The notes: a model not told the origin generated them from the sequence alone. Positions 1 to 64,000 are shown, numbered from the stretch's first letter. The stretch: 64,000 nucleotides of DNA from a virus (IMGVR_UViG_3300037189_004270:1-64000); one strand, 5' to 3'. Numbers and translations: made by a program.

Positions 1-34
1 CCTTGCTATCGCAGAATCCGCATTTCTTATCCAT
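1..34 (-). CDS. Small Cys-containing protein, 5' end only (runs off the left edge)
   Basis: A leftward gene begins with ATG at 34 and is cut by the window edge after eleven codons (MDKKCGFCDSK). A strong Shine-Dalgarno sequence, AAGGAG, lies seven bases before the ATG on the minus strand. The CxxC pair at residues 5 and 8 suggests a zinc ribbon or zinc-finger start. Nothing more can be said about function. It continues the leftward gene polarity seen at 881-2567. Confidence 0.6.
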   Translation of the reverse strand, partial: MDKKCGFCDSK

Positions 35-277
35 TGGATTCTCCTTTCTTTCATTACCCTAAGGCTATCATGGGGGTCTGACATTGAGACGCTAGAAACG
101 CATACAAATCGGGCAGGATTTATAACGGGTTCATAACGAGGGGGGTGGGGGGTCATCGTATAGGGGAAGGGGTATGGGCGCACTAGTTGAAAATCGTACT
201 ATTTATCAGATTGTGTATCATCCAAATCGTCTACCCATTAACATCTAACACAATTTAAAAAAGTGAATAAAATGTGA
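35..277. other. Intergenic region between diverging genes, with a G-rich tract
   Basis: This stretch separates the leftward gene ending at 34 from the rightward gene at 290. I see no plausible coding sequence. Between 140 and 178 the plus strand has five guanine runs (6, 6, 4, 4 and 3 G), which stands out in this AT-rich DNA and fits a potential G-quadruplex. Two copies of ATAACG with similar flanks lie just before it. Possible roles are a regulatory region, origin or packaging-related site; none is proven. Confidence 0.4.
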
Positions 278-283
278 TACACT
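275..283 (+). promoter_or_regulatory. Extended -10 promoter for a leaderless mRNA (endonuclease VII gene)
   Basis: TGATACACT is a TGn-extended -10 box (hexamer TACACT at 278-283). Exactly six bases separate it from the ATG at 290, so transcription would begin at the start codon. No Shine-Dalgarno sequence is present. The same six-base spacing is seen at five other genes in the window. Confidence 0.5.
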
Positions 284-289
284 TTTTAT

Positions 290-730
290 ATGACAGCACA
301 TGACGGAACAATATTGCGTAGAACAGAGAAAAAATGCTCAGAATGTAATGAATTTAAAAGTTTAAATAATTTTAGTCGGGATAAAAGTAGAAAAGATGGA
401 GTCGATGCATATTGCAAACCTTGCAGATACCTAAAAAATAGAAAGTGGGCGGGAGAGAATAAAAAGGTATATAGAAAATCTACTAGAAATACTCGTAGAA
501 AGTTAGAATATGGAATAACTCCAGAAGAATTTGATCGACTTCTTGAAAATCAGGAATATAAATGTGCTATTTGTAAAATTGCTATTGATCACACATCTCA
601 TTTAGATCATTGCCATAATACTGGAAAAGTAAGAGGCGTTCTTTGTCCTAATTGTAATAAGGGTTTGGGATTATTTTCTGATGATATTCATAAATTATAT
701 TCTGCTATTAAATATTTAGACAGCCATTAA
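290..730 (+). CDS. Recombination endonuclease VII-like HNH nuclease
   Basis: A 146-residue protein of the T4 endonuclease VII (gp49) family, which cuts branched DNA such as Holliday junctions or acts as a free-standing homing nuclease. An N-terminal zinc site is formed by C16/C19 and C42/C45. The nuclease domain has C92/C95 and C119/C122 as the second zinc site, framing the LDHCH motif (residues 105-109) followed by TGKVRG. The length is close to the usual 110-160 residues for this family. It is isolated from the leftward genes beside it and converges with the HNH gene at 881-1219. The start rests on a leaderless promoter. The zinc/nuclease pattern is clear; whether it resolves junctions or is a homing enzyme cannot be told. 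Confidence 0.85.
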   Translation: MTAHDGTILRRTEKKCSECNEFKSLNNFSRDKSRKDGVDAYCKPCRYLKNRKWAGENKKVYRKSTRNTRRKLEYGITPEEFDRLLENQEYKCAICKIAIDHTSHLDHCHNTGKVRGVLCPNCNKGLGLFSDDIHKLYSAIKYLDSH

Positions 731-780
731 CATTTTCATCAAATTAAAATATAACATTTTTATAACGGCAATTGGTATAG

Positions 781-796
781 TTATCATAAATGATAA
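781..796. repeat. Perfect 16-bp palindrome
   Basis: TTATCAT-AA-ATGATAA is a perfect inverted repeat with seven-base arms. It lies between convergent genes, just before two further hairpins, and could be a protein-binding site or part of a terminator region. No T-tract follows on either strand. Confidence 0.4.
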
Positions 797-820
797 GATA
801 TCTTCCAGTTATGAGAAGTT

Positions 821-876
821 TTACTGCACTACAATGCAGTAAAAACTAAAAAAATACTGCACTATAATGCAGTATT
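821..876. terminator. Two tandem hairpins between convergent genes
   Basis: Hairpin one (821-842) has arms TTACTGCA/TGCAGTAA around loop CTACAA. Hairpin two (853-876) has arms AATACTGCA/TGCAGTATT around loop CTATAA. They share a nearly identical 19-base core, so they also form a direct repeat. On the minus strand hairpin two is followed by a T-rich run, giving a convincing terminator for the leftward HNH gene ending at 881. On the plus strand the T-run is weak. The duplicated core could alternatively be a pair of operators. Confidence 0.6.
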
Positions 877-880
877 ATTC

Positions 881-1219
881 CTATTGATAGATGTGAAGCG
901 GGACATTGATGGTTTTATGTTCATTATAGGAAGCGCGGGTATCACGGGAATGTCTAGCATGACATATTTTACATATCACACGACACTTATTGATCTCTTT
1001 GGATATAGTAGTCCATGCATAGTCAGATCGTATCAGATCTGATACATTGGCTTTCTTTTGATTAGGATCTATGTGATCAAAGTCTAAATCGACAGATTCA
1101 AATGAAAAATCGGGGGGAAGAGGGCAAGATCCACTTTCACATCCTCTAGATCTCTTAATAAGACCAGACATAGACCATTTGATCTTACGATCTCTATTTC
1201 GTTTTTCATTTCTTGTCAT
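881..1219 (-). CDS. HNH endonuclease
   Basis: A 112-residue HNH-type nuclease. Zinc-binding C27/C32 and C83/C86 frame the catalytic LDFDHIDP segment (DH at 48-49), and the last element is ICKICHARHS with H90. This arrangement matches small free-standing HNH enzymes of phages, either homing nucleases or packaging-associated nucleases. I chose the ATG at 1219, which has TGGAAA eight bases upstream; an in-frame GTG at 1252 has no ribosome-binding site. It is the last gene of the leftward cluster and is followed by the hairpin terminator at 853-876. The absence of terminase genes nearby makes a packaging role unsupported here. Confidence 0.8.
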   Translation of the reverse strand: MTRNEKRNRDRKIKWSMSGLIKRSRGCESGSCPLPPDFSFESVDLDFDHIDPNQKKANVSDLIRSDYAWTTISKEINKCRVICKICHARHSRDTRASYNEHKTINVPLHIYQ

Positions 1220-1291
1220 TATTTTTTCCAAGTCATCGCAAGAGTAAAGCACACAGCAGATGCTAAAAATAAAATAATAAATTGAATATCG

Positions 1292-1483
1292 TTACTGCTC
1301 ATCTTCATCCATAAGTAAAGACGGGGGCGGGGCGAAGACACGACCCTCTTTGTGTCTATTGTACATTTCAAGCATCTTCTCTTGATTACTTGTACTTATA
1401 CACAACATATCATAATTGCGTGCTAATTGAATGTATATTGCTGATAACAACTCTTGAACAATTTCAAACTGTTCGTCAGTCAT
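1292..1483 (-). CDS. Small hypothetical protein, 63 aa
   Basis: No family recognised. The start at 1483 is chosen because GAGGAG lies five bases before it on the minus strand; the ATG at 1495 would sit inside that site. The protein begins MTDEQFEIVQELLSAIY and is mostly helical in character, with an acidic end (DEDEQ). It starts within a few bases of the stop of the upstream 54-residue gene, so the two are probably translated together with thyX as one leftward operon. Confidence 0.6.
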   Translation of the reverse strand: MTDEQFEIVQELLSAIYIQLARNYDMLCISTSNQEKMLEMYNRHKEGRVFAPPPSLLMDEDEQ

Positions 1484-1640
1484 CTTGCTCCTCATCTAGA
1501 ATATCTATTGTATCAAACTCTATACGCCATGGTAATGGCCTCATAGGAAATCCTATTGCTTCTACCATTTCCCCGCCCTCATATATGTCAATTTCGACAT
1601 ATGGCGTTATATCGTCATCATTTTCAATCCAGGCTCTCAT
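1476..1640 (-). CDS. Small acidic hypothetical protein, 54 aa
   Basis: No family recognised. The gene begins MRAWIENDDD and its ATG at 1640 overlaps the TGA of thyX (ATGA overlap), a typical sign of translational coupling. The protein is acidic and ends ILDEEQDD. A longer reading frame upstream runs into thyX and is not credible. Its place directly behind thyX says only that it shares that transcript. Confidence 0.55.
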   Translation of the reverse strand: MRAWIENDDDITPYVEIDIYEGGEMVEAIGFPMRPLPWRIEFDTIDILDEEQDD

Positions 1641-2338
1641 GTGACAAGACTCAATGAATAGGGAAATGCTTCTTCTGCGAGCGACTTCATTGCAAGAGCA
1701 TAATCTGTTATTTCTTTCTGTGCGTCGTGGGCTAATCTCTGCTGAGTAAAGTGCATTATTCCATGAAGTGATGTTGTCCACCTGTATCGCACATACATTC
1801 CATATGCAGGAAGAAACAATCTAGCCTGTTCTGCACATACACCCATCTCTAGGGCATTGTTGTACTCTACTTCTGCGGCCTCAATTGTGTTGAATAATCT
1901 CATCGTGAGTTCTATCCCTAGACCGTAATTAATTGGCTCTCCTGATCCCTGCTTAGAGTTCTCAGGGGCACTTCTCCAGTCTTCCGCTGTGGGGATATAG
2001 AACTCAGGTTCCTCTGTGATATATCTGCGTGACGACTCATTCCATCCGTTCTGATCGTCTACGAATGTGGAGGCAACGGCATACTTCCAATGTTGGCGTG
2101 CTACCATAAGTGGCGCATAAATTTCAAAAGAAAGAACGCAATGTCTGAAAGGTGATGTATGTTCTTCTTTCCAAAGGAAGTCAATTAGTTTCTTATCTTT
2201 ACTTTTCAAAAGACCAGTCATATCTAATTCACTTCTTTTATCAAAGGAAACTCTAGCAGCGTTAGCAACTTCTAAATCGTTTCCCATAGTTGAAACTAGA
2301 CCTACATAGCCTAGATTCAAAACATCAATCTTCTTCAT
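1637..2338 (-). CDS. thyX: Flavin-dependent thymidylate synthase ThyX
   Basis: Makes dTMP from dUMP using methylenetetrahydrofolate, FAD and NADPH, in the cytoplasm. The 233-residue protein matches the ThyX fold throughout. The region EEHTSPFRH (58-66) leads into the signature R81QHWKYAVAS, followed by an insertion and NESSRRY (100-106). This is the expanded form of the RHRxxSxxxxSxRY motif seen in other phage ThyX proteins. The C-terminal part has EQARLFLPAYGMY and the RLAHDAQKE segment near the dUMP site. I chose ATG 2338 rather than TTG 2341 because the GGAAG ribosome-binding site would abut the TTG. It overlaps the upstream small gene by 14 bases. Together with the class II reductase it feeds dNTP synthesis during infection. 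Confidence 0.93.
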   Translation of the reverse strand: MKKIDVLNLGYVGLVSTMGNDLEVANAARVSFDKRSELDMTGLLKSKDKKLIDFLWKEEHTSPFRHCVLSFEIYAPLMVARQHWKYAVASTFVDDQNGWNESSRRYITEEPEFYIPTAEDWRSAPENSKQGSGEPINYGLGIELTMRLFNTIEAAEVEYNNALEMGVCAEQARLFLPAYGMYVRYRWTTSLHGIMHFTQQRLAHDAQKEITDYALAMKSLAEEAFPYSLSLVT

Positions 2339-2567
2339 CAACTTCCAATTCTTCTAAAACAAACTCAATATTGTTATATAACTCTAATCCTGGATATAAC
2401 TTAAAGTTACAGTCAAGACAGTACAAGTATATGATATCGTTATCATTCTCATCAATCCACAATCGCGGAACCAACATGGGATGTTCTGAATCTATACCGC
2501 ATGGAATCGGTAGTACTTTATCTTTTAAAGCATATTGATAATATTTACTAAATACTCTTATGTCCAT
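2325..2567 (-). CDS. Small hypothetical protein with a CxxC pair, 80 aa
   Basis: No named family recognised. The chosen start MDIRVFSKYY at 2567 has a purine-rich GAAAGAAA upstream; an in-frame ATG further upstream would place the start in the promoter region. Residues near the middle read IPCGIDSEHPML, and a later CLDCNFKLYPG contains a CxxC pair, so a small metal site is possible. The C-terminus is strongly acidic. It is the first gene of the leftward operon with thyX and overlaps thyX by a few codons. Confidence 0.65.
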   Translation of the reverse strand: MDIRVFSKYYQYALKDKVLPIPCGIDSEHPMLVPRLWIDENDNDIIYLYCLDCNFKLYPGLELYNNIEFVLEELEVDEED

Positions 2568-2604
2568 ATTGTTTCTTTCTTTATATATTGCAATTGTACA
2601 TATG

Positions 2605-2613
2605 ATCTTACCA
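2605..2613 (-). promoter_or_regulatory. Extended -10 promoter of the leftward thyX operon
   Basis: On the minus strand TGGTAAGAT (TGn plus TAAGAT) lies about 37 bases before the ATG at 2567. It fits an extended -10 box with a short untranslated leader. No clear -35 element is seen. Confidence 0.4.
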
Positions 2614-2669
2614 TATGGCGAATATTTTAATGTGATACGAAACACATCCTATTCGATAGTGCTTAATGC

Positions 2670-2675
2670 TATACT
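2670..2675 (+). promoter_or_regulatory. Leaderless promoter of the glycosyltransferase gene
   Basis: TATACT is separated by six bases from the ATG at 2682, so the mRNA would begin at the start codon. There is no ribosome-binding site. It diverges from the thyX operon promoter. Confidence 0.55.
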
Positions 2676-2681
2676 TCAGAG

Positions 2682-3698
2682 ATGGAAATCTCCTTCACGA
2701 CCGCCGCCGAACAGATGGCAGATTTGAAAAATGATGTTAAAGATATTACTGGATATAGCCACGCTTCCTACCAAATAGTTCAATCGATGGCGAACTTTGG
2801 TATAGATGTAAAAATTGCAAGTAGTGTCGCACCAGTATGTGTATCTATGGGATTTCCTACCGATTATAAATTTTATCCGAATCAATACAGAATTGGATAT
2901 ACTGCCTGGGAATCTACCTATCTAAAAGATGGCTGGAGGGAAAGTATGCTCAATTGTGATGAAGTATGGGCCACCTCGTCTTGGACAGCCGATGTTTTTA
3001 AAGAAGAACTTGGTAAAGAAGATATTCATGTTTACCCACATGGCATAGATATGGATTGGCGTCCAGTAAAAAGAAAAAGAAAAGAAAAATTTATATTTTT
3101 GCATATAGGTGAGCCACAAATACGAAAGAACGGGCAACTTGTAGTGGAGGCGTTCGCAGAACTTTTTGGTAATGATCCTGACTATCAATTAGTTCTAAAA
3201 TGTAGCAATATAAATACAACAAGAGTATTTCATGATGACGGAAGTATTGCTGGTGGGCCAGACAACAAATATTCAAATATAGTTATAACAACAGCACCCT
3301 TAACACACGTTCAGATGATAGAACTATATTCAAAAACTAATGCTATGATCTATCCAACAATGGGAGAAGGATTTGGATTCATCCCCCTCCAGGCACTTGC
3401 TACTGGAATGCCAACTATATCTACTTATCAATGGGCAGAGTATAAAAAATTCATAACAATACCTTTAGAAGCACAACTTGGACCTAGTGAATATCCAGCA
3501 TTACATCCTGGAGATGTTTATCATGTTACTAAAGAAGAATTAAAGAAATCTATGATTGATATGGTTAATAATTACGATGCATACGCTAAACAATCATTTA
3601 AAAATTCCTTTAAAGTACACATGGAGTATGACTGGGATACTGTGACAAAACCTACTGCAGAAAAAATAAAAAATATTTTTAAAAGTCGCGGGTTTTGA
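2682..3698 (+). CDS. Glycosyltransferase, GT4-like (GT-B fold)
   Basis: A 338-residue glycosyltransferase that would move a sugar from an activated donor to an unknown acceptor, such as phage DNA, a virion protein or a host surface polymer. The N-terminal half carries TAWESTYLKDGW and EVWATSSW (94-101), typical of GT4 enzymes. YPHGID (118-123) and FLHIGEPQIRKNG mark the start of the donor-binding domain. The motif MGEGFGF (227-233) belongs to the EX7E donor site, but its second glutamate is replaced: E229 is followed eight residues later by Q237. The gene stands alone ahead of the ribonucleotide reductase and is read from a leaderless promoter. The Glu-to-Gln change leaves some doubt whether it is a fully active retaining enzyme. 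Confidence 0.8.
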   Translation: MEISFTTAAEQMADLKNDVKDITGYSHASYQIVQSMANFGIDVKIASSVAPVCVSMGFPTDYKFYPNQYRIGYTAWESTYLKDGWRESMLNCDEVWATSSWTADVFKEELGKEDIHVYPHGIDMDWRPVKRKRKEKFIFLHIGEPQIRKNGQLVVEAFAELFGNDPDYQLVLKCSNINTTRVFHDDGSIAGGPDNKYSNIVITTAPLTHVQMIELYSKTNAMIYPTMGEGFGFIPLQALATGMPTISTYQWAEYKKFITIPLEAQLGPSEYPALHPGDVYHVTKEELKKSMIDMVNNYDAYAKQSFKNSFKVHMEYDWDTVTKPTAEKIKNIFKSRGF

Positions 3699-3707
3699 AC
3701 AGCAGAA

Positions 3708-3716
3708 TGATACTAT
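3708..3716 (+). promoter_or_regulatory. Extended -10 promoter of the ribonucleotide reductase gene
   Basis: TGATACTAT (TGn plus TACTAT) lies 47 bases before the ATG at 3764. The leader contains the ribosome-binding site AAGGAG six bases before the start codon. Confidence 0.45.
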
Positions 3717-3763
3717 AGAGATTATATAAATTTATTTCCCAGATATGGGGCCAAGGAGAAAAA

Positions 3764-5695
3764 ATGTCACAAGGTATTGACAATCACTATGAAAACTTTA
3801 TCGCTTTAAGCCGTTATGCTAGGTGGCTTTCTGATGAAAATCGCAGAGAAGCATGGGGTGAAACAGTAGATAGATATTTTACTTTCATGCGTACACACTT
3901 AAAGGAAGAGTGTGGCTACGAACCATCAGAGCAACTAGTATCTGAATTAAGAGATGAAGTATTTAATAGAAATGTCATGCCTTCGATGAGAGCAATCATG
4001 ACATCTGGTGCTGCCCTAGAAAGAGACAATGTTGCAGGATATAACTGCTCATTCCTTCCAGTAGATAGTCTTAGATCATTCGATGAGGCTATGTATATTC
4101 TAATGTGTGGAACAGGCGTGGGCTTTTCTGTAGAAAGCGTCTATGTAGACAAACTTCCTGCCGTTAACGAACATTTTGAAAAAACAAACACAACAATTGT
4201 TGTTGAAGATTCTAAGGCTGGGTGGGCAAAAGCACTCAGAGAACTACTAGCCCTCTTGTGGCAAGGACAGGTTCCTACATGGGACGTTTCTAAGGTAAGG
4301 CCAGCAGGGGCAAGACTTAAGACTTTCGGGGGACGCGCCTCTGGGCCAGAGCCACTAGTTCAACTTTTTGATTTCTGTGTAAACATTATTAAAGGTGCCG
4401 CAGGAAGAAGGTTAAGACCTTTAGAGGCACATGACATTATGTGCAAAATTGGAGAGGTCGTTGTAGTTGGCGGCGTTCGTCGTTCTGCCATGATTTCACT
4501 TTCTGATCTGAATGATCATGATATGGCCCGTGCAAAGCACGGTGCATGGTGGGAGTATAACTCACAACGCGCTCTTTCAAATAACTCTGTGGCATATTCT
4601 GGTCGTCCAAGTATGTCTGATTTTATATCAGAGTGGAAGAATCTTTATGAAAGTAAGTCTGGGGAACGTGGCATTTATAATGTAGCCGCCGCTCAGGGAC
4701 AGGCTGCAAAGTACGGTCGTAGAGATCCAGAAATTAGATACGGCACAAACCCATGTTCTGAAATCATTCTACGTCCGTATCAATTCTGCAATCTATCAGA
4801 AGTTGTAGTGCGTGAGGAAGATACAGAAAAGACACTTATGCGTAAGGTAGAACTTGCTACCATTCTAGGCACATGGCAGTCAACATTAACAAACTTCAAG
4901 TATCTTAGAAAAATTTGGAAAGACAATACAGAAGAAGAAAGACTTCTTGGAGTATCAATAACTGGACAATTCGGAAATAAATTAATGTCTGGTCAATCTG
5001 GATTAGACAAACTTTCACAGGTTTTAAATAATCTTAGAGAACATGCAGTAAAGATTAATGCTGAAGAAGCAAAGGTACTAGGAATTAATCCTTCCGCTGC
5101 TATCACATGTGTTAAGCCTTCTGGTACAGTTTCTCAATTAACAGGAGTCTCTTCTGGTATGCATCCATGGCATAATGATTACTACATTCGTACCGTTCGC
5201 GGAGACAAGAAAGATCCACTAAGTAAGTTCCTTGTTGATTCTGGAGTGCCAGCAGAAGATGATGTTATGAAGCCAAATGATACAACAGTATTTTCATTTC
5301 CAATCAAGGCACCTAAGGATGCAGTTTTGCGTAATGACCTTACAGCAGTAGAGCATCTAGATATTTGGCTAACTTATCAGCGTGCATGGTGTGAGCATAA
5401 GCCATCAATTACTGTTTCTGTTAAAGAAGATGAGTGGATGGATGTTGGAGCATGGGTGTGGAAGAACTTTGATGAAGTTTCTGGAATTTCATTCCTACCA
5501 TACTCAGATCATACCTACAAGCAGGCACCATATCAAGATGCTACAAAAGAAGAGTACGAGCAACTTCTCGCAAAGATGCCAAAGGATATTCGCTGGTCTG
5601 ACATGGTATTTTATGAAACAGAGGATGGTACTAAGGGTTCTCAAGAACTTGCATGTAGCGCAGACACAGGCTGCGAAGTTGTAGATATTACATGA
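3764..5695 (+). CDS. Adenosylcobalamin-dependent (class II) ribonucleoside-triphosphate reductase
   Basis: Reduces ribonucleotides to deoxyribonucleotides using a vitamin B12-derived radical, supplying dNTPs for phage replication. The 643-residue protein matches the monomeric Lactobacillus leichmannii type (about 740 residues). The active-site loop NPCSE gives N329, C331 and E333. The redox pair is C95 (in YNCSF) and C342, and the spacing from C331 to C342 is 11 residues as in the Lactobacillus enzyme. The C-terminal shuttle cysteines are C631 and C637 in the tail CSADTGC. GTNPCS and KPSGTVSQL are also conserved. There is no partner small subunit, as expected for class II. Arginine is often encoded by CGN codons, unlike the fibre genes. 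An extended -10 and a good AAGGAG site precede it. Confidence 0.93.
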   Translation: MSQGIDNHYENFIALSRYARWLSDENRREAWGETVDRYFTFMRTHLKEECGYEPSEQLVSELRDEVFNRNVMPSMRAIMTSGAALERDNVAGYNCSFLPVDSLRSFDEAMYILMCGTGVGFSVESVYVDKLPAVNEHFEKTNTTIVVEDSKAGWAKALRELLALLWQGQVPTWDVSKVRPAGARLKTFGGRASGPEPLVQLFDFCVNIIKGAAGRRLRPLEAHDIMCKIGEVVVVGGVRRSAMISLSDLNDHDMARAKHGAWWEYNSQRALSNNSVAYSGRPSMSDFISEWKNLYESKSGERGIYNVAAAQGQAAKYGRRDPEIRYGTNPCSEIILRPYQFCNLSEVVVREEDTEKTLMRKVELATILGTWQSTLTNFKYLRKIWKDNTEEERLLGVSITGQFGNKLMSGQSGLDKLSQVLNNLREHAVKINAEEAKVLGINPSAAITCVKPSGTVSQLTGVSSGMHPWHNDYYIRTVRGDKKDPLSKFLVDSGVPAEDDVMKPNDTTVFSFPIKAPKDAVLRNDLTAVEHLDIWLTYQRAWCEHKPSITVSVKEDEWMDVGAWVWKNFDEVSGISFLPYSDHTYKQAPYQDATKEEYEQLLAKMPKDIRWSDMVFYETEDGTKGSQELACSADTGCEVVDIT

Positions 5696-5701
5696 TATAC
5701 T
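5693..5701 (+). promoter_or_regulatory. Extended -10 promoter of the lysis genes
   Basis: TGATATACT (TGn plus TATACT) overlaps the stop codon of the reductase gene. The predicted start point is about nine bases before the holin ATG at 5717, just enough to include the GGAGG site. Confidence 0.5.
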
Positions 5702-5716
5702 TAATTGGAGGTAAAA

Positions 5717-5947
5717 ATGTGGAATTGGATTAATAACACAGACCTTGGAAGAGCAGTTCGCTCCTACGTTGTGTCTTTTGTAACCGTAGTTCTTGGTCTT
5801 TTCATTGCAGACGGGGCAGATCTTTTTGCTGTATCTGCTACAGATTTGAAATCATGGTTGGCAGCGGGACTTGCTGCAACTTTACCAGTAATTGTTACCG
5901 CTCTTAATAAGAGCGACCCCAGATATGGACTGAAGTCGGATGCCTAA
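5717..5947 (+). CDS. Holin
   Basis: A 76-residue membrane protein with two hydrophobic segments (about residues 16-31 and 46-62), a short polar link and a charged C-terminus (NKSDPRYGLKSDA). This is the size and topology of small two-span phage holins, which open the cell membrane so the endolysin can reach the wall. The ATG at 5717 is chosen because TTGGAGGT lies just before it; an upstream TTG would lie in that site. It is followed by a 41-residue overlapping gene and then the amidase, which supports the holin call by position. No family-specific motif can be named. Confidence 0.75.
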   Translation: MWNWINNTDLGRAVRSYVVSFVTVVLGLFIADGADLFAVSATDLKSWLAAGLAATLPVIVTALNKSDPRYGLKSDA

Positions 5948-6065
5948 CGGAGAACTTGATTTAGCAGATATGGATTTTAATCAACCATCCGTACTAGGCT
6001 TCGTCCCAGAATTGGTAGAGCCTGAAGGAAATTGCGTAGATAAGAATGTGGATTCAGATGGCTAA
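5940..6065 (+). CDS. Small acidic protein between holin and endolysin, 41 aa
   Basis: A short open frame begins MPNGELDLADMDF and ends NVDSDG. Its ATG overlaps the last codons of the holin, and its stop overlaps the endolysin start (ATGGCTAA), so it fills the holin-endolysin gap exactly. It is acidic and has no membrane segment, so it is not a classical spanin or antiholin. The tight overlaps on both sides suggest translation, but the ribosome-binding site is weak and the function is unknown. Confidence 0.5.
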   Translation: MPNGELDLADMDFNQPSVLGFVPELVEPEGNCVDKNVDSDG

Positions 6066-6990
6066 TCTTAATCCATCTTCATGGGAAGTTAGACAGGCAT
6101 TCCTAGACTACGGACTGGTACTTGATTACTATAAGGGATGGGACACTATTGGTCGTCCATGGCAGGGTCCAGATGGATCTCCTGGACTTACTGGTGGAGT
6201 AATTCATCACACCGCAAATCCAAATGCTAGTGCAGCAAATTACAATAATATATTAGGATGGGCTGTGACTGCATATGATAAGCCAGTATGCAATCTTTTA
6301 ATTGGTAAGGAGAGGTCAACACTACTTTCAGCAGGAAGTGTTTACCATTGTGGATTAGGTGGCCCAGTACCAGAACTAGGCGTACCCCAGCACGGCTTCT
6401 TTGGCCAGACAAGATTTTTTGGCATAGAGATTGATGATGCTGGAGTAAAGGTAGGAACAATAAATGACTACCAGATTGAGACAACATCTAAGGTAATGGC
6501 AGCCCTCGCAGAATTGGCTGGATGGAATGTAGATAAGGCGATTGGAACTCATAAGTGCTATACAGATGGATGCCATGGATGGAATCCAAAGGGGCCATCT
6601 CCAAGTATAGGTAGAAAGAACGACACCATTGATGGTCCATGGGCTAGTTACCCTGGAAATTCAAATCCAGAGCCTTATAATGCTCCATGGTGGAGAGAAA
6701 AGATTAAGTCTCAGATGAAACCAGTTTTATGGGATGGAACTATTCCTTCAAGGACCGCCTCCTTGAAAGCCGCACAGGAAGGTATTGCTAACAAAGCATC
6801 CTGGAGAGTTTCTTGTAGATTGTATGATGTTGGGGTACTAAAGATTAAACCCCTGGACATGGGAACTCAAAAGTACCCAATTAAAGCAGTACAAAGATTC
6901 CAGGAACAAATAGGAATCAGAGTTGAAAAACAAGACGGCCTTCCAAATAAAACTACATGGGTAAAATTATTCGGTGCAGATAAGCCATAA
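6058..6990 (+). CDS. Endolysin: N-acetylmuramoyl-L-alanine amidase with C-terminal wall-binding domain
   Basis: A 310-residue amidase of the Amidase_2 (PGRP-like) family that cuts the bond between N-acetylmuramate and the peptide stem. The zinc-binding start is GGVIHHTANP (H50, H51), and the later ligand lies in IGTHKCYT, followed by a SIGRKNDTIDGPW segment that matches the family's closing RKxDP element. The C-terminal region, around KYPIKAVQRFQEQIGI, looks like a peptidoglycan-binding repeat. I prefer the ATG at 6058 because it overlaps the stop of the preceding small gene; an ATG at 6046 is equally weak in ribosome-binding signal. It lacks a signal peptide, consistent with holin-dependent release. 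A strong terminator follows. Confidence 0.9.
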   Translation: MANLNPSSWEVRQAFLDYGLVLDYYKGWDTIGRPWQGPDGSPGLTGGVIHHTANPNASAANYNNILGWAVTAYDKPVCNLLIGKERSTLLSAGSVYHCGLGGPVPELGVPQHGFFGQTRFFGIEIDDAGVKVGTINDYQIETTSKVMAALAELAGWNVDKAIGTHKCYTDGCHGWNPKGPSPSIGRKNDTIDGPWASYPGNSNPEPYNAPWWREKIKSQMKPVLWDGTIPSRTASLKAAQEGIANKASWRVSCRLYDVGVLKIKPLDMGTQKYPIKAVQRFQEQIGIRVEKQDGLPNKTTWVKLFGADKP

Positions 6991-7007
6991 ATTTAATATA
7001 TACAGTT

Positions 7008-7038
7008 AGCCCGTCAGACATGACGGGCTTTCTGTTTT
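7008..7038 (+). terminator. Rho-independent terminator after the lysis genes
   Basis: A nine-base-pair stem, AGCCCGTCA/TGACGGGCT, with a GACA loop is followed by a T-rich stretch (TTCTGTTTT). It ends the reductase-lysis transcription unit. Confidence 0.85.
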
Positions 7039-7050
7039 AGTCTTGATAGA

Positions 7051-7059
7051 TGTTATAAT
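7051..7059 (+). promoter_or_regulatory. Extended -10 promoter of the first fibre block
   Basis: TGTTATAAT (TGn plus TATAAT) follows the terminator directly. The leader would include a GAGGAG site at 7066-7071. Confidence 0.6.
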
Positions 7060-7083
7060 TTTATTGAGGAGTTGTCTATATTC

Positions 7084-7425
7084 ATGGAAGAAGTTAACTT
7101 TAAAGTTGTTCAGGGAGATACGTTTTCAATAAAAGTAACGTATCAAAATCCTAACGGAACAGATATAAACTTAACTAATTATACAGCCAGAATGGACGTT
7201 AGAAACGAGCCAGGTGGCAAAATTTTATGTGCATCAATAACTACTTCTAATGGAATATCAATATCAGGAGTAGATGGAGAAATTAATATAACATTTTCTC
7301 CCGCACAAACTAGAAAATTTACAACCCCAAGTGCTGCATATCAATTACAAATAACAAGCCCTAGTGGTCAGCAAACTACTGTCCTAAAGGGATATCTTTC
7401 AGTATCTCCAGCGGTGGTACGATGA
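7084..7425 (+). CDS. Structural protein with a beta-sandwich domain, 113 aa
   Basis: The protein begins MEEVNFKVVQGDTFSIKV and continues with alternating strands, similar in style to N-terminal domains of phage baseplate or fibre proteins (BppU-like Ig folds). No catalytic motif is present. The ATG at 7084 sits twelve bases after GAGGAG, which is long; a TTG at 7072 abuts that site and seems worse. The next gene overlaps its stop by four bases, so the two are coupled. It probably belongs to the tail-tip or fibre set that follows, but its exact role is unknown. Confidence 0.6.
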   Translation: MEEVNFKVVQGDTFSIKVTYQNPNGTDINLTNYTARMDVRNEPGGKILCASITTSNGISISGVDGEINITFSPAQTRKFTTPSAAYQLQITSPSGQQTTVLKGYLSVSPAVVR

Positions 7426-7742
7426 CAGAGCAAAGAGTTATTGTAGAAAGAGTTGAAAACAATGTAATTGTTGCTTCTTCTGGAGTTCAAGGTCCACAGG
7501 GACAACAAGGAGTACAAGGAGTCCAAGGTCCACAAGGAGATCCAGGAATTGGTGCATATGTGCATGTTCAAGGATCTGCTTCAAGCACCTGGACAATAAA
7601 CCATAATTTAGGATTCTTCCCTAACGTTGAGATAGTTGATTCGGCGGGAAGTTCAGTAATAGGTAATTATCAATATATTAATGGAAACACTCTAATCGCT
7701 ACGTTTAGAGATCCTTTCGCTGGAAAGGCATATTTATCATGA
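7422..7742 (+). CDS. Collagen-like fibre protein, 106 aa
   Basis: Residues 21-44 form eight Gly-X-Y triplets (GVQ, GPQ, GQQ, GVQ, GVQ, GPQ, GDP, GIG), a short collagen-like stalk. It is followed by a compact C-terminal domain with TINHNLGF, a pattern that recurs at the end of the next fibre protein (TITHNLGT). Such proteins form trimeric tail fibres or decorations. Proline is mainly in the X position and only once in Y, so it is a poor classical substrate for collagen-type prolyl hydroxylation. The start overlaps the previous stop (ATGA). Confidence 0.75.
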   Translation: MTEQRVIVERVENNVIVASSGVQGPQGQQGVQGVQGPQGDPGIGAYVHVQGSASSTWTINHNLGFFPNVEIVDSAGSSVIGNYQYINGNTLIATFRDPFAGKAYLS

Positions 7743-7757
7743 GAGGTGGAATAGAAA

Positions 7758-8810
7758 ATGGCTAAGAGATTCTTAGTTAGTTTAGACCTCGGCACCAATG
7801 AATTGCAGAATGCTGTAATTCAAAATTTGCCTGCGGCTTCAGAGCCATCTGGCGTAAAGGGTCGGGTCTATTTTGATTCAACTAATAACAAGTTGAAGGT
7901 TTATGACGGTACCACATGGCAGCCACTAGCATTTGGCGCAGCCGCAGCATCTACAGTTACGTTGGAAGGAGATGTAACTGGTACTGCTAACGTTTCTAAT
8001 GGAACAATTACAATCAGCACCACTATTGCTTCTAACTCAGTAGCATTAGGAACAGACACAACAGGAAATTATGTCAGCGACATTACTGCTGGTACTGGTG
8101 TTACTGTAACTCATACACCAGCAGAAGGCTCATCCCCAACTGTTGCTATTGGACAGAGTGTTGCAACATCTGCATCACCTTCCTTCGTTGCCCTTACGTT
8201 GTCAGGAGATGCTGCAGTAAACGGTGGGGATGTTACAACTACATCTACCACAGCATCATTGTTTAATACAAATGCAACAACATTAAACATTGGTGGCGCT
8301 GCAACTGCCCTATCAATAGGTGCTGTAACAGGAACAACAACTGTTAATAACAGTCTTACAGTTTCTGGAGATTTAACGGTACAAGGCAATACAACTACAT
8401 TAAATACCGCTACTCTTGAAGTAGAAGACAACACAATACTTCTTAATCGCGGAGTTACAGCATCCCCCACACTTGACGCTGGTATTGAAATAGAAAGAGG
8501 AACGTCTACAAACGTTTCAATCCTATGGAATGAAACAACAGATTCATGGACATTCACAAATAATGGTTCTACTTTCTATGAAATGGTTAGAAAGGTTTCT
8601 AGTGATATTACTGGAAACTCTTCAACATCATCATTTACAATTACCCATAATTTAGGAACTAGAGATATCCAAGTTCAAGTTTATGATGCTGCATCGCCAC
8701 ACGATACAGTAGAAGTTGATATTGAAAGATCAACTACTAATGCAGTAATTGTCAGATTTGCATCGGCTCCTGCAACTGGAGTAAATTACAGGGCTGTTAT
8801 AGTAGGATAA
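7758..8810 (+). CDS. Tail fibre protein, 350 aa
   Basis: A Ser/Thr/Ala/Gly-rich fibre. The N-terminus MAKRFLVSLDL and the segment KGRVYFDSTNNKLKVYDG resemble the start of the next fibre gene, so both probably attach through the same kind of head domain. The middle repeats short beta-strand units typical of triple beta-helix shafts (TLSGDAAVNGG, TLNIGGAA, SLTVSGDLTVQG). The C-terminus has TITHNLGTRD and ends in a small knob. A ribosome-binding site (GAGGTGG) precedes the ATG. Receptor binding is inferred from position and fold, not shown. Confidence 0.75.
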   Translation: MAKRFLVSLDLGTNELQNAVIQNLPAASEPSGVKGRVYFDSTNNKLKVYDGTTWQPLAFGAAAASTVTLEGDVTGTANVSNGTITISTTIASNSVALGTDTTGNYVSDITAGTGVTVTHTPAEGSSPTVAIGQSVATSASPSFVALTLSGDAAVNGGDVTTTSTTASLFNTNATTLNIGGAATALSIGAVTGTTTVNNSLTVSGDLTVQGNTTTLNTATLEVEDNTILLNRGVTASPTLDAGIEIERGTSTNVSILWNETTDSWTFTNNGSTFYEMVRKVSSDITGNSSTSSFTITHNLGTRDIQVQVYDAASPHDTVEVDIERSTTNAVIVRFASAPATGVNYRAVIVG

Positions 8811-8817
8811 TTTGTGT

Positions 8818-8847
8818 TGGTGGGGGAGGTGTTTATCTCCCCCACCA
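8818..8847 (+). terminator. Strong hairpin after a fibre gene
   Basis: An 11-base-pair stem, TGGTGGGGGAG/CTCCCCCACCA, with an eight-base loop follows the fibre gene ending at 8810. It lacks a T-run, so it may be a partial terminator or an mRNA-stabilising end. A new promoter starts ten bases later. Confidence 0.6.
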
Positions 8848-8856
8848 GTATAAAGG

Positions 8857-8862
8857 TATAAT
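8857..8862 (+). promoter_or_regulatory. Leaderless promoter of the 588-aa fibre gene
   Basis: A perfect TATAAT lies six bases before the ATG at 8869, so transcription should start at the start codon. There is no ribosome-binding site in between. Confidence 0.6.
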
Positions 8863-8868
8863 ATAACT

Positions 8869-10635
8869 ATGGCTAAAAGACTATTATCTACTCAAAGAAT
8901 TGTAAATTTAGCAGCAGACCCTGCAACTGGTACTGCTGGTGAAATTTATTACAATACTGTAAGTAATAGTTTTAAGTATTATGATGGATCTGCATGGTCT
9001 GTTCTTTCAACGGGCGTTCCAGTAGGCGGAACAGGTGGTCAGATATTAGCAAAAATCGATGCAACAAATTATAATACGCATTGGATTGATAATATTGCTA
9101 ATTACACATCTCAAGTTAAGCATAATGTAAAAGCGGCAGAGGCAATAAATAAAGGACAAGCCGTTTATGTATCATCTGCAGATGGTGCAAATATGGTTGT
9201 TTCTAAAGCATCAAATTCTTCAGAAGTAACATCATCAAAAACAATGGGTCTTCTGGAACAAAACCTATCTACTAATGCTACAGGGTTTGTTGTTACAGAA
9301 GGATTGATTTCTGGATTAAATACTTCTGGAGCCAACGCAGGAGATCCAGTTTGGCTGGGTACGAATGGAAATCTCCTTTACGGGACTGCCAACAAACCAT
9401 CCGCCCCGATACACACGGTTTTTATAGGTATAGTTACTAGAGTTCAACAAAATAATGGTCAAATTTTTGTCAAGGTACAAAATGGATTTGAACTAGATGA
9501 AATTCATAATGTATCTATATCAAATCCAACTACAGGACAAATACTAAAATATAATTCATCAACTGGATTATGGGAAAATGGATCAATTGATGGCGCGGTA
9601 TTTGAAGTATTCTACCAAGCAGACTCCCCTTCCTCCCCACAACTTGGAGATATTTGGGTAGAGTCTGATGTTGATGTTCCAGAATATTCTGCCCTAAATA
9701 TAGATACACTTGTTCCAAATCAGAGTGGGAACTCAGGTAAGTATTTAACAACAAATGGAACAGCAGTATCCTGGGGCACTTTAAACCTTTCTATTTATGC
9801 ACCATTATCATCACCAGCATTAACTGGTGTTCCCACCGCCCCTACTGCGAATGCTGCAACAAATACAACTCAAATTGCAACCACAGCATTTGTGAGAACA
9901 GAAATTTCTAACCTAGTTGATTCAGCACCAGGCGCACTTGATACCTTAAACGAACTAGCAGCAGCCATAAACGATGATGCCAATTTTGCAACAACGGTTA
10001 CAACGGCCTTAAGTAGCAAAGAGCCAACTATTACTTCTGGGACTACCTCCCAATATTGGAGGGGGGACAAGTCATGGCAGACACTTAATAAGTCTGCTGT
10101 TGGACTATCTAATGTAGAAAATACCGCTCTTTCAACATGGGCTGGAAGTTCAAGTATAACTACTCTAGGTACAATTTCTTCTGGCACATGGCAAGGATCT
10201 TCTATTTCATCAACATATATTGACTCAGCAATAGCAAGATTATCAAGTCCTACGTTTACTGGAACAGCAAACGCGGAAAGACTTTCTGTTGATTCAACAG
10301 TATTTATTGATACTATAACAACAACCGTATCATCTACAAACGCTACAGAGATAGACTCATTTGCTCAATCATCATTCTCTTCCTGTGAATATTTAATTCA
10401 AATTAAACAAGGCTCTAAGGTTACAATACTCAAAGCGTTGATGACTTCAGCGAACCTTGATATAGTTCAGTATGGAATAGTAGAATCTGGAGGAACTATC
10501 CCTTATACAATAACCACAGATAGTTTTATCCCAGGCGGCGGTGGCGGGGCACTTACCAACAAATTATTAATTACAATAACTGATGCCAATTCTACCTCTG
10601 CAACAGTTAAGGTTGTAAGAACATCCGTGGTATAA
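8869..10635 (+). CDS. Tail fibre protein with phage fibre repeats, 588 aa
   Basis: The start MAKRLLSTQRIVNLA and the segment GEIYYNTVSNSFKYYDG match the head domain of the preceding fibre. Residues from about 85 form a compact domain (NVKAAEAINKGQAVYV ... GDPVWLG) found in many phage structural proteins. Then comes a fibre repeat, SPALTGVPTAPTA, followed by NTTQIATTAFV and SAPGALDTLNELAAAI. The same repeat occurs in the fibres at 17044 and 21313. The C-terminal 100 residues form a separate beta domain. It is read from a leaderless promoter. It likely forms an elongated trimer at the tail tip. Confidence 0.8.
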   Translation: MAKRLLSTQRIVNLAADPATGTAGEIYYNTVSNSFKYYDGSAWSVLSTGVPVGGTGGQILAKIDATNYNTHWIDNIANYTSQVKHNVKAAEAINKGQAVYVSSADGANMVVSKASNSSEVTSSKTMGLLEQNLSTNATGFVVTEGLISGLNTSGANAGDPVWLGTNGNLLYGTANKPSAPIHTVFIGIVTRVQQNNGQIFVKVQNGFELDEIHNVSISNPTTGQILKYNSSTGLWENGSIDGAVFEVFYQADSPSSPQLGDIWVESDVDVPEYSALNIDTLVPNQSGNSGKYLTTNGTAVSWGTLNLSIYAPLSSPALTGVPTAPTANAATNTTQIATTAFVRTEISNLVDSAPGALDTLNELAAAINDDANFATTVTTALSSKEPTITSGTTSQYWRGDKSWQTLNKSAVGLSNVENTALSTWAGSSSITTLGTISSGTWQGSSISSTYIDSAIARLSSPTFTGTANAERLSVDSTVFIDTITTTVSSTNATEIDSFAQSSFSSCEYLIQIKQGSKVTILKALMTSANLDIVQYGIVESGGTIPYTITTDSFIPGGGGGALTNKLLITITDANSTSATVKVVRTSVV

Positions 10636-10636
10636 T
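10631..10636 (+). promoter_or_regulatory. -10 box overlapping the fibre stop codon
   Basis: GGTATAAT overlaps the TAA that ends the 588-aa fibre gene. It could restart transcription for the gene at 10669, leaving a leader with a GGGGAGAG site. No -35 element is obvious. Confidence 0.4.
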
Positions 10637-10668
10637 AAAACTATCAAATCCTGGGGAGAGTGAACTGG

Positions 10669-11205
10669 GTGCCTGACAAGAATTTTAAAGTCAAGAATGC
10701 CCTTGAATTAGGAACCGCATCAATAGTAACACCTGGCGGTACACTATCTTTACCAAGCGCAACCGATACGGTAATTGGTAGAGCAACGACTGACACATTA
10801 ACAAATAAGACTTTACTTAGTGCAGAGGAAATTACTACAATTTCCTCAACAGCCGCAACAGGAACAATTAACTTCGATGCAGTTACGCAGTCTATACTTT
10901 ATTACACCACAAATGCAAGTGGCAACTGGACCCTAAATATAAGGGGAAACTCTTCTACAACTCTTAGTTCAATTCTTCCAGTTGGAAGTTCTATAACTGT
11001 AGTATTTATGGTTAGTCAAGGAACTACGACTTTCTACCAGACCGGATTCCAGATAGACGGTACTTCTCATACCCCAAGGTGGCAGGGAGGATCTGCTCCA
11101 ACTGAAGGTAATGCTTCAGGTATTGATATTTATTCCTTCTCAATTACTAAGACCGCTGGAACGCCCACATACCTGACTATAGGAACGATGGCAGGCTTTG
11201 CGTAA
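10669..11205 (+). CDS. Fibre protein paralogous to the C-terminal half of the 21313 fibre, about 178 aa
   Basis: Begins VPDKNFKVKNALELG from a GTG at 10669, placed ten bases after GGGGAG; a GTG at 10660 abuts that site. The C-terminal domain shares YYTTNAS.NWT, RG.SSTTL, TGFQ.DG and TPRW with the protein at 21313-22011, so the two are clear paralogues. The domain looks like a small beta fold at the end of a fibre. Its last codon overlaps the ATG of the Cys-rich adhesin. The 21313 gene likewise overlaps the FFP-rich gene, so the arrangement is duplicated. Confidence 0.7.
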   Translation: MPDKNFKVKNALELGTASIVTPGGTLSLPSATDTVIGRATTDTLTNKTLLSAEEITTISSTAATGTINFDAVTQSILYYTTNASGNWTLNIRGNSSTTLSSILPVGSSITVVFMVSQGTTTFYQTGFQIDGTSHTPRWQGGSAPTEGNASGIDIYSFSITKTAGTPTYLTIGTMAGFA

Positions 11206-12347
11206 TGCCACTTTTATCATCTCGCGCCTCTGGATCTGTAAGAGCCTTTGGGCTGACAATTTTATCCGCATTGACTTCGGCAATTGATTTATTTACCAGA
11301 CCCGATCAATCTGGATTAGGAACGGTAAAGGGGCAAAGATGGAGGGTTTGGCGAGGAGTTTGGGGAATTGCAAGCAACAGGGCTTCTTCCTCTACCGCTT
11401 CCTCATCTTATCCATTAGCCACTCTTACATTTACAAAACAAGATGCTACTGTAAGTATAGGTGGGCCAAATCCAGGAACTGGGGCGGCATTCTGGGTAAC
11501 TGATGCAAATAATTGGTATTCAACTGTATATGTCCAGCAAGAGGTATGTCAAACTTGCACAAATTGTAATGCTTGGAATGCTAATAATTGTGCGGAAGCG
11601 TCAGGAGGATTCTGTGCTACATGGAATAACGTAAATCCCTGCTCCTACTGGCAATGTAGTGATGGTGGTACTAATTGTGGCAACTGTGCGCCAGGGGCGT
11701 TTAATCCCACAACTGGAGGAACTTGTCAAACTAGAAACCCCGACATCTGTGCCAACGTTAATGGCTCATTCTGCAAAGGCTTTAGCCAAGGTCCCTGCGT
11801 TAATTGGAATAATTTCGCTCCAAAAGGCTTTTGCTCTGGAAGGAGTCCGGACGTCTGTAGTGGTGGATGGAATACCTCTAACTGTGCAGCATGGAATACA
11901 GGTAACTGTACATCCTGGAATCCATTAGTATTTGGAAACTGTAATTCCTGGAATAATCCTGTATGTCAAGGAAATACACCAGGAAATTGCTCAAGCGCCA
12001 ACCCAGTTATCTGCAATGCTTTCAACCCTTCCAACTGTAATGCATTCTTTAGTTTTTCATGTAACTGTGTAACAGAAAATAGAATTAATATTATTTCATC
12101 TATAACTTCAACCGTCACCACTCTGGTTTCGACTCTTTGGTCAGGAACAATTGGATCTTTTAAAACAATTGTATCTGGAAATAGTGCAACTATCCAAGTA
12201 TACACTTCTACAAATTACACATCGCAAATAGGTTCAAATAGCGTACAAAACATATCTTCTCCGCAAAAATCAAAATTATTTGGTATAATTAAGGCTCCAA
12301 GTCCTATCGGGTCTGGCAATTCTATTGATGAATTTAGGGTTGAGTAA
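11205..12347 (+). CDS. Cysteine-rich putative tail-tip adhesin, 380 aa
   Basis: The N-terminus MPLLSSRASGSVRAFGLT resembles the terminal segment of phage adhesins. It is followed by a laminin G-like beta-sandwich start (TVKGQRWRVWRGVWGIASNRA ... YPLATLTF ... AAFWVTDANNWY). At about residue 113 this is interrupted by a low-complexity insert of roughly 180 residues with 24 cysteines, many spaced as NC..WN..NC, rich in Asn, Trp, Gly and Pro. After the insert the sandwich resumes (NIISSITSTVTTLVSTLW ... IDEFRVE). No signal peptide or enzyme motif is seen. I infer a disulfide-linked or metal-binding loop on a receptor-binding protein. It is followed by small Cys proteins and modification-type enzymes. 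Confidence 0.7.
   Translation: MPLLSSRASGSVRAFGLTILSALTSAIDLFTRPDQSGLGTVKGQRWRVWRGVWGIASNRASSSTASSSYPLATLTFTKQDATVSIGGPNPGTGAAFWVTDANNWYSTVYVQQEVCQTCTNCNAWNANNCAEASGGFCATWNNVNPCSYWQCSDGGTNCGNCAPGAFNPTTGGTCQTRNPDICANVNGSFCKGFSQGPCVNWNNFAPKGFCSGRSPDVCSGGWNTSNCAAWNTGNCTSWNPLVFGNCNSWNNPVCQGNTPGNCSSANPVICNAFNPSNCNAFFSFSCNCVTENRINIISSITSTVTTLVSTLWSGTIGSFKTIVSGNSATIQVYTSTNYTSQIGSNSVQNISSPQKSKLFGIIKAPSPIGSGNSIDEFRVE
12281..12289 (+). promoter_or_regulatory. Possible extended -10 box inside the adhesin gene
   Basis: TGGTATAAT lies within the coding sequence, 58 bases before the gene at 12347. It could drive the small genes that follow, but it also encodes part of FGIIK, so it may be chance. Confidence 0.25.
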
Positions 12348-12682
12348 TGAAAAATAATAAAACTAAAAAAAGAGATACTTATAGATCTTATATTTTTAAA
12401 AAAACACTTAATAGGTTTAAGTTGTTTAAAAAAAATACTAAGGTTAAGGATGATACAAACAATCTTCCCAGGTCTCCATATGGGTCGGCACAGGACGCCC
12501 CCATGCACATAGCATTTATAGTAGATGGTATTGTAGAAGACATAATTCATTGCGACGAGAGGTTTGGATACTTATTGATAAGTGATCCTTTAATTATTAA
12601 ATTAGAAAATTATGGTTCAGTAAAAATTAATGATATTTATGATGAAGAAGCAGGATCATTTAAATCTGACGATGAGATATAG
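12347..12682 (+). CDS. Small protein with a domain shared with the 12928 gene, 111 aa
   Basis: The first 50 residues are Lys-rich and basic. The rest, from MHIAFIVDGIVEDI to LISDPLIIKL, matches the 68-residue protein at 12928 (LAFILDGEVVSVV, LSNPTIIDI, with a common DER). The two define a small conserved domain of unknown function, probably a beta-rich fold that occurs in many phage structural clusters. The ATG overlaps the stop of the Cys-rich adhesin, so it is translated with it. Confidence 0.6.
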   Translation: MKNNKTKKRDTYRSYIFKKTLNRFKLFKKNTKVKDDTNNLPRSPYGSAQDAPMHIAFIVDGIVEDIIHCDERFGYLLISDPLIIKLENYGSVKINDIYDEEAGSFKSDDEI

Positions 12683-12684
12683 TT

Positions 12685-12924
12685 ATGGATAAAGAAAAAA
12701 ATGTTCGGCCATGGGATTTATTTAATAAAAAATCGGGAAGAGTTACTATAGAGGATTCAAAAAACAGATTGGGCATTTGTAAAGAGTGTCCGTTTTTTAT
12801 TAAATTGACTAAGCAATGTACTAAGTGTGGATGCATAATGACACAAAAAACAAAACTTTCGGAAGCATTCTGCCCTATAGGAAAATGGGATAAAATAGAT
12901 TATTCAAAAAAGGGAGGTGAATGA
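12685..12924 (+). CDS. Small four-plus-Cys zinc-binding protein, 79 aa
   Basis: The core CKECPFF ... QCTKCGCIM ... FCPIGKW contains six cysteines spaced like a phage zinc-finger family annotated DUF6171, which usually ends CP.GKW. Binding of one or two zinc ions is likely. It sits between the two paralogous small proteins at 12347 and 12928, after the Cys-rich adhesin. It may be a small structural or assembly protein; no direct function is known. Confidence 0.65.
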   Translation: MDKEKNVRPWDLFNKKSGRVTIEDSKNRLGICKECPFFIKLTKQCTKCGCIMTQKTKLSEAFCPIGKWDKIDYSKKGGE

Positions 12925-12927
12925 ATA

Positions 12928-13134
12928 ATGGAAACCAGAACACTAGCGTTCATCCTTGATGGAGAAGTAGTGTCAGTCGTCAACTTTGATGAAAGAACAG
13001 CAAGTATTTTTTTAAGCAATCCAACGATTATAGATATTACTTCAAATAATGTTTCTCAAGGATGGAATTATGATCCAGAAAAAGGATTATATGCAGAAAT
13101 TGATGGCGAAGAAGTTGTAGTAGATCCACGATAA
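12928..13134 (+). CDS. Small protein paralogous to the 12347 C-terminal domain, 68 aa
   Basis: Begins METRTLAFILDGEVVSV and contains NFDERTASIFLSNPTIIDI, matching the second half of the 12347 protein. The GGGAGGTG site ten bases upstream supports ATG 12928; an ATG at 12921 is too close to that site. It ends EEVVVDPR. Unknown function; it behaves as a free-standing copy of the domain. Confidence 0.65.
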   Translation: METRTLAFILDGEVVSVVNFDERTASIFLSNPTIIDITSNNVSQGWNYDPEKGLYAEIDGEEVVVDPR

Positions 13135-13150
13135 ACAGAAGAGAGAAAAA

Positions 13151-13909
13151 GTGATAAAAAGGATAAGATTTATTCCATCCAGCATATCTGCGATGGAAAA
13201 TGTTCCTATGCCGTCGCCAGTTAAAAAACATATTCCCGAATGGTATAAAAAGGCAGAATATGCCATAGACAACAAGACTAATAAAAAAACTAGTAATTTG
13301 AGTGGAGATATTTCTGGTGGTTTAAAGTCATGCATACCCTTTCTAGACGTAATGTTGTCTGGATATGTGATGGAGACATGGGAGTCTATAGAAGTATATG
13401 AAAACTCAGAGAATAGTTTCAAGTGGAGATATGTAGAAAATAATCCATATACAGATGACATACAAGAAAAAATAAATATTACTGTATCTATGATAGGAGA
13501 AAGAGAAGGCGACTCAGGTCATACCATCCCCCGCCCAGCAGGGCATAGGAATAATCATATGATATGGAAAGGCCAATGGGGGGTTAGGCTTCCAAGAGGG
13601 TGGAGCCTATTGATTACTCATCCATTTAATAGATGGGATCTGCCATTTACAACTACTTCAGGGATTATAGATTCAGATGAATGGTGGACTAGTGGTAATA
13701 TGCCATTCTTTTTTAAAAATGGGTGGGTAGGTGTAATACCAAAAGGAACTCCGTTCTGCCAATTAATACCAATTAAAAGAAGTTCCTGGTCAGCATATAA
13801 AAGTGTTTTAAGTACTTCAAGATATAAAGATTTAAGCAATAAAGTTTCTGATAGAAATAATATAGGATGGTACAAAAAAAATATTTGGGTTAGAAAAGAA
13901 TATGACTAG
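13151..13909 (+). CDS. DUF6065-like jelly-roll protein, copy 1 (252 aa)
   Basis: Starts at GTG 13151 after GAAGAGAG, reading MIKRIRFIPSS. The core has VPM.SPVKKHIPEWYK near the N-terminus, then THPFNRWDLPF (H157), a SGIIDSDEW segment and GVIPKGTPFCQLIPIKRSSW. The same ordered motifs occur at 14888 and 25067, and a more distant version at 24367. The pattern fits a double-stranded beta-helix or jelly-roll fold; I cannot tell whether it is an enzyme or a structural or scaffold protein. All four copies lie beside prolyl-hydroxylase-like genes, suggesting a shared pathway. The next gene overlaps its stop. Confidence 0.65.
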   Translation: MIKRIRFIPSSISAMENVPMPSPVKKHIPEWYKKAEYAIDNKTNKKTSNLSGDISGGLKSCIPFLDVMLSGYVMETWESIEVYENSENSFKWRYVENNPYTDDIQEKINITVSMIGEREGDSGHTIPRPAGHRNNHMIWKGQWGVRLPRGWSLLITHPFNRWDLPFTTTSGIIDSDEWWTSGNMPFFFKNGWVGVIPKGTPFCQLIPIKRSSWSAYKSVLSTSRYKDLSNKVSDRNNIGWYKKNIWVRKEYD

Positions 13910-14915
13910 TATTTATGTTTCTATTCCTAATTGCCTAGATTCAGAATACTATAAGACACTAAATGATATATTTGCTAATTCAGATAATCCAAATAATATT
14001 TATGTTGGAACAGCACACTCAATACCATTTAAAAATAAAAAAAATATTTCTGAAATAAAAAATAAAGTTTCCGGCTATTCAAATGTTCGATCTAAGTTTT
14101 TAAATCATTACAGGAATCTAGGAGTGGGGTATGGAAGAACTGAATCTATGTCCATGTATGATGGAGAAGACTATGTTCTGCAAATAGATTCACACACAAT
14201 GCTAAAGCCATCCTGGGACTCCCTTCTTATCGGATATTATGAAGAGGCAAAGGACTATTCTAAAAATAGCAAAACAATACTTTCTGCCTACCTAACTAAA
14301 TATAAATACTTTGATAAAGATGTTAGAGGCTTTTATGATGATACTTTGCCGTCGTACCCGTGTTTTATAAATGAAGAAGAAATGTCCCAATTTGATCCGC
14401 ACTTTGACTCTTCTAAAAATTGGAAAGAAATATATTCTCCAATAACAAGGTGGATAACGGTATTTGAAGACAGTTTTTATGATTTTATAAAAACTAAGTT
14501 TTGTCCATTAAGAAAAATAAATGCAAATTTTATTTTTTCTGACGGGCAGTTTGCCGAAGACTATTCAAAAATAGTTCCGTTCCCCTTCTACTTTTTTGAA
14601 GAAGAGTTTATAATGTCAATAGAAGCCCACAACTTAGATTATTCATTTGTTTATCCAAAATTTAAACTACCCCTGGCACATTTATATAATGATTCCAGCA
14701 ATGAATTTTATTCAAGAGAACAGTCAATAAAACATACAAATAATCAAATATTATTTTTAACACAACAAAATATAATAAATTATTTTAATAAAAATAGTAG
14801 TAAAATAGAGTCTTACGCAAAATATGCTGGATTAACCTATCCAGAATTAAAATCTGAAAGTATTTTCTATATACCAGAAAGGCAGTCATGCAAGAAATTG
14901 AATTTATACCAGTAG
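13902..14915 (+). CDS. GlcNAc-transferase-like glycosyltransferase (Skp1 GnT family, PF11397-like)
   Basis: A 337-residue GT-A-type glycosyltransferase. Early motifs include VSIPNCLDSE and NVRSKF. The core GVGYGRTES (74-82) leads to DGEDYVLQIDSHT (87-99), with the metal-binding DSH in place of DxD, and then W105D106. This order matches the Glycosyltransferase (GlcNAc) family, which includes the Dictyostelium enzyme that adds GlcNAc to hydroxyproline of Skp1. Here it lies between two jelly-roll genes and one gene away from a prolyl-hydroxylase-like oxygenase. I infer that it could glycosylate a hydroxylated phage structural protein. The sugar and acceptor are not shown by sequence. It overlaps both neighbours. 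Confidence 0.75.
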   Translation: MTSIYVSIPNCLDSEYYKTLNDIFANSDNPNNIYVGTAHSIPFKNKKNISEIKNKVSGYSNVRSKFLNHYRNLGVGYGRTESMSMYDGEDYVLQIDSHTMLKPSWDSLLIGYYEEAKDYSKNSKTILSAYLTKYKYFDKDVRGFYDDTLPSYPCFINEEEMSQFDPHFDSSKNWKEIYSPITRWITVFEDSFYDFIKTKFCPLRKINANFIFSDGQFAEDYSKIVPFPFYFFEEEFIMSIEAHNLDYSFVYPKFKLPLAHLYNDSSNEFYSREQSIKHTNNQILFLTQQNIINYFNKNSSKIESYAKYAGLTYPELKSESIFYIPERQSCKKLNLYQ

Positions 14916-15622
14916 AAAATTATGGTAGATCCAGCATAGAGCCTATCCCAGCAGTAAAAAAGGTTCCAGGTTGGTTTAAAAGCATTCCTCCAATTAGAAA
15001 ATTTTCTGGCAATGATAAGGGGGACTTTACTATAAAAAAATGCATCCCCGTATTAGATGCTTTAACTATGGGATACTATTTAATTACCAAGTATGATCTA
15101 AACTGGAAAATTAATGAAAATGGAGAACATGTTTGTGAGTTCGATCAAAAATTAGTAGAGGGCGGGGATAAGCCCATAAGTATGCATCCATTCGATCAAA
15201 TTAAAAATATAGAGTTGAATGAAATATATAATGAATATGCTTATAAATTTGCCAGTCCATATTTAATCAAAACACCACCAGGATATAGTTGTATCTTTAC
15301 ACATCCATTTAATCAAATATCCCCATTTTATACACTTACGGGAGTTGTTGATACTGACATGCATCCATTAGCAGTACAATTTCCATTCCTCATGCTTAAA
15401 GGATTTGAAGGTAAAATTTCTGCTGGGACACCAATTGTTCAAATAATTCCTTTTAAAAGAGAAGACTGGAAAATGTATAATGTTTCTCCAGATAGAAGAG
15501 ATAAAAGAGATAGTGACATATCAATGGATGAATTCATGTCAAATAGATACGACATGGAAAGTGGACTCCCCGCCATCGGTCCATATAAAAAGAAATACAG
15601 AGTAAAGAAAAAATATCTTTAA
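14888..15622 (+). CDS. DUF6065-like jelly-roll protein, copy 2 (244 aa)
   Basis: Begins MQEIEFIPVENYGRS with AAAGG seven bases upstream and overlaps the glycosyltransferase gene by 28 bases. It carries IPAVKKVPGWFK, THPFNQISPF (H139), TGVVDTD and GTPIVQIIPFKREDW, in the same order as copy 1. The HPFN motif is invariant among the three close copies, so it may be a binding or catalytic site. Its position between a glycosyltransferase and a 2-oxoglutarate oxygenase supports a joint role; the function is unknown. Confidence 0.65.
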   Translation: MQEIEFIPVENYGRSSIEPIPAVKKVPGWFKSIPPIRKFSGNDKGDFTIKKCIPVLDALTMGYYLITKYDLNWKINENGEHVCEFDQKLVEGGDKPISMHPFDQIKNIELNEIYNEYAYKFASPYLIKTPPGYSCIFTHPFNQISPFYTLTGVVDTDMHPLAVQFPFLMLKGFEGKISAGTPIVQIIPFKREDWKMYNVSPDRRDKRDSDISMDEFMSNRYDMESGLPAIGPYKKKYRVKKKYL

Positions 15623-15631
15623 GGAATTATT

Positions 15632-16222
15632 ATGCATAAAGAACTAGCGCCAGGAGTATTTGAATACTTATTTCCAGAGGATTTAGCAAAAGATTGTGTT
15701 AAGTATTTAGAAAAAATATCTTATGATGAGTGGCAGGATTCTCTGGTTGGCGGGGGCAGAACAGCATTAAGCATAAGATCTAGCGAAGGATACAATATTG
15801 ATAATGTTCAATCATTATCTGGTAAAATTAGAGAAAGTTTCTATGGATGTGTTAAAGATTATGTAAAACACTTTGATACATCTGTTCTACAAGATGAGGG
15901 TCTGAATGTATTAAAATACGAGGGAGCAGATAACTATACATACCACGTTGATGCTTCATGGAATATGTATAGAACTATTTCTGCGCTAATATATCTTAAT
16001 CCCAATAAATATGAGGGTGGACATACGCATTTTAAATATTTTGACCTATACATAAAGCCAGAAAAACCTTCAATAGTTTTATTTCCATCTAATTATTTAT
16101 ATTTACATTCTGCAAAGCCTGTTACAAAGGGGCGAAAATATGTTATCGTCACCTGGCTAAACGATAAGCCTATAGAATTGATAAATAGTAATCATGGGTC
16201 TGGTTGTGCCTGCTCACGATGA
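15632..16222 (+). CDS. Prolyl-4-hydroxylase-like 2-oxoglutarate/Fe(II) oxygenase, copy 1 (196 aa)
   Basis: A non-haem iron oxygenase of the P4H family; it would hydroxylate a protein residue (most likely proline) using O2 and 2-oxoglutarate. The iron ligands are H105, D107 (HVD) and H159, and the 2-oxoglutarate-binding residue is K169, ten residues after H159 as in human P4H. The YEGG.THFKYFDLYIKP segment and FPSNYLYLHS are typical. The C-terminus ends with CACSR, an unusual short Cys tail. The methyltransferase gene starts inside its stop codon. It is the only oxygenase in the first adhesin block; five more lie in the second. Confidence 0.85.
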   Translation: MHKELAPGVFEYLFPEDLAKDCVKYLEKISYDEWQDSLVGGGRTALSIRSSEGYNIDNVQSLSGKIRESFYGCVKDYVKHFDTSVLQDEGLNVLKYEGADNYTYHVDASWNMYRTISALIYLNPNKYEGGHTHFKYFDLYIKPEKPSIVLFPSNYLYLHSAKPVTKGRKYVIVTWLNDKPIELINSNHGSGCACSR

Positions 16223-16941
16223 ATAATTTAACTTTTTTAAATGAAGATGCGGCTAATCTAAGTCTTCCAGATGAGTCTGTAGACTTAATTTTAACTGGCC
16301 CCCCGTACTTTGGGGTCGATCCATTTAGGTATGGTGGAGACCATACAAAGCAAATTAACTATGTAGAAAATGAAAAACAATATGTAGAAAAGTTAATTGA
16401 GGCTACTAAAGAGTTTAAAAGAATTTTAAAGAAAAATGGTAGCCTTATAATTAACTTAAACTTTCCAATAACATACAGGTATTATGTGGAAGTTGTCGAT
16501 AATGAAATTCTTAAATATGGATCGACATTTTTATGGGACTATTCCGATGAAGAGCCATTGCCAAATACGGAAAAATTTTTTCAAACCCATCAAACTTGGT
16601 TACATTTCTATAAAGGTGATACATTCCATGAGAACCCGTTTGGCGTCAAAAAGCATAGTGGATCAGTTTTAAAAATAAAGTTTAATAATTCTCATAGAGA
16701 AAAAGAGCAGGAACTGGCAAAGCATGGATTCATTCTAGATGCATACTCTATAGACATAGCGGAGCATTTTATAAAAACCTATAGCGCACCAAAATCCGTT
16801 GTGATGGACCCGTTTGGGGGGTCAGGAGTCGCTGCCGTTACAGCCTACATGAATAACAGGATTGGAATAACAAATGATATTTCCCCTGAATCAGTTGAAT
16901 TAGCCAAGAAAAGATTTGAGATCTACACTAAAAATGACTAA
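16219..16941 (+). CDS. DNA methyltransferase (N6-adenine or N4-cytosine type)
   Basis: A 240-residue amino-methyltransferase. TGPPYF (26-31) is catalytic motif IV, and DPFGGSG (197-203) is the S-adenosylmethionine motif. Motif IV precedes the SAM motif, which gives the beta-class order. No restriction enzyme lies nearby, so it may protect phage DNA from host restriction. The ATG at 16219 overlaps the oxygenase stop (ATGA). Its place at the end of a structural and modification block is unusual. A protein-directed role is possible but not indicated by the motifs. Confidence 0.85.
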   Translation: MNNLTFLNEDAANLSLPDESVDLILTGPPYFGVDPFRYGGDHTKQINYVENEKQYVEKLIEATKEFKRILKKNGSLIINLNFPITYRYYVEVVDNEILKYGSTFLWDYSDEEPLPNTEKFFQTHQTWLHFYKGDTFHENPFGVKKHSGSVLKIKFNNSHREKEQELAKHGFILDAYSIDIAEHFIKTYSAPKSVVMDPFGGSGVAAVTAYMNNRIGITNDISPESVELAKKRFEIYTKND

Positions 16942-17031
16942 TATATTTCTATATACCTTTTATTACCTATTGAACACTCGTCGGGCTATAAATTTAGGGG
17001 ATAGCCATTTATAAAATAGCAATTTTTAGGT

Positions 17032-17037
17032 TATAAT
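17032..17037 (+). promoter_or_regulatory. Leaderless promoter of the second fibre block
   Basis: TATAAT lies six bases before the ATG at 17044 with no ribosome-binding site between them. It follows a 100-base non-coding gap after the methyltransferase gene and begins a new transcription unit. Confidence 0.6.
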
Positions 17038-17043
17038 TATATC

Positions 17044-18237
17044 ATGGCCAAAGTAGCAAGAGTATGGGACGGTAGTCAATGGGTCATTCTTTCTCCTGCC
17101 CAAATAAACCCATATCCATCTCAAACTGGAAATTCCGGTAAATTTCTTAGTACAGATGGTGCCGCCGTTACTTGGCAAAATGTAGATTTATCCTCAAAGG
17201 CTAATATAAACTCACCAACTTTTACTGGAAGCCCTCTAGCACCCACCGCCACCGCAGGAACTAATACAACTCAGATCGCTACTACGGCATTCGTTAGCAC
17301 AGCATTAAGCAATTTGATCAATAGTGCTCCTGGCGCTCTAGACACTTTAGATGAATTAGCCGCAGCACTAGGAGATGATGCAAATTTTGCATCTAGCATA
17401 GCAACTTCACTTTCCCAAAAGCAGCCACTTGATGCAGATCTTACTGCTATTTCTGGGCTTACTGGGACGGGGTTCTTAAAAAGAACTGGCACAGATGCAT
17501 GGACGTTAGACACAAGTACATATTTAACACAAAACCAGTCTATTAGTATTTCTGGCGACGCGACGGGATCTGGTACTACTTCTATATCAATAACCCTTGC
17601 TAACTCTGGAGTAACTGCTAATACATATGGAAGCGCTACTGCAATTCCAGTCATTACTGTAGATGCAAAAGGTAGAGTTACTAGCATAACAACTAGTTCA
17701 GTAGAGGGTCTTCCTTCACAATCAGGTAATTCTGGAAAATACCTTACTACCAATGGAACAACTGCCTCATGGGGCACATTAAATTTATCATCTAAAGCAG
17801 ATTTAAATTCACCAGCGTTTACTGGAACCCCTACTGCTCCAACTGCAGCGCAAGGAACAAATACAACTCAGGTAGCAACTACACAGTTCGTTCAACAAGC
17901 ACTAGAAATAACACAAATTGATACATTTACCTTCGACGGAAGGACTACGAGATTCCTACCAAAATATTTAGGAACTCCATTAGATATAGATCATCCACTT
18001 AGGCTTTTATTGAATATCAATGGTATAATTCAGATAGTTGCAGAAAAGCCAAGCGCAACCTGGCTATCTGGATGGGCTTCATTTGGATACTATATAGATG
18101 ATGATGGATATATAGTACTACCAGAGCCACCAGAACCAGGATCGTACTTTGAAGCACGATTGTTTCCAGGAGTGGATTTACAGGCAAGACCACCTATTTA
18201 TCCATTCAGGGCAATAGACATATACTTAGGAGATTAA
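17044..18237 (+). CDS. Tail fibre protein with two fibre repeats, 397 aa
   Basis: Begins MAKVARVWDGSQWVILS, a short head domain. Two copies of the phage fibre repeat follow: SPTFTGSPLAPTA with NTTQIATTAFV, and SPAFTGTPTAPTA with NTTQVATTQFV. SAPGALDTLDELAAALGDDA after the first copy closely matches the fibre at 8869. The C-terminus forms a small aromatic- and Pro-rich domain (LPEPPEPGSYFEARLFP). The gene is read from a leaderless promoter. It is probably an elongated trimeric fibre at the tail tip. Confidence 0.8.
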   Translation: MAKVARVWDGSQWVILSPAQINPYPSQTGNSGKFLSTDGAAVTWQNVDLSSKANINSPTFTGSPLAPTATAGTNTTQIATTAFVSTALSNLINSAPGALDTLDELAAALGDDANFASSIATSLSQKQPLDADLTAISGLTGTGFLKRTGTDAWTLDTSTYLTQNQSISISGDATGSGTTSISITLANSGVTANTYGSATAIPVITVDAKGRVTSITTSSVEGLPSQSGNSGKYLTTNGTTASWGTLNLSSKADLNSPAFTGTPTAPTAAQGTNTTQVATTQFVQQALEITQIDTFTFDGRTTRFLPKYLGTPLDIDHPLRLLLNINGIIQIVAEKPSATWLSGWASFGYYIDDDGYIVLPEPPEPGSYFEARLFPGVDLQARPPIYPFRAIDIYLGD

Positions 18238-18240
18238 TTA

Positions 18241-21200
18241 ATGGCTAGAAGAATAGTTGTAGAGGATTACACATTTACTCCATCTACAAGAACGATTGTC
18301 GTAAATCGTTATATTAGACAGGAACATCTTACTCTTATCACAAATGTTAGCAGAAACCAAGTTATTTATAACTTCTCTGACCCTGCCCTTACTGCTACAT
18401 CATATTTAGCAGTATCAACAAATACGCGCCAGGGTGCGACACTAAATAGAGACACGCTTGTATACTCTGCTGCTAGCGGAACAACTACCATTGTCCTTAA
18501 CTACAATACTGCTGGTATGTCTTCAGCAGATAAGTTGCAGATTCTCATAGATGAGCCAGCAGAAACTTTTAGACCAGATGAGGTGTATAGAGATCCTGTC
18601 GATAAATTAAGAGTCTCAACTCCACAGTCATTAATTGATACAGATTTTGAGTATTCTCCACAGCCATCAAAGTGGGAAAGCCTAAGCCTAAGTTCAAACT
18701 ATCCATCATTCTATTCAAGAACTACTGGAGCCACCGCCTTTGACCTAGCATCAATTGTTGGCGGCAATCAAAGTCCAAGGTCTACTATTACAGTAACAAC
18801 AAATGTTGTGCATGGACTTAATGCTGGAGATGTTGTAGTTGTACAAGATTCAACTAGCGCATTCACAGACGGTACATTTCTTGTAGATTCAGTCCCTACT
18901 ACAACAACATTTACATACACCGCGTTTGGAGTAGTTAATGGATCTGTTCAAGACTCTTCATATACAACAATTTATGGCGGCGGTATCTTTGACGGTGCTA
19001 GAATTCCATTAGCGGTATCAGCAACAGCCATGGTATATTCTGGAACATCTATTACTGTAACTACTGCATCTGCACATGGGTTAGTTCCAGGTGCCCCCAT
19101 TTTAGTTAGGGGGGTAACTGCAACTACTAATCCACCAAATGGTAACTGGGTAGTGGAGACAGTTGCCACACCAACAACGTTTACATATACAGCATCTGCC
19201 GCACCTACAGGAACACTAGCATCAGGGACTAACTTTGCTACTGCATTTTTATATGTTCGTCCAGATGGATATCAGCAACATAGAGCCTTAGACGGCGGTG
19301 TTTTAATTACAACTGGCGGTCCATCTAATGGATCACAAATGATTAGACAGACAAGAAGATACTTTAGATACCAATCTGGTAAAGGTGTTCAATATTCAAC
19401 TGGAATAAAGTTTACCCCAACGTTCGATATTGATACTATTTCTGCTAGTGGTAATACTGTTACTGTAAATACAATACAAGATCATAATCTTCAAATTGGA
19501 ACATCAATTAGAGTTGAAGGTGTTGTATCTTCTGCTGGCAATGCAGATAGTGATAGATATAATATTACCGCAAATGTTGCTAGTGTTACTGGATCAAAAT
19601 CATTCACATATACGACTACAGCAATTCCTACAGATACTGCTCCAGGTGGAACTAATATTTTCGTAACAGCAGTAAACTGGAAAGGATCTGCTGTACGAGC
19701 GGGTCTTTATGATGATCAGAACGGATTCTTCTTTGAGTATGACGGACAAACAGTTTATGCATGTAGAAGAGATTCAGTAAAAGAACTTTTTGGTCGTGTG
19801 AATGTAACTAGTGGTTCAAGCACTATTACTGGAACGAATACGAGATTTTTGAGTCAATTGGTTGTCGGAGAATATGTTGTGGTTAAGGGACAAAGTTACT
19901 TAATTACAAGTATTACTAATAATACTAGTATGACTGTAGCACCCGCATATCGCGGAGCAACAAGAACAAATTCTAGATACCTAAAGACTCAGACATATAG
20001 AATTCCTCAGTCTGCATGGAACATGGATTCAATGGACGGTACTGGTCCATCTGGATATAACATGGATATCTCAAAGATGCAGATGGCCTATATTGACTAC
20101 ACTTGGTACGGCGCTGGACACATTAGATTTGGATTCCGTGGACCCAATGGAGATATTGTCTATTGCCACAAAATGCCAAACAATAATATTAATACATCTG
20201 CCTACATGCGTTCTGGAAACCTTCCTGGAAGGTTTGAGGCAATTAACTATGGACCAACCACTAGATTGGTAGCAGGAGCAAGCATAGCAAGAGGTTCCGC
20301 ATTTGCCCCTGCTGATGGAACATTATATGTAGAAGATGCTGTCAACTGGCCTTCAACTGGCTGGATTCTAGTAAAAGACAATGTAAATTGTGAAATGATT
20401 AGGTATACAAGCATTGGATCATACAATTCTTCTGCTCGCGGGTATCCAATATCAGGATTATCAAGAAGAACATCATGGACATATGCTGGAGTTAATCCTG
20501 CTGGATCATTCTCCTCTACAGCATATAACCTAGGTGGAACTTCTTCTAACGTAACATTTACACCTGATTCATCATTAGGTGGAGTAGGATCAAATGGTCA
20601 GGCTTCTGTAAGTTATGTATACAGCGATTGCGCTCCAGTTGTAAGCCATTGGGGTGTTTCTGTGATCATGGATGGTCGTTATGATGATGACAAGTCTATT
20701 ATCTTTACCGCTGGTATGAATAGATTCATGTCAATTTCTACTGGCGCACAAAGACCACTCCTTGCCATTAGAATTGCTCCTTCAGTAGATTCTGGAATTG
20801 GAAGAAACTTCGGGGTAAGAGAAATTGTTAATAGAATGCAGTTAACTCTCAACAGCATGGAAGTCTTTTCTGCTGGACAATTCCTAATTGAAGGAATTCT
20901 TAACCCACAAACCATTACTGGTGGAGGACTAACAATTCCTAATGATTGGTCTACAATATCTGTTGGATCTGGATCGCTGGCACAGGTAGTCTATTTTGAC
21001 GCTACTTCAGCATTCAATGCCGTCGCAGCAACAGCGTCTGGAGCATTTACTGGAGGAGATAGAGTATTTGCATTCTATGCAGAAAACTCTGGTGGAACAA
21101 ATCCATCTGCTACATCCTTCGACCTATCTAGGGCTAGAGATCTAGGAACATCTATTCTTAGTGGTGATGGATCAGCGGGAACAGTTAATCCAGGTTATCC

Positions 21201-21300
21201 TACTGGACCAGATATTCTATTAATTACTGCAAGAAACTTAGCAGCAGCAGGCAATGCTAACGTGGCAGCAAGAATTTCTTGGACAGAAGCACAAGCGTAG
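18241..21300 (+). CDS. Large tail protein with repeated beta domains, 1,019 aa
   Basis: Starts MARRIVVEDYTFTPST after a GGAG site. Residues from about 180 to 480 contain three related beta repeats with VVHGLNAGD, SAHGLVPGA and QDHNLQIGT, each ending in a TFTYTA-type strand. Later sections include KMQMAYIDYTWYGAGHIRFG and a C-terminal domain without repeats. Similar large proteins in other phages form the tail tip or a whisker-like adhesin. No enzymatic motif is seen. It lies between two fibre genes with fibre repeats, so a receptor-binding or structural role is likely. Confidence 0.7.
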   Translation: MARRIVVEDYTFTPSTRTIVVNRYIRQEHLTLITNVSRNQVIYNFSDPALTATSYLAVSTNTRQGATLNRDTLVYSAASGTTTIVLNYNTAGMSSADKLQILIDEPAETFRPDEVYRDPVDKLRVSTPQSLIDTDFEYSPQPSKWESLSLSSNYPSFYSRTTGATAFDLASIVGGNQSPRSTITVTTNVVHGLNAGDVVVVQDSTSAFTDGTFLVDSVPTTTTFTYTAFGVVNGSVQDSSYTTIYGGGIFDGARIPLAVSATAMVYSGTSITVTTASAHGLVPGAPILVRGVTATTNPPNGNWVVETVATPTTFTYTASAAPTGTLASGTNFATAFLYVRPDGYQQHRALDGGVLITTGGPSNGSQMIRQTRRYFRYQSGKGVQYSTGIKFTPTFDIDTISASGNTVTVNTIQDHNLQIGTSIRVEGVVSSAGNADSDRYNITANVASVTGSKSFTYTTTAIPTDTAPGGTNIFVTAVNWKGSAVRAGLYDDQNGFFFEYDGQTVYACRRDSVKELFGRVNVTSGSSTITGTNTRFLSQLVVGEYVVVKGQSYLITSITNNTSMTVAPAYRGATRTNSRYLKTQTYRIPQSAWNMDSMDGTGPSGYNMDISKMQMAYIDYTWYGAGHIRFGFRGPNGDIVYCHKMPNNNINTSAYMRSGNLPGRFEAINYGPTTRLVAGASIARGSAFAPADGTLYVEDAVNWPSTGWILVKDNVNCEMIRYTSIGSYNSSARGYPISGLSRRTSWTYAGVNPAGSFSSTAYNLGGTSSNVTFTPDSSLGGVGSNGQASVSYVYSDCAPVVSHWGVSVIMDGRYDDDKSIIFTAGMNRFMSISTGAQRPLLAIRIAPSVDSGIGRNFGVREIVNRMQLTLNSMEVFSAGQFLIEGILNPQTITGGGLTIPNDWSTISVGSGSLAQVVYFDATSAFNAVAATASGAFTGGDRVFAFYAENSGGTNPSATSFDLSRARDLGTSILSGDGSAGTVNPGYPTGPDILLITARNLAAAGNANVAARISWTEAQA

Positions 21301-21312
21301 AAAGGGAAAAAT

Positions 21313-22011
21313 ATGCCTATTAATAGAATTAGGTTAGACGATGTTGATATTAGGAACATTACAACTACTACAACATTACTAAGTGAAACTATTGCAGATT
21401 TATCAGATAGAGTAGATTTAAAAATCAATGCAAACTCCCCAGCACTAACTGGAATTCCCACTGCACCTACTGCTCCCGTAGATACTAACACTACCCAAAT
21501 TGCAAACACCGTCTTTGTGTTGAATCAAGGTTATCTAAAATCTACAACAGCACAATCAACATATTCTCCTATAGCAAATCCTACTTTTACAGGAACGGTA
21601 AATGCAGGAGCAGCATTAATAACTAACGAGGTTCTGGAGAATGCTAACATAATTGCTTCTGCCATCCCTGCTACTGCAAATATTGATATGGTAACATCAG
21701 GAATTCATTATTACACAACTAATGCTTCTGCAAACTGGACATTTAATTTTAGAGGCGATTCATCAACAACATTAAATAACCAGATGGCAATTAATCAAGT
21801 TACTACAGCAACAATATTAGTAACAAATGGTGCAACACCTTTTAGGGCAACTGGATTTCAGGTTGATGGATCAGCCATTACACCTAGATGGGCAGATGCC
21901 CTTGTTCCCGCAGCGGGGAATGCTAATAGCATAGACATTTATACTTTTACTCTTATAAAGATAGGAGCAAGTGCATTTACCGCACTGGCTAGTCTAGCAA
22001 GGTTTGCATAA
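21313..22011 (+). CDS. Fibre protein paralogous to the 10669 gene, 232 aa
   Basis: Begins MPINRIRLDDVDIRN after AAGGGA. An N-terminal fibre repeat (SPALTGIPTAPTAP, NTTQIANTVFV) leads to a C-terminal domain with HYYTTNASANW, RGDSSTTL, TGFQVDG and TPRW, the same domain as in the protein at 10669. Its stop codon overlaps the ATG of the FFP-rich gene, just as the paralogue overlaps the Cys-rich gene. It probably carries that neighbour or pairs with it at the fibre tip. Confidence 0.75.
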   Translation: MPINRIRLDDVDIRNITTTTTLLSETIADLSDRVDLKINANSPALTGIPTAPTAPVDTNTTQIANTVFVLNQGYLKSTTAQSTYSPIANPTFTGTVNAGAALITNEVLENANIIASAIPATANIDMVTSGIHYYTTNASANWTFNFRGDSSTTLNNQMAINQVTTATILVTNGATPFRATGFQVDGSAITPRWADALVPAAGNANSIDIYTFTLIKIGASAFTALASLARFA

Positions 22012-22916
22012 TGCCATTTGTTTCAAAATTTTCTGGGCATGGTAGAGTTCCAGGAATTCACAAGCCAGCCGCTCCACCAATACCATCAGTAACTAATACT
22101 GCAACGACATTCGATACTTTAACATTTACTATTGGAAATTATAACGCTACATGGACTTATACTGGGTCTATATCTCCAAGTGCTGGAACAATTACTTTTA
22201 GTGGCTCTACAGTAACTATTACTGGTCTTACTGGAAGTACCGCATATACTTTAACGGTAACTGCTAGAGGTTCTGGTGGAAGTAGTTCTGGAACTGGTTC
22301 TGCAACTACTAACGCACCACCACCATTTTTCCCACCATTCTTTCCGTTCTTCCCATTCTTTCCTCCGTTCTTCCCATTCTTTCCACCATTCTTCCCATTC
22401 TTTCCTCCGTTCTTCCCAGGGTTTGGCCCCTTCTTTCCAGGATTTGCTCCCCCTCCACCCCCATCAAAAACCGCTCCCTCAAACTACATAAAGGATGGTA
22501 TAAAGATTACGCTTTTAACTAGTGAATATGGATATTTAGAGCCCAAGTACCTAACAGAAGAGGACTCTTTGGCATGCATAGATGTTGAAATTACGGATCT
22601 TGGAGTGAAGGTAATTGAAGCCACTAGCACAAATATTGTTAATGTTCAATCAACATATGACAATATAAAAATGGTTTATATAAATGGAGACTCATATCCA
22701 GAAAATGCAATGCTTCTGTCAACAAAAGACGGGGTATCGAAATTTGTAAAATCAACAGAATTAGATGAGTCATATTACATATTTGATTATGAGTCTATGG
22801 AATTTATAAAGATAGAAAGCGTATCCGTTGAAGATTTTTATGGAATAATATACAATATAGAGTGTAGCCCTAACAATAATTATGTTATCCAAAAAACAAT
22901 TGGCTACTTCGAATAA
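22011..22916 (+). CDS. FFP-repeat adhesin with FnIII-like and Hint-like domains, 301 aa
   Basis: Residues 28-100 form a fibronectin type III-like domain. Residues 103-151 are almost only Pro and Phe, with ten Phe-Phe-Pro units, two GF[GA] breaks and a final five-proline run. From about residue 157 the sequence looks like a Hint domain (INGDSYPENAMLL, KFVKSTEL, IYNIECSPNNNYVI). It lacks the catalytic N-terminal cysteine and the terminal His-Asn, so it would not splice. The following five hydroxylase-like genes make the Pro run the best candidate substrate. The function is inferred; I find no precedent for this architecture. Confidence 0.65.
   Translation: MPFVSKFSGHGRVPGIHKPAAPPIPSVTNTATTFDTLTFTIGNYNATWTYTGSISPSAGTITFSGSTVTITGLTGSTAYTLTVTARGSGGSSSGTGSATTNAPPPFFPPFFPFFPFFPPFFPFFPPFFPFFPPFFPGFGPFFPGFAPPPPPSKTAPSNYIKDGIKITLLTSEYGYLEPKYLTEEDSLACIDVEITDLGVKVIEATSTNIVNVQSTYDNIKMVYINGDSYPENAMLLSTKDGVSKFVKSTELDESYYIFDYESMEFIKIESVSVEDFYGIIYNIECSPNNNYVIQKTIGYFE
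22317..22463 (+). repeat. FFP coding repeat (Pro/Phe low-complexity tract)
   Basis: The DNA encodes ten Phe-Phe-Pro units using variable codons (TTC/TTT and CCA/CCG/CCT), with a repeated TTCTTCCCA pattern. The number of units is likely to vary between isolates by slippage or recombination. Confidence 0.75.
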
Positions 22917-22933
22917 CTAAAAGAAAGAATGCA

Positions 22934-23662
22934 ATGAACGATTGGCTAACTAAAAGTCGTGAAGAAACTCATGCCCATAGAATGCCGGATAGGTTTTTAA
23001 ATGGTACATTAGTAACCAATCCAGCGCTGGGAATAAATGTGTATAACATGGCTATACCAGATAAAGTATGTAGTGATTCGATAAGAACCCTTGAAGAAAA
23101 TTTAGGTAGTGATAGAGAATATAACTGGAAGCCTGCCATCGTAACTGAATCAAGCGAGCCTCTTCTAGAGGCTAGATTCTGCATGGACTTCAAAGTAGGA
23201 CAAAACTGCCTTGGAGAAAGAAGTAATACCAATTCAGTATTTTATGATATGCATGAATCTGTTTTTCGCAGTATTTATCCATGCTCTATAGATTATGGAT
23301 CTTACTGGGGTGTGGGCATAAACTACTTTGAGGTATTTAACTTTGTTAAGTATGAAAGTCCTGGGCACCATTTCAATATTCATGCGGATCATGGCCCAGC
23401 CTATGTTACTACAGTTTCAATAGTTGCATATTTAAATGAAGACTATCATGGAGGAGAATTACATTTTCCCAGATTTGATCTTACTTTAAAGCCAAAAAAG
23501 GGTGACGTAGTTATATTCCCATCTACCTTTATTTATGAGCATTCTTCTGAACCAATGATTTCAGGAACTAAATATTCAGTCGTCGTGATGACAGATTATA
23601 ATTCTCGTGGAAAACTTAGATATTACGCATATCGTGAACAAGATGATCAATTGGTATATTAG
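22934..23662 (+). CDS. Prolyl-4-hydroxylase-like 2-oxoglutarate/Fe(II) oxygenase, copy 2 (242 aa)
   Basis: A P4H-family oxygenase with all core residues: iron ligands H150, D152 (HAD) and H203, and 2-oxoglutarate-binding K213 ten residues after H203. The YHGGELHFPRFDLTLKP segment is typical. It is the first gene after the FFP-rich adhesin, 18 bases downstream. It resembles the next gene (HADHG in both, and the SGTKYS end), so the two are a recent tandem pair. The N-terminal 120 residues presumably bind the substrate. Protein-proline hydroxylation is inferred from the family. Confidence 0.87.
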   Translation: MNDWLTKSREETHAHRMPDRFLNGTLVTNPALGINVYNMAIPDKVCSDSIRTLEENLGSDREYNWKPAIVTESSEPLLEARFCMDFKVGQNCLGERSNTNSVFYDMHESVFRSIYPCSIDYGSYWGVGINYFEVFNFVKYESPGHHFNIHADHGPAYVTTVSIVAYLNEDYHGGELHFPRFDLTLKPKKGDVVIFPSTFIYEHSSEPMISGTKYSVVVMTDYNSRGKLRYYAYREQDDQLVY

Positions 23663-23668
23663 GTAGTC

Positions 23669-24367
23669 ATGTATAGTTTTGAAGAAGTATCAGACAGAAT
23701 TAAAAATTTTTATACTCAAGATCAACAAACTTGGTCATCTGTTGAAGAACTAGCCGATGGCGTATTTGTTTTTCATGACGTTATTCCTCACAACACCACC
23801 TCTTTTCTGGAGGACGTTATTCAGGATACTTCTAACAATTATGGCTATATGGAGGCTATGGTTGGTTACGGAATGAAAATGCCAGAGTATAGAGACTGTC
23901 TAGATTTTAAGTACAAAAGAAGTGACATAGAAAATGATAACTCCATTTCGGGAATGTTACTAAAAAAATTATGGGATAGCGTGTACTCTAAATGCCTTCC
24001 TGCCGTTCAGTCCTACTGCAAACTCTTTAACATCGGAGAACTTAGGTACTGGGAGGCTATGAATTTTGTTAAGTATGGGCCAGGAAAGCACTTCCAGGAA
24101 CATGCAGATCACGGATATTCTTACAATTGCGTAGTATCTTTAGTAGGATACCCTAATGATAACTATGAAGGTGGAGAGTTGGAATTTAGACTACAGAAAT
24201 TAAAAGTAAAGCCAAGGGCGGGAGACCTTTTTGTATTTCCCTCTAACTTTATGTATCCACATAAATCATTACCAGTTATAAGTGGTACAAAGTATTCTAT
24301 TGTTACAATGCTAGATTATTCAGATAAGTACCACCGTCCAGAATTTTATCAAGAAACTGGTTCATAG
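23669..24367 (+). CDS. Prolyl-4-hydroxylase-like 2-oxoglutarate/Fe(II) oxygenase, copy 3 (232 aa)
   Basis: Iron ligands are H145, D147 and H198, with K208 for 2-oxoglutarate. NYEGGELEF, VKPRAGDLFVFPS and YPHKSLPVISGTKYS match copy 2 closely, including the HADHG motif. The N-terminal 120 residues are different from copy 2, suggesting a different substrate or site. Its last base overlaps the GTG of the next gene. Confidence 0.87.
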   Translation: MYSFEEVSDRIKNFYTQDQQTWSSVEELADGVFVFHDVIPHNTTSFLEDVIQDTSNNYGYMEAMVGYGMKMPEYRDCLDFKYKRSDIENDNSISGMLLKKLWDSVYSKCLPAVQSYCKLFNIGELRYWEAMNFVKYGPGKHFQEHADHGYSYNCVVSLVGYPNDNYEGGELEFRLQKLKVKPRAGDLFVFPSNFMYPHKSLPVISGTKYSIVTMLDYSDKYHRPEFYQETGS

Positions 24368-25077
24368 TGAACATTAGTGTGTATAGAGAGCCCAACTCTC
24401 CTACCCAACTTGATCAGTTGCCAATGACAAGAGACTGGATGGACTTAACTTTCGATAGACATGCATATCAATGTTTCCCAGTATCTATGGCTAACCGCGC
24501 AGGGCTGGGTATATCATTTAAAGAAGATGTGTCATTCGTCTGGGACGGAATAAATACTTCTTCAGACCATCATATAAGGATAATTAAGGGAGAAAATTTT
24601 GCACATTCCAAGAGAGGAAATCGTACCGTAAGTTTTGACACAGGATTGTACTTTTCCCCAGAGAGTAATCTGTCTTTGATGACTATGACTCCACCAAATA
24701 TATTTTTAGATGGAATTCAATGTATCAGTACCATTGTCAGCACTTCTGCATTAGTTGGAACCTTTCCTATAGCACTAATGGTTACTAAGCCAAATGTAGA
24801 AATTATTATTCCAGCAGGAACTATAATTGCTTCAATACTTCCAATTTCTCTATCAGAATTAAATAATATAGAGATTGATATAATTTCAAAACGTCCAGAT
24901 TTCATGTCTGATGCAAACTGGAATAACAGGATGCGCGAGCGAGGGGAAGCCTCTCAGAAACTAAATTCTAAGGGAGAGTGGACGCATTTTTATCGAAATG
25001 CTGTAGACCATAATGGAGAGCCTTATGGAGAACATGAGGCAAAAAGAATAATAATGAAAGTAAACGATGAAGATTAA
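24367..25077 (+). CDS. DUF6065-like jelly-roll protein, divergent copy (236 aa)
   Basis: Begins with GTG 24367 overlapping the previous stop, reading MNISVYREPNSP. The segment CFPVSMANRAGLG followed by VSFVWDG resembles the start of DUF6065 proteins. The later NLSLMTMTPPN, then IIIPAGTIIASILPISLSEL, follows the order of motifs in the other jelly-roll copies, although HPFN is replaced by PPN. This makes it a distant member of that family. It lies between hydroxylase-like genes. Function unknown. Confidence 0.6.
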   Translation: MNISVYREPNSPTQLDQLPMTRDWMDLTFDRHAYQCFPVSMANRAGLGISFKEDVSFVWDGINTSSDHHIRIIKGENFAHSKRGNRTVSFDTGLYFSPESNLSLMTMTPPNIFLDGIQCISTIVSTSALVGTFPIALMVTKPNVEIIIPAGTIIASILPISLSELNNIEIDIISKRPDFMSDANWNNRMRERGEASQKLNSKGEWTHFYRNAVDHNGEPYGEHEAKRIIMKVNDED

Positions 25078-25783
25078 ATTCATATCTAATAGGCCGTGGC
25101 TGAATAAGAGTAGTAAGAATGTCCCCATGTCTGCTGTTAAGGCTATTCCAGATTGGTATGTTTCAGAAAGCAGATATCTAAAAAATCATGACGGAGAAGA
25201 TATAATTGGTCCCGATGGAGCCAAAGTCCCATCGTGGAAAGCCTGCCCAGCGATATATGACATACTTGGCACGGGATATGTCCTAAGAACTCCATGCGAC
25301 ATCACCTTTTATCTAGAAGGAGACTGCCTAGAAGTAAAAATAAATCCTAGGTATGCAGACTTTATTCATAAGCGTAGCGAAATGCCAGGATTTATGCAGC
25401 CGGAAGGGTATAGGAAGGAACACTTTGCCTGGTGGCCAGATTGGGGCATAGACACTCCAAAGGGCTATAGCGTTTTATGGTCACATCCATTTAATAGATT
25501 TGACCTTCCATTTTTAAATACTACTGGTGTGGTTGACAATGATAAAGTTAATCTTCCTGGCACGGTGCCATTCTTCATAAGAGAAGGCTGGGAGGGAACT
25601 ATACCTCAAGGAACTCCATATCTTCAACTTTTACCATTCAGGAGAGATGACTGGGAATCCGAACATGAGTTTCCTGATGAACATATAATGTATAATAATA
25701 ATGTAGAAAATAGCGCTAAATTTCGCGTTCCAGGCGGTGGAGTTTACTTGAATCAAGTCTGGTCTAGAAGAAAGTACCTATAA
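25067..25783 (+). CDS. DUF6065-like jelly-roll protein, copy 3 (238 aa)
   Basis: Carries VPMSAVKAIPDWYV near the start, SHPFNRFDLPF (H140), TTGVVDNDK and GTPYLQLLPFRRDDW, the same ordered motifs as the genes at 13151 and 14888. It overlaps the preceding gene by 11 bases and its stop overlaps the ATG of the following oxygenase. The repeated pairing of this family with hydroxylase-like genes in both blocks suggests a partner function such as substrate delivery, a second modification step, or a structural component that is modified. Confidence 0.65.
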   Translation: MKIKFISNRPWLNKSSKNVPMSAVKAIPDWYVSESRYLKNHDGEDIIGPDGAKVPSWKACPAIYDILGTGYVLRTPCDITFYLEGDCLEVKINPRYADFIHKRSEMPGFMQPEGYRKEHFAWWPDWGIDTPKGYSVLWSHPFNRFDLPFLNTTGVVDNDKVNLPGTVPFFIREGWEGTIPQGTPYLQLLPFRRDDWESEHEFPDEHIMYNNNVENSAKFRVPGGGVYLNQVWSRRKYL

Positions 25784-26433
25784 TGGAACATCCTAAGTCA
25801 ATCACTCCATCAGGATTCTTTGGCGATTCACCAGAAAATATTGTATCGCTTGAGAACTTTATATATCCTGAGGAACTAGAAAAATTAAATAGTTTTATTA
25901 GGACAAACGATATCTGGGATGTTACCGAAACCCATTACAATGAGAATGGTACTGTAATATATGATTCGGGATATTGGGCTAATAGAGTAATCACTCACAG
26001 GAATATGGTTAAAGCCAATGCTGAAATTCCAGATATAATTCATGGAATGGTGTTAAGATTAAAGTTAGTTGTCGATGACTTTTTTAATGTGGATGCTGAA
26101 CCGACAGGCCCAGCAATGGTGAGATGGCTGCCTGGTCAATTGCAGATGCCACACGCAGATAAAGAATTACATACTGGGCCAGATGCTGGTAAGCCTAACG
26201 ACTTTCCCTGGTATGATTTAGCAGGACTATTCTACATTAATGATGATTACGAAGGTGGAGAACTTTACTTTCCAAATCAAGGAATACAATTTAAGCCTAA
26301 GGCGGGAGCAGCATATTTCTTTCCAGGAGATATGAATTACATACATGGAGTTACTGAAGTTAAATCAGGAATTAGATACACCGTTCCATTCTTTTGGACC
26401 ATAGCAAAGCATACAGGGGAGAAGCATCCTTGA
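25783..26433 (+). CDS. Prolyl-4-hydroxylase-like 2-oxoglutarate/Fe(II) oxygenase, copy 4 (216 aa)
   Basis: Iron ligands are H124, D126 and H188, with R198 ten residues after H188 in place of lysine. YEGGELYFPNQGIQFKP and YIHGVTEVKSGIRYT are typical. This copy, with the next two, forms an Arg subgroup, while copies 1-3 use Lys. The N-terminal half (VTETHYNENGTV) is unlike copies 2 and 3. It is translationally coupled to both neighbours. Confidence 0.87.
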   Translation: MEHPKSITPSGFFGDSPENIVSLENFIYPEELEKLNSFIRTNDIWDVTETHYNENGTVIYDSGYWANRVITHRNMVKANAEIPDIIHGMVLRLKLVVDDFFNVDAEPTGPAMVRWLPGQLQMPHADKELHTGPDAGKPNDFPWYDLAGLFYINDDYEGGELYFPNQGIQFKPKAGAAYFFPGDMNYIHGVTEVKSGIRYTVPFFWTIAKHTGEKHP

Positions 26434-27158
26434 TTATTGATGGTATAAATAAAGAAGACTTTATCATATATAAAGATGAGCCAAACTCTAAAGGTGAGTT
26501 AGGAATTACTGATAATAGAATAGTAGAGATACAAAAATTTGTCACCCCAGATACTGCGGAGAAGATGGTCAGGTACTTTGAGCATAAGGCAGAAATGTGG
26601 GGTCCAATTGCTTTTTATGGATCTTCTGGCATGGGCCTGCATCAGAATTCTTCTGAACTTCCAGAATTTGGGCTTCCCGAGAACTTTTTCGGACTAATTG
26701 CAAAGAAGTTTCAAGAGGCCGTAGAATCTATATTCGGTAGAGAGGTAAAGCCTAATACTTCTCATGCCCAAAAATGGGATGTAGGAGGATACGCATCTCC
26801 CCACTCTGATAACTCAGACTTTGAAGGCGTCCCTAATTCATTTCAAATTAATAAATATGTAGGAATTCTCTATTTGAACGAAGATTATGATGGCGGCGAA
26901 TTATATTTTACAGAGCATGATATAAGCATTAAGCCATCAGCCTACTCTTTTATCTCCTTCCCAGGGGGCGTAGAAAATATCCATGGAGTTAGCGAAATAA
27001 CTAATGGTACAAGATATACCATGGTTTCATTTTGGGACTTTAAAGAGGCAGAATATTCTGATCAATTAAAAGAAGAGTGGGATCAAGAATTGCTTAGAGT
27101 TCGTGCAGAGCAAGAAAAGCAAAGAGAAGAGTGGGATAAGGGCAATAAGTATGCGTAG
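26430..27158 (+). CDS. Prolyl-4-hydroxylase-like 2-oxoglutarate/Fe(II) oxygenase, copy 5 (242 aa)
   Basis: The start is TTG 26430, which overlaps the previous TGA and has GGGGAG about nine bases before it; a TTG at 26394 lacks such a site. Iron ligands are H125, D127 (HSD) and H185, with R195 for 2-oxoglutarate. DYDGGELYF and NIHGVSEITNGTRYT are clear. The C-terminus has a charged helix (QELLRVRAEQEKQREEW), which could mediate contacts with other proteins of the cluster. Confidence 0.85.
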   Translation: MIIDGINKEDFIIYKDEPNSKGELGITDNRIVEIQKFVTPDTAEKMVRYFEHKAEMWGPIAFYGSSGMGLHQNSSELPEFGLPENFFGLIAKKFQEAVESIFGREVKPNTSHAQKWDVGGYASPHSDNSDFEGVPNSFQINKYVGILYLNEDYDGGELYFTEHDISIKPSAYSFISFPGGVENIHGVSEITNGTRYTMVSFWDFKEAEYSDQLKEEWDQELLRVRAEQEKQREEWDKGNKYA

Positions 27159-27732
27159 CATTTTGAATAAGCCAGATATCATAGAGGGTGTATATTACTA
27201 CAAAGGAATGATTCCCAATCCACCGGAACTTGTGGAACTTATTGAAGAAACTAATGCATCTTTAACGAATGAAGAAATTATTTCAAAGTGGTGTACATGG
27301 GAGTCGTCAGATGGTATTAGCAAGTTTGGTAGTACCAAGTCAGTAGATGACTCTAAAATAGCAACCACAAGTGACGAGATTAAGTATATCTATGGAGTTA
27401 TAATTTCTGCGATTCGCATAGCATCTAGGCACTATGAACATTCAAATAACTTAGATTTGGGCAGGCAGTCTCCAATATCTATTTCCAAATATTCTGAAGG
27501 TAAGTTTATGGGTCCGCATACAGATGAAAAAACTGGCGCTCACATTTCTGGTGTGTTGTATCTTAACGATGAATATTCTGGTGGAGAATTAGGTTTCCCT
27601 AATCAGGGATTTTCTATAAAGCCTGAGGCCGGAAGCATGGTAATATTTCCTTCTACTCAGCCATATGTTCATGATCCACAGCCAGCGAGCGGGGCTGAAA
27701 GGTATATTTGCCCTGTATTCTGGTACAAATAA
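27151..27732 (+). CDS. Prolyl-4-hydroxylase-like 2-oxoglutarate/Fe(II) oxygenase, copy 6 (193 aa)
   Basis: The ATG at 27151 overlaps the previous stop (ATGCGTAG). Iron ligands are H123, D125 (HTD) and H174, with R184 for 2-oxoglutarate. EYSGGELGFPNQGFSIKP is shared with copy 4. The region before the core is short (about 115 residues). It closes the row of modification genes; a leaderless promoter for the next gene follows directly. Confidence 0.85.
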   Translation: MRSILNKPDIIEGVYYYKGMIPNPPELVELIEETNASLTNEEIISKWCTWESSDGISKFGSTKSVDDSKIATTSDEIKYIYGVIISAIRIASRHYEHSNNLDLGRQSPISISKYSEGKFMGPHTDEKTGAHISGVLYLNDEYSGGELGFPNQGFSIKPEAGSMVIFPSTQPYVHDPQPASGAERYICPVFWYK

Positions 27733-27734
27733 GA

Positions 27735-27740
27735 TATAAT
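27735..27740 (+). promoter_or_regulatory. Leaderless promoter of the 1,117-aa tail protein
   Basis: TATAAT lies exactly six bases before the ATG at 27747, two bases after the stop codon of the last oxygenase. There is no ribosome-binding site. Confidence 0.6.
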
Positions 27741-27746
27741 TAACAT

Positions 27747-30700
27747 ATGTCCTACTCTCAATTAGTTCTAGCAGATAAGCCATTAGGATATTGGGAATCC
27801 CCAGATTTTGGCGTAGAGAACCTACTAACACAGAATCAGTATTCTATAGAAACTTCTACTTCTGGCTGGTCTGCAGTAAACTCTAATACTTCAATATCAA
27901 GAGTGACCTCTGATTCATATATTGGATCTGCATCATTAAAGTTGACAGCAAATTCAGCAAGTCAGCGTGGTGAGGTTAGAATTTCTTCTGGATCTCGCAT
28001 TCAGGTAACTCCTGGTAAAAGATATACGATGCTTGCTAGAGTAAAAAGGGCGCAGGGAACTAGAAATGCTTCAATAAGAATTGAATATTTTACTACTCAA
28101 AGTGGATCTACATTATCAGAGGCAGTTAGATACTCTAACGAATTTCAACTATCTAGTGACTCCTGGACAACTATATATCATACTGACTTAATATTCACCC
28201 CCAATGACAACGACTACTTTGTATCTTGGGGTATTGCCACTAATGGTTCAGGATCTATCGGAGATGAACTTTTAGTAGATGGCGTTCAGTTCTATGAGGG
28301 TAGCGTATATCAAATAGAAGATAGAGTATCTACCAATAATATAAATATATTTGAATACGATCATAAAAATATTAAGCCCATAATATTTGGTACAGATAGT
28401 TGTGTAAAACTGACTGAGCAAGTTTCCCCGAATTTGAATAACAATTATAAATTGTTTATATCTGGCACAGAAAATAAAGATTCAACCATTGAAATGTGGT
28501 TTGCTATAGAACAGCCGCCATCCTATAGACATACACTTTTGAAGATAGGAACATTCCTAAACTGCTACATTGAAAGAGATAGAATATTCATAGAATCAGG
28601 CGGGAAGAGTGCAAGCATACAGGTAGTAGACTGGGAAAAACAACACTATGTTGCCATTTCATATTTAAACAGAAAGGTAGATCTTTATTTAGATGATAGA
28701 GATCCTGTATCTGTTTCACTAGACGAAGACTTCAGGTTTGATGACATAATAAATACCACACTTATACCATCCGTGGTGTTTGGCCCATGCTCTAGCCCAA
28801 GAAACTTAATTTTCAACCCGTCCTTTGAGGATGGGACAATAGGATGGGAATTACATGGATCAGGAACGACTATATCTAGTGTTTCTACAGATTCATTTTC
28901 TGGAAATAAAAGTTTAAGCATTTCTAGATCTGCAAGTTCAAACTCTGGGGCAAAGATTGTAGATAGATTACCAGTTAAAAAATACAATAAGTATCAGTTA
29001 TCAACTCAAGTTAAAATTCCTTCTGGTCAACAAAGCACTACCTTGAAGTTAATATGTAAAACATACGAAGATGTTTCAGCAGGATCTGTAATAAATAACT
29101 ATGAAGATCAAATAGTAATATCTAGCGCAGACTCATGGCAAGAACTATCTCTTTCATTTACCCCTGGATATAATGAAAATTATATAGAGGTCTATGTTGT
29201 AAGTTCTGTTTCTGGAACAGCAGGACAAGTATTTTTAGTAGATGCCTGCCTTCTAGAAAAGTCAGACTACCCAGTTGCCTGGGACGAACTTTCTTATGCC
29301 AGCGATCCACTTTTTATATCTTCAATAGCCTTGTACCCCTTTGCGTTGCCTAGAGATAAAATAATAAAAAGAATCAATTATGCTACCCAAGATCTTTCAG
29401 ATTCTCTTTCAATTAAATTCTCTGGAGATAGAATAAATACAGATTACAATTCTATTTACGCCACTAAAGAAGTCGATATTTTAGAATTGGCAAAAACAGA
29501 TCAAGTAACCTCACAGAATCTTTTATACACAAATAATGGATTCTATATGCCATCAGTAAAGCCTGCAGTTATCTCATCTGGACTGTATGGCGGGTCCTAT
29601 TCTTTAAACTCTAATGGAGTTCTACTATCTGGTGATTATTTTATCAACATAGATAATGTAGATAAATACTTTAATCCATATTCATCTACAATAAAAATGC
29701 AAATTCAGTTAGACTCTACATCTGGCGACGGGACCTTACTTACAATAACACCAGTAACTAATGCCTATGCAATATCAATTAAAAAGCAATCTAATAAGAT
29801 AGTAGGAGTCGTCCTTAACGATTTTGGAGATCTATCTCCAGACGTACTATTTCAGTCCAACACTCTAACATCAGGTCAGTATAACCTTGCGTTTAATTTT
29901 ACAGAATTATCAATGTCTGTAAAAGTCGGGGCGCAAGAGTTTAATGATATAAGCATTCCTAATATACAAACGTATACTCAGATAGTTTTGGGCAACTTCC
30001 CCTCATCTGATGATGCGTTCCCAGATAGAATTAGAAACTTTGGAGTAGATCCACTAACAGCGTTTAATAGTATAAATTGGTATTCTCCAGAATTGTATAT
30101 GCTTAGATTTAATGGAAATCTAAATGTATCTCAAAAGGGTAAGATAGAATATACGGCTACCAGCCTGGATACATCTAATAACAGCATAGTTACTTTTAAT
30201 GACGCTAGCAAGCCGTACCTTTTTATAAATGATGAAATTATCTACGAGCCTTCTAATATTCCAAACAATAATTATGAAAATCCAGAGTCTATAAAAATAT
30301 ATGCAGAAGTGACTACTGAAGATGCATACTTAGATAATCCTATAATTAACAATTTATACGCTTCTTCATTTAATTCAAATGAAGTTATCTCGTCACTATC
30401 GAACTTTGTGCTGACCCCAAATGTGGATATAAGTTCTAATTATGTAGATAGCCCATATATTATAAAGAGTAGAGAGACAAACGTGCTAGCACATGACTCA
30501 AACATAGGGGTAAAATTTACTAGAGGAATATCATCTGGGTGTAGAATAATTAAGAATACATCAGATTATAAAATTATTGAATTTATCTTTAAAATTACCA
30601 AGTATCCAAATAGATCAGAAGTTTATAATATATTTGATATATCTGGAGCAACATCTATAGGTCTTTCCTACTCATCGGCGGGATTGAATAAGTATGGAGC

Positions 30701-31100
30701 ATATGATCTATACATAGATGGACAATTAAGAAGTACACCATCCTTATACGAAATTTCTGTAGGAGAAATCTATCACATAATAGCCGTACTTCCTTCAGCA
30801 AATAATAATAATATTCACTTAGGAAGTAACAAGTCTTCTGCCAATATGATTAATGGATCTATAGGTAAAATTTGTATATATGAAGAAATAAACATGAATT
30901 ACGCAACATTTGCATCAGACAAGTACCAAGACCTAATAGGAAGGGTTTCTAGATCAATTTCTGGAGGCTCAGTTAATGTAAATGATGAGCCTGCGGGTAC
31001 CCAAACATACTATAGAAATAGCGACTACTTTGAAATGATTGATCTTCCAAAGGTCAAATTTGTCACATCTTCGTGGGAAGAAATCGATCTAGCGAACTAA
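27747..31100 (+). CDS. Large fibre or tail protein with carbohydrate-binding-like modules, 1,117 aa
   Basis: Begins MSYSQLVLADKPLGYWE. Two modules of a CBM4/9-like beta-sandwich are visible: NLLTQNQYSIETSTSGW ... VTPGKRYTMLARVK near residue 25, and NLIFNPSFEDGTIGWELHG ... KYQLSTQVKIPSG near residue 350. Between and after them are laminin G/concanavalin-type segments (DSTIEMWFAIEQPPSYRHTLLKIG; YHIIAVLPSANNNNIHLG). No catalytic motif is seen. It probably binds sugars on the host envelope. It lies between the modification cluster and the head genes, so it may itself be modified. Confidence 0.7.
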   Translation: MSYSQLVLADKPLGYWESPDFGVENLLTQNQYSIETSTSGWSAVNSNTSISRVTSDSYIGSASLKLTANSASQRGEVRISSGSRIQVTPGKRYTMLARVKRAQGTRNASIRIEYFTTQSGSTLSEAVRYSNEFQLSSDSWTTIYHTDLIFTPNDNDYFVSWGIATNGSGSIGDELLVDGVQFYEGSVYQIEDRVSTNNINIFEYDHKNIKPIIFGTDSCVKLTEQVSPNLNNNYKLFISGTENKDSTIEMWFAIEQPPSYRHTLLKIGTFLNCYIERDRIFIESGGKSASIQVVDWEKQHYVAISYLNRKVDLYLDDRDPVSVSLDEDFRFDDIINTTLIPSVVFGPCSSPRNLIFNPSFEDGTIGWELHGSGTTISSVSTDSFSGNKSLSISRSASSNSGAKIVDRLPVKKYNKYQLSTQVKIPSGQQSTTLKLICKTYEDVSAGSVINNYEDQIVISSADSWQELSLSFTPGYNENYIEVYVVSSVSGTAGQVFLVDACLLEKSDYPVAWDELSYASDPLFISSIALYPFALPRDKIIKRINYATQDLSDSLSIKFSGDRINTDYNSIYATKEVDILELAKTDQVTSQNLLYTNNGFYMPSVKPAVISSGLYGGSYSLNSNGVLLSGDYFINIDNVDKYFNPYSSTIKMQIQLDSTSGDGTLLTITPVTNAYAISIKKQSNKIVGVVLNDFGDLSPDVLFQSNTLTSGQYNLAFNFTELSMSVKVGAQEFNDISIPNIQTYTQIVLGNFPSSDDAFPDRIRNFGVDPLTAFNSINWYSPELYMLRFNGNLNVSQKGKIEYTATSLDTSNNSIVTFNDASKPYLFINDEIIYEPSNIPNNNYENPESIKIYAEVTTEDAYLDNPIINNLYASSFNSNEVISSLSNFVLTPNVDISSNYVDSPYIIKSRETNVLAHDSNIGVKFTRGISSGCRIIKNTSDYKIIEFIFKITKYPNRSEVYNIFDISGATSIGLSYSSAGLNKYGAYDLYIDGQLRSTPSLYEISVGEIYHIIAVLPSANNNNIHLGSNKSSANMINGSIGKICIYEEINMNYATFASDKYQDLIGRVSRSISGGSVNVNDEPAGTQTYYRNSDYFEMIDLPKVKFVTSSWEEIDLAN

Positions 31101-31147
31101 TATGTCTCAATTATTGACGTATTTTGTTATTTAAGAGTGAAAAATGG

Positions 31148-31153
31148 TATCAT
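31148..31153 (+). promoter_or_regulatory. Leaderless promoter of the head operon
   Basis: TATCAT lies six bases before the ATG at 31160. A possible -35 (TTGTTA, 31124-31129) is 18 bases upstream. This decides the start of the following gene. Confidence 0.6.
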
Positions 31154-31159
31154 ATTAAT

Positions 31160-31495
31160 ATGAAGAGAACTAGAATTACAGAGGTTGAAGAAACTGATTA
31201 CGGTCTATATTTATGGGAAATGCCAGACGGATCTTTAGTGGCAGATGACCAAAAAAACTTTTTAAATATCCCAGCAAAGAAGAACGACAGGGAAAAAATA
31301 AAGTTGCTAGTAGACACAGTTAAGTCCTTTGGAATTCATGAGGGCCGCGCCGTATTTTGGTCAGGCCATAGAAGAGTTACAGATGAAGAATATGAGTATC
31401 AGAAGCAAAGAATGGAATGGGGACTTATCCCAGACGAACTTGATTACGGCGCAGCGAGGGATGAATTAATGTCCATGCAAAAGAGGCTAAAATGA
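31160..31495 (+). CDS. Hypothetical protein upstream of the portal gene, 111 aa
   Basis: Begins MKRTRITEVEETDYG and includes LYLWEMPDGSLVADDQ and RAVFWSGHRRVTDEEY. I recognise it only as a type of small protein found near portal genes in actinophages; it has no named domain. The leaderless promoter selects ATG 31160; an upstream TTG has no signals. Its stop overlaps the portal start by four bases, so the two are co-translated. Confidence 0.65.
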   Translation: MKRTRITEVEETDYGLYLWEMPDGSLVADDQKNFLNIPAKKNDREKIKLLVDTVKSFGIHEGRAVFWSGHRRVTDEEYEYQKQRMEWGLIPDELDYGAARDELMSMQKRLK

Positions 31496-33063
31496 CAGAG
31501 TATATAGAAGATTCATCTTCTGAAGTCCACGTTGTATCATCTAATGATTTTTTCCACTACTCATCAGATTCACACTCAGACCCATTCCTTGAGAGCGTTG
31601 AAGTAATAAATAAATATGACGGCCTATCTCCTTCATTTAAAAGAAAGAATACTAGGCAATTACAGAAATATCATCAAGGAGTCTCTGGAACTAGATCTAA
31701 GAAGATTGAAGATCCAGATGTAACTGGATATGCCATGTTTGAGGTTGTAGAGCCTCCCTATAACATGGACTACCTTGCAAAAGTTTATGAAATTTCTTCA
31801 CCCCACCATGCCGCAGTCGATGCCAAAGTATCAAATACCGTGGGCCTTGGCTATGATTTTATTGAAACCTCTGATACTAAAGAAAAGTTAGAAGAAATTG
31901 ATGATGATGACACTAGTAAACTAAACTTTTTAAGAAGAAAAATTTCCAGATCAAAAACTAGAATGTATGAGGTCCTTGACTCTCTAAATGAAGATGAGAG
32001 TTTTACTGAGACTATGAAAAAAATTGATGTTGACTATGAAGCAACAGGAAATGCATACCTAGAAATAGGAAGAAAAGTAGATGGAACTATAGGCTACTTA
32101 GGACAAATTCCATCATCAAATATGAGAGTTCGTAGAAACAGGGACGGATTCATTCAAATAGTCAATAATAAAATCGTATTCTTTAGAAACTATGGAGATA
32201 CAGAAACTCCAGATCCAGTTGGAAATGATTCTAGGCCAAACGAGGTAATGCATTTTAAGAAGTACACTCCTACAAATAACTACTATGGGGTTCCAGACAT
32301 TATCCCAGCACTATCAGCATTGGCTGGTGACGAGTTTGCTTCCAAGTTTAATCTAGACTACTTTGAAAATAAGGCTGTGCCTAGATATATCGTTGTAGTA
32401 AAGGGAGCAAAGTTATCTGATGATTCCCAAAGAAAACTTCTAGAGTTCTTCCAGACTGGCCTAAAGGGTAAAAATCACAGATCATTATACATACCTCTAC
32501 CAGCAGACGATGGACAGTCCAAGGTAGAATTTAAGATGGAGCCAGTAGAGGCTGGAATACAAGATTCATCATTTAGAAACTACCGCCTTGAGAACCGTGA
32601 TGAAATTCTTATGGCTCACAGAGTTCCAGTAACCAAGGTTTCTATGGGTCAGGGAGTCTCCTTGGCTGCTGCCAGAGATGCTGACAAGGGCTTTAAAGAA
32701 CAAGTAACTAGACCAACACAAGATTACTTCCAAAAGAAGATTAACAAGATTGTTAAAGAATTTACTGACATGTTCACACTAAAGTTCAATGAACTTACTC
32801 TTACAGATGAAGATACTCAATCAAAGATTGATGAAAGATACCTCAGGATGCAAGTTATTGTTCCTAATGAAGTAAGATCCCGTAAGGGTATGCCAGCATT
32901 AGATGGGGGAGACACCCCAATAGTTCTAAATGCTCAGGCTAGAGCAGAACAAAATGCTCAAAATACAAGAAATAGATCAAGAGATCAACAAAGACAAAAT
33001 AACTCACCAGACTCTAGTGGAGAGGCAAGAAATCCACAGGGTGACGGGAGAGTTGTGGAATAA
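31492..33063 (+). CDS. Portal protein
   Basis: A 523-residue portal of the PBSX/HK97 family, the dodecameric channel through which DNA enters and leaves the head. Typical segments are EISSPHHAAVDAKVSN, DVDYEATGNAYLEIGR, QIPSSNMRVRR, HFKKYTPTNNYYGVPDI and DEILMAHRVPVTKVSM. The length suits the family. The C-terminal tail is Gln/Arg/Asn-rich and probably flexible. It lies just before the protease-scaffold and capsid genes, as usual. The terminase genes that usually precede it are not in this window. Confidence 0.92.
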   Translation: MTEYIEDSSSEVHVVSSNDFFHYSSDSHSDPFLESVEVINKYDGLSPSFKRKNTRQLQKYHQGVSGTRSKKIEDPDVTGYAMFEVVEPPYNMDYLAKVYEISSPHHAAVDAKVSNTVGLGYDFIETSDTKEKLEEIDDDDTSKLNFLRRKISRSKTRMYEVLDSLNEDESFTETMKKIDVDYEATGNAYLEIGRKVDGTIGYLGQIPSSNMRVRRNRDGFIQIVNNKIVFFRNYGDTETPDPVGNDSRPNEVMHFKKYTPTNNYYGVPDIIPALSALAGDEFASKFNLDYFENKAVPRYIVVVKGAKLSDDSQRKLLEFFQTGLKGKNHRSLYIPLPADDGQSKVEFKMEPVEAGIQDSSFRNYRLENRDEILMAHRVPVTKVSMGQGVSLAAARDADKGFKEQVTRPTQDYFQKKINKIVKEFTDMFTLKFNELTLTDEDTQSKIDERYLRMQVIVPNEVRSRKGMPALDGGDTPIVLNAQARAEQNAQNTRNRSRDQQRQNNSPDSSGEARNPQGDGRVVE

Positions 33064-33099
33064 TTGTGGAAAAATTTTTGTATTATTTTAAATACTTGA

Positions 33100-33105
33100 T
33101 AACAT
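33100..33105 (+). promoter_or_regulatory. Possible near-leaderless promoter of the protease gene
   Basis: TAACAT in the context TTGATAACAT lies nine bases before the ATG at 33115. It fits a -10 box loosely, with a leader of about three bases. Confidence 0.3.
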
Positions 33106-33114
33106 TTACTTGAG

Positions 33115-34470
33115 ATGGAAATTAATAAGTCTTATTGGCATAGTGACGGCGACAGAATAAGTCTGTCTGTTCCGTTCTTTAAAGTTGACGAGGAGCGCAG
33201 AATTGTCTCCGGCTTTGCCACGCTAGACAATGTAGATAGACACAATGATATTGTAGATGCAGAGGCATCCATAAAAGCCTTTGAAACATTCCGTGGCAAT
33301 TTAAGAGAAATGCATCAGCCAATTGCTGTAGGCAAAGTAACTAATTTCCGTGAAGAGCAGTTCTATGATAAGTCAACTGGCCAAACCTACCGTGGCGTCT
33401 TTGTAGACACATATGTATCTAAAGGTGCCCAAGATACCTGGGAAAAGGTTGTTGATGGAACACTTTCTGGATTCTCTATCGGAGGAAACATTACAAAGGT
33501 AGATAGTGTCCAAAAGGGTGACGACATGGTTCGTGTCATCAAAGAATATGAACTTGTAGAACTTTCCCTAGTAGATAGCCCAGCGAATCAACTTGCCAAT
33601 GTGTTTTCTATTCAAAAAGTAGATGATCGAATTATAGCAACAGGAATTGCCACAGAGATTAAAATGGATAATATTTTCTGGTGCGAGTCAGATCAAATAG
33701 CAGTAGCAAAAGACAATGATTCCTCAACATGTTTAGTTTGTAATTCAGACATGACAAACATTGGTTGGGTAGAGTCCAATGACGTTGCTAAGAATCAGGA
33801 AATTGGCAAGGCAATTGATCGTCATGTTAACAAAGATAGTCTTTCTGGAAATAATCCAGAAGAAATGCCTGAGCCAACAATAGCAAAGCAGGCAGATAAT
33901 GAAACCAATATTGAAGGAGGTGCAGTAGAGAACATGGAAATTGAAAAGAATGAAGACGTTGAAACAGAAGAGAATGTAGAGAAGAACAGAGTTATTGGTG
34001 GAGCATTAGATGCTTCTGCAGAGGTTGCAGAAGAAGGTGTGTCCAATGAAGAGTCTGTAGAAGAAACTGAAGAAGTAGACGTTGAAAAGGCTTTAGAAGA
34101 AACTGAAATAGAGAAGGCTGCAGTCTCCGATGTTGAGGTTGAAGAACCCGACTTTGTGAAAATGTTGGACGACCTCAAGACTTTCTTCGGAGATAATTTA
34201 ACAAAGAGCGCAGAAGATACAAAGACTACAGTTGAAGAACTGAGCAAGACTATCGACGCTCGCATTACAGAATTGGCTGATAAGCACGATTCACTCAGCA
34301 AAGCAGTTGAGAGCATCAAAAGCGCCATTGACACAATCGAAAAAAGAGTCGATTTGGTTGAGAATGAAACTGCTGTTAAGAAGTCCCGCGATCTGGAAGG
34401 GTCAAAGGAAGAAAAAACAATAAGAAAAGGTATTTGGTCCGGCTCTTTCCTCGGTGTTCGTGACCTATAA
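33115..34470 (+). CDS. Prohead maturation protease fused to a scaffold-like domain, 451 aa
   Basis: Residues 15-165 form a capsid maturation protease of the XkdF/S78 type: GFATLDNVDRHNDIV, the likely catalytic H67 (MHQP), a serine in LSGFSIGG (118-124) and VELSLVDSPAN (148-158). A middle section (about 188-220) carries three cysteines including CLVC, like a small zinc ribbon. The C-terminal 200 residues are very acidic and coiled-coil in character, as in scaffold proteins. The fusion would let protease and scaffold assemble together inside the prohead and be cleaved away. It lies between portal and capsid genes. Confidence 0.85.
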   Translation: MEINKSYWHSDGDRISLSVPFFKVDEERRIVSGFATLDNVDRHNDIVDAEASIKAFETFRGNLREMHQPIAVGKVTNFREEQFYDKSTGQTYRGVFVDTYVSKGAQDTWEKVVDGTLSGFSIGGNITKVDSVQKGDDMVRVIKEYELVELSLVDSPANQLANVFSIQKVDDRIIATGIATEIKMDNIFWCESDQIAVAKDNDSSTCLVCNSDMTNIGWVESNDVAKNQEIGKAIDRHVNKDSLSGNNPEEMPEPTIAKQADNETNIEGGAVENMEIEKNEDVETEENVEKNRVIGGALDASAEVAEEGVSNEESVEETEEVDVEKALEETEIEKAAVSDVEVEEPDFVKMLDDLKTFFGDNLTKSAEDTKTTVEELSKTIDARITELADKHDSLSKAVESIKSAIDTIEKRVDLVENETAVKKSRDLEGSKEEKTIRKGIWSGSFLGVRDL

Positions 34471-34480
34471 ACAAAAATTC

Positions 34481-34492
34481 GAAAGGTAGGTG
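34481..34492 (+). promoter_or_regulatory. Capsid gene leader motif GAAAGGTAGGTG
   Basis: This 12-base purine-rich sequence, with two overlapping ribosome-binding sites (AAGG and AGGTG), lies nine bases before the capsid ATG. The identical 12 bases occur before the major tail protein gene (38662-38673). It decides the start at 34502. Confidence 0.6.
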
Positions 34493-34501
34493 AAAAGCAA
34501 A

Positions 34502-35500
34502 ATGAGCAATGAACTTTTACAAAAAGTAATCGAAACAAGTGATATCGGTGCAGGCGGTGGTGGCCTTTTAAAGCCAGAGCAGTCTAACCGTTTCATCGAC
34601 TACATGTTTGACGCAACAATCCTGACACGCGCTGCTCGTACAATTCGTATGCGTGCAGACACAACAGAGATTGACAAGGTGGGTGTTGGTGAGAGACTGA
34701 TGGTTCTCGCAACAGAAGGTGCAACTACTGGCCAAACTGATCGTGGCGCAACCTTCACAAAGGTATCTCTTACAACAAAGAAACTCCGCCTAGATTGGGA
34801 ACTCTCAAGCGAGTCACTTGAGGACAATATTGAAGGTGCAGATCTTGAAGATCATATCGCCCGTTTGATGGCAACACAAGCAGGCAATGACATTGAAGAC
34901 TTGGCCCTCAATGGCGATACCGCATTGTCAAGCAACAACTTACTCAAGGCATTTAATGGCTTCCGTAAGTTGGCCCTCAACGGAGGATTTGTTGTTGACG
35001 CTGGCGGTGCTGCAATCAGCAAGGCCACATTCAACAGCGCCCTCAAGAGAATGCCACGCAAGTACAAGCAACGTCGTAACCAGTTGCGCTTCTTCACCGG
35101 AAGCAACTTGGTTCAGGACTACTTATACAACCTCACATCAATTGGCCAGGGAGCCACACCAGAAGATATTGCTTCTAGCATTCTTCGTGGAAACCCAGCC
35201 GCTCCTGATGGTGCGCCAGGTGGAGTAATTCCATTCGCATTCGGCATTCCAGTCGTTGAAGTTCCACTAATTGACGAAACTCGTACAGGTGATTACTCAG
35301 GTGCAACTGGCCAACACGGTGAAGTTCACTTGACATTCCCACAAAACTTTATCATCGGCATTAAGCGCGATGTTACAGTTTACCGCGAGTTCAAGCCAAA
35401 GAAGGACACAATCGAATACACACTCTTCGTTCGCGTAGGTGTGGCAATCGAAAACCTTGATTCCTTCGTAGTTGTTAAGAACGTTAAGGTCGCTTCCTGA
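34502..35500 (+). CDS. Major capsid protein (HK97 fold)
   Basis: The 332-residue shell protein, present in hundreds of copies per head. SNRFIDYMFDATILTRAARTI near the start, then KVSLTTKKLRLDWELSSES and LNGDTALSSNN, and the C-terminal end GVAIENLDSFVVVKN are typical of phage major capsid proteins of the HK97 fold. It has no N-terminal delta scaffold domain, which agrees with the scaffold being fused to the protease. CGN arginine codons prevail here while AGA dominates in neighbours, a sign of selection for high expression. A ribosome-binding motif shared with the major tail gene precedes it, and a good terminator follows. Confidence 0.92.
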   Translation: MSNELLQKVIETSDIGAGGGGLLKPEQSNRFIDYMFDATILTRAARTIRMRADTTEIDKVGVGERLMVLATEGATTGQTDRGATFTKVSLTTKKLRLDWELSSESLEDNIEGADLEDHIARLMATQAGNDIEDLALNGDTALSSNNLLKAFNGFRKLALNGGFVVDAGGAAISKATFNSALKRMPRKYKQRRNQLRFFTGSNLVQDYLYNLTSIGQGATPEDIASSILRGNPAAPDGAPGGVIPFAFGIPVVEVPLIDETRTGDYSGATGQHGEVHLTFPQNFIIGIKRDVTVYREFKPKKDTIEYTLFVRVGVAIENLDSFVVVKNVKVAS

Positions 35501-35523
35501 TCTAACTATTAGCACTAGCATTG

Positions 35524-35547
35524 GGGGAGGAGAAATCCTCCCCTTTT
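35524..35547 (+). terminator. Terminator after the capsid gene
   Basis: An eight-base-pair stem, GGGGAGGA/TCCTCCCC, with a GAAA tetraloop is followed by TTTT. It is a classic rho-independent terminator, or a partial one that limits expression of the following genes. Confidence 0.85.
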
Positions 35548-35555
35548 GCTATTTC

Positions 35556-35564
35556 TGATATAAT
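35556..35564 (+). promoter_or_regulatory. Extended -10 promoter after the capsid terminator
   Basis: TGATATAAT (TGn plus TATAAT) restarts transcription for the head-completion genes; the ATG is at 35588 with an AAAGGA site. Confidence 0.6.
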
Positions 35565-35587
35565 TGTTGAAGATAGAAAGGATAAAA

Positions 35588-35974
35588 ATGTCTTTTACAG
35601 CAATGAAAATTAAGGAACTTCGTGAGGTTGGAGATTACTTCGGTGTGGAACTTGAAGGATTGAAAACTAAGAATGAAGTTATTTCTGTACTTTCAGAAGA
35701 AGGAATTACATATGAAATGTACTCAAAGTTTTTAGGAGCAGAAAAAGCAGAGGTAGATCTTCCAGTTAAAAAAACAAATAAGAAGCCTCCTGCAGAATCT
35801 GCCGTTCTAGTAAGAATGGAAAGAGAAAACCCAGCATATGAAATTAATGGATATACATTCACTAGAGAGCATCCATATGTAGTTATGTCTGAAGAAGATG
35901 CAGAATTTATTTTCGAGACACAAGAAGGATTTAGAATGGCCACTCCCAGAGAGGTCCAAGAATACTATAACTAA
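35588..35974 (+). CDS. Small head-associated protein, 128 aa
   Basis: Begins MSFTAMKIKELREVGDYF, which resembles a short LEM/HeH-like helical domain used for binding. A Lys-rich linker (KKTNKKPPAES) joins a C-terminal domain with YTFTREHPYVVMSEEDAEF. The AAAGGA site supports the start. Its position just after the capsid gene suggests a decoration or completion protein; this is inference from order only. Confidence 0.65.
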   Translation: MSFTAMKIKELREVGDYFGVELEGLKTKNEVISVLSEEGITYEMYSKFLGAEKAEVDLPVKKTNKKPPAESAVLVRMERENPAYEINGYTFTREHPYVVMSEEDAEFIFETQEGFRMATPREVQEYYN

Positions 35975-35986
35975 CGGAGGGTTTGA

Positions 35987-36931
35987 ATGATAGAGATTTA
36001 TACTGGCAGGGTAGGTACAATAGATTTAATAACTTATGAAGATGGTTTGCCTACAGCGCCAGATTCAAATCCTACTGTTGTAGTAACTGATGCATCAACT
36101 GGACAATCAGTAGTTACTGGTTCTCCAACTCTAGTAGATTCAGACTATCCTGGTGAATATAGATATAGGCTTCCAGCCTCCTCCACCGCTTTTGACAGGG
36201 TTTTAAAAGTAGTATGGTCATATACCATTAATTCTAGATTAAATCAAGAAACAGAATATGTATATGTCTCTACTCCATATGCAACTCCAGATGAGATATC
36301 TGCAGAACTAGGATTCTCCTCAAGACCTGAGGATGCTAATTACTATTCATATGAAAAAATAGTAGGTGCAGAAAGAGTTGCTAGAATGATGATAGACAAT
36401 TATCTAGGATTCTCAATAAACAAATCTCAAGGTTCTGTAGTTGCCTACGGCTCGGGTGCAGATGTATTGATACTACCCTCAAGAATGATTTCCGTTACAT
36501 CACTAACAGAAAACGATGAGGCGGTAATAAATACAGCAACCAACTACAACATATTTGGATTTAATGTTGAATTGACAGAAACATCATATGGACTAAGAAT
36601 TATTCCTCCAAATCCAGGTGATAATATAGACGAGCAAGAAGAGTTTGATTATACTGGATTAACTAAGGGAAGATTTAGAGATGGATATAGATATGAAGTT
36701 TCTGGAATTGTCGGGTGGGACTATGTTCCGTCAGAAGTTAAGCAATCAGCATTCCTACTAGTTAACGACCTACTTTGCAGCGATAACATATGGAGAACTA
36801 GGTATGTTAAGAAGATAAATAGTGGACAGTTGTCGGTAGAAATGTCTGGACAGGCCCACTTTGGCACGGGAAACGCAATAGTAGATGCTATCCTACAAAA
36901 GTTTAGAATGATCCAGGCTGTGATTATTTAA
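35987..36931 (+). CDS. Head-tail connector protein, 314 aa
   Basis: The N-terminal 100 residues form a beta domain, and residues from about 105 (YATPDEISAELGF) are a helical connector domain of the gp6/gp15 type. VPSEVKQSAFLLVNDLL is typical of adaptor proteins that form the ring beneath the portal. Its stop overlaps the next ATG. The fusion of a beta domain in front of the connector is unusual compared with the roughly 100-residue single-domain form. Confidence 0.75.
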   Translation: MIEIYTGRVGTIDLITYEDGLPTAPDSNPTVVVTDASTGQSVVTGSPTLVDSDYPGEYRYRLPASSTAFDRVLKVVWSYTINSRLNQETEYVYVSTPYATPDEISAELGFSSRPEDANYYSYEKIVGAERVARMMIDNYLGFSINKSQGSVVAYGSGADVLILPSRMISVTSLTENDEAVINTATNYNIFGFNVELTETSYGLRIIPPNPGDNIDEQEEFDYTGLTKGRFRDGYRYEVSGIVGWDYVPSEVKQSAFLLVNDLLCSDNIWRTRYVKKINSGQLSVEMSGQAHFGTGNAIVDAILQKFRMIQAVII

Positions 36932-37356
36932 TGTATGGATGTATTAGAAGTTCTTTATTCTCAATGTCTGCTGAACTTCTACATCAAATTAGGGATCAAG
37001 ATTCCGATACTAATGAAATAACCAGGCGATGGGTAGTTCTTAAGCCTATATCATGTGCAATAATTCCAATTAGAGAAAGCGGAGGCTCCGCAACATCTGA
37101 TAACAAAAACTTTTCAAAAGAATATACTGAAGACTTAGAAATAAAAATGCACACTTCTGAGCAATTAAGTAAAAGATGGAGAGTAACCAACATAAAAAAT
37201 TCTTCTAAAAAAGAATTATATAAAGAGGTGGATAGAATCTCTCAGCCCAACACCATATTTGAAGTGTATGCGTCACATCCAATCGTAGACATATTTGGAA
37301 ATGTTCAGTATTACGAAAATCATCTTAAAAGAGTAATGGTGCAGTCGAATGATTAA
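36931..37356 (+). CDS. Head-closure (stopper) protein, 141 aa
   Basis: The order connector, stopper, tail-completion, terminator is standard in siphoviruses. The sequence has SAELLHQIRDQDSDTNEITRRWV and ends VDIFGNVQYYENHLKRV, consistent with a small beta-barrel stopper. No strong motif can be named, so this call leans on gene order. Confidence 0.6.
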   Translation: MYGCIRSSLFSMSAELLHQIRDQDSDTNEITRRWVVLKPISCAIIPIRESGGSATSDNKNFSKEYTEDLEIKMHTSEQLSKRWRVTNIKNSSKKELYKEVDRISQPNTIFEVYASHPIVDIFGNVQYYENHLKRVMVQSND

Positions 37357-38077
37357 TGTCAGAATAGATTCTTCATCTGAAGCCGAACTCTTTGCCGAAC
37401 TAAATAAAAAAATAGATGGCATGAAAGAGTTAACAACTGCTTATACCCAGAAAGAACTAATGGACACCGCATTTTCTATTGCAGCATTAAAATTTGTTAA
37501 GACTACAAATATGTATGCAAGATCAAATAAGAATGCATTCCACCATGTTTATGAATGGAAAGAAACTGGAAGAGAGTCTGGAAGATTATTTAGAATAATC
37601 AAAAGAAATTCTTCTGCAGGCGCTGCCACTATCTATACAAAGTTTAATAATTCTAAGAAGCAATCTCCAATAGCACCAATTCTTAAAAATCCAGGTGCTA
37701 CAGGAGCGGTAGTAAAAAGAAGTGGTGTATTTAAAGATAAGGCTAATGTCATGGAGGCTGGAAAGCCAGTACAATTTATTACTACTAGGACAATAGCATT
37801 TAGTCCAGATAGAAGATCCATAGTTTTTGTACCACCTGGAAAAACTATAAGCATTAGAAATCCAGGAGGAAATGATGTAAAAGGGTCTTTCAATAAACAC
37901 TTTATTTCATGGTGGAATATCAATTTCCCAACCATACTAGATGATTCTGGAGTTATTTTAAATATACAAAAGAACGTTGCTAGAGCATTGAATAGAAAAG
38001 GTGCGGGAAGATCTAGTGTTAGAGAAGCAATATTTAGGTCTACATCTGCATACAAAACCGTTGGGAGTGTAATCTAA
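37349..38077 (+). CDS. Tail-completion protein (gp10-like), 242 aa
   Basis: A basic protein whose long helical start (AELFAELNKKIDGMKEL) and position before the tail terminator match the gp10-like neck proteins that link head and tail. It is longer than the usual 120-170 residues because of a middle beta section (KNPGATGAVVKRSGVFK ... RTIAFSPDRRS). It overlaps the previous gene by eight bases. Confidence 0.6.
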   Translation: MINVRIDSSSEAELFAELNKKIDGMKELTTAYTQKELMDTAFSIAALKFVKTTNMYARSNKNAFHHVYEWKETGRESGRLFRIIKRNSSAGAATIYTKFNNSKKQSPIAPILKNPGATGAVVKRSGVFKDKANVMEAGKPVQFITTRTIAFSPDRRSIVFVPPGKTISIRNPGGNDVKGSFNKHFISWWNINFPTILDDSGVILNIQKNVARALNRKGAGRSSVREAIFRSTSAYKTVGSVI

Positions 38078-38078
38078 A

Positions 38079-38588
38079 ATGGCAGACTATACAAAAAACG
38101 CTAGAACAGTAATCAACTCGTTCTTGTGGAGTGAATTAAATGATTCTGGAATAATGCTAGCAGAAAATTATAGACCTGATGGCTTTACCAAGGGTATAAT
38201 CCCAATTGTTCCTATACAGGAAATCCCAGAGTTTAACAATCTTATACCCGATGAGCCATACATAACTTATGACTATGAAGTTGAAGGGTATGGAGATCAA
38301 TGGTGGATCTGTGAAGAAAGAATGCTCTACACAATAATATCCACAAGTGTTTCTAAGATATCCGAAATAACTGAGTTTATAATTGATTTATTTAGAAGGC
38401 TTGATAACTCAGGAAAAGATGTTCAACTATATAATCCATTAAATGACAAAGTTAAGTTCTACTCTGTTGGTCTTAATAATGCCACAGCCCCAGCACCCTT
38501 TGAGCAAGAGGGCGGAAGAATGGCTGGATCGGTAGAGATTTCTTACAAATATGCAAGAATCTTATACGCTGATGGCAGATTCGCCTGA
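38079..38588 (+). CDS. Tail terminator protein, 169 aa
   Basis: Helical start (NARTVINSFLWSELND) and later beta strands with YDYEVEGYGDQWW and ISEITEFIIDLFRRL fit tail terminator proteins that cap the tail tube. It lies just before the major tail protein, as expected. Assignment is by fold impression and position. Confidence 0.65.
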   Translation: MADYTKNARTVINSFLWSELNDSGIMLAENYRPDGFTKGIIPIVPIQEIPEFNNLIPDEPYITYDYEVEGYGDQWWICEERMLYTIISTSVSKISEITEFIIDLFRRLDNSGKDVQLYNPLNDKVKFYSVGLNNATAPAPFEQEGGRMAGSVEISYKYARILYADGRFA

Positions 38589-38611
38589 TCCTTTGTGTTA
38601 ATGCCCCTTCA

Positions 38612-38620
38612 TGCTATTAT
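38612..38620 (+). promoter_or_regulatory. Extended -10 promoter of the major tail gene
   Basis: TGCTATTAT (TGn plus TATTAT) has a possible -35 TTGTGT 16 bases upstream. It yields a leader of about 57 bases containing a small hairpin (CAGATAT/ATATCTG) before the ribosome-binding motif. Confidence 0.55.
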
Positions 38621-38661
38621 ATAAAAGAGGAAAGTGCTAAACCAGATATTAAAATATATCT

Positions 38662-38673
38662 GAAAGGTAGGTG
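38662..38673 (+). promoter_or_regulatory. Major tail gene leader motif GAAAGGTAGGTG
   Basis: Identical to the 12 bases before the capsid gene. It lies ten bases before the ATG at 38684 and provides two overlapping ribosome-binding sites. Confidence 0.6.
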
Positions 38674-38683
38674 TAACAAATAG

Positions 38684-39391
38684 ATGGCCGATAAAGGTGA
38701 AGTTCGCAATATTATCGTTGGTGCCGCTCAGGTTTTTATCTCTAAGGGCGACTCAACAGAAATTGCAAATTACAAAAAGGTAATGCCAGTATTTGGCTCA
38801 ACAGCCGCAGGAAACTACCTTGAGACAACAGCAGCAGCAGACTGGAGAAACGCAGGATACACATCCGAAGGTTTCGAAATTTCATACGAACCAACATATG
38901 GTGAGGTTGAAGTTGACCAGTTGCTTGACTCTGCTCGTATCTTCAAGACCCAGTTGCGCGTTATGCTCCGTACTTCCATGAGTGAGGGAACTCTTCAAAA
39001 CGTTCGTACTGCTTTTGGACAGTCAAACAACTCTCAGGTTAATAGTGTATATACAAATGCACTTGGATCAGAGGCTGGAGCAGGATCATATGGTGGAACA
39101 CTTAACGCTGATGGTAGCGGTAAGAATGTTCTCAGACTTGCTGCTGGTGCGCTTGGTGAAGCCCCTGTAGAAAGATCTTTGATTGCTGTTGGTCCAGGAC
39201 CAACAACATTAGCAAACCCAACAAAGACCGAAAGAGTCTATCTCGCTCGTCGCGTTCTCTCCATGGAAACCGTGTCCCACGCTCTCCGTAGAAACGAAGC
39301 AACAGTTTACCCAGTTACATTCCGTTGTCTCCCAGATGACGATTTTGCTGGTGCTGAATACGGCGAAATTCTTGATCGCGTTTACTCCTGA
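38684..39391 (+). CDS. Major tail protein
   Basis: The 235-residue tube-forming protein of the siphovirus tail. The YTSEGFEISYEPTYGEVEVDQ section, a tube-protein-like core and DFAGAEYGEILDRVY at the end support this, as do its place between the tail terminator and the chaperones and its own promoter, strong ribosome-binding motif and terminator. Like the capsid gene it uses many CGN arginine codons, in line with high expression. No Ig-like surface domain is added. Confidence 0.88.
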   Translation: MADKGEVRNIIVGAAQVFISKGDSTEIANYKKVMPVFGSTAAGNYLETTAAADWRNAGYTSEGFEISYEPTYGEVEVDQLLDSARIFKTQLRVMLRTSMSEGTLQNVRTAFGQSNNSQVNSVYTNALGSEAGAGSYGGTLNADGSGKNVLRLAAGALGEAPVERSLIAVGPGPTTLANPTKTERVYLARRVLSMETVSHALRRNEATVYPVTFRCLPDDDFAGAEYGEILDRVYS

Positions 39392-39414
39392 TAACTTAAT
39401 ATTTTCAAGGTGAT

Positions 39415-39450
39415 ACCCCGCTCACAAGGCGGGGTTCATCTTTATGTTTT
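39415..39450 (+). terminator. Terminator after the major tail gene
   Basis: A seven-base-pair stem, ACCCCGC/GCGGGGT, with a seven-base loop is followed by a T-rich stretch. It isolates the tail tube gene from the chaperone operon. Confidence 0.8.
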
Positions 39451-39462
39451 TAGACCCTATTT

Positions 39463-39471
39463 TGATATAAT
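39463..39471 (+). promoter_or_regulatory. Extended -10 promoter of the tail operon
   Basis: TGATATAAT (TGn plus TATAAT) precedes the chaperone gene, which has a perfect AGGAGG site. Confidence 0.6.
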
Positions 39472-39495
39472 TTTACTAGGTTATTAGGAGGAAAA

Positions 39496-39831
39496 ATGCC
39501 AACTGCTATTTATGATGTTGCTGAATTAGAATTAGAAAATGGCGAGGTTATTACTGTAAAGCCGTTGCCAATTAAAACATTAAAAAAGTTTATGAATGTT
39601 ATCAGAGAACTTGATGCTGAAAAGGTAGAGTCTGAAGAGGACGCTCTTGATGTATTTATCAAGGCAGCAATGGTTTGCATGGAAAAGTCAGCGCCACATT
39701 TGTCCAAGGACCGCGAGGCTTTTGAAGATGCAGTTAATGTACCAACGATGATGAAAATTTTGGAGATCTGCGGAGGGTTAAAGATGACTGACCCAAATCT
39801 CCTAGGGGCGGCTCTAGTTGGGACGAACTAG
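39496..39831 (+). CDS. Tail assembly chaperone (G-like), 111 aa
   Basis: The short product of the chaperone gene that guides tape measure and tail tube assembly. It starts MPTAIYDVAELELENGEV and contains TLKKFMNVIRELDAEKVES and MMKILEICGGLKMTDPN. A strong AGGAGG site precedes it. Near the end lies a slippery heptamer that lets part of the ribosomes switch to the -1 frame, making the longer fusion product. Classic order between major tail protein and tape measure. Confidence 0.88.
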   Translation: MPTAIYDVAELELENGEVITVKPLPIKTLKKFMNVIRELDAEKVESEEDALDVFIKAAMVCMEKSAPHLSKDREAFEDAVNVPTMMKILEICGGLKMTDPNLLGAALVGTN

Positions 39832-40112
39832 ATCTAGCCGCTCTGGAATCTGAGGCGTTTCTCTTGGGAATCTGGAAAAACTACGAAGAACTTGAAGAAA
39901 ATTTATCAGTAGATGAATTGCTATCTACTCTAAACGCACATAGAAAATCTCAAAGAGAACAGCAGAGATTCTTTGCTGCAATTCAGGGAATTGATTTATC
40001 CGACGATGAGCCAATGGATATTACAGATCTCTCTGGTGCAGATGCTGCTGTTGCTGGATTCGGAGTCGGTATGGGTATTGGACACGTTACTCTGGAGGTA
40101 GTTGAGTCTTGA
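39496..40112 (+). CDS. Tail assembly chaperone, frameshifted fusion (GT-like), about 205 aa
   Basis: After codon 101 the ribosome slips back one base at 39792-39798 and reads on in the -1 frame to 40112. The added part reads WDELDLAALESEAF ... YEELEENLSVDELLS and ends GHVTLEVVES. The -1 frame opens directly after a stop at 39789, so it has no independent start at the junction. This G/GT arrangement is universal in long-tailed phages. The tape measure start overlaps the end of the fusion. Confidence 0.85.
39792..39841 (+). other. Programmed -1 ribosomal frameshift site with stem-loop
   Basis: CCCAAAT (39792-39798) is a canonical X XXY YYZ slippery heptamer in the reading frame. Nine bases later a stem-loop begins: GCGGCT CTAGTT, loop GGGACG, AACTAG, a four-base bulge, then AGCCGC (39808-39841). 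This twelve-pair hairpin at the right distance should stimulate slipping. Confidence 0.85.
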
Positions 40113-43100
40113 GTCGTATAGATCTTAATGTTGTAGCAACTGGTAATTTTGGCCAACTTGAGGGTCAACTTGCTAGATTAAAGGCACAAATTGCCGCTAT
40201 CAATTCCTCTATGTCAACTACAGGAATGATAAGCCCTACTGCTATTTCCAATATGCAGCGCTACTCAGACTTGATGGGCGAGCAATTAAGATCTACTGGA
40301 ATGTTCCAGACCAGAATGGTAAGTCTTACATCCGAAACAGAAAATTTTGGGCGGAGCCTTGAAAGAGGAAACATAAGACTTGGAGAATATTTTAGAACTG
40401 CTAGTGGATATATTAAGAATCAACAAACAGAAGTCCAGAAATTAGCAAGAGAACAAGTAAGACTACAAAATTCTATGACCCTCGCTACTGGCGATGGCAG
40501 GGCTATGGTAATTACCCCTACTGGAATAGATGAGGCTATTCATAAGCAACAAATTCTTAATCAAGAATATAGAATTTTTAGGCAAGTTGTTGCTGGAGGA
40601 TCTACTCAATTAATTAACTGGGGAAAGAATACGCAATGGGCGGGTAGACAGTTAACAGTTGGACTTACTGTACCACTCACACTATTTGGTGCTGCTGCTG
40701 CTAAAACATTTATGGAAGCAGATAAGCAACTCACAAGACTTGTTAAGGTTTATGGAGATGCCTCAAAGGGCATAGTAGATCCAGGAGAACTTGCAGCAAT
40801 CAGATCACAGACACTAGGACTTGCTAAAGATATTGCATCAAGCATGGGCGTGGCTGCCGAAGAGACACTTGGAATTGCAGCAGATATTGCTTCTACTGGA
40901 AAACAAGGAAACGAATTGCTCACGGCAACAAACGAGGCCATGAGACTATCAGTACTTGGTGAAGTAGATAGACAAGAGGCTATGAGGGCCACACTATCAA
41001 TTCAGAGCGTCTTTAAGAAAGACACAGAAGGCTTGACTGAATCAATTAACTTCTTGAACGCCGTAGAAAATCAAACATCTACAACTCTTAATGACTTAGT
41101 TACAGGAATTGTTAAGGCTGGTCCAGTCGTCCAGGGACTTGGTGGAGACATTGAAGATCTATCCCTAATGATGGTTGCTATGCGTGAGGGTGGAGTTCCA
41201 GCATCAGAAGCCGCTAACGCTATCAAGTCATCCCTCGCTTCATTGATTAACCCAACCAAACAAACAACAGCAACATTAAATGAATTTGGTGTGGACTTAA
41301 TATCAATTGTTGATAAAAATGCTGGCGATGTTATTGGAACTTTAGTAGACTTACAGGATGCATTGGCGGGACTAGATGAACTCAGTAGACAAAGGGCTAT
41401 CGAACAAATTTTCGGTAAGTTCCAGTTCTCTAGAATTAACGCTCTTCTTAGTAATTTAGGTAAGGCAGGAAGCCAAACTCAACAAGTTTTACAATTAGCA
41501 GGACTAAGCGCGGGAGAACTTGCTGAAAATGCTGACCGAGAATTAAAGGCAGTTACAGAATCTGTATCAGGAAGATTCCAAAGAGCCTTAGCAAGCGTAC
41601 AGGCAAACCTTATTCCAATTGGTGAAACATTTACTGAAGTTGGAACATTAATCTTAAACGTTGCCTCAAAGATACTTGAAATATTTAATAATTTACCAGG
41701 CCCAGTACAAACATTCCTTAAAGGCTTGATGTACTTAGTAGGCTTGGCAGGACCAATAATTATGATCACAGGCGTCTTTGGCAACTTCCTTGGCTATTTA
41801 CTTAAGGGAGTATCTTCATTCATGGCTCTCAAGAAGGCGGGACGAGGAATATTCGAATACTTTACTCCAGAATCAGTAGCCGCAAAGAATGCTTCAGAAT
41901 TAATAACACAATCAATTTATGATGAGACTACTGCTGTAAACATGCTAACTGCTGCTATAGAAAAGTTGTCACAAGCCTTGAACCAAATGACTGGAGAGGC
42001 TTTAGAAGGTGGTACAGCATTATCAGGAATGCAAGCAGGAACTATGGCTGCGGCAGAAGCAAATGCAGCCGCTACTTCTGGTAGGCCGATATTAGAGACT
42101 GCTAAAACTGGACACACCTATGGTGCTGGAGAACTTTCACATATACTTGCTGAATCAAAAATGTCTCAGTACGGATTTAGTGACATAGAGAGACAATTAT
42201 TACTATCTCCTGGAACATTATTAGGCGCTCAGGACTTCTCTGCTAAAAGATTCCAGAGCAAAATGGGTGCGAACTTTGCTGCAGAAGGATACTACGATCC
42301 ATCATCTATGGGATCTAGACAAGAAGCATTATATAAAATGTCAGGAGACACCCCTGGTTCTGGAAAAGAATTTGATTTATTAATTAAAAGTATGGATGAG
42401 CAAATGATGGCTAGGCTTTATCCAACAATGCAAGAGCATACAGCATCAGTTGCTAAGTATCAAGTATCTCTAGAGCAATTATTTAAAAAGAGTGATAGTG
42501 AACTAGAAAATGTAATGCAGCAAATCAAAAAGGCTGTTTCTGAAGGTAATATGGATGAGGCAGCCAGAATTTTGAGACAAAATATAGACTTAACAGATGA
42601 TCAGTTATCTGCAGCAATAACTAAAAAAGCGCAAGAATATAGAAGCCACTTTGACGAAGTTCTTGCAAAAACTGGTTCAAGAAAAATTGCTACAGAAGAA
42701 ACCGCTGCGCTGATGGCTGGAACAGAAAAAGAGATGTTGGCTACCGCTCCAGAGAGAGGCGGTTTTGCTCAAACTGGAAGTAGAATGAAGAGGCAAGGCT
42801 CCGCCATGGCTATCATGGCTCTTTCAGGAGACTTGCCAATGTCTGAAGAATTAACTGCTGCTTCTAGTCGTAGAGTAAAGGCTCTAAATGCCCTCGCTGC
42901 AGCAGAAGAGAATCTTAAGAATCAAGGAGATCAACTACAAAGACTTAATAGAGAAGAAGTCCTAGCGGCAAGAACAAAGTTAAAAGATCTTGACATGGAA
43001 CACGCATTTGCTATAAAGAATGCAAAGGGTGCCCAGGAAATATATGTTAAAGAACAGGGACTTTGGAAGAGAGTCTATGCCAATGGAGTAAAGAAAGAAC

Positions 43101-46100
43101 TAACTGATGCTAAATTAATTGCACAATTAGAACAAAGAGTTGTAGCAGAAAAGCGCGTCACCTTGGCAACAAGATACGTTGAGGAAGCAGATAAAAAGGA
43201 AGCACTCGCATCACAACAGGCCGCACAAGCAGATATTGAAGAAGCAAAGCAATCTAGAAATGCTGCTAAATCCGATATGGCCGAAGTAGCAGCAGGAGCA
43301 GGACTTACCGCGCAAGGTAGAGGTCGCGGCGGAAAAATGGCCATGATGGGTGGAGGAGCCTTAAGCGCACTTGGAATGGCAACAATGTTCCTTCCCACAG
43401 GAGAGCCAGGTAGCACAACAGAGCAAGCAACTAGTGTCGTTGGAGGAGTTGCAACAGGCGCGGGAATGGGAGCAATGGTTGGCTCTGTATTCCCAGGTAT
43501 TGGAACAGCAATTGGAGCAGCCGTAGGAGGAGTAATAGGAGGAATTGGCCCCGTTCTATCAATATTCTCTGATAATGCTGCTAAAGCAGCAGCAGAAGTA
43601 GATAGGTTAAGACTGTCTGCCGAAATAGCCGCTGGCGCTGTCAGCGATTTAGAAAAGGACTTCCTTGGCCTGGACGTTAAAGAATTAGAAGACTTACCAT
43701 TCCAGGTATTTGGAGAAAGAACAGACGAGGCATCTTCTCAACTAGAGCAATTTACACAAGCATTGATTGCTGCAACAGCAGCCGAAGAAGGATCTATAGA
43801 AAAGCAAAGAGTAGAAGAAATAAAGCAGTTTGCCTCAGGCGCGGAACTTGTTAACAGTTCTATGTTTATGGAAATGATAGGGCAAGCAATTATTTCTGGC
43901 ACAGATCCAGATCAACTTAAATTAATGTTCCAGGCTTACTTAGATGTAGCAGATAAGCAGATATTTGCTACAGCAGTAAATAATGCTATTGATAGTTTTA
44001 TGCCGGATGGTGCATCTATTCAATCTATGAGAAAGAACTTTATTAAGAAAACTTCAGAAAGTCTAAATGCAATGATTTCTGATGTAAAGGGCGGAGGAGA
44101 TGTAAAGAACCCAGCCGCCGCTGCAAGACTGATAGCAGAAGAGAGCGCCCTTGACAAGTTGCGTGCTGGCGGTGCTGCTAAAATCGGAGATAAAGATGTA
44201 AATGTAATAGATATTGTTAAGCGGACTATGGAACAAGACCCTATTATGAGAGAAATGATCATGCGAGGTGGACAGGCAGTAAGAGACTTTGGGGGGATGG
44301 CTCCAGCGGGATCAGAAGCAGCCATAGCACAATTTAATGCTCTTCAAGGAACTGGCTTGGCAAACCTTACTATTGATGGACAATTAGTAGATGAAGGCAC
44401 AATGTTAAGTATGCTATCATCTATCACTACTATTCTTGAAATGTCTCCAGATATTAATGAATTAACTTCAGATGTAACTAAACTTCAACAAGCATCCAAT
44501 GCCATGGCAGGGGCGATAGCGGACAGCCTTGCTACATTAAGTGGAGCAGAGTTTGCACAGGTAATTAAATCCCTAGACCCAGCCATTTTTGAAAAAGATT
44601 CTGCTACATTAAATGAATTTATTGCTCAACTAAGCGCTATACCAGAGATTGGTCCAGATATAGCAAACGCTTTCCAAACTATGATTAATAATGGAGCAGA
44701 TGTAACTACTGCATTCAAAGCCCTTAAATTAATGACTGCTGGCACTAACATGACAATTGAAGAAATTATAAGTTTAACTTCTGGTCCACCCAGAGAGTTT
44801 AATATTGTCTACAGAGAGACATTTGTTCAAGATGGAGCCCCAGTAGGGCCAGCCGTTTTACCTAGACCAACTGAAGGTGCATCTATGCCTTCTAATGCTC
44901 TTTCTTCCGCAATATCCGCTATGGGAGGAATTTCTACTGGTGGCGGGAGCGGAGGAGGAGAGTCAGATACCTCCGCAATTGAAGAAGCCTACGACAAGCA
45001 AATAGAGAAGCAAGATAAACTTATAGAAAAGATCCAAGAGGAGAGAGAAGAAAGACAAAAACTACTGGATCTTGAAAAACAAGCCTTTGATTTTGCGATG
45101 AAAGAGCAAGATCTTAAGAATCAAATTGCTAGAGCAAGAGCAGAAGGAAGAACTGCAGAGGCTGCAATGCTTCAGGCTCAATTAGATAATGCTAGAGCAA
45201 ATAACAAAGAGCAGGAAACAGAAAGAGCGCGTAGAGAGAGTGAAGACAGAAGAATTGAAAGAGCAGAGAAGAGAAAAGAAGAATTAGCAAGGGCTAAAGA
45301 AATTGCTCTAGAAGAGGCCCGTGGAGGCGCTGCAGGAGGTGGTGGAGCGGAGGGAATATCTCAAGAAGTTGCAGATGCGATGAAGGTAGCCATGATGGAA
45401 CTTACTTCATGGACTCAATCAAAAGCATTTAAAGATATGGCTACAGAAACAGGACCAATGTCTGCCTTCTTTGATAGCAAAAAGGTTAAAGGTTTCAGAA
45501 CTGAACTTGAAAAGTTAAATGTTCCAACACAAGTAATTAATGATATTTTAGATAGCATGTTTGACAGTTTTGTTTCAAACAATGAAGTATATGCTGAAGG
45601 TTTAGAAATTACAAGGGCCAATCTAGAAAAGGTAGGGCTTGCAGGAGAAGACTTAGAGGATGCTCTGCCAAATGTCTATGGAATTATGATAGATAAAGGA
45701 TTAAGCGCACAAGAGAAACTTGCTTTAATTGCTAAAGAATATGAGAATGTAGGATATGGCGCAGAAGAAGCAAAGAAGAAGGCGCTAGAATTCTATGATG
45801 TTTCTAGTGAAAATGTAAACCTTCAAAGAATTAAAGATATCGCTGCTGCATATGGAGAAGTTGCTGGTAAAGCCAGGGCCGCAGCAATGCAAACTGCAGT
45901 ATTAAATATTGTAACTAATAATCCAAATGTTAGTGTTGAAGACGCAGCCGCTTCCGTAGCACTAGACTTTGCTAAGTTTGGGGCTGCAACTGGCGGGTAT
46001 ATCCTAGGTCCAGGAACATCTACATCAGACTCTATTCCAGTAAGACTTTCTAACGGAGAATATGTAGTTAGAGCAAGCATGGTAGATAAGTACGGAGTAC

Positions 46101-46369
46101 CGCTCCTTGAAGCGATTAATAAGGGAATGCTTCCTTCAATGGCTACTGGTGGAATGATTTCTAGATACCCCTCCGTCGCAGCAAGAATGGCTGGTGGAGG
46201 ATATGTTTATCGTGGAATGGCAGCAGGAGGCTTGGTAAATGGTACTTCTGCAGAGTATAATATAAATGTAAACGTAGAAACAAATGCAAGTGCAGACGAT
46301 ATTGCTAACAAGGTTATGCAATCACTCCAGCGTAGAGATAAAATGAATAGGGCGGGTATTAGAATATGA
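40109..46369 (+). CDS. Tail tape measure protein, 2,086 aa
   Basis: Sets the tail length and helps DNA entry. The TP901-type core is clear at about residues 200-520 (ATNEAMRLSVLGEVDRQEA, NAVENQTSTTLNDLV, MREGGVPASEAANAIKSSL, IFGKFQFSRINALLSNLG). A hydrophobic stretch follows (FLKGLMYLVGLAGPIIMITG), as do a Gly-rich hydrophobic segment near residue 1,120 and a long coiled coil near 1,640-1,740. At about 1.5 Angstrom per residue the tail would be near 310 nm. The start is a TTG overlapping the chaperone stop with GGAGG upstream. No lysozyme or peptidase motif is obvious. Confidence 0.92.
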   Translation: MSRIDLNVVATGNFGQLEGQLARLKAQIAAINSSMSTTGMISPTAISNMQRYSDLMGEQLRSTGMFQTRMVSLTSETENFGRSLERGNIRLGEYFRTASGYIKNQQTEVQKLAREQVRLQNSMTLATGDGRAMVITPTGIDEAIHKQQILNQEYRIFRQVVAGGSTQLINWGKNTQWAGRQLTVGLTVPLTLFGAAAAKTFMEADKQLTRLVKVYGDASKGIVDPGELAAIRSQTLGLAKDIASSMGVAAEETLGIAADIASTGKQGNELLTATNEAMRLSVLGEVDRQEAMRATLSIQSVFKKDTEGLTESINFLNAVENQTSTTLNDLVTGIVKAGPVVQGLGGDIEDLSLMMVAMREGGVPASEAANAIKSSLASLINPTKQTTATLNEFGVDLISIVDKNAGDVIGTLVDLQDALAGLDELSRQRAIEQIFGKFQFSRINALLSNLGKAGSQTQQVLQLAGLSAGELAENADRELKAVTESVSGRFQRALASVQANLIPIGETFTEVGTLILNVASKILEIFNNLPGPVQTFLKGLMYLVGLAGPIIMITGVFGNFLGYLLKGVSSFMALKKAGRGIFEYFTPESVAAKNASELITQSIYDETTAVNMLTAAIEKLSQALNQMTGEALEGGTALSGMQAGTMAAAEANAAATSGRPILETAKTGHTYGAGELSHILAESKMSQYGFSDIERQLLLSPGTLLGAQDFSAKRFQSKMGANFAAEGYYDPSSMGSRQEALYKMSGDTPGSGKEFDLLIKSMDEQMMARLYPTMQEHTASVAKYQVSLEQLFKKSDSELENVMQQIKKAVSEGNMDEAARILRQNIDLTDDQLSAAITKKAQEYRSHFDEVLAKTGSRKIATEETAALMAGTEKEMLATAPERGGFAQTGSRMKRQGSAMAIMALSGDLPMSEELTAASSRRVKALNALAAAEENLKNQGDQLQRLNREEVLAARTKLKDLDMEHAFAIKNAKGAQEIYVKEQGLWKRVYANGVKKELTDAKLIAQLEQRVVAEKRVTLATRYVEEADKKEALASQQAAQADIEEAKQSRNAAKSDMAEVAAGAGLTAQGRGRGGKMAMMGGGALSALGMATMFLPTGEPGSTTEQATSVVGGVATGAGMGAMVGSVFPGIGTAIGAAVGGVIGGIGPVLSIFSDNAAKAAAEVDRLRLSAEIAAGAVSDLEKDFLGLDVKELEDLPFQVFGERTDEASSQLEQFTQALIAATAAEEGSIEKQRVEEIKQFASGAELVNSSMFMEMIGQAIISGTDPDQLKLMFQAYLDVADKQIFATAVNNAIDSFMPDGASIQSMRKNFIKKTSESLNAMISDVKGGGDVKNPAAAARLIAEESALDKLRAGGAAKIGDKDVNVIDIVKRTMEQDPIMREMIMRGGQAVRDFGGMAPAGSEAAIAQFNALQGTGLANLTIDGQLVDEGTMLSMLSSITTILEMSPDINELTSDVTKLQQASNAMAGAIADSLATLSGAEFAQVIKSLDPAIFEKDSATLNEFIAQLSAIPEIGPDIANAFQTMINNGADVTTAFKALKLMTAGTNMTIEEIISLTSGPPREFNIVYRETFVQDGAPVGPAVLPRPTEGASMPSNALSSAISAMGGISTGGGSGGGESDTSAIEEAYDKQIEKQDKLIEKIQEEREERQKLLDLEKQAFDFAMKEQDLKNQIARARAEGRTAEAAMLQAQLDNARANNKEQETERARRESEDRRIERAEKRKEELARAKEIALEEARGGAAGGGGAEGISQEVADAMKVAMMELTSWTQSKAFKDMATETGPMSAFFDSKKVKGFRTELEKLNVPTQVINDILDSMFDSFVSNNEVYAEGLEITRANLEKVGLAGEDLEDALPNVYGIMIDKGLSAQEKLALIAKEYENVGYGAEEAKKKALEFYDVSSENVNLQRIKDIAAAYGEVAGKARAAAMQTAVLNIVTNNPNVSVEDAAASVALDFAKFGAATGGYILGPGTSTSDSIPVRLSNGEYVVRASMVDKYGVPLLEAINKGMLPSMATGGMISRYPSVAARMAGGGYVYRGMAAGGLVNGTSAEYNINVNVETNASADDIANKVMQSLQRRDKMNRAGIRI

Positions 46370-46875
46370 CATTTTTAACTCCTAGCATCATGAAGGTAAG
46401 ATATGCTAGTGGAGCAGAATATGATAATACTTTAACTACTAGTACTGGAACAGTATTAACTTTATCAGATCATTCTAGATCCCCGCTTTCTATAAACTAT
46501 GAAGTAATCGAAAAAAATTCTAGAATGGCAGACGGAACTATGAGAAGATATGTCATTGGAAAGAAGGAAAAGTATTCATGCCAATGGTCATTGCTTCCTA
46601 CGATTAGATCTCAGGTCGCAGATGGATATGCCGATGCGCGGGATATGAAAGAGTTCTATGATAGATACTGCTATTCCCCACTTTCACTAGACTTATACTA
46701 CATGACAAATGCAACTGAGCGCGGTAGAGCAGTCGTTCCCGCAGATAGAAACAATGATTCAAATCACTATAAAGAAACAAAAAATGTGTTTTGGACAAGT
46801 TTCACTTTTGAGGTTGCTAAAAGATTCAGAAACTTTGATTATTGGAATGTCACAGCAGAGTTTACGGAGATATAA
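46366..46875 (+). CDS. Minor tail protein, 169 aa
   Basis: Starts inside the tape measure stop (ATGA) and ends overlapping the next ATG. It has SRMADGTMRRYVIGKKEKYSC and YWNVTAEFTEI, a beta-rich pattern similar to the N-terminal tube-like domain of distal tail proteins. By order, directly after the tape measure, it would be the distal tail protein; length and fold allow this. Confidence 0.65.
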   Translation: MTFLTPSIMKVRYASGAEYDNTLTTSTGTVLTLSDHSRSPLSINYEVIEKNSRMADGTMRRYVIGKKEKYSCQWSLLPTIRSQVADGYADARDMKEFYDRYCYSPLSLDLYYMTNATERGRAVVPADRNNDSNHYKETKNVFWTSFTFEVAKRFRNFDYWNVTAEFTEI

Positions 46876-49800
46876 TGCTTGGTAATTCTGGATTAAAAAC
46901 ACATTTTCAGAATAATTATGCTGTAGATGTAAAGCCCCGCGTTTTCTTAGAATTCAATGGAAATGATATTGCCAAGCCATATTTTTATGGAACTGGAACA
47001 CATCCATCTTCAACTTATAATACTTTAGCACTTTCTATAACTGCCCCAAGCGGCGGGTCATCAACTGCTGTTAACTCTAGAGGTCTTGCTACTGCAATAT
47101 CTGGTACAACTAATGCAAATCTTTTAACCGCAGTAAATTCCTCATCTGCTACAGAGAAGTCTTTTGTTTATACGGCTCAGGGTCCAGTAGGTGCTAAGAC
47201 CGTAAAGTTTAACATGTTCTTAAAGTCTGACTACAAGTATCAAATATCTCAAAATAATAATATAGCCTTAGAATCATTTGATGTTGTATTTAAAGCATAT
47301 GGGATAAATACTGGAGGTCAGATAATTGTTTCTGAAACAGTAACAAAATCTCTTACTGTGGATTCAGTAGATTGGACACCACTATCGATATCTTTTGCCA
47401 ATCCTGATGACATTAATCAAATAAACAGAGTAAAGTTAGAGATATCTATGCATCCACCAGCAGGGTGGGGAGCATATTTATTAATCAGTCAACTTACTGC
47501 AGCGGCTGTATCAGAATACGAAGTTTATTCAGAAAATAGAATGCCAGTCAGCGAGGTATTTGAAACGAATAGACCTGGGGAATTCCTTGTAGACATGGAA
47601 GCAGCATCCAGGCCACAAGTATTTATTGGAACTGCTAATACTCCGCAAAGATGTACACCAATTCAAATGGTTACTAACTACGCTGTAGGTCCAAAATATG
47701 AGAACATGCAGAGAGCCGTGATGCCGTTCGAAGGAAATCCATATAGTTATTATGTATCTGGATCTAATACAGGTGGGACAGAAAGCCAGAAAATTTGGTC
47801 ACTTTACATGAACTCTTTTAAGACTAATAAGATCGTCTTAAAGATAAATAATATTGCATTCAAGCCAAACATCTTTACCATTAAAATTTTAACATCATCT
47901 GGATGGACTAACGTTGTAGCATCAGCAGATTTAATAGATAGCAATGGAATTTTAGTCTTATACTATAATGGAACAACATGGACTACCACTAAATGGTTAA
48001 ACCACCAGTACCCAAGAATACGAAAGTCTGACGGCTCTATAAGAATTACAGGTTCAGAACTGGCGGGGTCAGTAAACATACACGGCATATACTTTGAAAC
48101 TCAAGGTATGCAGATAGTTAATACAGATTTTCAACAGGGATCTGGAGCATCATTTATTAGATTAGAAATGATTGAACTATCTCCTAGATTAGAAATAGAT
48201 GTTACGGATTATCTAGAGTCATTTAATATAATTAAAGAATTAGATGTTGAGGATAGTGTTCTTCCAATAGGTGGGATGTCTGCAAATAGTGTAAATATAT
48301 CACTTTCAAATATTTTAATTACAGTTGAAGAGCCAGATATTCTAGTACCTACTGATGGAGATCCTGATATCCCTCCATTCAGTAATTTCTCCCCGCTATC
48401 TCCATTAAAAGATATGTTGAAGAAGGGTGTCAAGGTTCGCGGCGGGTTTGATGTAGACACAACAGTATCTGGTACTGGAATAAATTCTTCAAAAACCTAT
48501 GTACCAGCATTCGTAATGTATATAGATCAATGGAAAGACAATGACTTTTCTATAGACATATCAGCATTTGATGTTGTAAAAAACTTGCAGACTATGAACT
48601 GCCGACCAGTATATCTAAAGGGAACAAAAATAAATGAAGCGATAAGAGCAGTCTTAGATCCAATAGGATTCGGTGACTACTACTTTGATGATTTGAGATC
48701 CCTGAGAGTTCTATCTAGAAAAAAGGATAGTCAACTTAATTTTTCTGATGATGAAAAACTAGCCCATTTCTGGACTTCTAATGATAATTCAGTTACTGAG
48801 GCTCTGCAAGATCTATTTAAAATATATCAAGTCGGAATGTATGCTGATGAATATGGAGCGGTAAGATTTATTTCATTGTATGATTACAGCAAATATTACC
48901 AGTCCCTTCTAGGTGGAACAAAGGCTATCGATATCTATGTTCAAGACAAGACAGATGCTAATTCAGTTTCCAATCTAGAAACTGTTCAATTCTCTGAAAA
49001 TGAAAAGCCCCAGTCAATATCTATAAAATACAGAATTCCAAGAGTTCAACTGGCAGAGGGCGGAGCAAACACTAAGGCTGGAAAAAATCCAAGCCTGATT
49101 GCAACCGCTAAGGAATCAACAAAGATAGTATGGACCCTACAGGAAGATTTAGTAGCCCTACCCTACTTTGAAATAACTGGCAGAGGAATAAGGGGAATTG
49201 CCCAAAACTATATTCCATACAGCCCAATACAATCAACTTCAGTATTTAGATACATACCATACTCTTCTTTATTATTAATTGACGATGAAGTTGTTTCATA
49301 TGATGGCAAGCAATATCAATTTAATTATTCTACTCCAACAGCAAATTTGGTTACTAAAAATATTATTATTAAAAAAGAAGAAGACATAGACATGGTTGTA
49401 AGAGATCTTATGGGAAACTCTTCTGCATTTAATGTAAGATATTCTGAGACTGGTAAACTGATGAATGTAAGAAGAGGTTTATATGGAACCAAACCATCAA
49501 TACACACAAGAGCATCAGTAAATGAAGGAACAAGATGGCTTGCAAAGGAATTTACTATATCTAATAGTGGGTATAAGAATGCAGTTACTGTAAATCCTGG
49601 ATCTAAAAAATTCTCAAGTACTGTCTATGGAATGCAACTTAATTCATTAAACAACAATAAAATGATTTTCTTAAGTCCCAATAATGCAACTAGTAACGTG
49701 GACATTCTAGGATACAAAAAGAAGTTATCGGCCACAATTAGAATTGGAGACATACCAGACTCAAAAGAAGGTTACCTTGGCGTAGCCATTGGCGTGGGGA

Positions 49801-50582
49801 TAGATGATGACGACATAGACTCTGGTTTATTTATATGGGTTGGAAAAACTGCTAATAAAAAGAAAAAAGAGCCAGTAGTATTCATAGAACAGGTCGTAGA
49901 CGGGGAAAGAAAGGTCTTGGTTGCAAGAGATGCATTCCAATACAGCGAAAGACTCTTTGAGGAGCAAGAAAACCTAGAAATAATTGTTGCCTTAAATGAT
50001 ACTAGAAATGAAGCAACAGTACTCATAGGTGGCACCTCCGCGTTTGCAAAACAAGTTACTGTTAAGCCAAGGCCAGGAGAGGAAGAAGACGAGTCTAAGA
50101 AGCCAAGCAAAGAATACAAAGACTTCCCAGTAAAATTAAAGAAGCCACTCAAAAGAGAGTCCAAGTTTGGGATAGTTGTATCTCAGTTCGGTTCTGGAAT
50201 AATTGGACAAGTGCTATTTGGTTCTTCAAGGAGACCAAAAGACATGAATGATCTTAATATCTACAACATGTCAGATTCATATGCAATGTATGGTAAAAAG
50301 ACTGCGAACGGTGCGTTCTATATTGGAGAGAATACATTCCTAGACACTATAGTCTCTAAGCAGTTGGTTCCAGGATTCAATGACGCAGCCTCAGATAACT
50401 TTGTATATACTGCAAATCCTGTGGCTAGAGGCGTCAAAGTTTTTGAAGTAGAATACGATACATATCCAATTACCAGCATTCCTAGAATAGAGTTCCTTGG
50501 GTATAATTATGAGATTAACTCATGGCAAGCCGCCCCGTTATTTGCGAATAAATATGCTAATCCAGAGGAGGAGGAAGACTAG
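46875..50582 (+). CDS. Tail-tip/baseplate hub protein, 1,235 aa
   Basis: Begins MLGNSGLKTHFQNNY at the ATG overlapping the previous stop. The middle section contains DVTDYLESFNIIKELDVED, DISAFDVVKNLQTMNCR and LQDLFKIYQVGMYADEYG, typical of tail hub proteins that form the ring closing the tail tube. An inserted beta domain at 70-240 may bind carbohydrate. The last 300 residues include a lamin-like beta-sandwich (AVAIGVGIDDDDIDSGLF). Its location between distal tail and tail peptidase genes supports the call. Confidence 0.75.
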   Translation: MLGNSGLKTHFQNNYAVDVKPRVFLEFNGNDIAKPYFYGTGTHPSSTYNTLALSITAPSGGSSTAVNSRGLATAISGTTNANLLTAVNSSSATEKSFVYTAQGPVGAKTVKFNMFLKSDYKYQISQNNNIALESFDVVFKAYGINTGGQIIVSETVTKSLTVDSVDWTPLSISFANPDDINQINRVKLEISMHPPAGWGAYLLISQLTAAAVSEYEVYSENRMPVSEVFETNRPGEFLVDMEAASRPQVFIGTANTPQRCTPIQMVTNYAVGPKYENMQRAVMPFEGNPYSYYVSGSNTGGTESQKIWSLYMNSFKTNKIVLKINNIAFKPNIFTIKILTSSGWTNVVASADLIDSNGILVLYYNGTTWTTTKWLNHQYPRIRKSDGSIRITGSELAGSVNIHGIYFETQGMQIVNTDFQQGSGASFIRLEMIELSPRLEIDVTDYLESFNIIKELDVEDSVLPIGGMSANSVNISLSNILITVEEPDILVPTDGDPDIPPFSNFSPLSPLKDMLKKGVKVRGGFDVDTTVSGTGINSSKTYVPAFVMYIDQWKDNDFSIDISAFDVVKNLQTMNCRPVYLKGTKINEAIRAVLDPIGFGDYYFDDLRSLRVLSRKKDSQLNFSDDEKLAHFWTSNDNSVTEALQDLFKIYQVGMYADEYGAVRFISLYDYSKYYQSLLGGTKAIDIYVQDKTDANSVSNLETVQFSENEKPQSISIKYRIPRVQLAEGGANTKAGKNPSLIATAKESTKIVWTLQEDLVALPYFEITGRGIRGIAQNYIPYSPIQSTSVFRYIPYSSLLLIDDEVVSYDGKQYQFNYSTPTANLVTKNIIIKKEEDIDMVVRDLMGNSSAFNVRYSETGKLMNVRRGLYGTKPSIHTRASVNEGTRWLAKEFTISNSGYKNAVTVNPGSKKFSSTVYGMQLNSLNNNKMIFLSPNNATSNVDILGYKKKLSATIRIGDIPDSKEGYLGVAIGVGIDDDDIDSGLFIWVGKTANKKKKEPVVFIEQVVDGERKVLVARDAFQYSERLFEEQENLEIIVALNDTRNEATVLIGGTSAFAKQVTVKPRPGEEEDESKKPSKEYKDFPVKLKKPLKRESKFGIVVSQFGSGIIGQVLFGSSRRPKDMNDLNIYNMSDSYAMYGKKTANGAFYIGENTFLDTIVSKQLVPGFNDAASDNFVYTANPVARGVKVFEVEYDTYPITSIPRIEFLGYNYEINSWQAAPLFANKYANPEEEED

Positions 50583-51616
50583 TGGCTGATTCTGCAGAAT
50601 TAATTGCAAAGGCTGTCTCCTACGCCCTTGCTCAAGTTGGGAAGCCATATAGTCTTACAGCAAATCCACCCAGTTCTTGGGACTGTTCTAAATTAACTAC
50701 ATGGGCATGGAGCATAGCCACAGGTGGTAGTGGCTATAGCGGCGGTGGCATACAACTAACTCCATATACCTATACACAAGTAAATGAATGTGTAAGAATT
50801 CCAGGAGTTTCATCATCAAATGGTGCCAATGGATTGCAACAAGGCGACCTACTATTCTACTTTGAGAGCGATGCTCATCATGTGACTATGTATATTGGTA
50901 ACGGTCAATTAGTTCACGCATCTTCTCCAGGAGTTGGTGTTGTTACACAAGACTTATGGACTCCATGGAATGTTCAACATTTTACATCAGCCGCAAGACC
51001 TGAAGGAATTGGTGTAGTTGGAGATTTAGAAGATCCAGTTGAGGGTGGTACAGATGACAAAGAAGATAAGAGCAATCAGCGTGTAGTAAAAACAACACGT
51101 TCAGTTGGTAAAAATGCTGTGGCTCTATCTGGAGTATATGGAACCACTCAAACAGCAAGATTTGCTGCAATGAATCTATCTAATGAAACTGTATTTCTTA
51201 ATGCTGAAGGATATGGGGAACTTCTTAATGGGGCAGATAATGGGCTTCTACAAATTGTTGCTAATACAATTATCCCTGGCGATCAGTATGAATTAAAGAA
51301 ACTTGTTCCTGGCGGAAGAAATAGTTATGAAATAACTATTGATACTGAATCAGTCCAAAGTGAATCTCAGGCAGAAGCGGTAGCATCAATGATATCTAGA
51401 TCATTCTCTTACCAATATAAGTCTATTGATGTTAAGATTTTTGGCAACCCGCTTATTCAAATAGGCGATATTGTCAAGTTTAATTTTTATTCTGGTAAAG
51501 TAACGAGCGGGGCCAATGATTATTACATTATTACCAGAGTCAATCACGACTTTGATCAGGGTCTATCTACTACTCTAACCATAAAACCCTTGATTGAAAC
51601 GGTTTCGGTGGTATAA
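50582..51616 (+). CDS. Tail-associated NlpC/P60 peptidase with hub-like C-terminus, 344 aa
   Basis: Residues 1-145 are an NlpC/P60 cysteine peptidase that cuts peptide stems of peptidoglycan during DNA injection. The catalytic residues are C35 in SWDCSKL, a histidine in DAHHVTMYIG (H99 or H100) and H112 in LVHASS. Residues from 200 on (LLQIVANTIIPGDQYELKK, SYEITIDTESVQSES) resemble late control D/hub-type domains. The start is GTG 50582 overlapping the previous stop. This arrangement differs from the usual peptidase at the end of the tape measure. Confidence 0.85.
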   Translation: MADSAELIAKAVSYALAQVGKPYSLTANPPSSWDCSKLTTWAWSIATGGSGYSGGGIQLTPYTYTQVNECVRIPGVSSSNGANGLQQGDLLFYFESDAHHVTMYIGNGQLVHASSPGVGVVTQDLWTPWNVQHFTSAARPEGIGVVGDLEDPVEGGTDDKEDKSNQRVVKTTRSVGKNAVALSGVYGTTQTARFAAMNLSNETVFLNAEGYGELLNGADNGLLQIVANTIIPGDQYELKKLVPGGRNSYEITIDTESVQSESQAEAVASMISRSFSYQYKSIDVKIFGNPLIQIGDIVKFNFYSGKVTSGANDYYIITRVNHDFDQGLSTTLTIKPLIETVSVV

Positions 51617-51617
51617 T
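51612..51617 (+). promoter_or_regulatory. Promoter overlapping the peptidase stop codon
   Basis: GGTATAAT overlaps the TAA of the peptidase gene, with a possible -35 TTGATT 16 bases upstream (51590). The next ATG is 16 bases after it, with a GGGAG site. Confidence 0.5.
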
Positions 51618-51633
51618 TATATGGGAGTAGAGT

Positions 51634-52029
51634 ATGAAGAAGCCAGATAATCAAAGGACAGATTTAGAGGCACTAAGAAGACAACTTCGTCAAGAATTCA
51701 AAGAAATAGCAACAGATATCGTAGAAGAAAAAATAGATGAAGTTATTTTAAGTGGTGATTCTGGATCTGGATCTACTGCTACTGCAGAAGACCCTGAGGG
51801 TGATGACGATGGTGATGACAAAGATCCAGCACCTTCAAAGCCTGCCCCATTTATAAATGTAAAATTCAGAAATGCAAATAAAATATTTACTGTACCAACT
51901 GAAAGTAACGCCTTTGGAGATATTCTATTAGCATCAGATGGTACCTCTACAGTAAATGTTGTGGGAAGAATTTTTGACGATACTGCTGGAATAGAATCTT
52001 ATAAGATAAGGATAAAGAGAATTGATTAA
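51634..52029 (+). CDS. Small tail protein with acidic linker, 131 aa
   Basis: A helical start (DLEALRRQLRQEFKEIATDIVEEKIDEVI) leads to an Asp/Gly/Ser-rich acidic linker and a small beta domain (FINVKFRNANKIFTV ... ESYKIRIKRID). No named family. The following gene overlaps its stop by eight bases. It likely sits at the tail tip by context. Confidence 0.6.
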   Translation: MKKPDNQRTDLEALRRQLRQEFKEIATDIVEEKIDEVILSGDSGSGSTATAEDPEGDDDGDDKDPAPSKPAPFINVKFRNANKIFTVPTESNAFGDILLASDGTSTVNVVGRIFDDTAGIESYKIRIKRID

Positions 52030-52957
52030 GGGTAGATATACTATAAAGGACTCTTCAGGTCTAGTTCATGAATGTGAGAACGTTATAACAAATGACGGAC
52101 TATCTATAATAAGAAACTATCTGGCTGGAAACACTTCATCATGGGCTGGCTCTATAGCAGTAGGAGCCTTAAATTCTTCTGCTCCAACTTCATCAGATTC
52201 AAAATTAGGATTTGAAATATCTAGAGTTCCAGTATTAATCTACAGCGTAGAAGATAATGAAATAGTTTTAAATGCTACTCTTTCTTCAGAATTAGAAGGA
52301 AGAATATACGAACTGGGAGTGTATCCAGCCGTATCCAATGCGTCCTCACGCGGATTCGATGATAAGATCATAGCAACATTCTCAGAAACTTGGACAGACG
52401 CCGCAGGCGTAGAATTAATTTCATCCAACTTTTCTGGTACAGAGCAGTCAGTAGATGGAAGATCTGGATATAGAAACCTTATAGTTTCTCCAACAGGAAT
52501 TACCGCACACTTTTCAACTGGATTAGATACTTCTGGATATACACAATTAGATTCTATGACAGTCTTATACAATACTTCATCAACTGGAGCAAATAGAACA
52601 GTAAGAGTGACATTAGTAGACGATCAATTGCCAACGGCGGGAACAAGATACTATGACTTTACTTTAATTGGCTCATCTACTGGATACAAGACAGTCACCA
52701 TTCTTCTAGGCAACTTTGTGTCCACAGGAAACTTTAACAATAATGTCTCAAAAATAATCATAACTTCTTCTGCAGCCTCTGGATGTACCGTTCATTTAGA
52801 CGCAATTAAGTTTGATGATACAGATGAATCAAATCTAGATTTTGCATTGGTTAGTCGCGCATTGGTAGGAACACCTGGCGGGAATACAACTAATGATTAT
52901 ATTATTAAGCCTTCTGGCGTTGAAATGGATGTAGAGTACAGGCTGGAGATAACATAA
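52022..52957 (+). CDS. Tail-tip or fibre protein, 311 aa
   Basis: A TTG start at 52022 (MIKGRYTIKDSSG) overlaps the previous gene. The N-terminal 110 residues, with NVITNDGLSIIRNYLAG and GRIYELGVYP, resemble phage tail proteins that attach to the tip. The rest is a beta-sandwich (SGYRNLIVSPTGITAHF ... VHLDAIKFDD) of the carbohydrate-binding type. It is followed directly by a fibronectin-type fibre. Confidence 0.6.
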   Translation: MIKGRYTIKDSSGLVHECENVITNDGLSIIRNYLAGNTSSWAGSIAVGALNSSAPTSSDSKLGFEISRVPVLIYSVEDNEIVLNATLSSELEGRIYELGVYPAVSNASSRGFDDKIIATFSETWTDAAGVELISSNFSGTEQSVDGRSGYRNLIVSPTGITAHFSTGLDTSGYTQLDSMTVLYNTSSTGANRTVRVTLVDDQLPTAGTRYYDFTLIGSSTGYKTVTILLGNFVSTGNFNNNVSKIIITSSAASGCTVHLDAIKFDDTDESNLDFALVSRALVGTPGGNTTNDYIIKPSGVEMDVEYRLEIT

Positions 52958-52958
52958 T

Positions 52959-55919
52959 ATGGAAGTTGGGGCAGGAAAAACTTTTACACTAAAAGGGCTT
53001 GCCCCTGGCGCTACCTATGTTGTAGAAGTTCAATCTATTCCTAAAAAGGGTAAGCCATCTGCATGGTCAAGGCCAGTAAAATTTAGAACAAATACTAAAG
53101 ACGTTGCTCCTCCAGCCATTACTAATTTAGTTGTATCCTTCGATGGAGCAGGATTTACTGCTAGTTGGAATGGGTCAGCAGCACTCGCAGAAAAAGACTT
53201 TGCATATTTTAAAGTTACATTAACAAGTCCAGACTTCCCATCCATTACAAAAATATATGCAGTTCAGTCACAAAGTTTTTCATTAGACTATGACTCCATG
53301 CTCTTTGCCTTTGGCGGAGTGGCAAATCCAATAGTCATTGAAGTAAGGTCTATAGACAGAAGCGGAAATCAAAGTGCTGGAGTAAGTGCAACTGGAGGTA
53401 ATGCCCCACCAGCCGCGCCACAAAATGTATCAGTTGTCGCAGAAACTATGGGGTATCGTGTATCCTGGGATACTCCAGAAGAAACAGATTATTCATACAC
53501 AAAAATATATGAATCATCTACCGTATCTGGAACATATACTGCTATAGAAAATGTTACCGCTACACCATCTTCCATAAAGGTTGTAGGATACTCAACAAGA
53601 TATGTAAAAGTTTCTCACGTTGACACGTTTGGCGGAGAGTCTGATTTAGCACCAACAGTTGGAATAGCAGTTACTCCAATTAATCCAGTAACAGTAGACA
53701 CTACTCCACCAGATCAAAGAACTTCAATTTCATATACGGCTGGAGTTGGGCAGGCAACAATATCATGGACAAATCCTACTGATACTACAAATAATTCTGA
53801 TGTTGCTGGAATAACAATTAGATACGCAAGAATATCAAGCCCATCAAACTATACTTGGGTAGATGTTCCATTCACCTTTGATGCTCCCATTACAACAGCA
53901 ACAGTAACAGGACTTTTACCTCTATCTGGATATAATTTTTCAATATCTACATATGATAAAACACAAAATAGGACGGCATATTCAACATCTACCCAAGTTA
54001 CTACTCTTGCAGATACGACACCTCCACCAAGGCCAATAGCCCCAGTAGTTGCCGCTGGCTTGACGGCAGGCGGTCCAATGATGGTAAGGGTTACACAATC
54101 TGCAATTGAGCATGGAACTACCACTCCATTACCACTAGACACATATTACTTTAAAGTATTTATGTTAAACAGCGGAGTTAGCACAGCACCATCTCCAGGA
54201 ACCGCCACAAATACCAATGCTACAGAGATCGGACTACTTTTTGCCGCATATAATGGCGGGGACGCACAAGAAAAGTTTTATGTGCCACTTCAAGATGGTG
54301 AACAGAGATATTTTTATACAAGAGCAGTAGACACTAGTGGAAATGTTTCTAATGCTTCATTATCTTATCAATCAGAGGCTATGGTTATATTCTCCAATGC
54401 GTATATTAAAGATTTATCTGCAGACAAAATAACGGCAGGAAGACTTAATGTTAATGAGTATATACAAGTAGGAAATAGTTCAGAGCAAATAACAATAAAA
54501 AGTACTAGCGCCTTAGGTCAGATATTTTCTGGAACTGGAACTTATAATAATACTAACACGGGCATATACATTGACACTTCTGGTAAATTTTCACTAAAGA
54601 ATAGGCTTGCCTTTGACGGAACTGACCTATCTTTGCAAGGTAGTATAACTGCTACTGGAGGATCATTTACTGGAAACGTTCAATTAAACGGCGGGTCTTT
54701 GTATGCTGGGGCAAGCCCATCTTCTGGCGCTAGATTAATCATGAATCAGAGTGGACTAACTGCATATAATGCTTCTGGTACTTCTACTTTCACTCTTAAT
54801 GCAGCAACTGGCGCTATATCTCTTTCTGGATATATCCAAACTGGCGGTGCAGAAGGAGACATTACAACAATATCTGGTAATAAGGTTAGAACTGGAGTCA
54901 TTGCCTCTAATTCATATTCTGGAATACTACCAACTACCTTCACAACAGATAATAGCACAGTAATAAATCTAACAGGAAATAGTATTCATGCTCCTAATTT
55001 CTATGTTGCAGGGGGTAACGCTGTATTTTTAGGAGAAGTTCGCGCTACCAGCGGGTACTTTGGAGATTCCACTTATGGATGGCTTCTTACTAATGGTAAT
55101 GATCCTACCTATGGCAATTATACTGAAATTAAGACTGATACCCTTAGGTTAGTCTCAGAGTTAACTGGATCAGTAAGAAATGGTTCTATACAATTTCTTA
55201 CAACTGCTGGCGGGGTGATTGGGGAACTTAACACTACTGCCTCAAGTAAAAATTTCTCTGGATTAGGCTCTGGACTTGTTCTGGGAACTACTTTAGATTA
55301 CTTATTCCTCCCTGGTACGAGTAATTCCAATAGGGCTAGAATGTATACTAACGGCTTTGATTTCTACGGACCAACTGCAGGCTTCTTAATGAGAATAAAC
55401 AATAACGGCATCAATCTTGCAGGAGATTCAGATATTAATTTTTATGAAGCAGACAATTCTACTATTGGTGGCTCTATTAACTTTCAACCAACAACTGACT
55501 ATTTAGTTATAAATAGTGTCGGAGAAATTAGACTAACTGGAACTGCCTTAAAATTTAATGGAGCAGATGTTGGTACTGGAGGAAGTGGAAGTGGTACTGT
55601 AACTTCTGTAGGGTTGTCTATGCCAGCAGGATTTAGCGTCAGCGGTTCTCCAATAACAAGCAGCGGAACGCTATCAGTATCGTTTGGTACAACTGCTGGT
55701 AATGCTTTTAGAATTTTAAGAACAGATACCAGTGGAAATGTTTCGTGGGGAAGAATACAAGGCGCACTATTTGATGAAGCAACGACGGTAACAACATCTG
55801 GGTTTTTTAATAGTAGTACTGGAACGTCAAGAGAAACATGGTACGGGGGTGCATTTTCTGGAGGTTCAGTTCCTGCTGCTTCCACCTTCCCTGCTAACTC
55901 CATAATAGTGGTGATATAA
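52959..55919 (+). CDS. Fibronectin type III tail fibre, 986 aa
   Basis: Four or so FnIII-like domains are visible in the first 470 residues (LAPGATYVVEVQSIPKKG; APPAITNLVVSFDGAGFTASW; APPAAPQNVSVVAETMGYRVSW; DTTPPDQRTSISYTAGVG). A shaft follows, with ISLSADKITAGRLNV-type helical and beta repeats typical of tail spike stems. The C-terminal end (GTVTSVGLSMPAGFSVSG) matches distal fibre proteins. FnIII domains in phages help weak binding to surface sugars. The gene starts 10 bases after GGAG and is directly followed by an F5/8C-containing protein. Confidence 0.78.
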   Translation: MEVGAGKTFTLKGLAPGATYVVEVQSIPKKGKPSAWSRPVKFRTNTKDVAPPAITNLVVSFDGAGFTASWNGSAALAEKDFAYFKVTLTSPDFPSITKIYAVQSQSFSLDYDSMLFAFGGVANPIVIEVRSIDRSGNQSAGVSATGGNAPPAAPQNVSVVAETMGYRVSWDTPEETDYSYTKIYESSTVSGTYTAIENVTATPSSIKVVGYSTRYVKVSHVDTFGGESDLAPTVGIAVTPINPVTVDTTPPDQRTSISYTAGVGQATISWTNPTDTTNNSDVAGITIRYARISSPSNYTWVDVPFTFDAPITTATVTGLLPLSGYNFSISTYDKTQNRTAYSTSTQVTTLADTTPPPRPIAPVVAAGLTAGGPMMVRVTQSAIEHGTTTPLPLDTYYFKVFMLNSGVSTAPSPGTATNTNATEIGLLFAAYNGGDAQEKFYVPLQDGEQRYFYTRAVDTSGNVSNASLSYQSEAMVIFSNAYIKDLSADKITAGRLNVNEYIQVGNSSEQITIKSTSALGQIFSGTGTYNNTNTGIYIDTSGKFSLKNRLAFDGTDLSLQGSITATGGSFTGNVQLNGGSLYAGASPSSGARLIMNQSGLTAYNASGTSTFTLNAATGAISLSGYIQTGGAEGDITTISGNKVRTGVIASNSYSGILPTTFTTDNSTVINLTGNSIHAPNFYVAGGNAVFLGEVRATSGYFGDSTYGWLLTNGNDPTYGNYTEIKTDTLRLVSELTGSVRNGSIQFLTTAGGVIGELNTTASSKNFSGLGSGLVLGTTLDYLFLPGTSNSNRARMYTNGFDFYGPTAGFLMRINNNGINLAGDSDINFYEADNSTIGGSINFQPTTDYLVINSVGEIRLTGTALKFNGADVGTGGSGSGTVTSVGLSMPAGFSVSGSPITSSGTLSVSFGTTAGNAFRILRTDTSGNVSWGRIQGALFDEATTVTTSGFFNSSTGTSRETWYGGAFSGGSVPAASTFPANSIIVVI

Positions 55920-57125
55920 ATGATTTTATATAAGAATCCTAGTAATGGATACTGGCGTATACCACAAGAAATACGGAGAAAGTCGGGATCTTCTATAACT
56001 TCCGACCCAACGTACATATATTGGAATAACGGGGGTGCATGGAATATTAAGTATGGTCAGAACGCTCCTCCCACGACTGGTTCAGATGCCCTACCTCAGC
56101 CGCACCCATTCTGGTTCTATAGCCTTAATCCAACATTTAATGCAAATGAAGGAAACTACTTTAATGACATAAATGAGTATTGCTTTAGTACAGAAAGTAG
56201 TAATCCATCCAGTCATGGAAGATATGCTGCAGGAATAGGTGCATGTACTATATATTTAAGACAAGGACAGTCAGACGGATTAAGTGACTGTTTAATAAAG
56301 CCCAAATTTGAATTAAATGTAATTGCTAATGGAACTGCTAGATATAGAACAAAAGTTACTGTTAGTAGTAGGAATCCAACGCATCCTAGTGGAAGATTTT
56401 TTAGATTAACTATTAATGCAATAAGAGGCGGCGGTGGAGACTCATATGTTCAGTTATCAGAATTTTCTATGCTAGGATTAAATGGCGCTGAATTAAATGG
56501 AACATATACAAATGTTAATGGAAGTTCTCCAGGAACAGAAGGCCCAACTAACTTAGGTGATGAGAATACATCAACAAAATGGCTTAACTTTACAGGAACA
56601 GGATCAATAGTACAAATAGATATGGGATCTACAGTTAATGTATTTGGATATAGATTGGCTACCGCTAATGATGCAAATCATAGAGATCCAGTATCCTGGA
56701 CCCTGGAATCTTCAAATAATGGAGCAACATGGACAACTATTGCATCTGTATCTAATTTCGGTACACCAACAGCGAGATTTACATATTTCACAGCAGATCA
56801 ATTTTCTTTAGTGCCAACTATTTTATCTGGATTCTGGTTTAATACATATTCTGGTGGGGCTAATTTAATACCTGGGCAATCCAAGCCATCAGGACTTGGA
56901 ACATCCTGGGGTCCTCCAGCAAACTTTAGTAGAACTACTAATATAACAACATCTGGTCAACCACAAACAACATGGGATGCTACTACAAAGGTTTATACCT
57001 GGGATGTGACATTAGCAGCAGGGAATACTTTCCTTAGACCAATTATAAAAATTGAAAATAAATCGTTCTTAGGAACAGAGCAGTCTATAACTATTAGTGA
57101 TTGGTTGGTATCAAGAACAGCATGA
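55920..57125 (+). CDS. Tail protein with discoidin (F5/8 type C) domain, 401 aa
   Basis: Residues 155-290 form a discoidin/CBM32-type carbohydrate-binding domain (RFFRLTINAIRGG, VQLSEFSMLG, NLGDENTSTKWLNF, SWTLESSNNGATW). The N- and C-terminal parts are separate beta domains. It starts one base after the stop of the FnIII fibre, and its own stop overlaps the next ATG. A role in binding host surface sugars is likely. Confidence 0.78.
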   Translation: MILYKNPSNGYWRIPQEIRRKSGSSITSDPTYIYWNNGGAWNIKYGQNAPPTTGSDALPQPHPFWFYSLNPTFNANEGNYFNDINEYCFSTESSNPSSHGRYAAGIGACTIYLRQGQSDGLSDCLIKPKFELNVIANGTARYRTKVTVSSRNPTHPSGRFFRLTINAIRGGGGDSYVQLSEFSMLGLNGAELNGTYTNVNGSSPGTEGPTNLGDENTSTKWLNFTGTGSIVQIDMGSTVNVFGYRLATANDANHRDPVSWTLESSNNGATWTTIASVSNFGTPTARFTYFTADQFSLVPTILSGFWFNTYSGGANLIPGQSKPSGLGTSWGPPANFSRTTNITTSGQPQTTWDATTKVYTWDVTLAAGNTFLRPIIKIENKSFLGTEQSITISDWLVSRTA

Positions 57126-57703
57126 GTATTTTTACAAAACCATTTAGATGTGAAATACCTCGCAACTTAAATAATGAAGAGGGATACGCTAGAGGTGTAG
57201 AGTTTATAAACACTATTATTTCTGGTGGCTGGCCCGAAGAATTATCTGGATCATGGATCAATTTTATTGATGATGGTACTAACTATACAATTGCTGTATA
57301 TTTTAATGATCATTTCCCTGAAGCGCATATAGAAGAAACAGATTCTCCATACTTTATTAATTATCCAGAAAATTATCCAGATGCATATATGTCATGGAAT
57401 AAAAATACTGGTCAAATATTTGAAGCATATGTAAAGCCTACATTAAGAAGAACTGGGATTGCTACTGTAATAGCACTACTAATATGTATACATCGGGCGC
57501 AAAATAACGATGAGTACTATACAATTAAGCCAGATGCTTCAAATTCTTCAGTAATGCAACTAATTGATGCTATACAAACTAGATATGGGATAGGTCCAAC
57601 TAGAGATCCTCAACAACTATTTAATTCTGGTATAGTATATACGCAATTTGAATCCATAGAACTAGAAGAAGCAGATCAACTTTTTGGAGGAACCAATGAA
57701 TGA
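57122..57703 (+). CDS. GNAT acetyltransferase-like protein, copy 1 (193 aa)
   Basis: The ATG at 57122 overlaps the previous stop. A central sheet with DAYMSWNKNTGQIFEAYVK is followed by PTLRRTGIATVIALL, which corresponds to the acetyl-CoA-binding loop of GNAT enzymes ([RQ]xxGx[GA]). The downstream gene has the same order of elements (AEVYVKASLRGQKIGTML), so the two form a tandem pair. Position right after fibre genes suggests acetylation of a tail protein, but it is only an inference. Sequence divergence leaves catalysis uncertain. Confidence 0.6.
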   Translation: MSIFTKPFRCEIPRNLNNEEGYARGVEFINTIISGGWPEELSGSWINFIDDGTNYTIAVYFNDHFPEAHIEETDSPYFINYPENYPDAYMSWNKNTGQIFEAYVKPTLRRTGIATVIALLICIHRAQNNDEYYTIKPDASNSSVMQLIDAIQTRYGIGPTRDPQQLFNSGIVYTQFESIELEEADQLFGGTNE

Positions 57704-58202
57704 GGTTATTACCATTCCTGAACTAGACGAGGGAGCGTGGCCTATAGAGTTTTCAGGGATGTGGATGAATACATTTAAAAACGCTACAAGGAATACCCAA
57801 ATCTTTTCTCTTTATGCAAATTCTAATCACGAAGATGGAGACATTCTTGATACCGAAAATAGTCTTTCTATTAATCAACCATTCGATTTGCCAGATGCCT
57901 ATATCTCAGTATATCTAGATAGTGGTGCTATTGCAGAAGTATATGTCAAGGCTTCACTCCGTGGACAAAAAATTGGAACTATGCTCTGTGCTTTCGCTAG
58001 GTCTTATTTACTAAAAAATGATATCATAGTAGTAGCGCCCAGCGGTATGACAAATGCCGCTGAGAGTCTTTATAAGTACATTTCTTCAGAGTTTGGGGAG
58101 CCATACGTTGAGCCAGAGGGAGTTCCTCTGTTTTATGCATACACAGACTTTAACGGAGGATGGACTATTGGAAAAATCAGAGAGGTAGAGACAAATGTCT
58201 AA
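57696..58202 (+). CDS. GNAT acetyltransferase-like protein, copy 2 (168 aa)
   Basis: ATG 57696 follows TTGGAGGAACC; an upstream TTG is in that site. The core LPDAYISVYLDSGAIAEVY leads to ASLRGQKIGTMLCAFARS, a better GNAT motif than in copy 1, and the C-terminal YKYISSEFGEP matches the usual end helix and strand. It overlaps copy 1 by eight bases. The pair may act together or on two different acceptors. Confidence 0.65.
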   Translation: MNEVITIPELDEGAWPIEFSGMWMNTFKNATRNTQIFSLYANSNHEDGDILDTENSLSINQPFDLPDAYISVYLDSGAIAEVYVKASLRGQKIGTMLCAFARSYLLKNDIIVVAPSGMTNAAESLYKYISSEFGEPYVEPEGVPLFYAYTDFNGGWTIGKIREVETNV

Positions 58203-58377
58203 CAACTTAGAATTAATTGTACAAGAACTACAAAATAGAATAGGTCAGATTACATCGAACTATGAACTTCAAATGGCTATGCTAAAGGCACAGGCTATGG
58301 AAGAAATTAATAAGCGTGAAGAGATTATACAAAGTCTTCAGGCTACATCGGAGGAAGTAATTGTCAGCGATAAATGA
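58195..58377 (+). CDS. Small coiled-coil protein, 60 aa
   Basis: Almost entirely helical (LELIVQELQNRIGQI ... AMEEINKREEIIQSLQ), with heptad-like spacing. It overlaps both neighbours. It could be a trimerisation or anchor protein for the fibres; the function is unknown. Confidence 0.6.
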   Translation: MSNNLELIVQELQNRIGQITSNYELQMAMLKAQAMEEINKREEIIQSLQATSEEVIVSDK

Positions 58378-58756
58378 GGCATATGCACGAATAGATGTTG
58401 CTATGATTCAAGATCTAGTCAATCGCATAGCCAGCCTTGAAAAAAGAATGCCAGACGGACCAGTAGCAAAAATTAGAAATGAAGATAGGAACATCAAGGG
58501 AATTAAAATTTTTGCTAGAGCAGTTAATGTTTCATCTAATTCTTCAGATAGTATAAAGGTAGAATTTGGTAGTGGAACATTTAGTAACAATCCAATTATT
58601 ACTGCAACAGCATATGACCCTACTTCTGCAAGCGGAGAAACAGAGTCACCCACCCTAGTCATGAAAGATATCACTAAAACTTCTGTAACAATTGATATCA
58701 AAAGAAAAACTAAGGGAAGACTTATTATTCACGTTATTGCAATAGGGGATTCATAA
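58361..58756 (+). CDS. Small tail-associated protein, 131 aa
   Basis: A TTG start at 58361 is supported by TCGGAGG seven bases upstream. A helical start (DVAMIQDLVNRIASLEKR) precedes a beta domain with SNNPIITATAYDPTSAS and LIIHVIAIGDS, a pattern known from fibre tips. It closes the tail region; the next gene is an HNH protein. Confidence 0.6.
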   Translation: MSAINEAYARIDVAMIQDLVNRIASLEKRMPDGPVAKIRNEDRNIKGIKIFARAVNVSSNSSDSIKVEFGSGTFSNNPIITATAYDPTSASGETESPTLVMKDITKTSVTIDIKRKTKGRLIIHVIAIGDS

Positions 58757-58757
58757 A

Positions 58758-59018
58758 TTGAACTACAGGCCAATCTCAGATTGGCGAGGTAGAAAAAGAA
58801 AAGTAATAGATGGATACTCGCTAGTTTGGGTTCCAGAACATCCTAAATGCTTTAATGGTGGATGGTACTATGAGCATAGACTTGTCATGGAAAAAAAATA
58901 TTTTAGAATATTAAAGGACTGGGAAACTGTCCACCACATAAATAGTGACAAGGAATGCAATGAAGAGTATAATCTTTTCGTATGTACTCGCGCTCAACAT
59001 ATGAAGGCGCATAAATAG
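58758..59018 (+). CDS. HNH endonuclease (homing-type), 86 aa
   Basis: A small HNH_3-like nuclease: YYEHRLVMEK and VHHINSDKECNEEYNLFV with the double His are the catalytic elements, and ending RAQHMKAHK adds the last His. The start is TTG 58758, after GGGGAT. It is free-standing between tail and replication regions, the usual place for phage homing nucleases. Confidence 0.8.
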   Translation: MNYRPISDWRGRKRKVIDGYSLVWVPEHPKCFNGGWYYEHRLVMEKKYFRILKDWETVHHINSDKECNEEYNLFVCTRAQHMKAHK

Positions 59019-59029
59019 ATAGGAATTTT

Positions 59030-59785
59030 ATGAATAACGACCTAAAGTGGATGATGGTTTCAGATGTTCACTTCCCTAGGCACGACCCGCGCAAGGTAGA
59101 ACTTTTTCTCAAAGTAATGAAATGGTTCAAGCCAGATGCGGTAGATTTGCTTGGTGATATTGACGATGCAGATTCCACTAGTAGGTGGGCGGCAGACAAG
59201 CCACTAGAAATGTCAATATCTATAGATGATGGAGGAGTCCGTGAGACAAAGCAATTCCTTAAAGATATCAGAAAGATCGTCCCCAATGCTGATTGTCATT
59301 TTCACGATGGGAATCATGGCTGGACTCGCCACGGCGAGTACCTTGCTAAGAAAGCGCCACAGTTCCTTGAAATAATCACAGCAGACACGCTATATGATTA
59401 CTCTAATGCTGGGTTTGAATGGCACAATTGGAACGAGCCTCCAGTACAACGCTTTGGAGATATCTATGGTCACCATGGAGAGTCTATCTCTAAGCACGCT
59501 GGAGAGTCAGTACGCAATGACGTAAATAACTGGGGAGTATCTCTAGTGCGTGGACATTCACATAGAATGGGTGCATACTTCCAGACATATAATCTGTCTG
59601 GTCAGGAATTACGCGGGTATGAAATTGGCCATCTCTGTGATGAAGACCAGATGGATTACTCTATTCAAAAGAACTGGCAAGCAGGATTCGCCGTTGCCCA
59701 TGTTGTTAATGATTACCCACATATGCAACTAATTCAGATTCATGATTACACATGCGTAGTGGATGGAAAGATATTCCAGGCATGA
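59030..59785 (+). CDS. Calcineurin-like metallophosphatase, 251 aa
   Basis: A dinuclear-metal phosphoesterase. Ligands are visible as D12/H14 (SDVHF), D43 (LLGDIDD), N95/H96 (DGNHG) and H176/H178 (GHSH). The canonical GNHE is GNHG here. Such phage enzymes may act on nucleic acids or nucleotides; the substrate is unknown. It begins 12 bases after the HNH gene with an AGGA site. Confidence 0.85.
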   Translation: MNNDLKWMMVSDVHFPRHDPRKVELFLKVMKWFKPDAVDLLGDIDDADSTSRWAADKPLEMSISIDDGGVRETKQFLKDIRKIVPNADCHFHDGNHGWTRHGEYLAKKAPQFLEIITADTLYDYSNAGFEWHNWNEPPVQRFGDIYGHHGESISKHAGESVRNDVNNWGVSLVRGHSHRMGAYFQTYNLSGQELRGYEIGHLCDEDQMDYSIQKNWQAGFAVAHVVNDYPHMQLIQIHDYTCVVDGKIFQA

Positions 59786-59955
59786 ATCATAAAAAGTGTG
59801 GCGGAGGTAGAGTATTCATAGACAGAGTATTCTCTAACGAACTTAGATTAGAGTTGTTCTGTCTAAGATGTGGCAACAGATGGTTTATTAGAACTGCGAA
59901 AGGTGCGTTTGGACCGTGGCTAAACCGATTAGAAAAATCAAATCTAAGCCAATAA
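59782..59955 (+). CDS. Small zinc-ribbon protein, 57 aa
   Basis: The ATG at 59782 overlaps the phosphatase stop (ATGA). KKCGGGRVFID near the start and CLRCGNRWF in the middle give a zinc-ribbon pattern with three or four Cys. It may bind DNA or another protein. The next gene starts inside it. Confidence 0.65.
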   Translation: MNHKKCGGGRVFIDRVFSNELRLELFCLRCGNRWFIRTAKGAFGPWLNRLEKSNLSQ

Positions 59956-60428
59956 GATACTTCTACCTAAATGGAAATCATCATAAAGTACTAAGAATAA
60001 GTAGGCCAGAGGACATTATAGTTGCCTGGGACTATGAGAATAAAAAAAGAGTTTCCTATGTATGGTCAGTAGCAAAACAAAATATGCAAAAAGCATTTAC
60101 TATAAGCGATGTAGTAAAAATATTTAGTAGAGATAGATGGGCCATACATAATTTTATTGAAGAAGGAAAAATAAAAAGACCAAAGCAGACCTACTCTTTA
60201 GAGAATGGAAAGCCAGGTAAATTTTTATTTAGTGAAGATGATTTAAGAGATTTACATTCATATCTTCTAACAGTACATAGAGGTAGGCCGCGAAAAGATG
60301 GGGCCATTACCCCAGGAAAAGTAATGACAAGGGCCGAATTAGAGGCTATGATGAAGCATGAAACAATTTTGTACACTAAAGATAAAGCAGGCGACTTTGT
60401 TCCAGTATGGAAACAGCCAGATTGGTAG
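59916..60428 (+). CDS. DNA-binding protein with helix-turn-helix-like region, 170 aa
   Basis: Begins at GTG 59916 (MAKPIRKIKSKPIRYFY). A basic N-terminus leads to a helical segment TISDVVKIFSRDRWAIHNFIEEGKIKRPK, which looks like a MerR/excisionase-type winged helix. The C-terminus has a basic RGRPRKDG patch. It may regulate early genes or take part in replication; the family is common in actinophages but without a known role. Confidence 0.65.
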   Translation: MAKPIRKIKSKPIRYFYLNGNHHKVLRISRPEDIIVAWDYENKKRVSYVWSVAKQNMQKAFTISDVVKIFSRDRWAIHNFIEEGKIKRPKQTYSLENGKPGKFLFSEDDLRDLHSYLLTVHRGRPRKDGAITPGKVMTRAELEAMMKHETILYTKDKAGDFVPVWKQPDW

Positions 60429-60431
60429 ATA

Positions 60432-60671
60432 ATGGGTAAAAAGAAAAAAGAAGAAGAACCACTAGTTTTAGATCAGGATGGCATACTCAATGAGTGTGCT
60501 ACATCTTTAATGGCAGCATTTGGCTTTGCAATTGAGCATAGGGATATTGATTCCATGCTGGCAGTTTCAGATAGGTGGCTTAGACTATATGCTATGCTAT
60601 CTCAGTTTGAAGAAGAATCAAGTTCTGAACAACTAAAGTTAGGATTTATTAATGACAACCCACAATCATGA
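60432..60671 (+). CDS. Small hypothetical protein, 79 aa
   Basis: A Lys/Glu-rich start (MGKKKKEEEPLVLDQDG) precedes a helical region (DSMLAVSDRWLRLYAMLSQFEEES). No named family. The next gene overlaps its end by 20 bases, suggesting co-translation in the early operon. Confidence 0.6.
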   Translation: MGKKKKEEEPLVLDQDGILNECATSLMAAFGFAIEHRDIDSMLAVSDRWLRLYAMLSQFEEESSSEQLKLGFINDNPQS

Positions 60672-60870
60672 ATCAACAAGTGTCAGGGTAGAACTACAAT
60701 TTGTAAGAAATCTTGGTAACTACGAAAGCCTTAGAGTATCTATCGGCGTGGAAGATTATGTTCGGCAGGGAGAAACTGTTGACGCAGCAACTGATAGGGT
60801 GTATGATTTCGTAGAGAGCAAGGTAGTTGAGAAGGTTTCGGAAATTGAGAAGGAGTTGAAGAATGGCTAA
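60652..60870 (+). CDS. Small hypothetical protein, 72 aa
   Basis: Contains YESLRVSIGVEDYVRQGET followed by a helix (DRVYDFVESKVVEKVSEIEKEL). The pattern recurs in small replication-region proteins of actinophages, but no function is known. An AGGA site precedes the ATG. The overlapping order with the genes on both sides is typical of an operon. Confidence 0.65.
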   Translation: MTTHNHESTSVRVELQFVRNLGNYESLRVSIGVEDYVRQGETVDAATDRVYDFVESKVVEKVSEIEKELKNG

Positions 60871-61186
60871 GGCTGATGCAAAGCAGCCCTATGCACTTCT
60901 AAGCCTCTATGAAAAATTGTACTCTGAGAAGTATAACAAGGTTGCCCGACTTAACAAGTTTAAGGAAAAGTGGGCCATGCAAGATGTTATTGAATCAGTC
61001 GGATACGAAAGGGCGAGAGAACTGCTTGAGTATTATTTTCGTGTTACTAAGCAGGGGCATCCACTTCAATGGTTCTTCTATAATTTCGACAGATTAGATG
61101 ACATGCTGATACAATCAGAGGAAGATGCCCGTCGTCGCCAGAAGTTGCGAGAGGATACTAAGAAAATGGTGGAGGAAATGTCATGA
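60863..61186 (+). CDS. Hypothetical replication-region protein, 107 aa
   Basis: A charged helical protein (LYEKLYSEKYNKVARLN, YERARELLEYYF, EDARRRQKLREDTKKMVEEM). It lies directly before the helicase and overlaps its start by four bases. A role as helicase loader or cofactor is possible by position, but no motif proves it. A GAAGGAG site supports the start. Confidence 0.6.
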   Translation: MAKADAKQPYALLSLYEKLYSEKYNKVARLNKFKEKWAMQDVIESVGYERARELLEYYFRVTKQGHPLQWFFYNFDRLDDMLIQSEEDARRRQKLREDTKKMVEEMS

Positions 61187-62409
61187 ACACAGAGGCAGCA
61201 GTAATTACATCAGTATGTCAGAATAAAGATATTTCTACGATTCTGGCAGATAATGTTGATGATATCTTCCAGTCACACCGCGACGTTTGGGAAGGTCTAA
61301 AGTCTTACTATTACAAGTTCAAGTCTGTTCCAGATGCCAATGTACTTCAGGAGAAGTTCCGCGACTTTGAGCCTGTTAAGGTTACTGCTGAGACTGGATA
61401 CTACCTTGACCAACTAAAGAATGAATATCTTGCATCTCGTATGCGTAATCTACTTATGAAGAGTGGATCATCCCTAAAAGAGAATGCTGCTGCCAGAGTA
61501 CTTGCAGATATGCAATCAGAAATTGCATCTCTTTCAAGATTGACTAATAACGTACGAGATGTTGATCTTACTGACTATGAGTTGGCAGAGAAGCACATTA
61601 TCGCTGTCCAGGAACGCTCAGAAATTATGGGTGGTAGTCCAGGCATCAAGACTGGATTCACAGCCCTTGACCTAGCCTATCCTACAGGAATGGCCCCAGG
61701 ACACCTTATTGTTGCAATTGGCTGGCCTGGTCGTGGTAAGACATGGCTTACCTCATATCTAGCATGTAAGGCTTGGGAGCAAGGGTTTAAGCCTATGATT
61801 GTATCCCTAGAGATGAGTCCAGAGAACATGCGTGATCGCATTTACACCATGCTTGGTAGCGGAATGTTTAGGGCTTCAGATTTTTCCCGTGGTAATATCA
61901 ACATTGATGACTTCCACAACTGGGCCAAGAAGCGCTTTGACGACAAGAATAGTTTTATCCTAGTATCTAACGAGGGGACAAATGAAGTTACGCCACAGAC
62001 GGTTCAGGGTAAGATCGATCAGCATCGCCCCGACCTTGTTATCTTGGATTATCACCAGTTGTTTAATGACACTAAGCGATCTAATTCTGAAGTTGAACGG
62101 AACCGCAACATCTCGCGGGAATTCAAACTACTAGCAGTTCGTAATAATATTCCCGTAATTGATATTACCGCAGCCACAATGGATGATGTATCAGATCAAG
62201 ATGCTCCACCTCTACTCTCACAGGTAGCATGGTCAAAGGCTATTGAATATGATGCTGACATGGCTATTGCGGTACATCGTCATCCAGATACAAATATTAT
62301 TGAAGTTGTCTCACGAAAGAATAGGCACGGAACAAATTTCGCATTCTATCTAGACTGGGACATTGACCGTGGAGTTGTAAAAGAGATCTATGACGATATC
62401 CGTAGTTGA
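61183..62409 (+). CDS. DnaB-like replicative helicase, 408 aa
   Basis: A hexameric helicase that unwinds DNA at the replication fork. The N-terminal helical domain (residues 1-125) is followed by the RecA-like core: Walker A GWPGRGKT (180-187), LEMSPENMRDRI (209-220), Walker B VILDYHQLF, and KNRHGTNFAFYLDWD at the end. The length is close to that of other phage helicases. It overlaps the gene before it (ATGA). CGN arginine codons are common here. It acts with the primase two genes later. Confidence 0.92.
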   Translation: MNTEAAVITSVCQNKDISTILADNVDDIFQSHRDVWEGLKSYYYKFKSVPDANVLQEKFRDFEPVKVTAETGYYLDQLKNEYLASRMRNLLMKSGSSLKENAAARVLADMQSEIASLSRLTNNVRDVDLTDYELAEKHIIAVQERSEIMGGSPGIKTGFTALDLAYPTGMAPGHLIVAIGWPGRGKTWLTSYLACKAWEQGFKPMIVSLEMSPENMRDRIYTMLGSGMFRASDFSRGNINIDDFHNWAKKRFDDKNSFILVSNEGTNEVTPQTVQGKIDQHRPDLVILDYHQLFNDTKRSNSEVERNRNISREFKLLAVRNNIPVIDITAATMDDVSDQDAPPLLSQVAWSKAIEYDADMAIAVHRHPDTNIIEVVSRKNRHGTNFAFYLDWDIDRGVVKEIYDDIRS

Positions 62410-62412
62410 TGA

Positions 62413-62418
62413 TATAAT
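62413..62418 (+). promoter_or_regulatory. Promoter before the 92-aa gene
   Basis: TATAAT lies just after the helicase stop. Its start point would be near 62425, giving a leader of about 13 bases with an AGGT site. Confidence 0.4.
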
Positions 62419-62437
62419 GATTCAACAGGTAGATATC

Positions 62438-62716
62438 ATGAATAAAAAATTAAAGAGTTTTGTAATGCAAGGTCAGATAGCAGATGATGCTTCTATTCCT
62501 AGACTCCGAAAGCATTATGAAAATCTGATAGAAACAGATATGCGAATTCAGGGATATGTACCCATATTAGATCTTGACATACAATTTTCCTTAGAGTACG
62601 ATGAATCTACTGACACATACAATTTCGATATTGTTGTATACGGTGTATATGTTGGTAAGAAGAAAGCCCATCTATATGAGGGTTTTTCTGGACAAACGCT
62701 CATACCAAAACAATAA
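62438..62716 (+). CDS. Small hypothetical protein between helicase and primase, 92 aa
   Basis: Begins MNKKLKSFVMQGQIADD at ATG 62438; longer starts would lie in the helicase gene and the promoter. DTYNFDIVVYGVYVGKKKAHLYEG near the end is beta-rich. No family recognised. It sits between helicase and primase genes, so a replication role is possible. Confidence 0.6.
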   Translation: MNKKLKSFVMQGQIADDASIPRLRKHYENLIETDMRIQGYVPILDLDIQFSLEYDESTDTYNFDIVVYGVYVGKKKAHLYEGFSGQTLIPKQ

Positions 62717-62724
62717 GGAAATAA

Positions 62725-63684
62725 ATGCTGTTGGAAAGTTATAGCGCCTCGCATATGCGAGCAATAGTAAAGCAACTTGGCCTACATGTCGTAAGCGAAA
62801 CTTCTAATGACTTTCTATGCCTATGCCCATTTCATGGAAATAGGCATACACCTTCATTCTCAGTAAGTCATCAAAAGGGTCTATACCTATGCTTCAATCC
62901 ATCATGTGGTGTTAGTGGAACTATTGTTGAGTTGGTAAAAAACATCACGCATCGTAATGAATTTGAAGCACTAAGGTTTATCATGTCTGCCCAGCAGACA
63001 GCAAGCCAGAACTTTGAAGAAGAGTTGGCGGAAATTCTAGACGATAAGCCTGATTACCCGCACTTTGACCAAAATGTTTTAGATCGCCTACATTCTCAGA
63101 TCAATGATAGATCTAGAGAATATCTAAATGGGCGCGGCATCGATGATGAATCAATTGATCATTTTAAACTTGGATATTCTGCAAGTCAGGATATGGTAAT
63201 TGTTCCAGTACATTCTCCAGATGGATTACCAGTAGGTCTTGTGGGTAGATCAATAGAGGGAAAATCATTTAAAAACAGTACTGGATTGCCAAGAAATAAA
63301 ACTATGTTTAATATTCACCGTGCCAAAAGAATGGGTGGGACTGCTATTATTGTAGAGTCATCGTTCGATGCTATTAGAGTACATCAGTCTGGATATCCAA
63401 ATGTTGTAGCCTCTCTAGGAGGCTCCATGTCAAAGATAAATCTTAATAACCTTAACAGGAACTTTAGTAAGATTATTATTATGACTGATGCTGACGAGGC
63501 GGGGAGAAGCCTTGGAAAACTAGTAGCAAATACATTAAAGACAAAAGAAGTCTTGTGGGCACATTACTCAAATGATATTCTATATCCACATGACGCTAAA
63601 GACGTAGGGGACATGACAGAAGAAGAGATTAGAACTTGTATAGAAAATTCCCTTGCAGACTACGAATACAGAATGGTACAATAG
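62725..63684 (+). CDS. DNA primase (CHC2 zinc finger and TOPRIM), 319 aa
   Basis: Makes RNA primers for the replication fork. The N-terminal CHC2 zinc finger has C34, H37, C56 and C61 (LCPFHGN and CFNPSCG). The TOPRIM domain carries E211 (VESSFDA), D255 and D257 (MTDADEAG). LSEEGRGIDDESIDHFKLGYS-like spacing is visible between them (REYLNGRGIDD). It is shorter than cellular DnaG and lacks a helicase-binding C-terminus. An AAGGAA site precedes the ATG. Confidence 0.92.
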   Translation: MLLESYSASHMRAIVKQLGLHVVSETSNDFLCLCPFHGNRHTPSFSVSHQKGLYLCFNPSCGVSGTIVELVKNITHRNEFEALRFIMSAQQTASQNFEEELAEILDDKPDYPHFDQNVLDRLHSQINDRSREYLNGRGIDDESIDHFKLGYSASQDMVIVPVHSPDGLPVGLVGRSIEGKSFKNSTGLPRNKTMFNIHRAKRMGGTAIIVESSFDAIRVHQSGYPNVVASLGGSMSKINLNNLNRNFSKIIIMTDADEAGRSLGKLVANTLKTKEVLWAHYSNDILYPHDAKDVGDMTEEEIRTCIENSLADYEYRMVQ

Positions 63685-63694
63685 TAGTACAGGG

Positions 63695-63700
63695 CATAAT
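63695..63700 (+). promoter_or_regulatory. Possible -10 box before the ssDNA-binding gene
   Basis: CATAAT lies 28 bases before the ATG at 63729. It is a weak match, but a separate promoter would suit a highly expressed binding protein. A GGAG site lies nine bases before the start codon. Confidence 0.3.
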
Positions 63701-63728
63701 ATAGCCCAATATACATAGGAGATATACA

Positions 63729-64000
63729 ATGGGATTAGTAAAAGGTCTTAAGGCCATGAACCAAACAATTGATCGCCCCGCTGCTTCTTCAGACGGTCCT
63801 CGCGGTCGCTGGCTAAAGTTAAACGATGGTCAGAGCGTAAAGATTAAGTTTCTTCAGGAACTAGATCCTGATTCACCGAATTATAGCGATAAGGCTGGAC
63901 TAGCATTTATTGCTGTTGAGCATACCAATCCGTCTGACTACCGTCGCAAGGCTCTTTGCAGCATTGAAGATCAGGGTCGCTGCTTTGGATGCGAGATGCA
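63729..64000 (+). CDS. Single-stranded DNA-binding protein, 5' part
   Basis: The gene begins MGLVKGLKAMNQTIDRP and runs off the right edge after about 90 codons. GRWLKLNDGQSVKIKFLQEL followed by KAGLAFIAVEHTNPSDY and a zinc-binding CSIEDQGRCFGCEM segment match gp32-like ssDNA-binding proteins of actinophages. It coats single-stranded DNA at the fork and fits behind helicase and primase. A GGAG site supports the start. Confidence 0.75.
   Translation, partial: MGLVKGLKAMNQTIDRPAASSDGPRGRWLKLNDGQSVKIKFLQELDPDSPNYSDKAGLAFIAVEHTNPSDYRRKALCSIEDQGRCFGCEM

Follow-up and report, generated by a model that had tools for sequence, protein, structure and literature searches.

The window, that is, the whole 64,000-nucleotide stretch of DNA that was analysed (IMGVR_UViG_3300037189_004270:1-64000), is part of a 70.6 kb IMG/VR virus record that carries portal, tape-measure, and other tail genes. 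Within it, a row of plus-strand genes was delimited in which the gene for a Phe/Pro-rich protein is followed by five PF13640 oxygenase genes with two DUF6065-type genes among them. Successive genes of the row are spaced by 17, 6, -1, -11, -1, -40, -56, and 14 bases, with overlap at five of the eight junctions. The genes upstream at 18241 and 21313 have tail-fibre or virion matches, and the gene downstream at 27747 encodes a 1117-aa protein with carbohydrate-binding domains.

The first gene of the row (22011..22916, +) encodes a protein of 301 aa, here called the rod protein, which comprises an FN3-like domain, a Phe/Pro rod, and a C-terminal domain with a predicted intein-like (Hint) fold. The N-terminal domain scored 18.7 bits against PF00041, for which the cut-off is 25, and several relatives exceeded this cut-off. 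The predicted model of the C-terminal domain was intein-like by Foldseek (2lwy, TMt 0.72), and the corresponding domains of relatives matched intein/Hint profiles weakly; the Hint catalytic Cys1, block-B His, and terminal Asn are absent from the window protein. Over the rod the structure model was weak, with a pLDDT below 50 at residues 123-164. Among 276 rod proteins, the C-terminus was long (Hint-size) in 102, with a Cys within its first 25 residues in 59 of these, short and Cys-rich in 52, similar to the start of an S74 chaperone in 6, and otherwise short in 116. An S74 chaperone gene, of a kind found with tail fibres, lies directly after the rod gene in loci L081 and L116; the rod protein, which in the window is adjoined by genes with tail-fibre or virion matches, is a putative tail fibre. 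In these two loci (L081:7117-7395 and L116:4301-4588) the end of the rod protein resembles the start of the chaperone domain, and the remainder forms a separate ORF immediately downstream. A protein of approximately 145 aa with WNG/FLCDN-type motifs recurs between the rod gene and the first oxygenase (L026, L033, L048, L078, and others); those tested gave no Pfam match. Searches of cultured phages with DNA and protein returned no relative of the rod protein, and two weak matches span approximately 80 residues of the FN3 region.

The rod itself, PPPFFPPFFPFFPFFPPFFPFFPPFFPFFPPFFPGFGPFFPGFAPPPPP (22317..22463, +), contains ten FFP units in 49 residues, with 23 Pro, 22 Phe, and 3 Gly, and a six-frame translation of the window contains no other such run. 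FFP was observed 12 times in the proteome of the entire window, compared with approximately 1.5 predicted by composition. Across relatives the rods consist of 44% Phe and 39% Pro, and charge is almost absent. In FFP rods the aromatic pair was FF in 1742 cases, YF in 131, and FY in none, so that Tyr is restricted to the first place; these counts point to a constraint at the level of the peptide. In each of the eight pairs of rod genes listed whose N-termini are 99-100% identical, the two rods differ in length, which is what a spacer assembled from repeat units would show. Identical N-terminal domains with rods of unequal length were seen in L042/L049, L251/L252, and L443/L541.

The five oxygenases of the row, all on the plus strand, are located at 22934..23662 (oxygenase 1, PF13640 4.3e-12), 23669..24367 (oxygenase 2, 9.4e-14), 25783..26433 (oxygenase 3, 2.4e-7), 26394..27158 (oxygenase 4, 3.1e-8), and 27103..27732 (oxygenase 5, 2.4e-12), the start codons of the last two being uncertain. 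Their PF13640 scores of 32-53 bits are all above the Pfam cut-off of 27, and the HxD, the distal His, and the K/R are present in all five. The earlier note had described a gene with ten FFP units followed by five prolyl 4-hydroxylase (P4H)-like oxygenases with an intact HxD...H...K/R pattern, and this was confirmed by Pfam and by the motif check. The catalytic pattern, scored with a lenient regular expression, was found in 1048 of 1063 distinct relative oxygenases of at least 170 aa; eight of the 15 pattern-negative proteins were inspected, of which seven end at the edge of the locus and one (L032) is broken inside it. A sequence profile built from six oxygenase-2 orthologues was compared with the PDB, and the nearest solved structures were a Bacillus anthracis prolyl 4-hydroxylase (1e-4) and then procollagen lysyl hydroxylases (0.02), both modest E-values. 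The window oxygenases also match phrog_61, a mostly cyanophage family.

Between oxygenases 2 and 3 lie a DUF6065 protein (24367..25077, +; PF19541 102 bits) and a DUF6065-like/phrog_7084 protein with a predicted all-beta core (25067..25783, +; phrog_7084 5.8e-33, no Pfam match). The predicted model of the latter (pLDDT 86.7) had its best fold matches among dUTPases, with a low TM-score, and the label of jelly-roll proteins previously given to this pair is therefore loose, the predicted fold being more dUTPase-like by a weak resemblance. The DUF6065 proteins probably act as helpers of the oxygenases. A DUF6065-like gene is also present in Halorubrum phage HF2 (L143, 8857-9741), where the displayed region has no oxygenase annotated, and the family thus occurs outside the module of rod and oxygenases.

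Upstream of the row, the window contains a second, smaller enzyme set that the first description had missed. It is headed by a second repetitive protein with a Cys/Asn/Trp-rich insert (11205..12347, +) and comprises a DUF6065-like protein (13151..13909, +) that scored 16.7 bits against PF19541, under the cut-off, and aligns with the family; a PF11397 GlcNAc-type glycosyltransferase (13902..14915, +; 86.6 bits); a DUF6065/phrog_7084 protein (14888..15622, +; phrog_7084 8.4e-38, PF19541 32.5 bits, above the cut-off); and a sixth P4H-like oxygenase (15632..16222, +; PF13640 1.6e-13). A similar order, with a Cys/Asn-rich-insert protein followed by DUF6065-type genes, one P4H-like oxygenase, and sometimes a PF11397 transferase, was seen in L553, L554, and L557-L560. 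The Cys-rich inserts differ considerably among relatives of the protein at 11205-12347, and many of these relatives, though not all, have such enzyme genes downstream. The glycosyltransferase had no match among PDB sequences. PF11397-like transferases were present in 18 fetched loci and lie outside the core of the module; they occur near oxygenases in L224, L234, L238, L240, L242, L248, L250, L255, and L445, and in several of these loci they are situated between the rod gene and the enzymes.

Linkage of rod and enzymes was assessed across IMG/VR from both sides. Oxygenases were present in 17 of 17 relatives of the rod protein fetched by sequence. IMG/VR was then sampled with a DNA pattern encoding FFPxFFPFFP, which takes no account of the enzymes and was found in at least 119 loci. 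Among the matches listed, the run falls within an open frame in 116, and 86 of the 116 have an oxygenase in the locus; where at least 2.5 kb of downstream sequence was available, 74 of the 82 FFP loci listed had an oxygenase gene, on the strand of the rod, no more than 2.5 kb away. Twenty-seven records had no oxygenase near the rod locus; 20 of them exceed 15 kb, and 18 of these 20 carry at least three PF13640 genes on the contig. Two rod-bearing records run against the pattern: G060 (38 kb) lacks any PF13640 gene, and G054 (54 kb) carries a single one. The second grammar, xFF(A/S/G)PP, was scanned separately and found in at least 120 loci; among those listed, 79 rod genes had enough downstream sequence, and an oxygenase was located within 3 kb in 71. 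Two repeat grammars, alike in having Phe-Phe with a Pro after it, thus occur with the same types of enzyme. In cellular genomes, one of 45 pattern matches encodes an FN3-FFP protein, and oxygenases were found at that locus only.

In the reverse direction, six oxygenase-2 orthologues were used as queries and the best 80 loci were kept, 74 of which were new. At least 2.5 kb was available upstream of the first module gene in 46 of these best loci; 45 carry a rod in the strict sense, and the 46th (L191) carries an FFPSFP variant. Of 28 loci with shorter flanks, too short for absence to be judged, 13 had a rod and 15 did not; in two of them (L234 and L248) the upstream sequence shows a glycosyltransferase gene and one more gene. 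The tally of 59 oxygenase-2 loci made first was discarded in favour of the unbiased 46, since it had counted short-flank loci only if a rod was seen.

A sample chosen for neither rod nor enzymes was assembled from 50 records of at least 23 kb that were reached through relatives of the portal and RNR genes. A rod was present in 16 of the 17 records with at least three PF13640 genes versus 1 of the 33 others (Fisher p approximately 6e-11, kinship ignored; the portal relatives of this phage are enriched for close kin). Of the multi-oxygenase records, 11 had the FFP pattern, one the FFPSFP variant, and four xFF(G/S/A)PP repeats upstream of the enzymes; the seventeenth contig stops before the position of the rod. 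The only rod-positive record among the other 33 (G044) has xFF(A/S/G)PP at the very end of its contig, which is cut inside the rod. The IMG/VR records are related (rod N-termini fall into 81 clusters when grouped at 70% identity and approximately 15 at 40%), and for this reason the linkage counts are not independent events. The linkage of rod and oxygenase block is close and is conserved in many uncultured aquatic phages. Co-occurrence among relatives, which the earlier note had named as the thing to look for, was strongly positive in both directions. In the records with sufficient readable flank, its counter-case, a multi-oxygenase block that lacks a Pro-rich fibre, did not turn up; rod-less records do occur among those that have just one or two PF13640 genes.

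Because the linkage is reciprocal, the rod is the best candidate substrate of the oxygenases, and on balance we favour, with reasonable confidence, the reading that this operon encodes a fibre-like protein together with the enzymes that hydroxylate the rod of that protein. From the linkage, the architecture, and the catalytic residues, all of which were computed, we infer that the rod may be the substrate, proline the modified residue, the virion the location, and the role mechanical. The first gene would give a protein of the order FN3, Phe/Pro rod, and C-terminal domain; the 2OG-Fe(II) oxygenases, aided by the DUF6065 proteins, would hydroxylate many residues of the rod, most likely prolines, during or soon after translation. 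Hydroxylation would render the very hydrophobic rod soluble and fix its conformation, and the modified rod would serve as a spacer that keeps the C-terminal domain off the virion. PF13640 members act on many substrates, however, and the targets of the five to nine enzymes at a locus may be several. The original proposal, hydroxylation by the phage of proline in its own fibre, is upheld as to the association, through the linkage and the intact enzymes, and not as to the chemistry, which is presumed; 'adhesin' is likewise a presumptive label, the modified part would be the rod and not the binding tip, and the stiffening and masking roles suggested for hydroxylation are guesses.

An unlikely alternative is that the targets of the enzymes are neighbouring fibre proteins, for instance at C-terminal tips or at the Cys/Asn-rich insert in the protein at 11205-12347, and that the rod is merely adjacent. 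The second set of oxygenase and DUF6065 genes, which stands behind a Cys-rich protein both in this window and in loci L553, L554, and L557-L560, is consistent with this, as is the short Cys-rich tip of 52 of the 276 rod proteins, whereas the large enzyme block follows rods with very different C-termini (102 Hint-size, 52 Cys-rich, and 116 other short), which leaves the rod as the shared feature.

A target in the rod that is not proline, such as the Phe or Tyr side chains or the small residue before PP, is judged quite improbable. FFP(P) and xFF(A/S/G)PP share FF and then Pro and have no single Pro context in common, and the absence of Tyr from the second position (131 YF, 0 FY) would also suit an aromatic target; however, the nearest solved structures are prolyl and lysyl hydroxylases, and we know of no PF13640 enzyme that hydroxylates peptidyl Phe. 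It is very unlikely that the oxygenases are general genes of auxiliary metabolism or DNA repair travelling with the fibre locus by chance: published annotations do assign roles of this kind, DNA repair in phages of the CRP-810 type being one example (PMC11288001), but the linkage is reciprocal and recurs with two repeat grammars. Least probable is that the oxygenases act on the host or the host's translation apparatus, for instance in aiding ribosomes through Phe/Pro runs, for although ribosomal proteins are known to be hydroxylated by some 2OG oxygenases and the rods contain long PP-rich runs, at least five divergent enzymes beside a structural gene would be an odd layout for one ribosomal target, and the second enzyme set adjoins a protein without Phe/Pro runs.

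If rod hydroxylation is correct, these phages build fibres of hydroxylated Phe/Pro material. A 1999 report by Eriksson on the viral prolyl 4-hydroxylase of PBCV-1, cited in PMC9301287 and PMC7019647, is said, in its title, to describe 4-hydroxyproline in viral proteins and peptide substrates. The likeness lies in a P4H encoded by the virus, as predicted here; PBCV-1, however, is an algal virus, whereas the present operon has at least five divergent enzymes and is headed by its candidate substrate. Animal collagen and plant hydroxyproline-rich glycoproteins likewise combine a repetitive Pro-rich structural protein with dedicated peptidyl hydroxylases, a pairing that appears here by linkage, and the (A/S/G)PP context of the second phage grammar recalls plant hydroxyproline motifs. 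Unlike collagen, the window rod has no Gly-X-Y triplets, being made of FFP/FFPP units with Gly at 3 of 49 positions, and rods in general are Phe/Pro-dominated and nearly uncharged. In the Skp1 pathway PhyA is followed by Gnt1, which we take to belong to PF11397, and the neighbourhood of a P4H-like gene and a PF11397 GlcNAc-type transferase in the window and some relatives resembles it, whereas the phage transferase is confined to 18 fetched loci and is not core. Gnt1 (CAZy GT60) acts on the hydroxyproline of Skp1 (PMC6939170), and by analogy this hints at glycosylated hydroxyproline in a minority of phages. A widespread class of phage fibres, in which a Phe/Pro rod would be hydroxylated, and in some perhaps glycosylated, by a dedicated operon as a counterpart of collagen and plant hydroxyproline-rich proteins, is proposed more tentatively, as a possibility somewhat short of even.

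Lists of auxiliary metabolic genes often include the prolyl-hydroxylase-like genes of viruses, and in one survey the use that viruses make of these genes 'remains cryptic' (PMC9301287); a constant pairing with a structural protein made of repeats offers a specific, testable substrate for the oxygenases. In the literature searched, with bioRxiv and most subscription journals outside its range, no description of the rod and oxygenase layout or of hydroxylated Phe/Pro fibre material was found. Phage 2OG-Fe(II) oxygenases of PHROG 61 have been likened to human EGLN3 in the Phold paper (PMC12774648), and the phages of that family differ from the present ones in that no rod homologue was found in cultured phages. 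Extension of the linkage to cyanophages was considered and dropped, some of their oxygenases flanking tail-fibre genes and others lying away from any rod. In Synechococcus phage S-SCSM1 (L264, 981-10003) a cluster of 2OG oxygenases surrounds a short tail fibre protein, which carries a long RQPR-type low-complexity insert.
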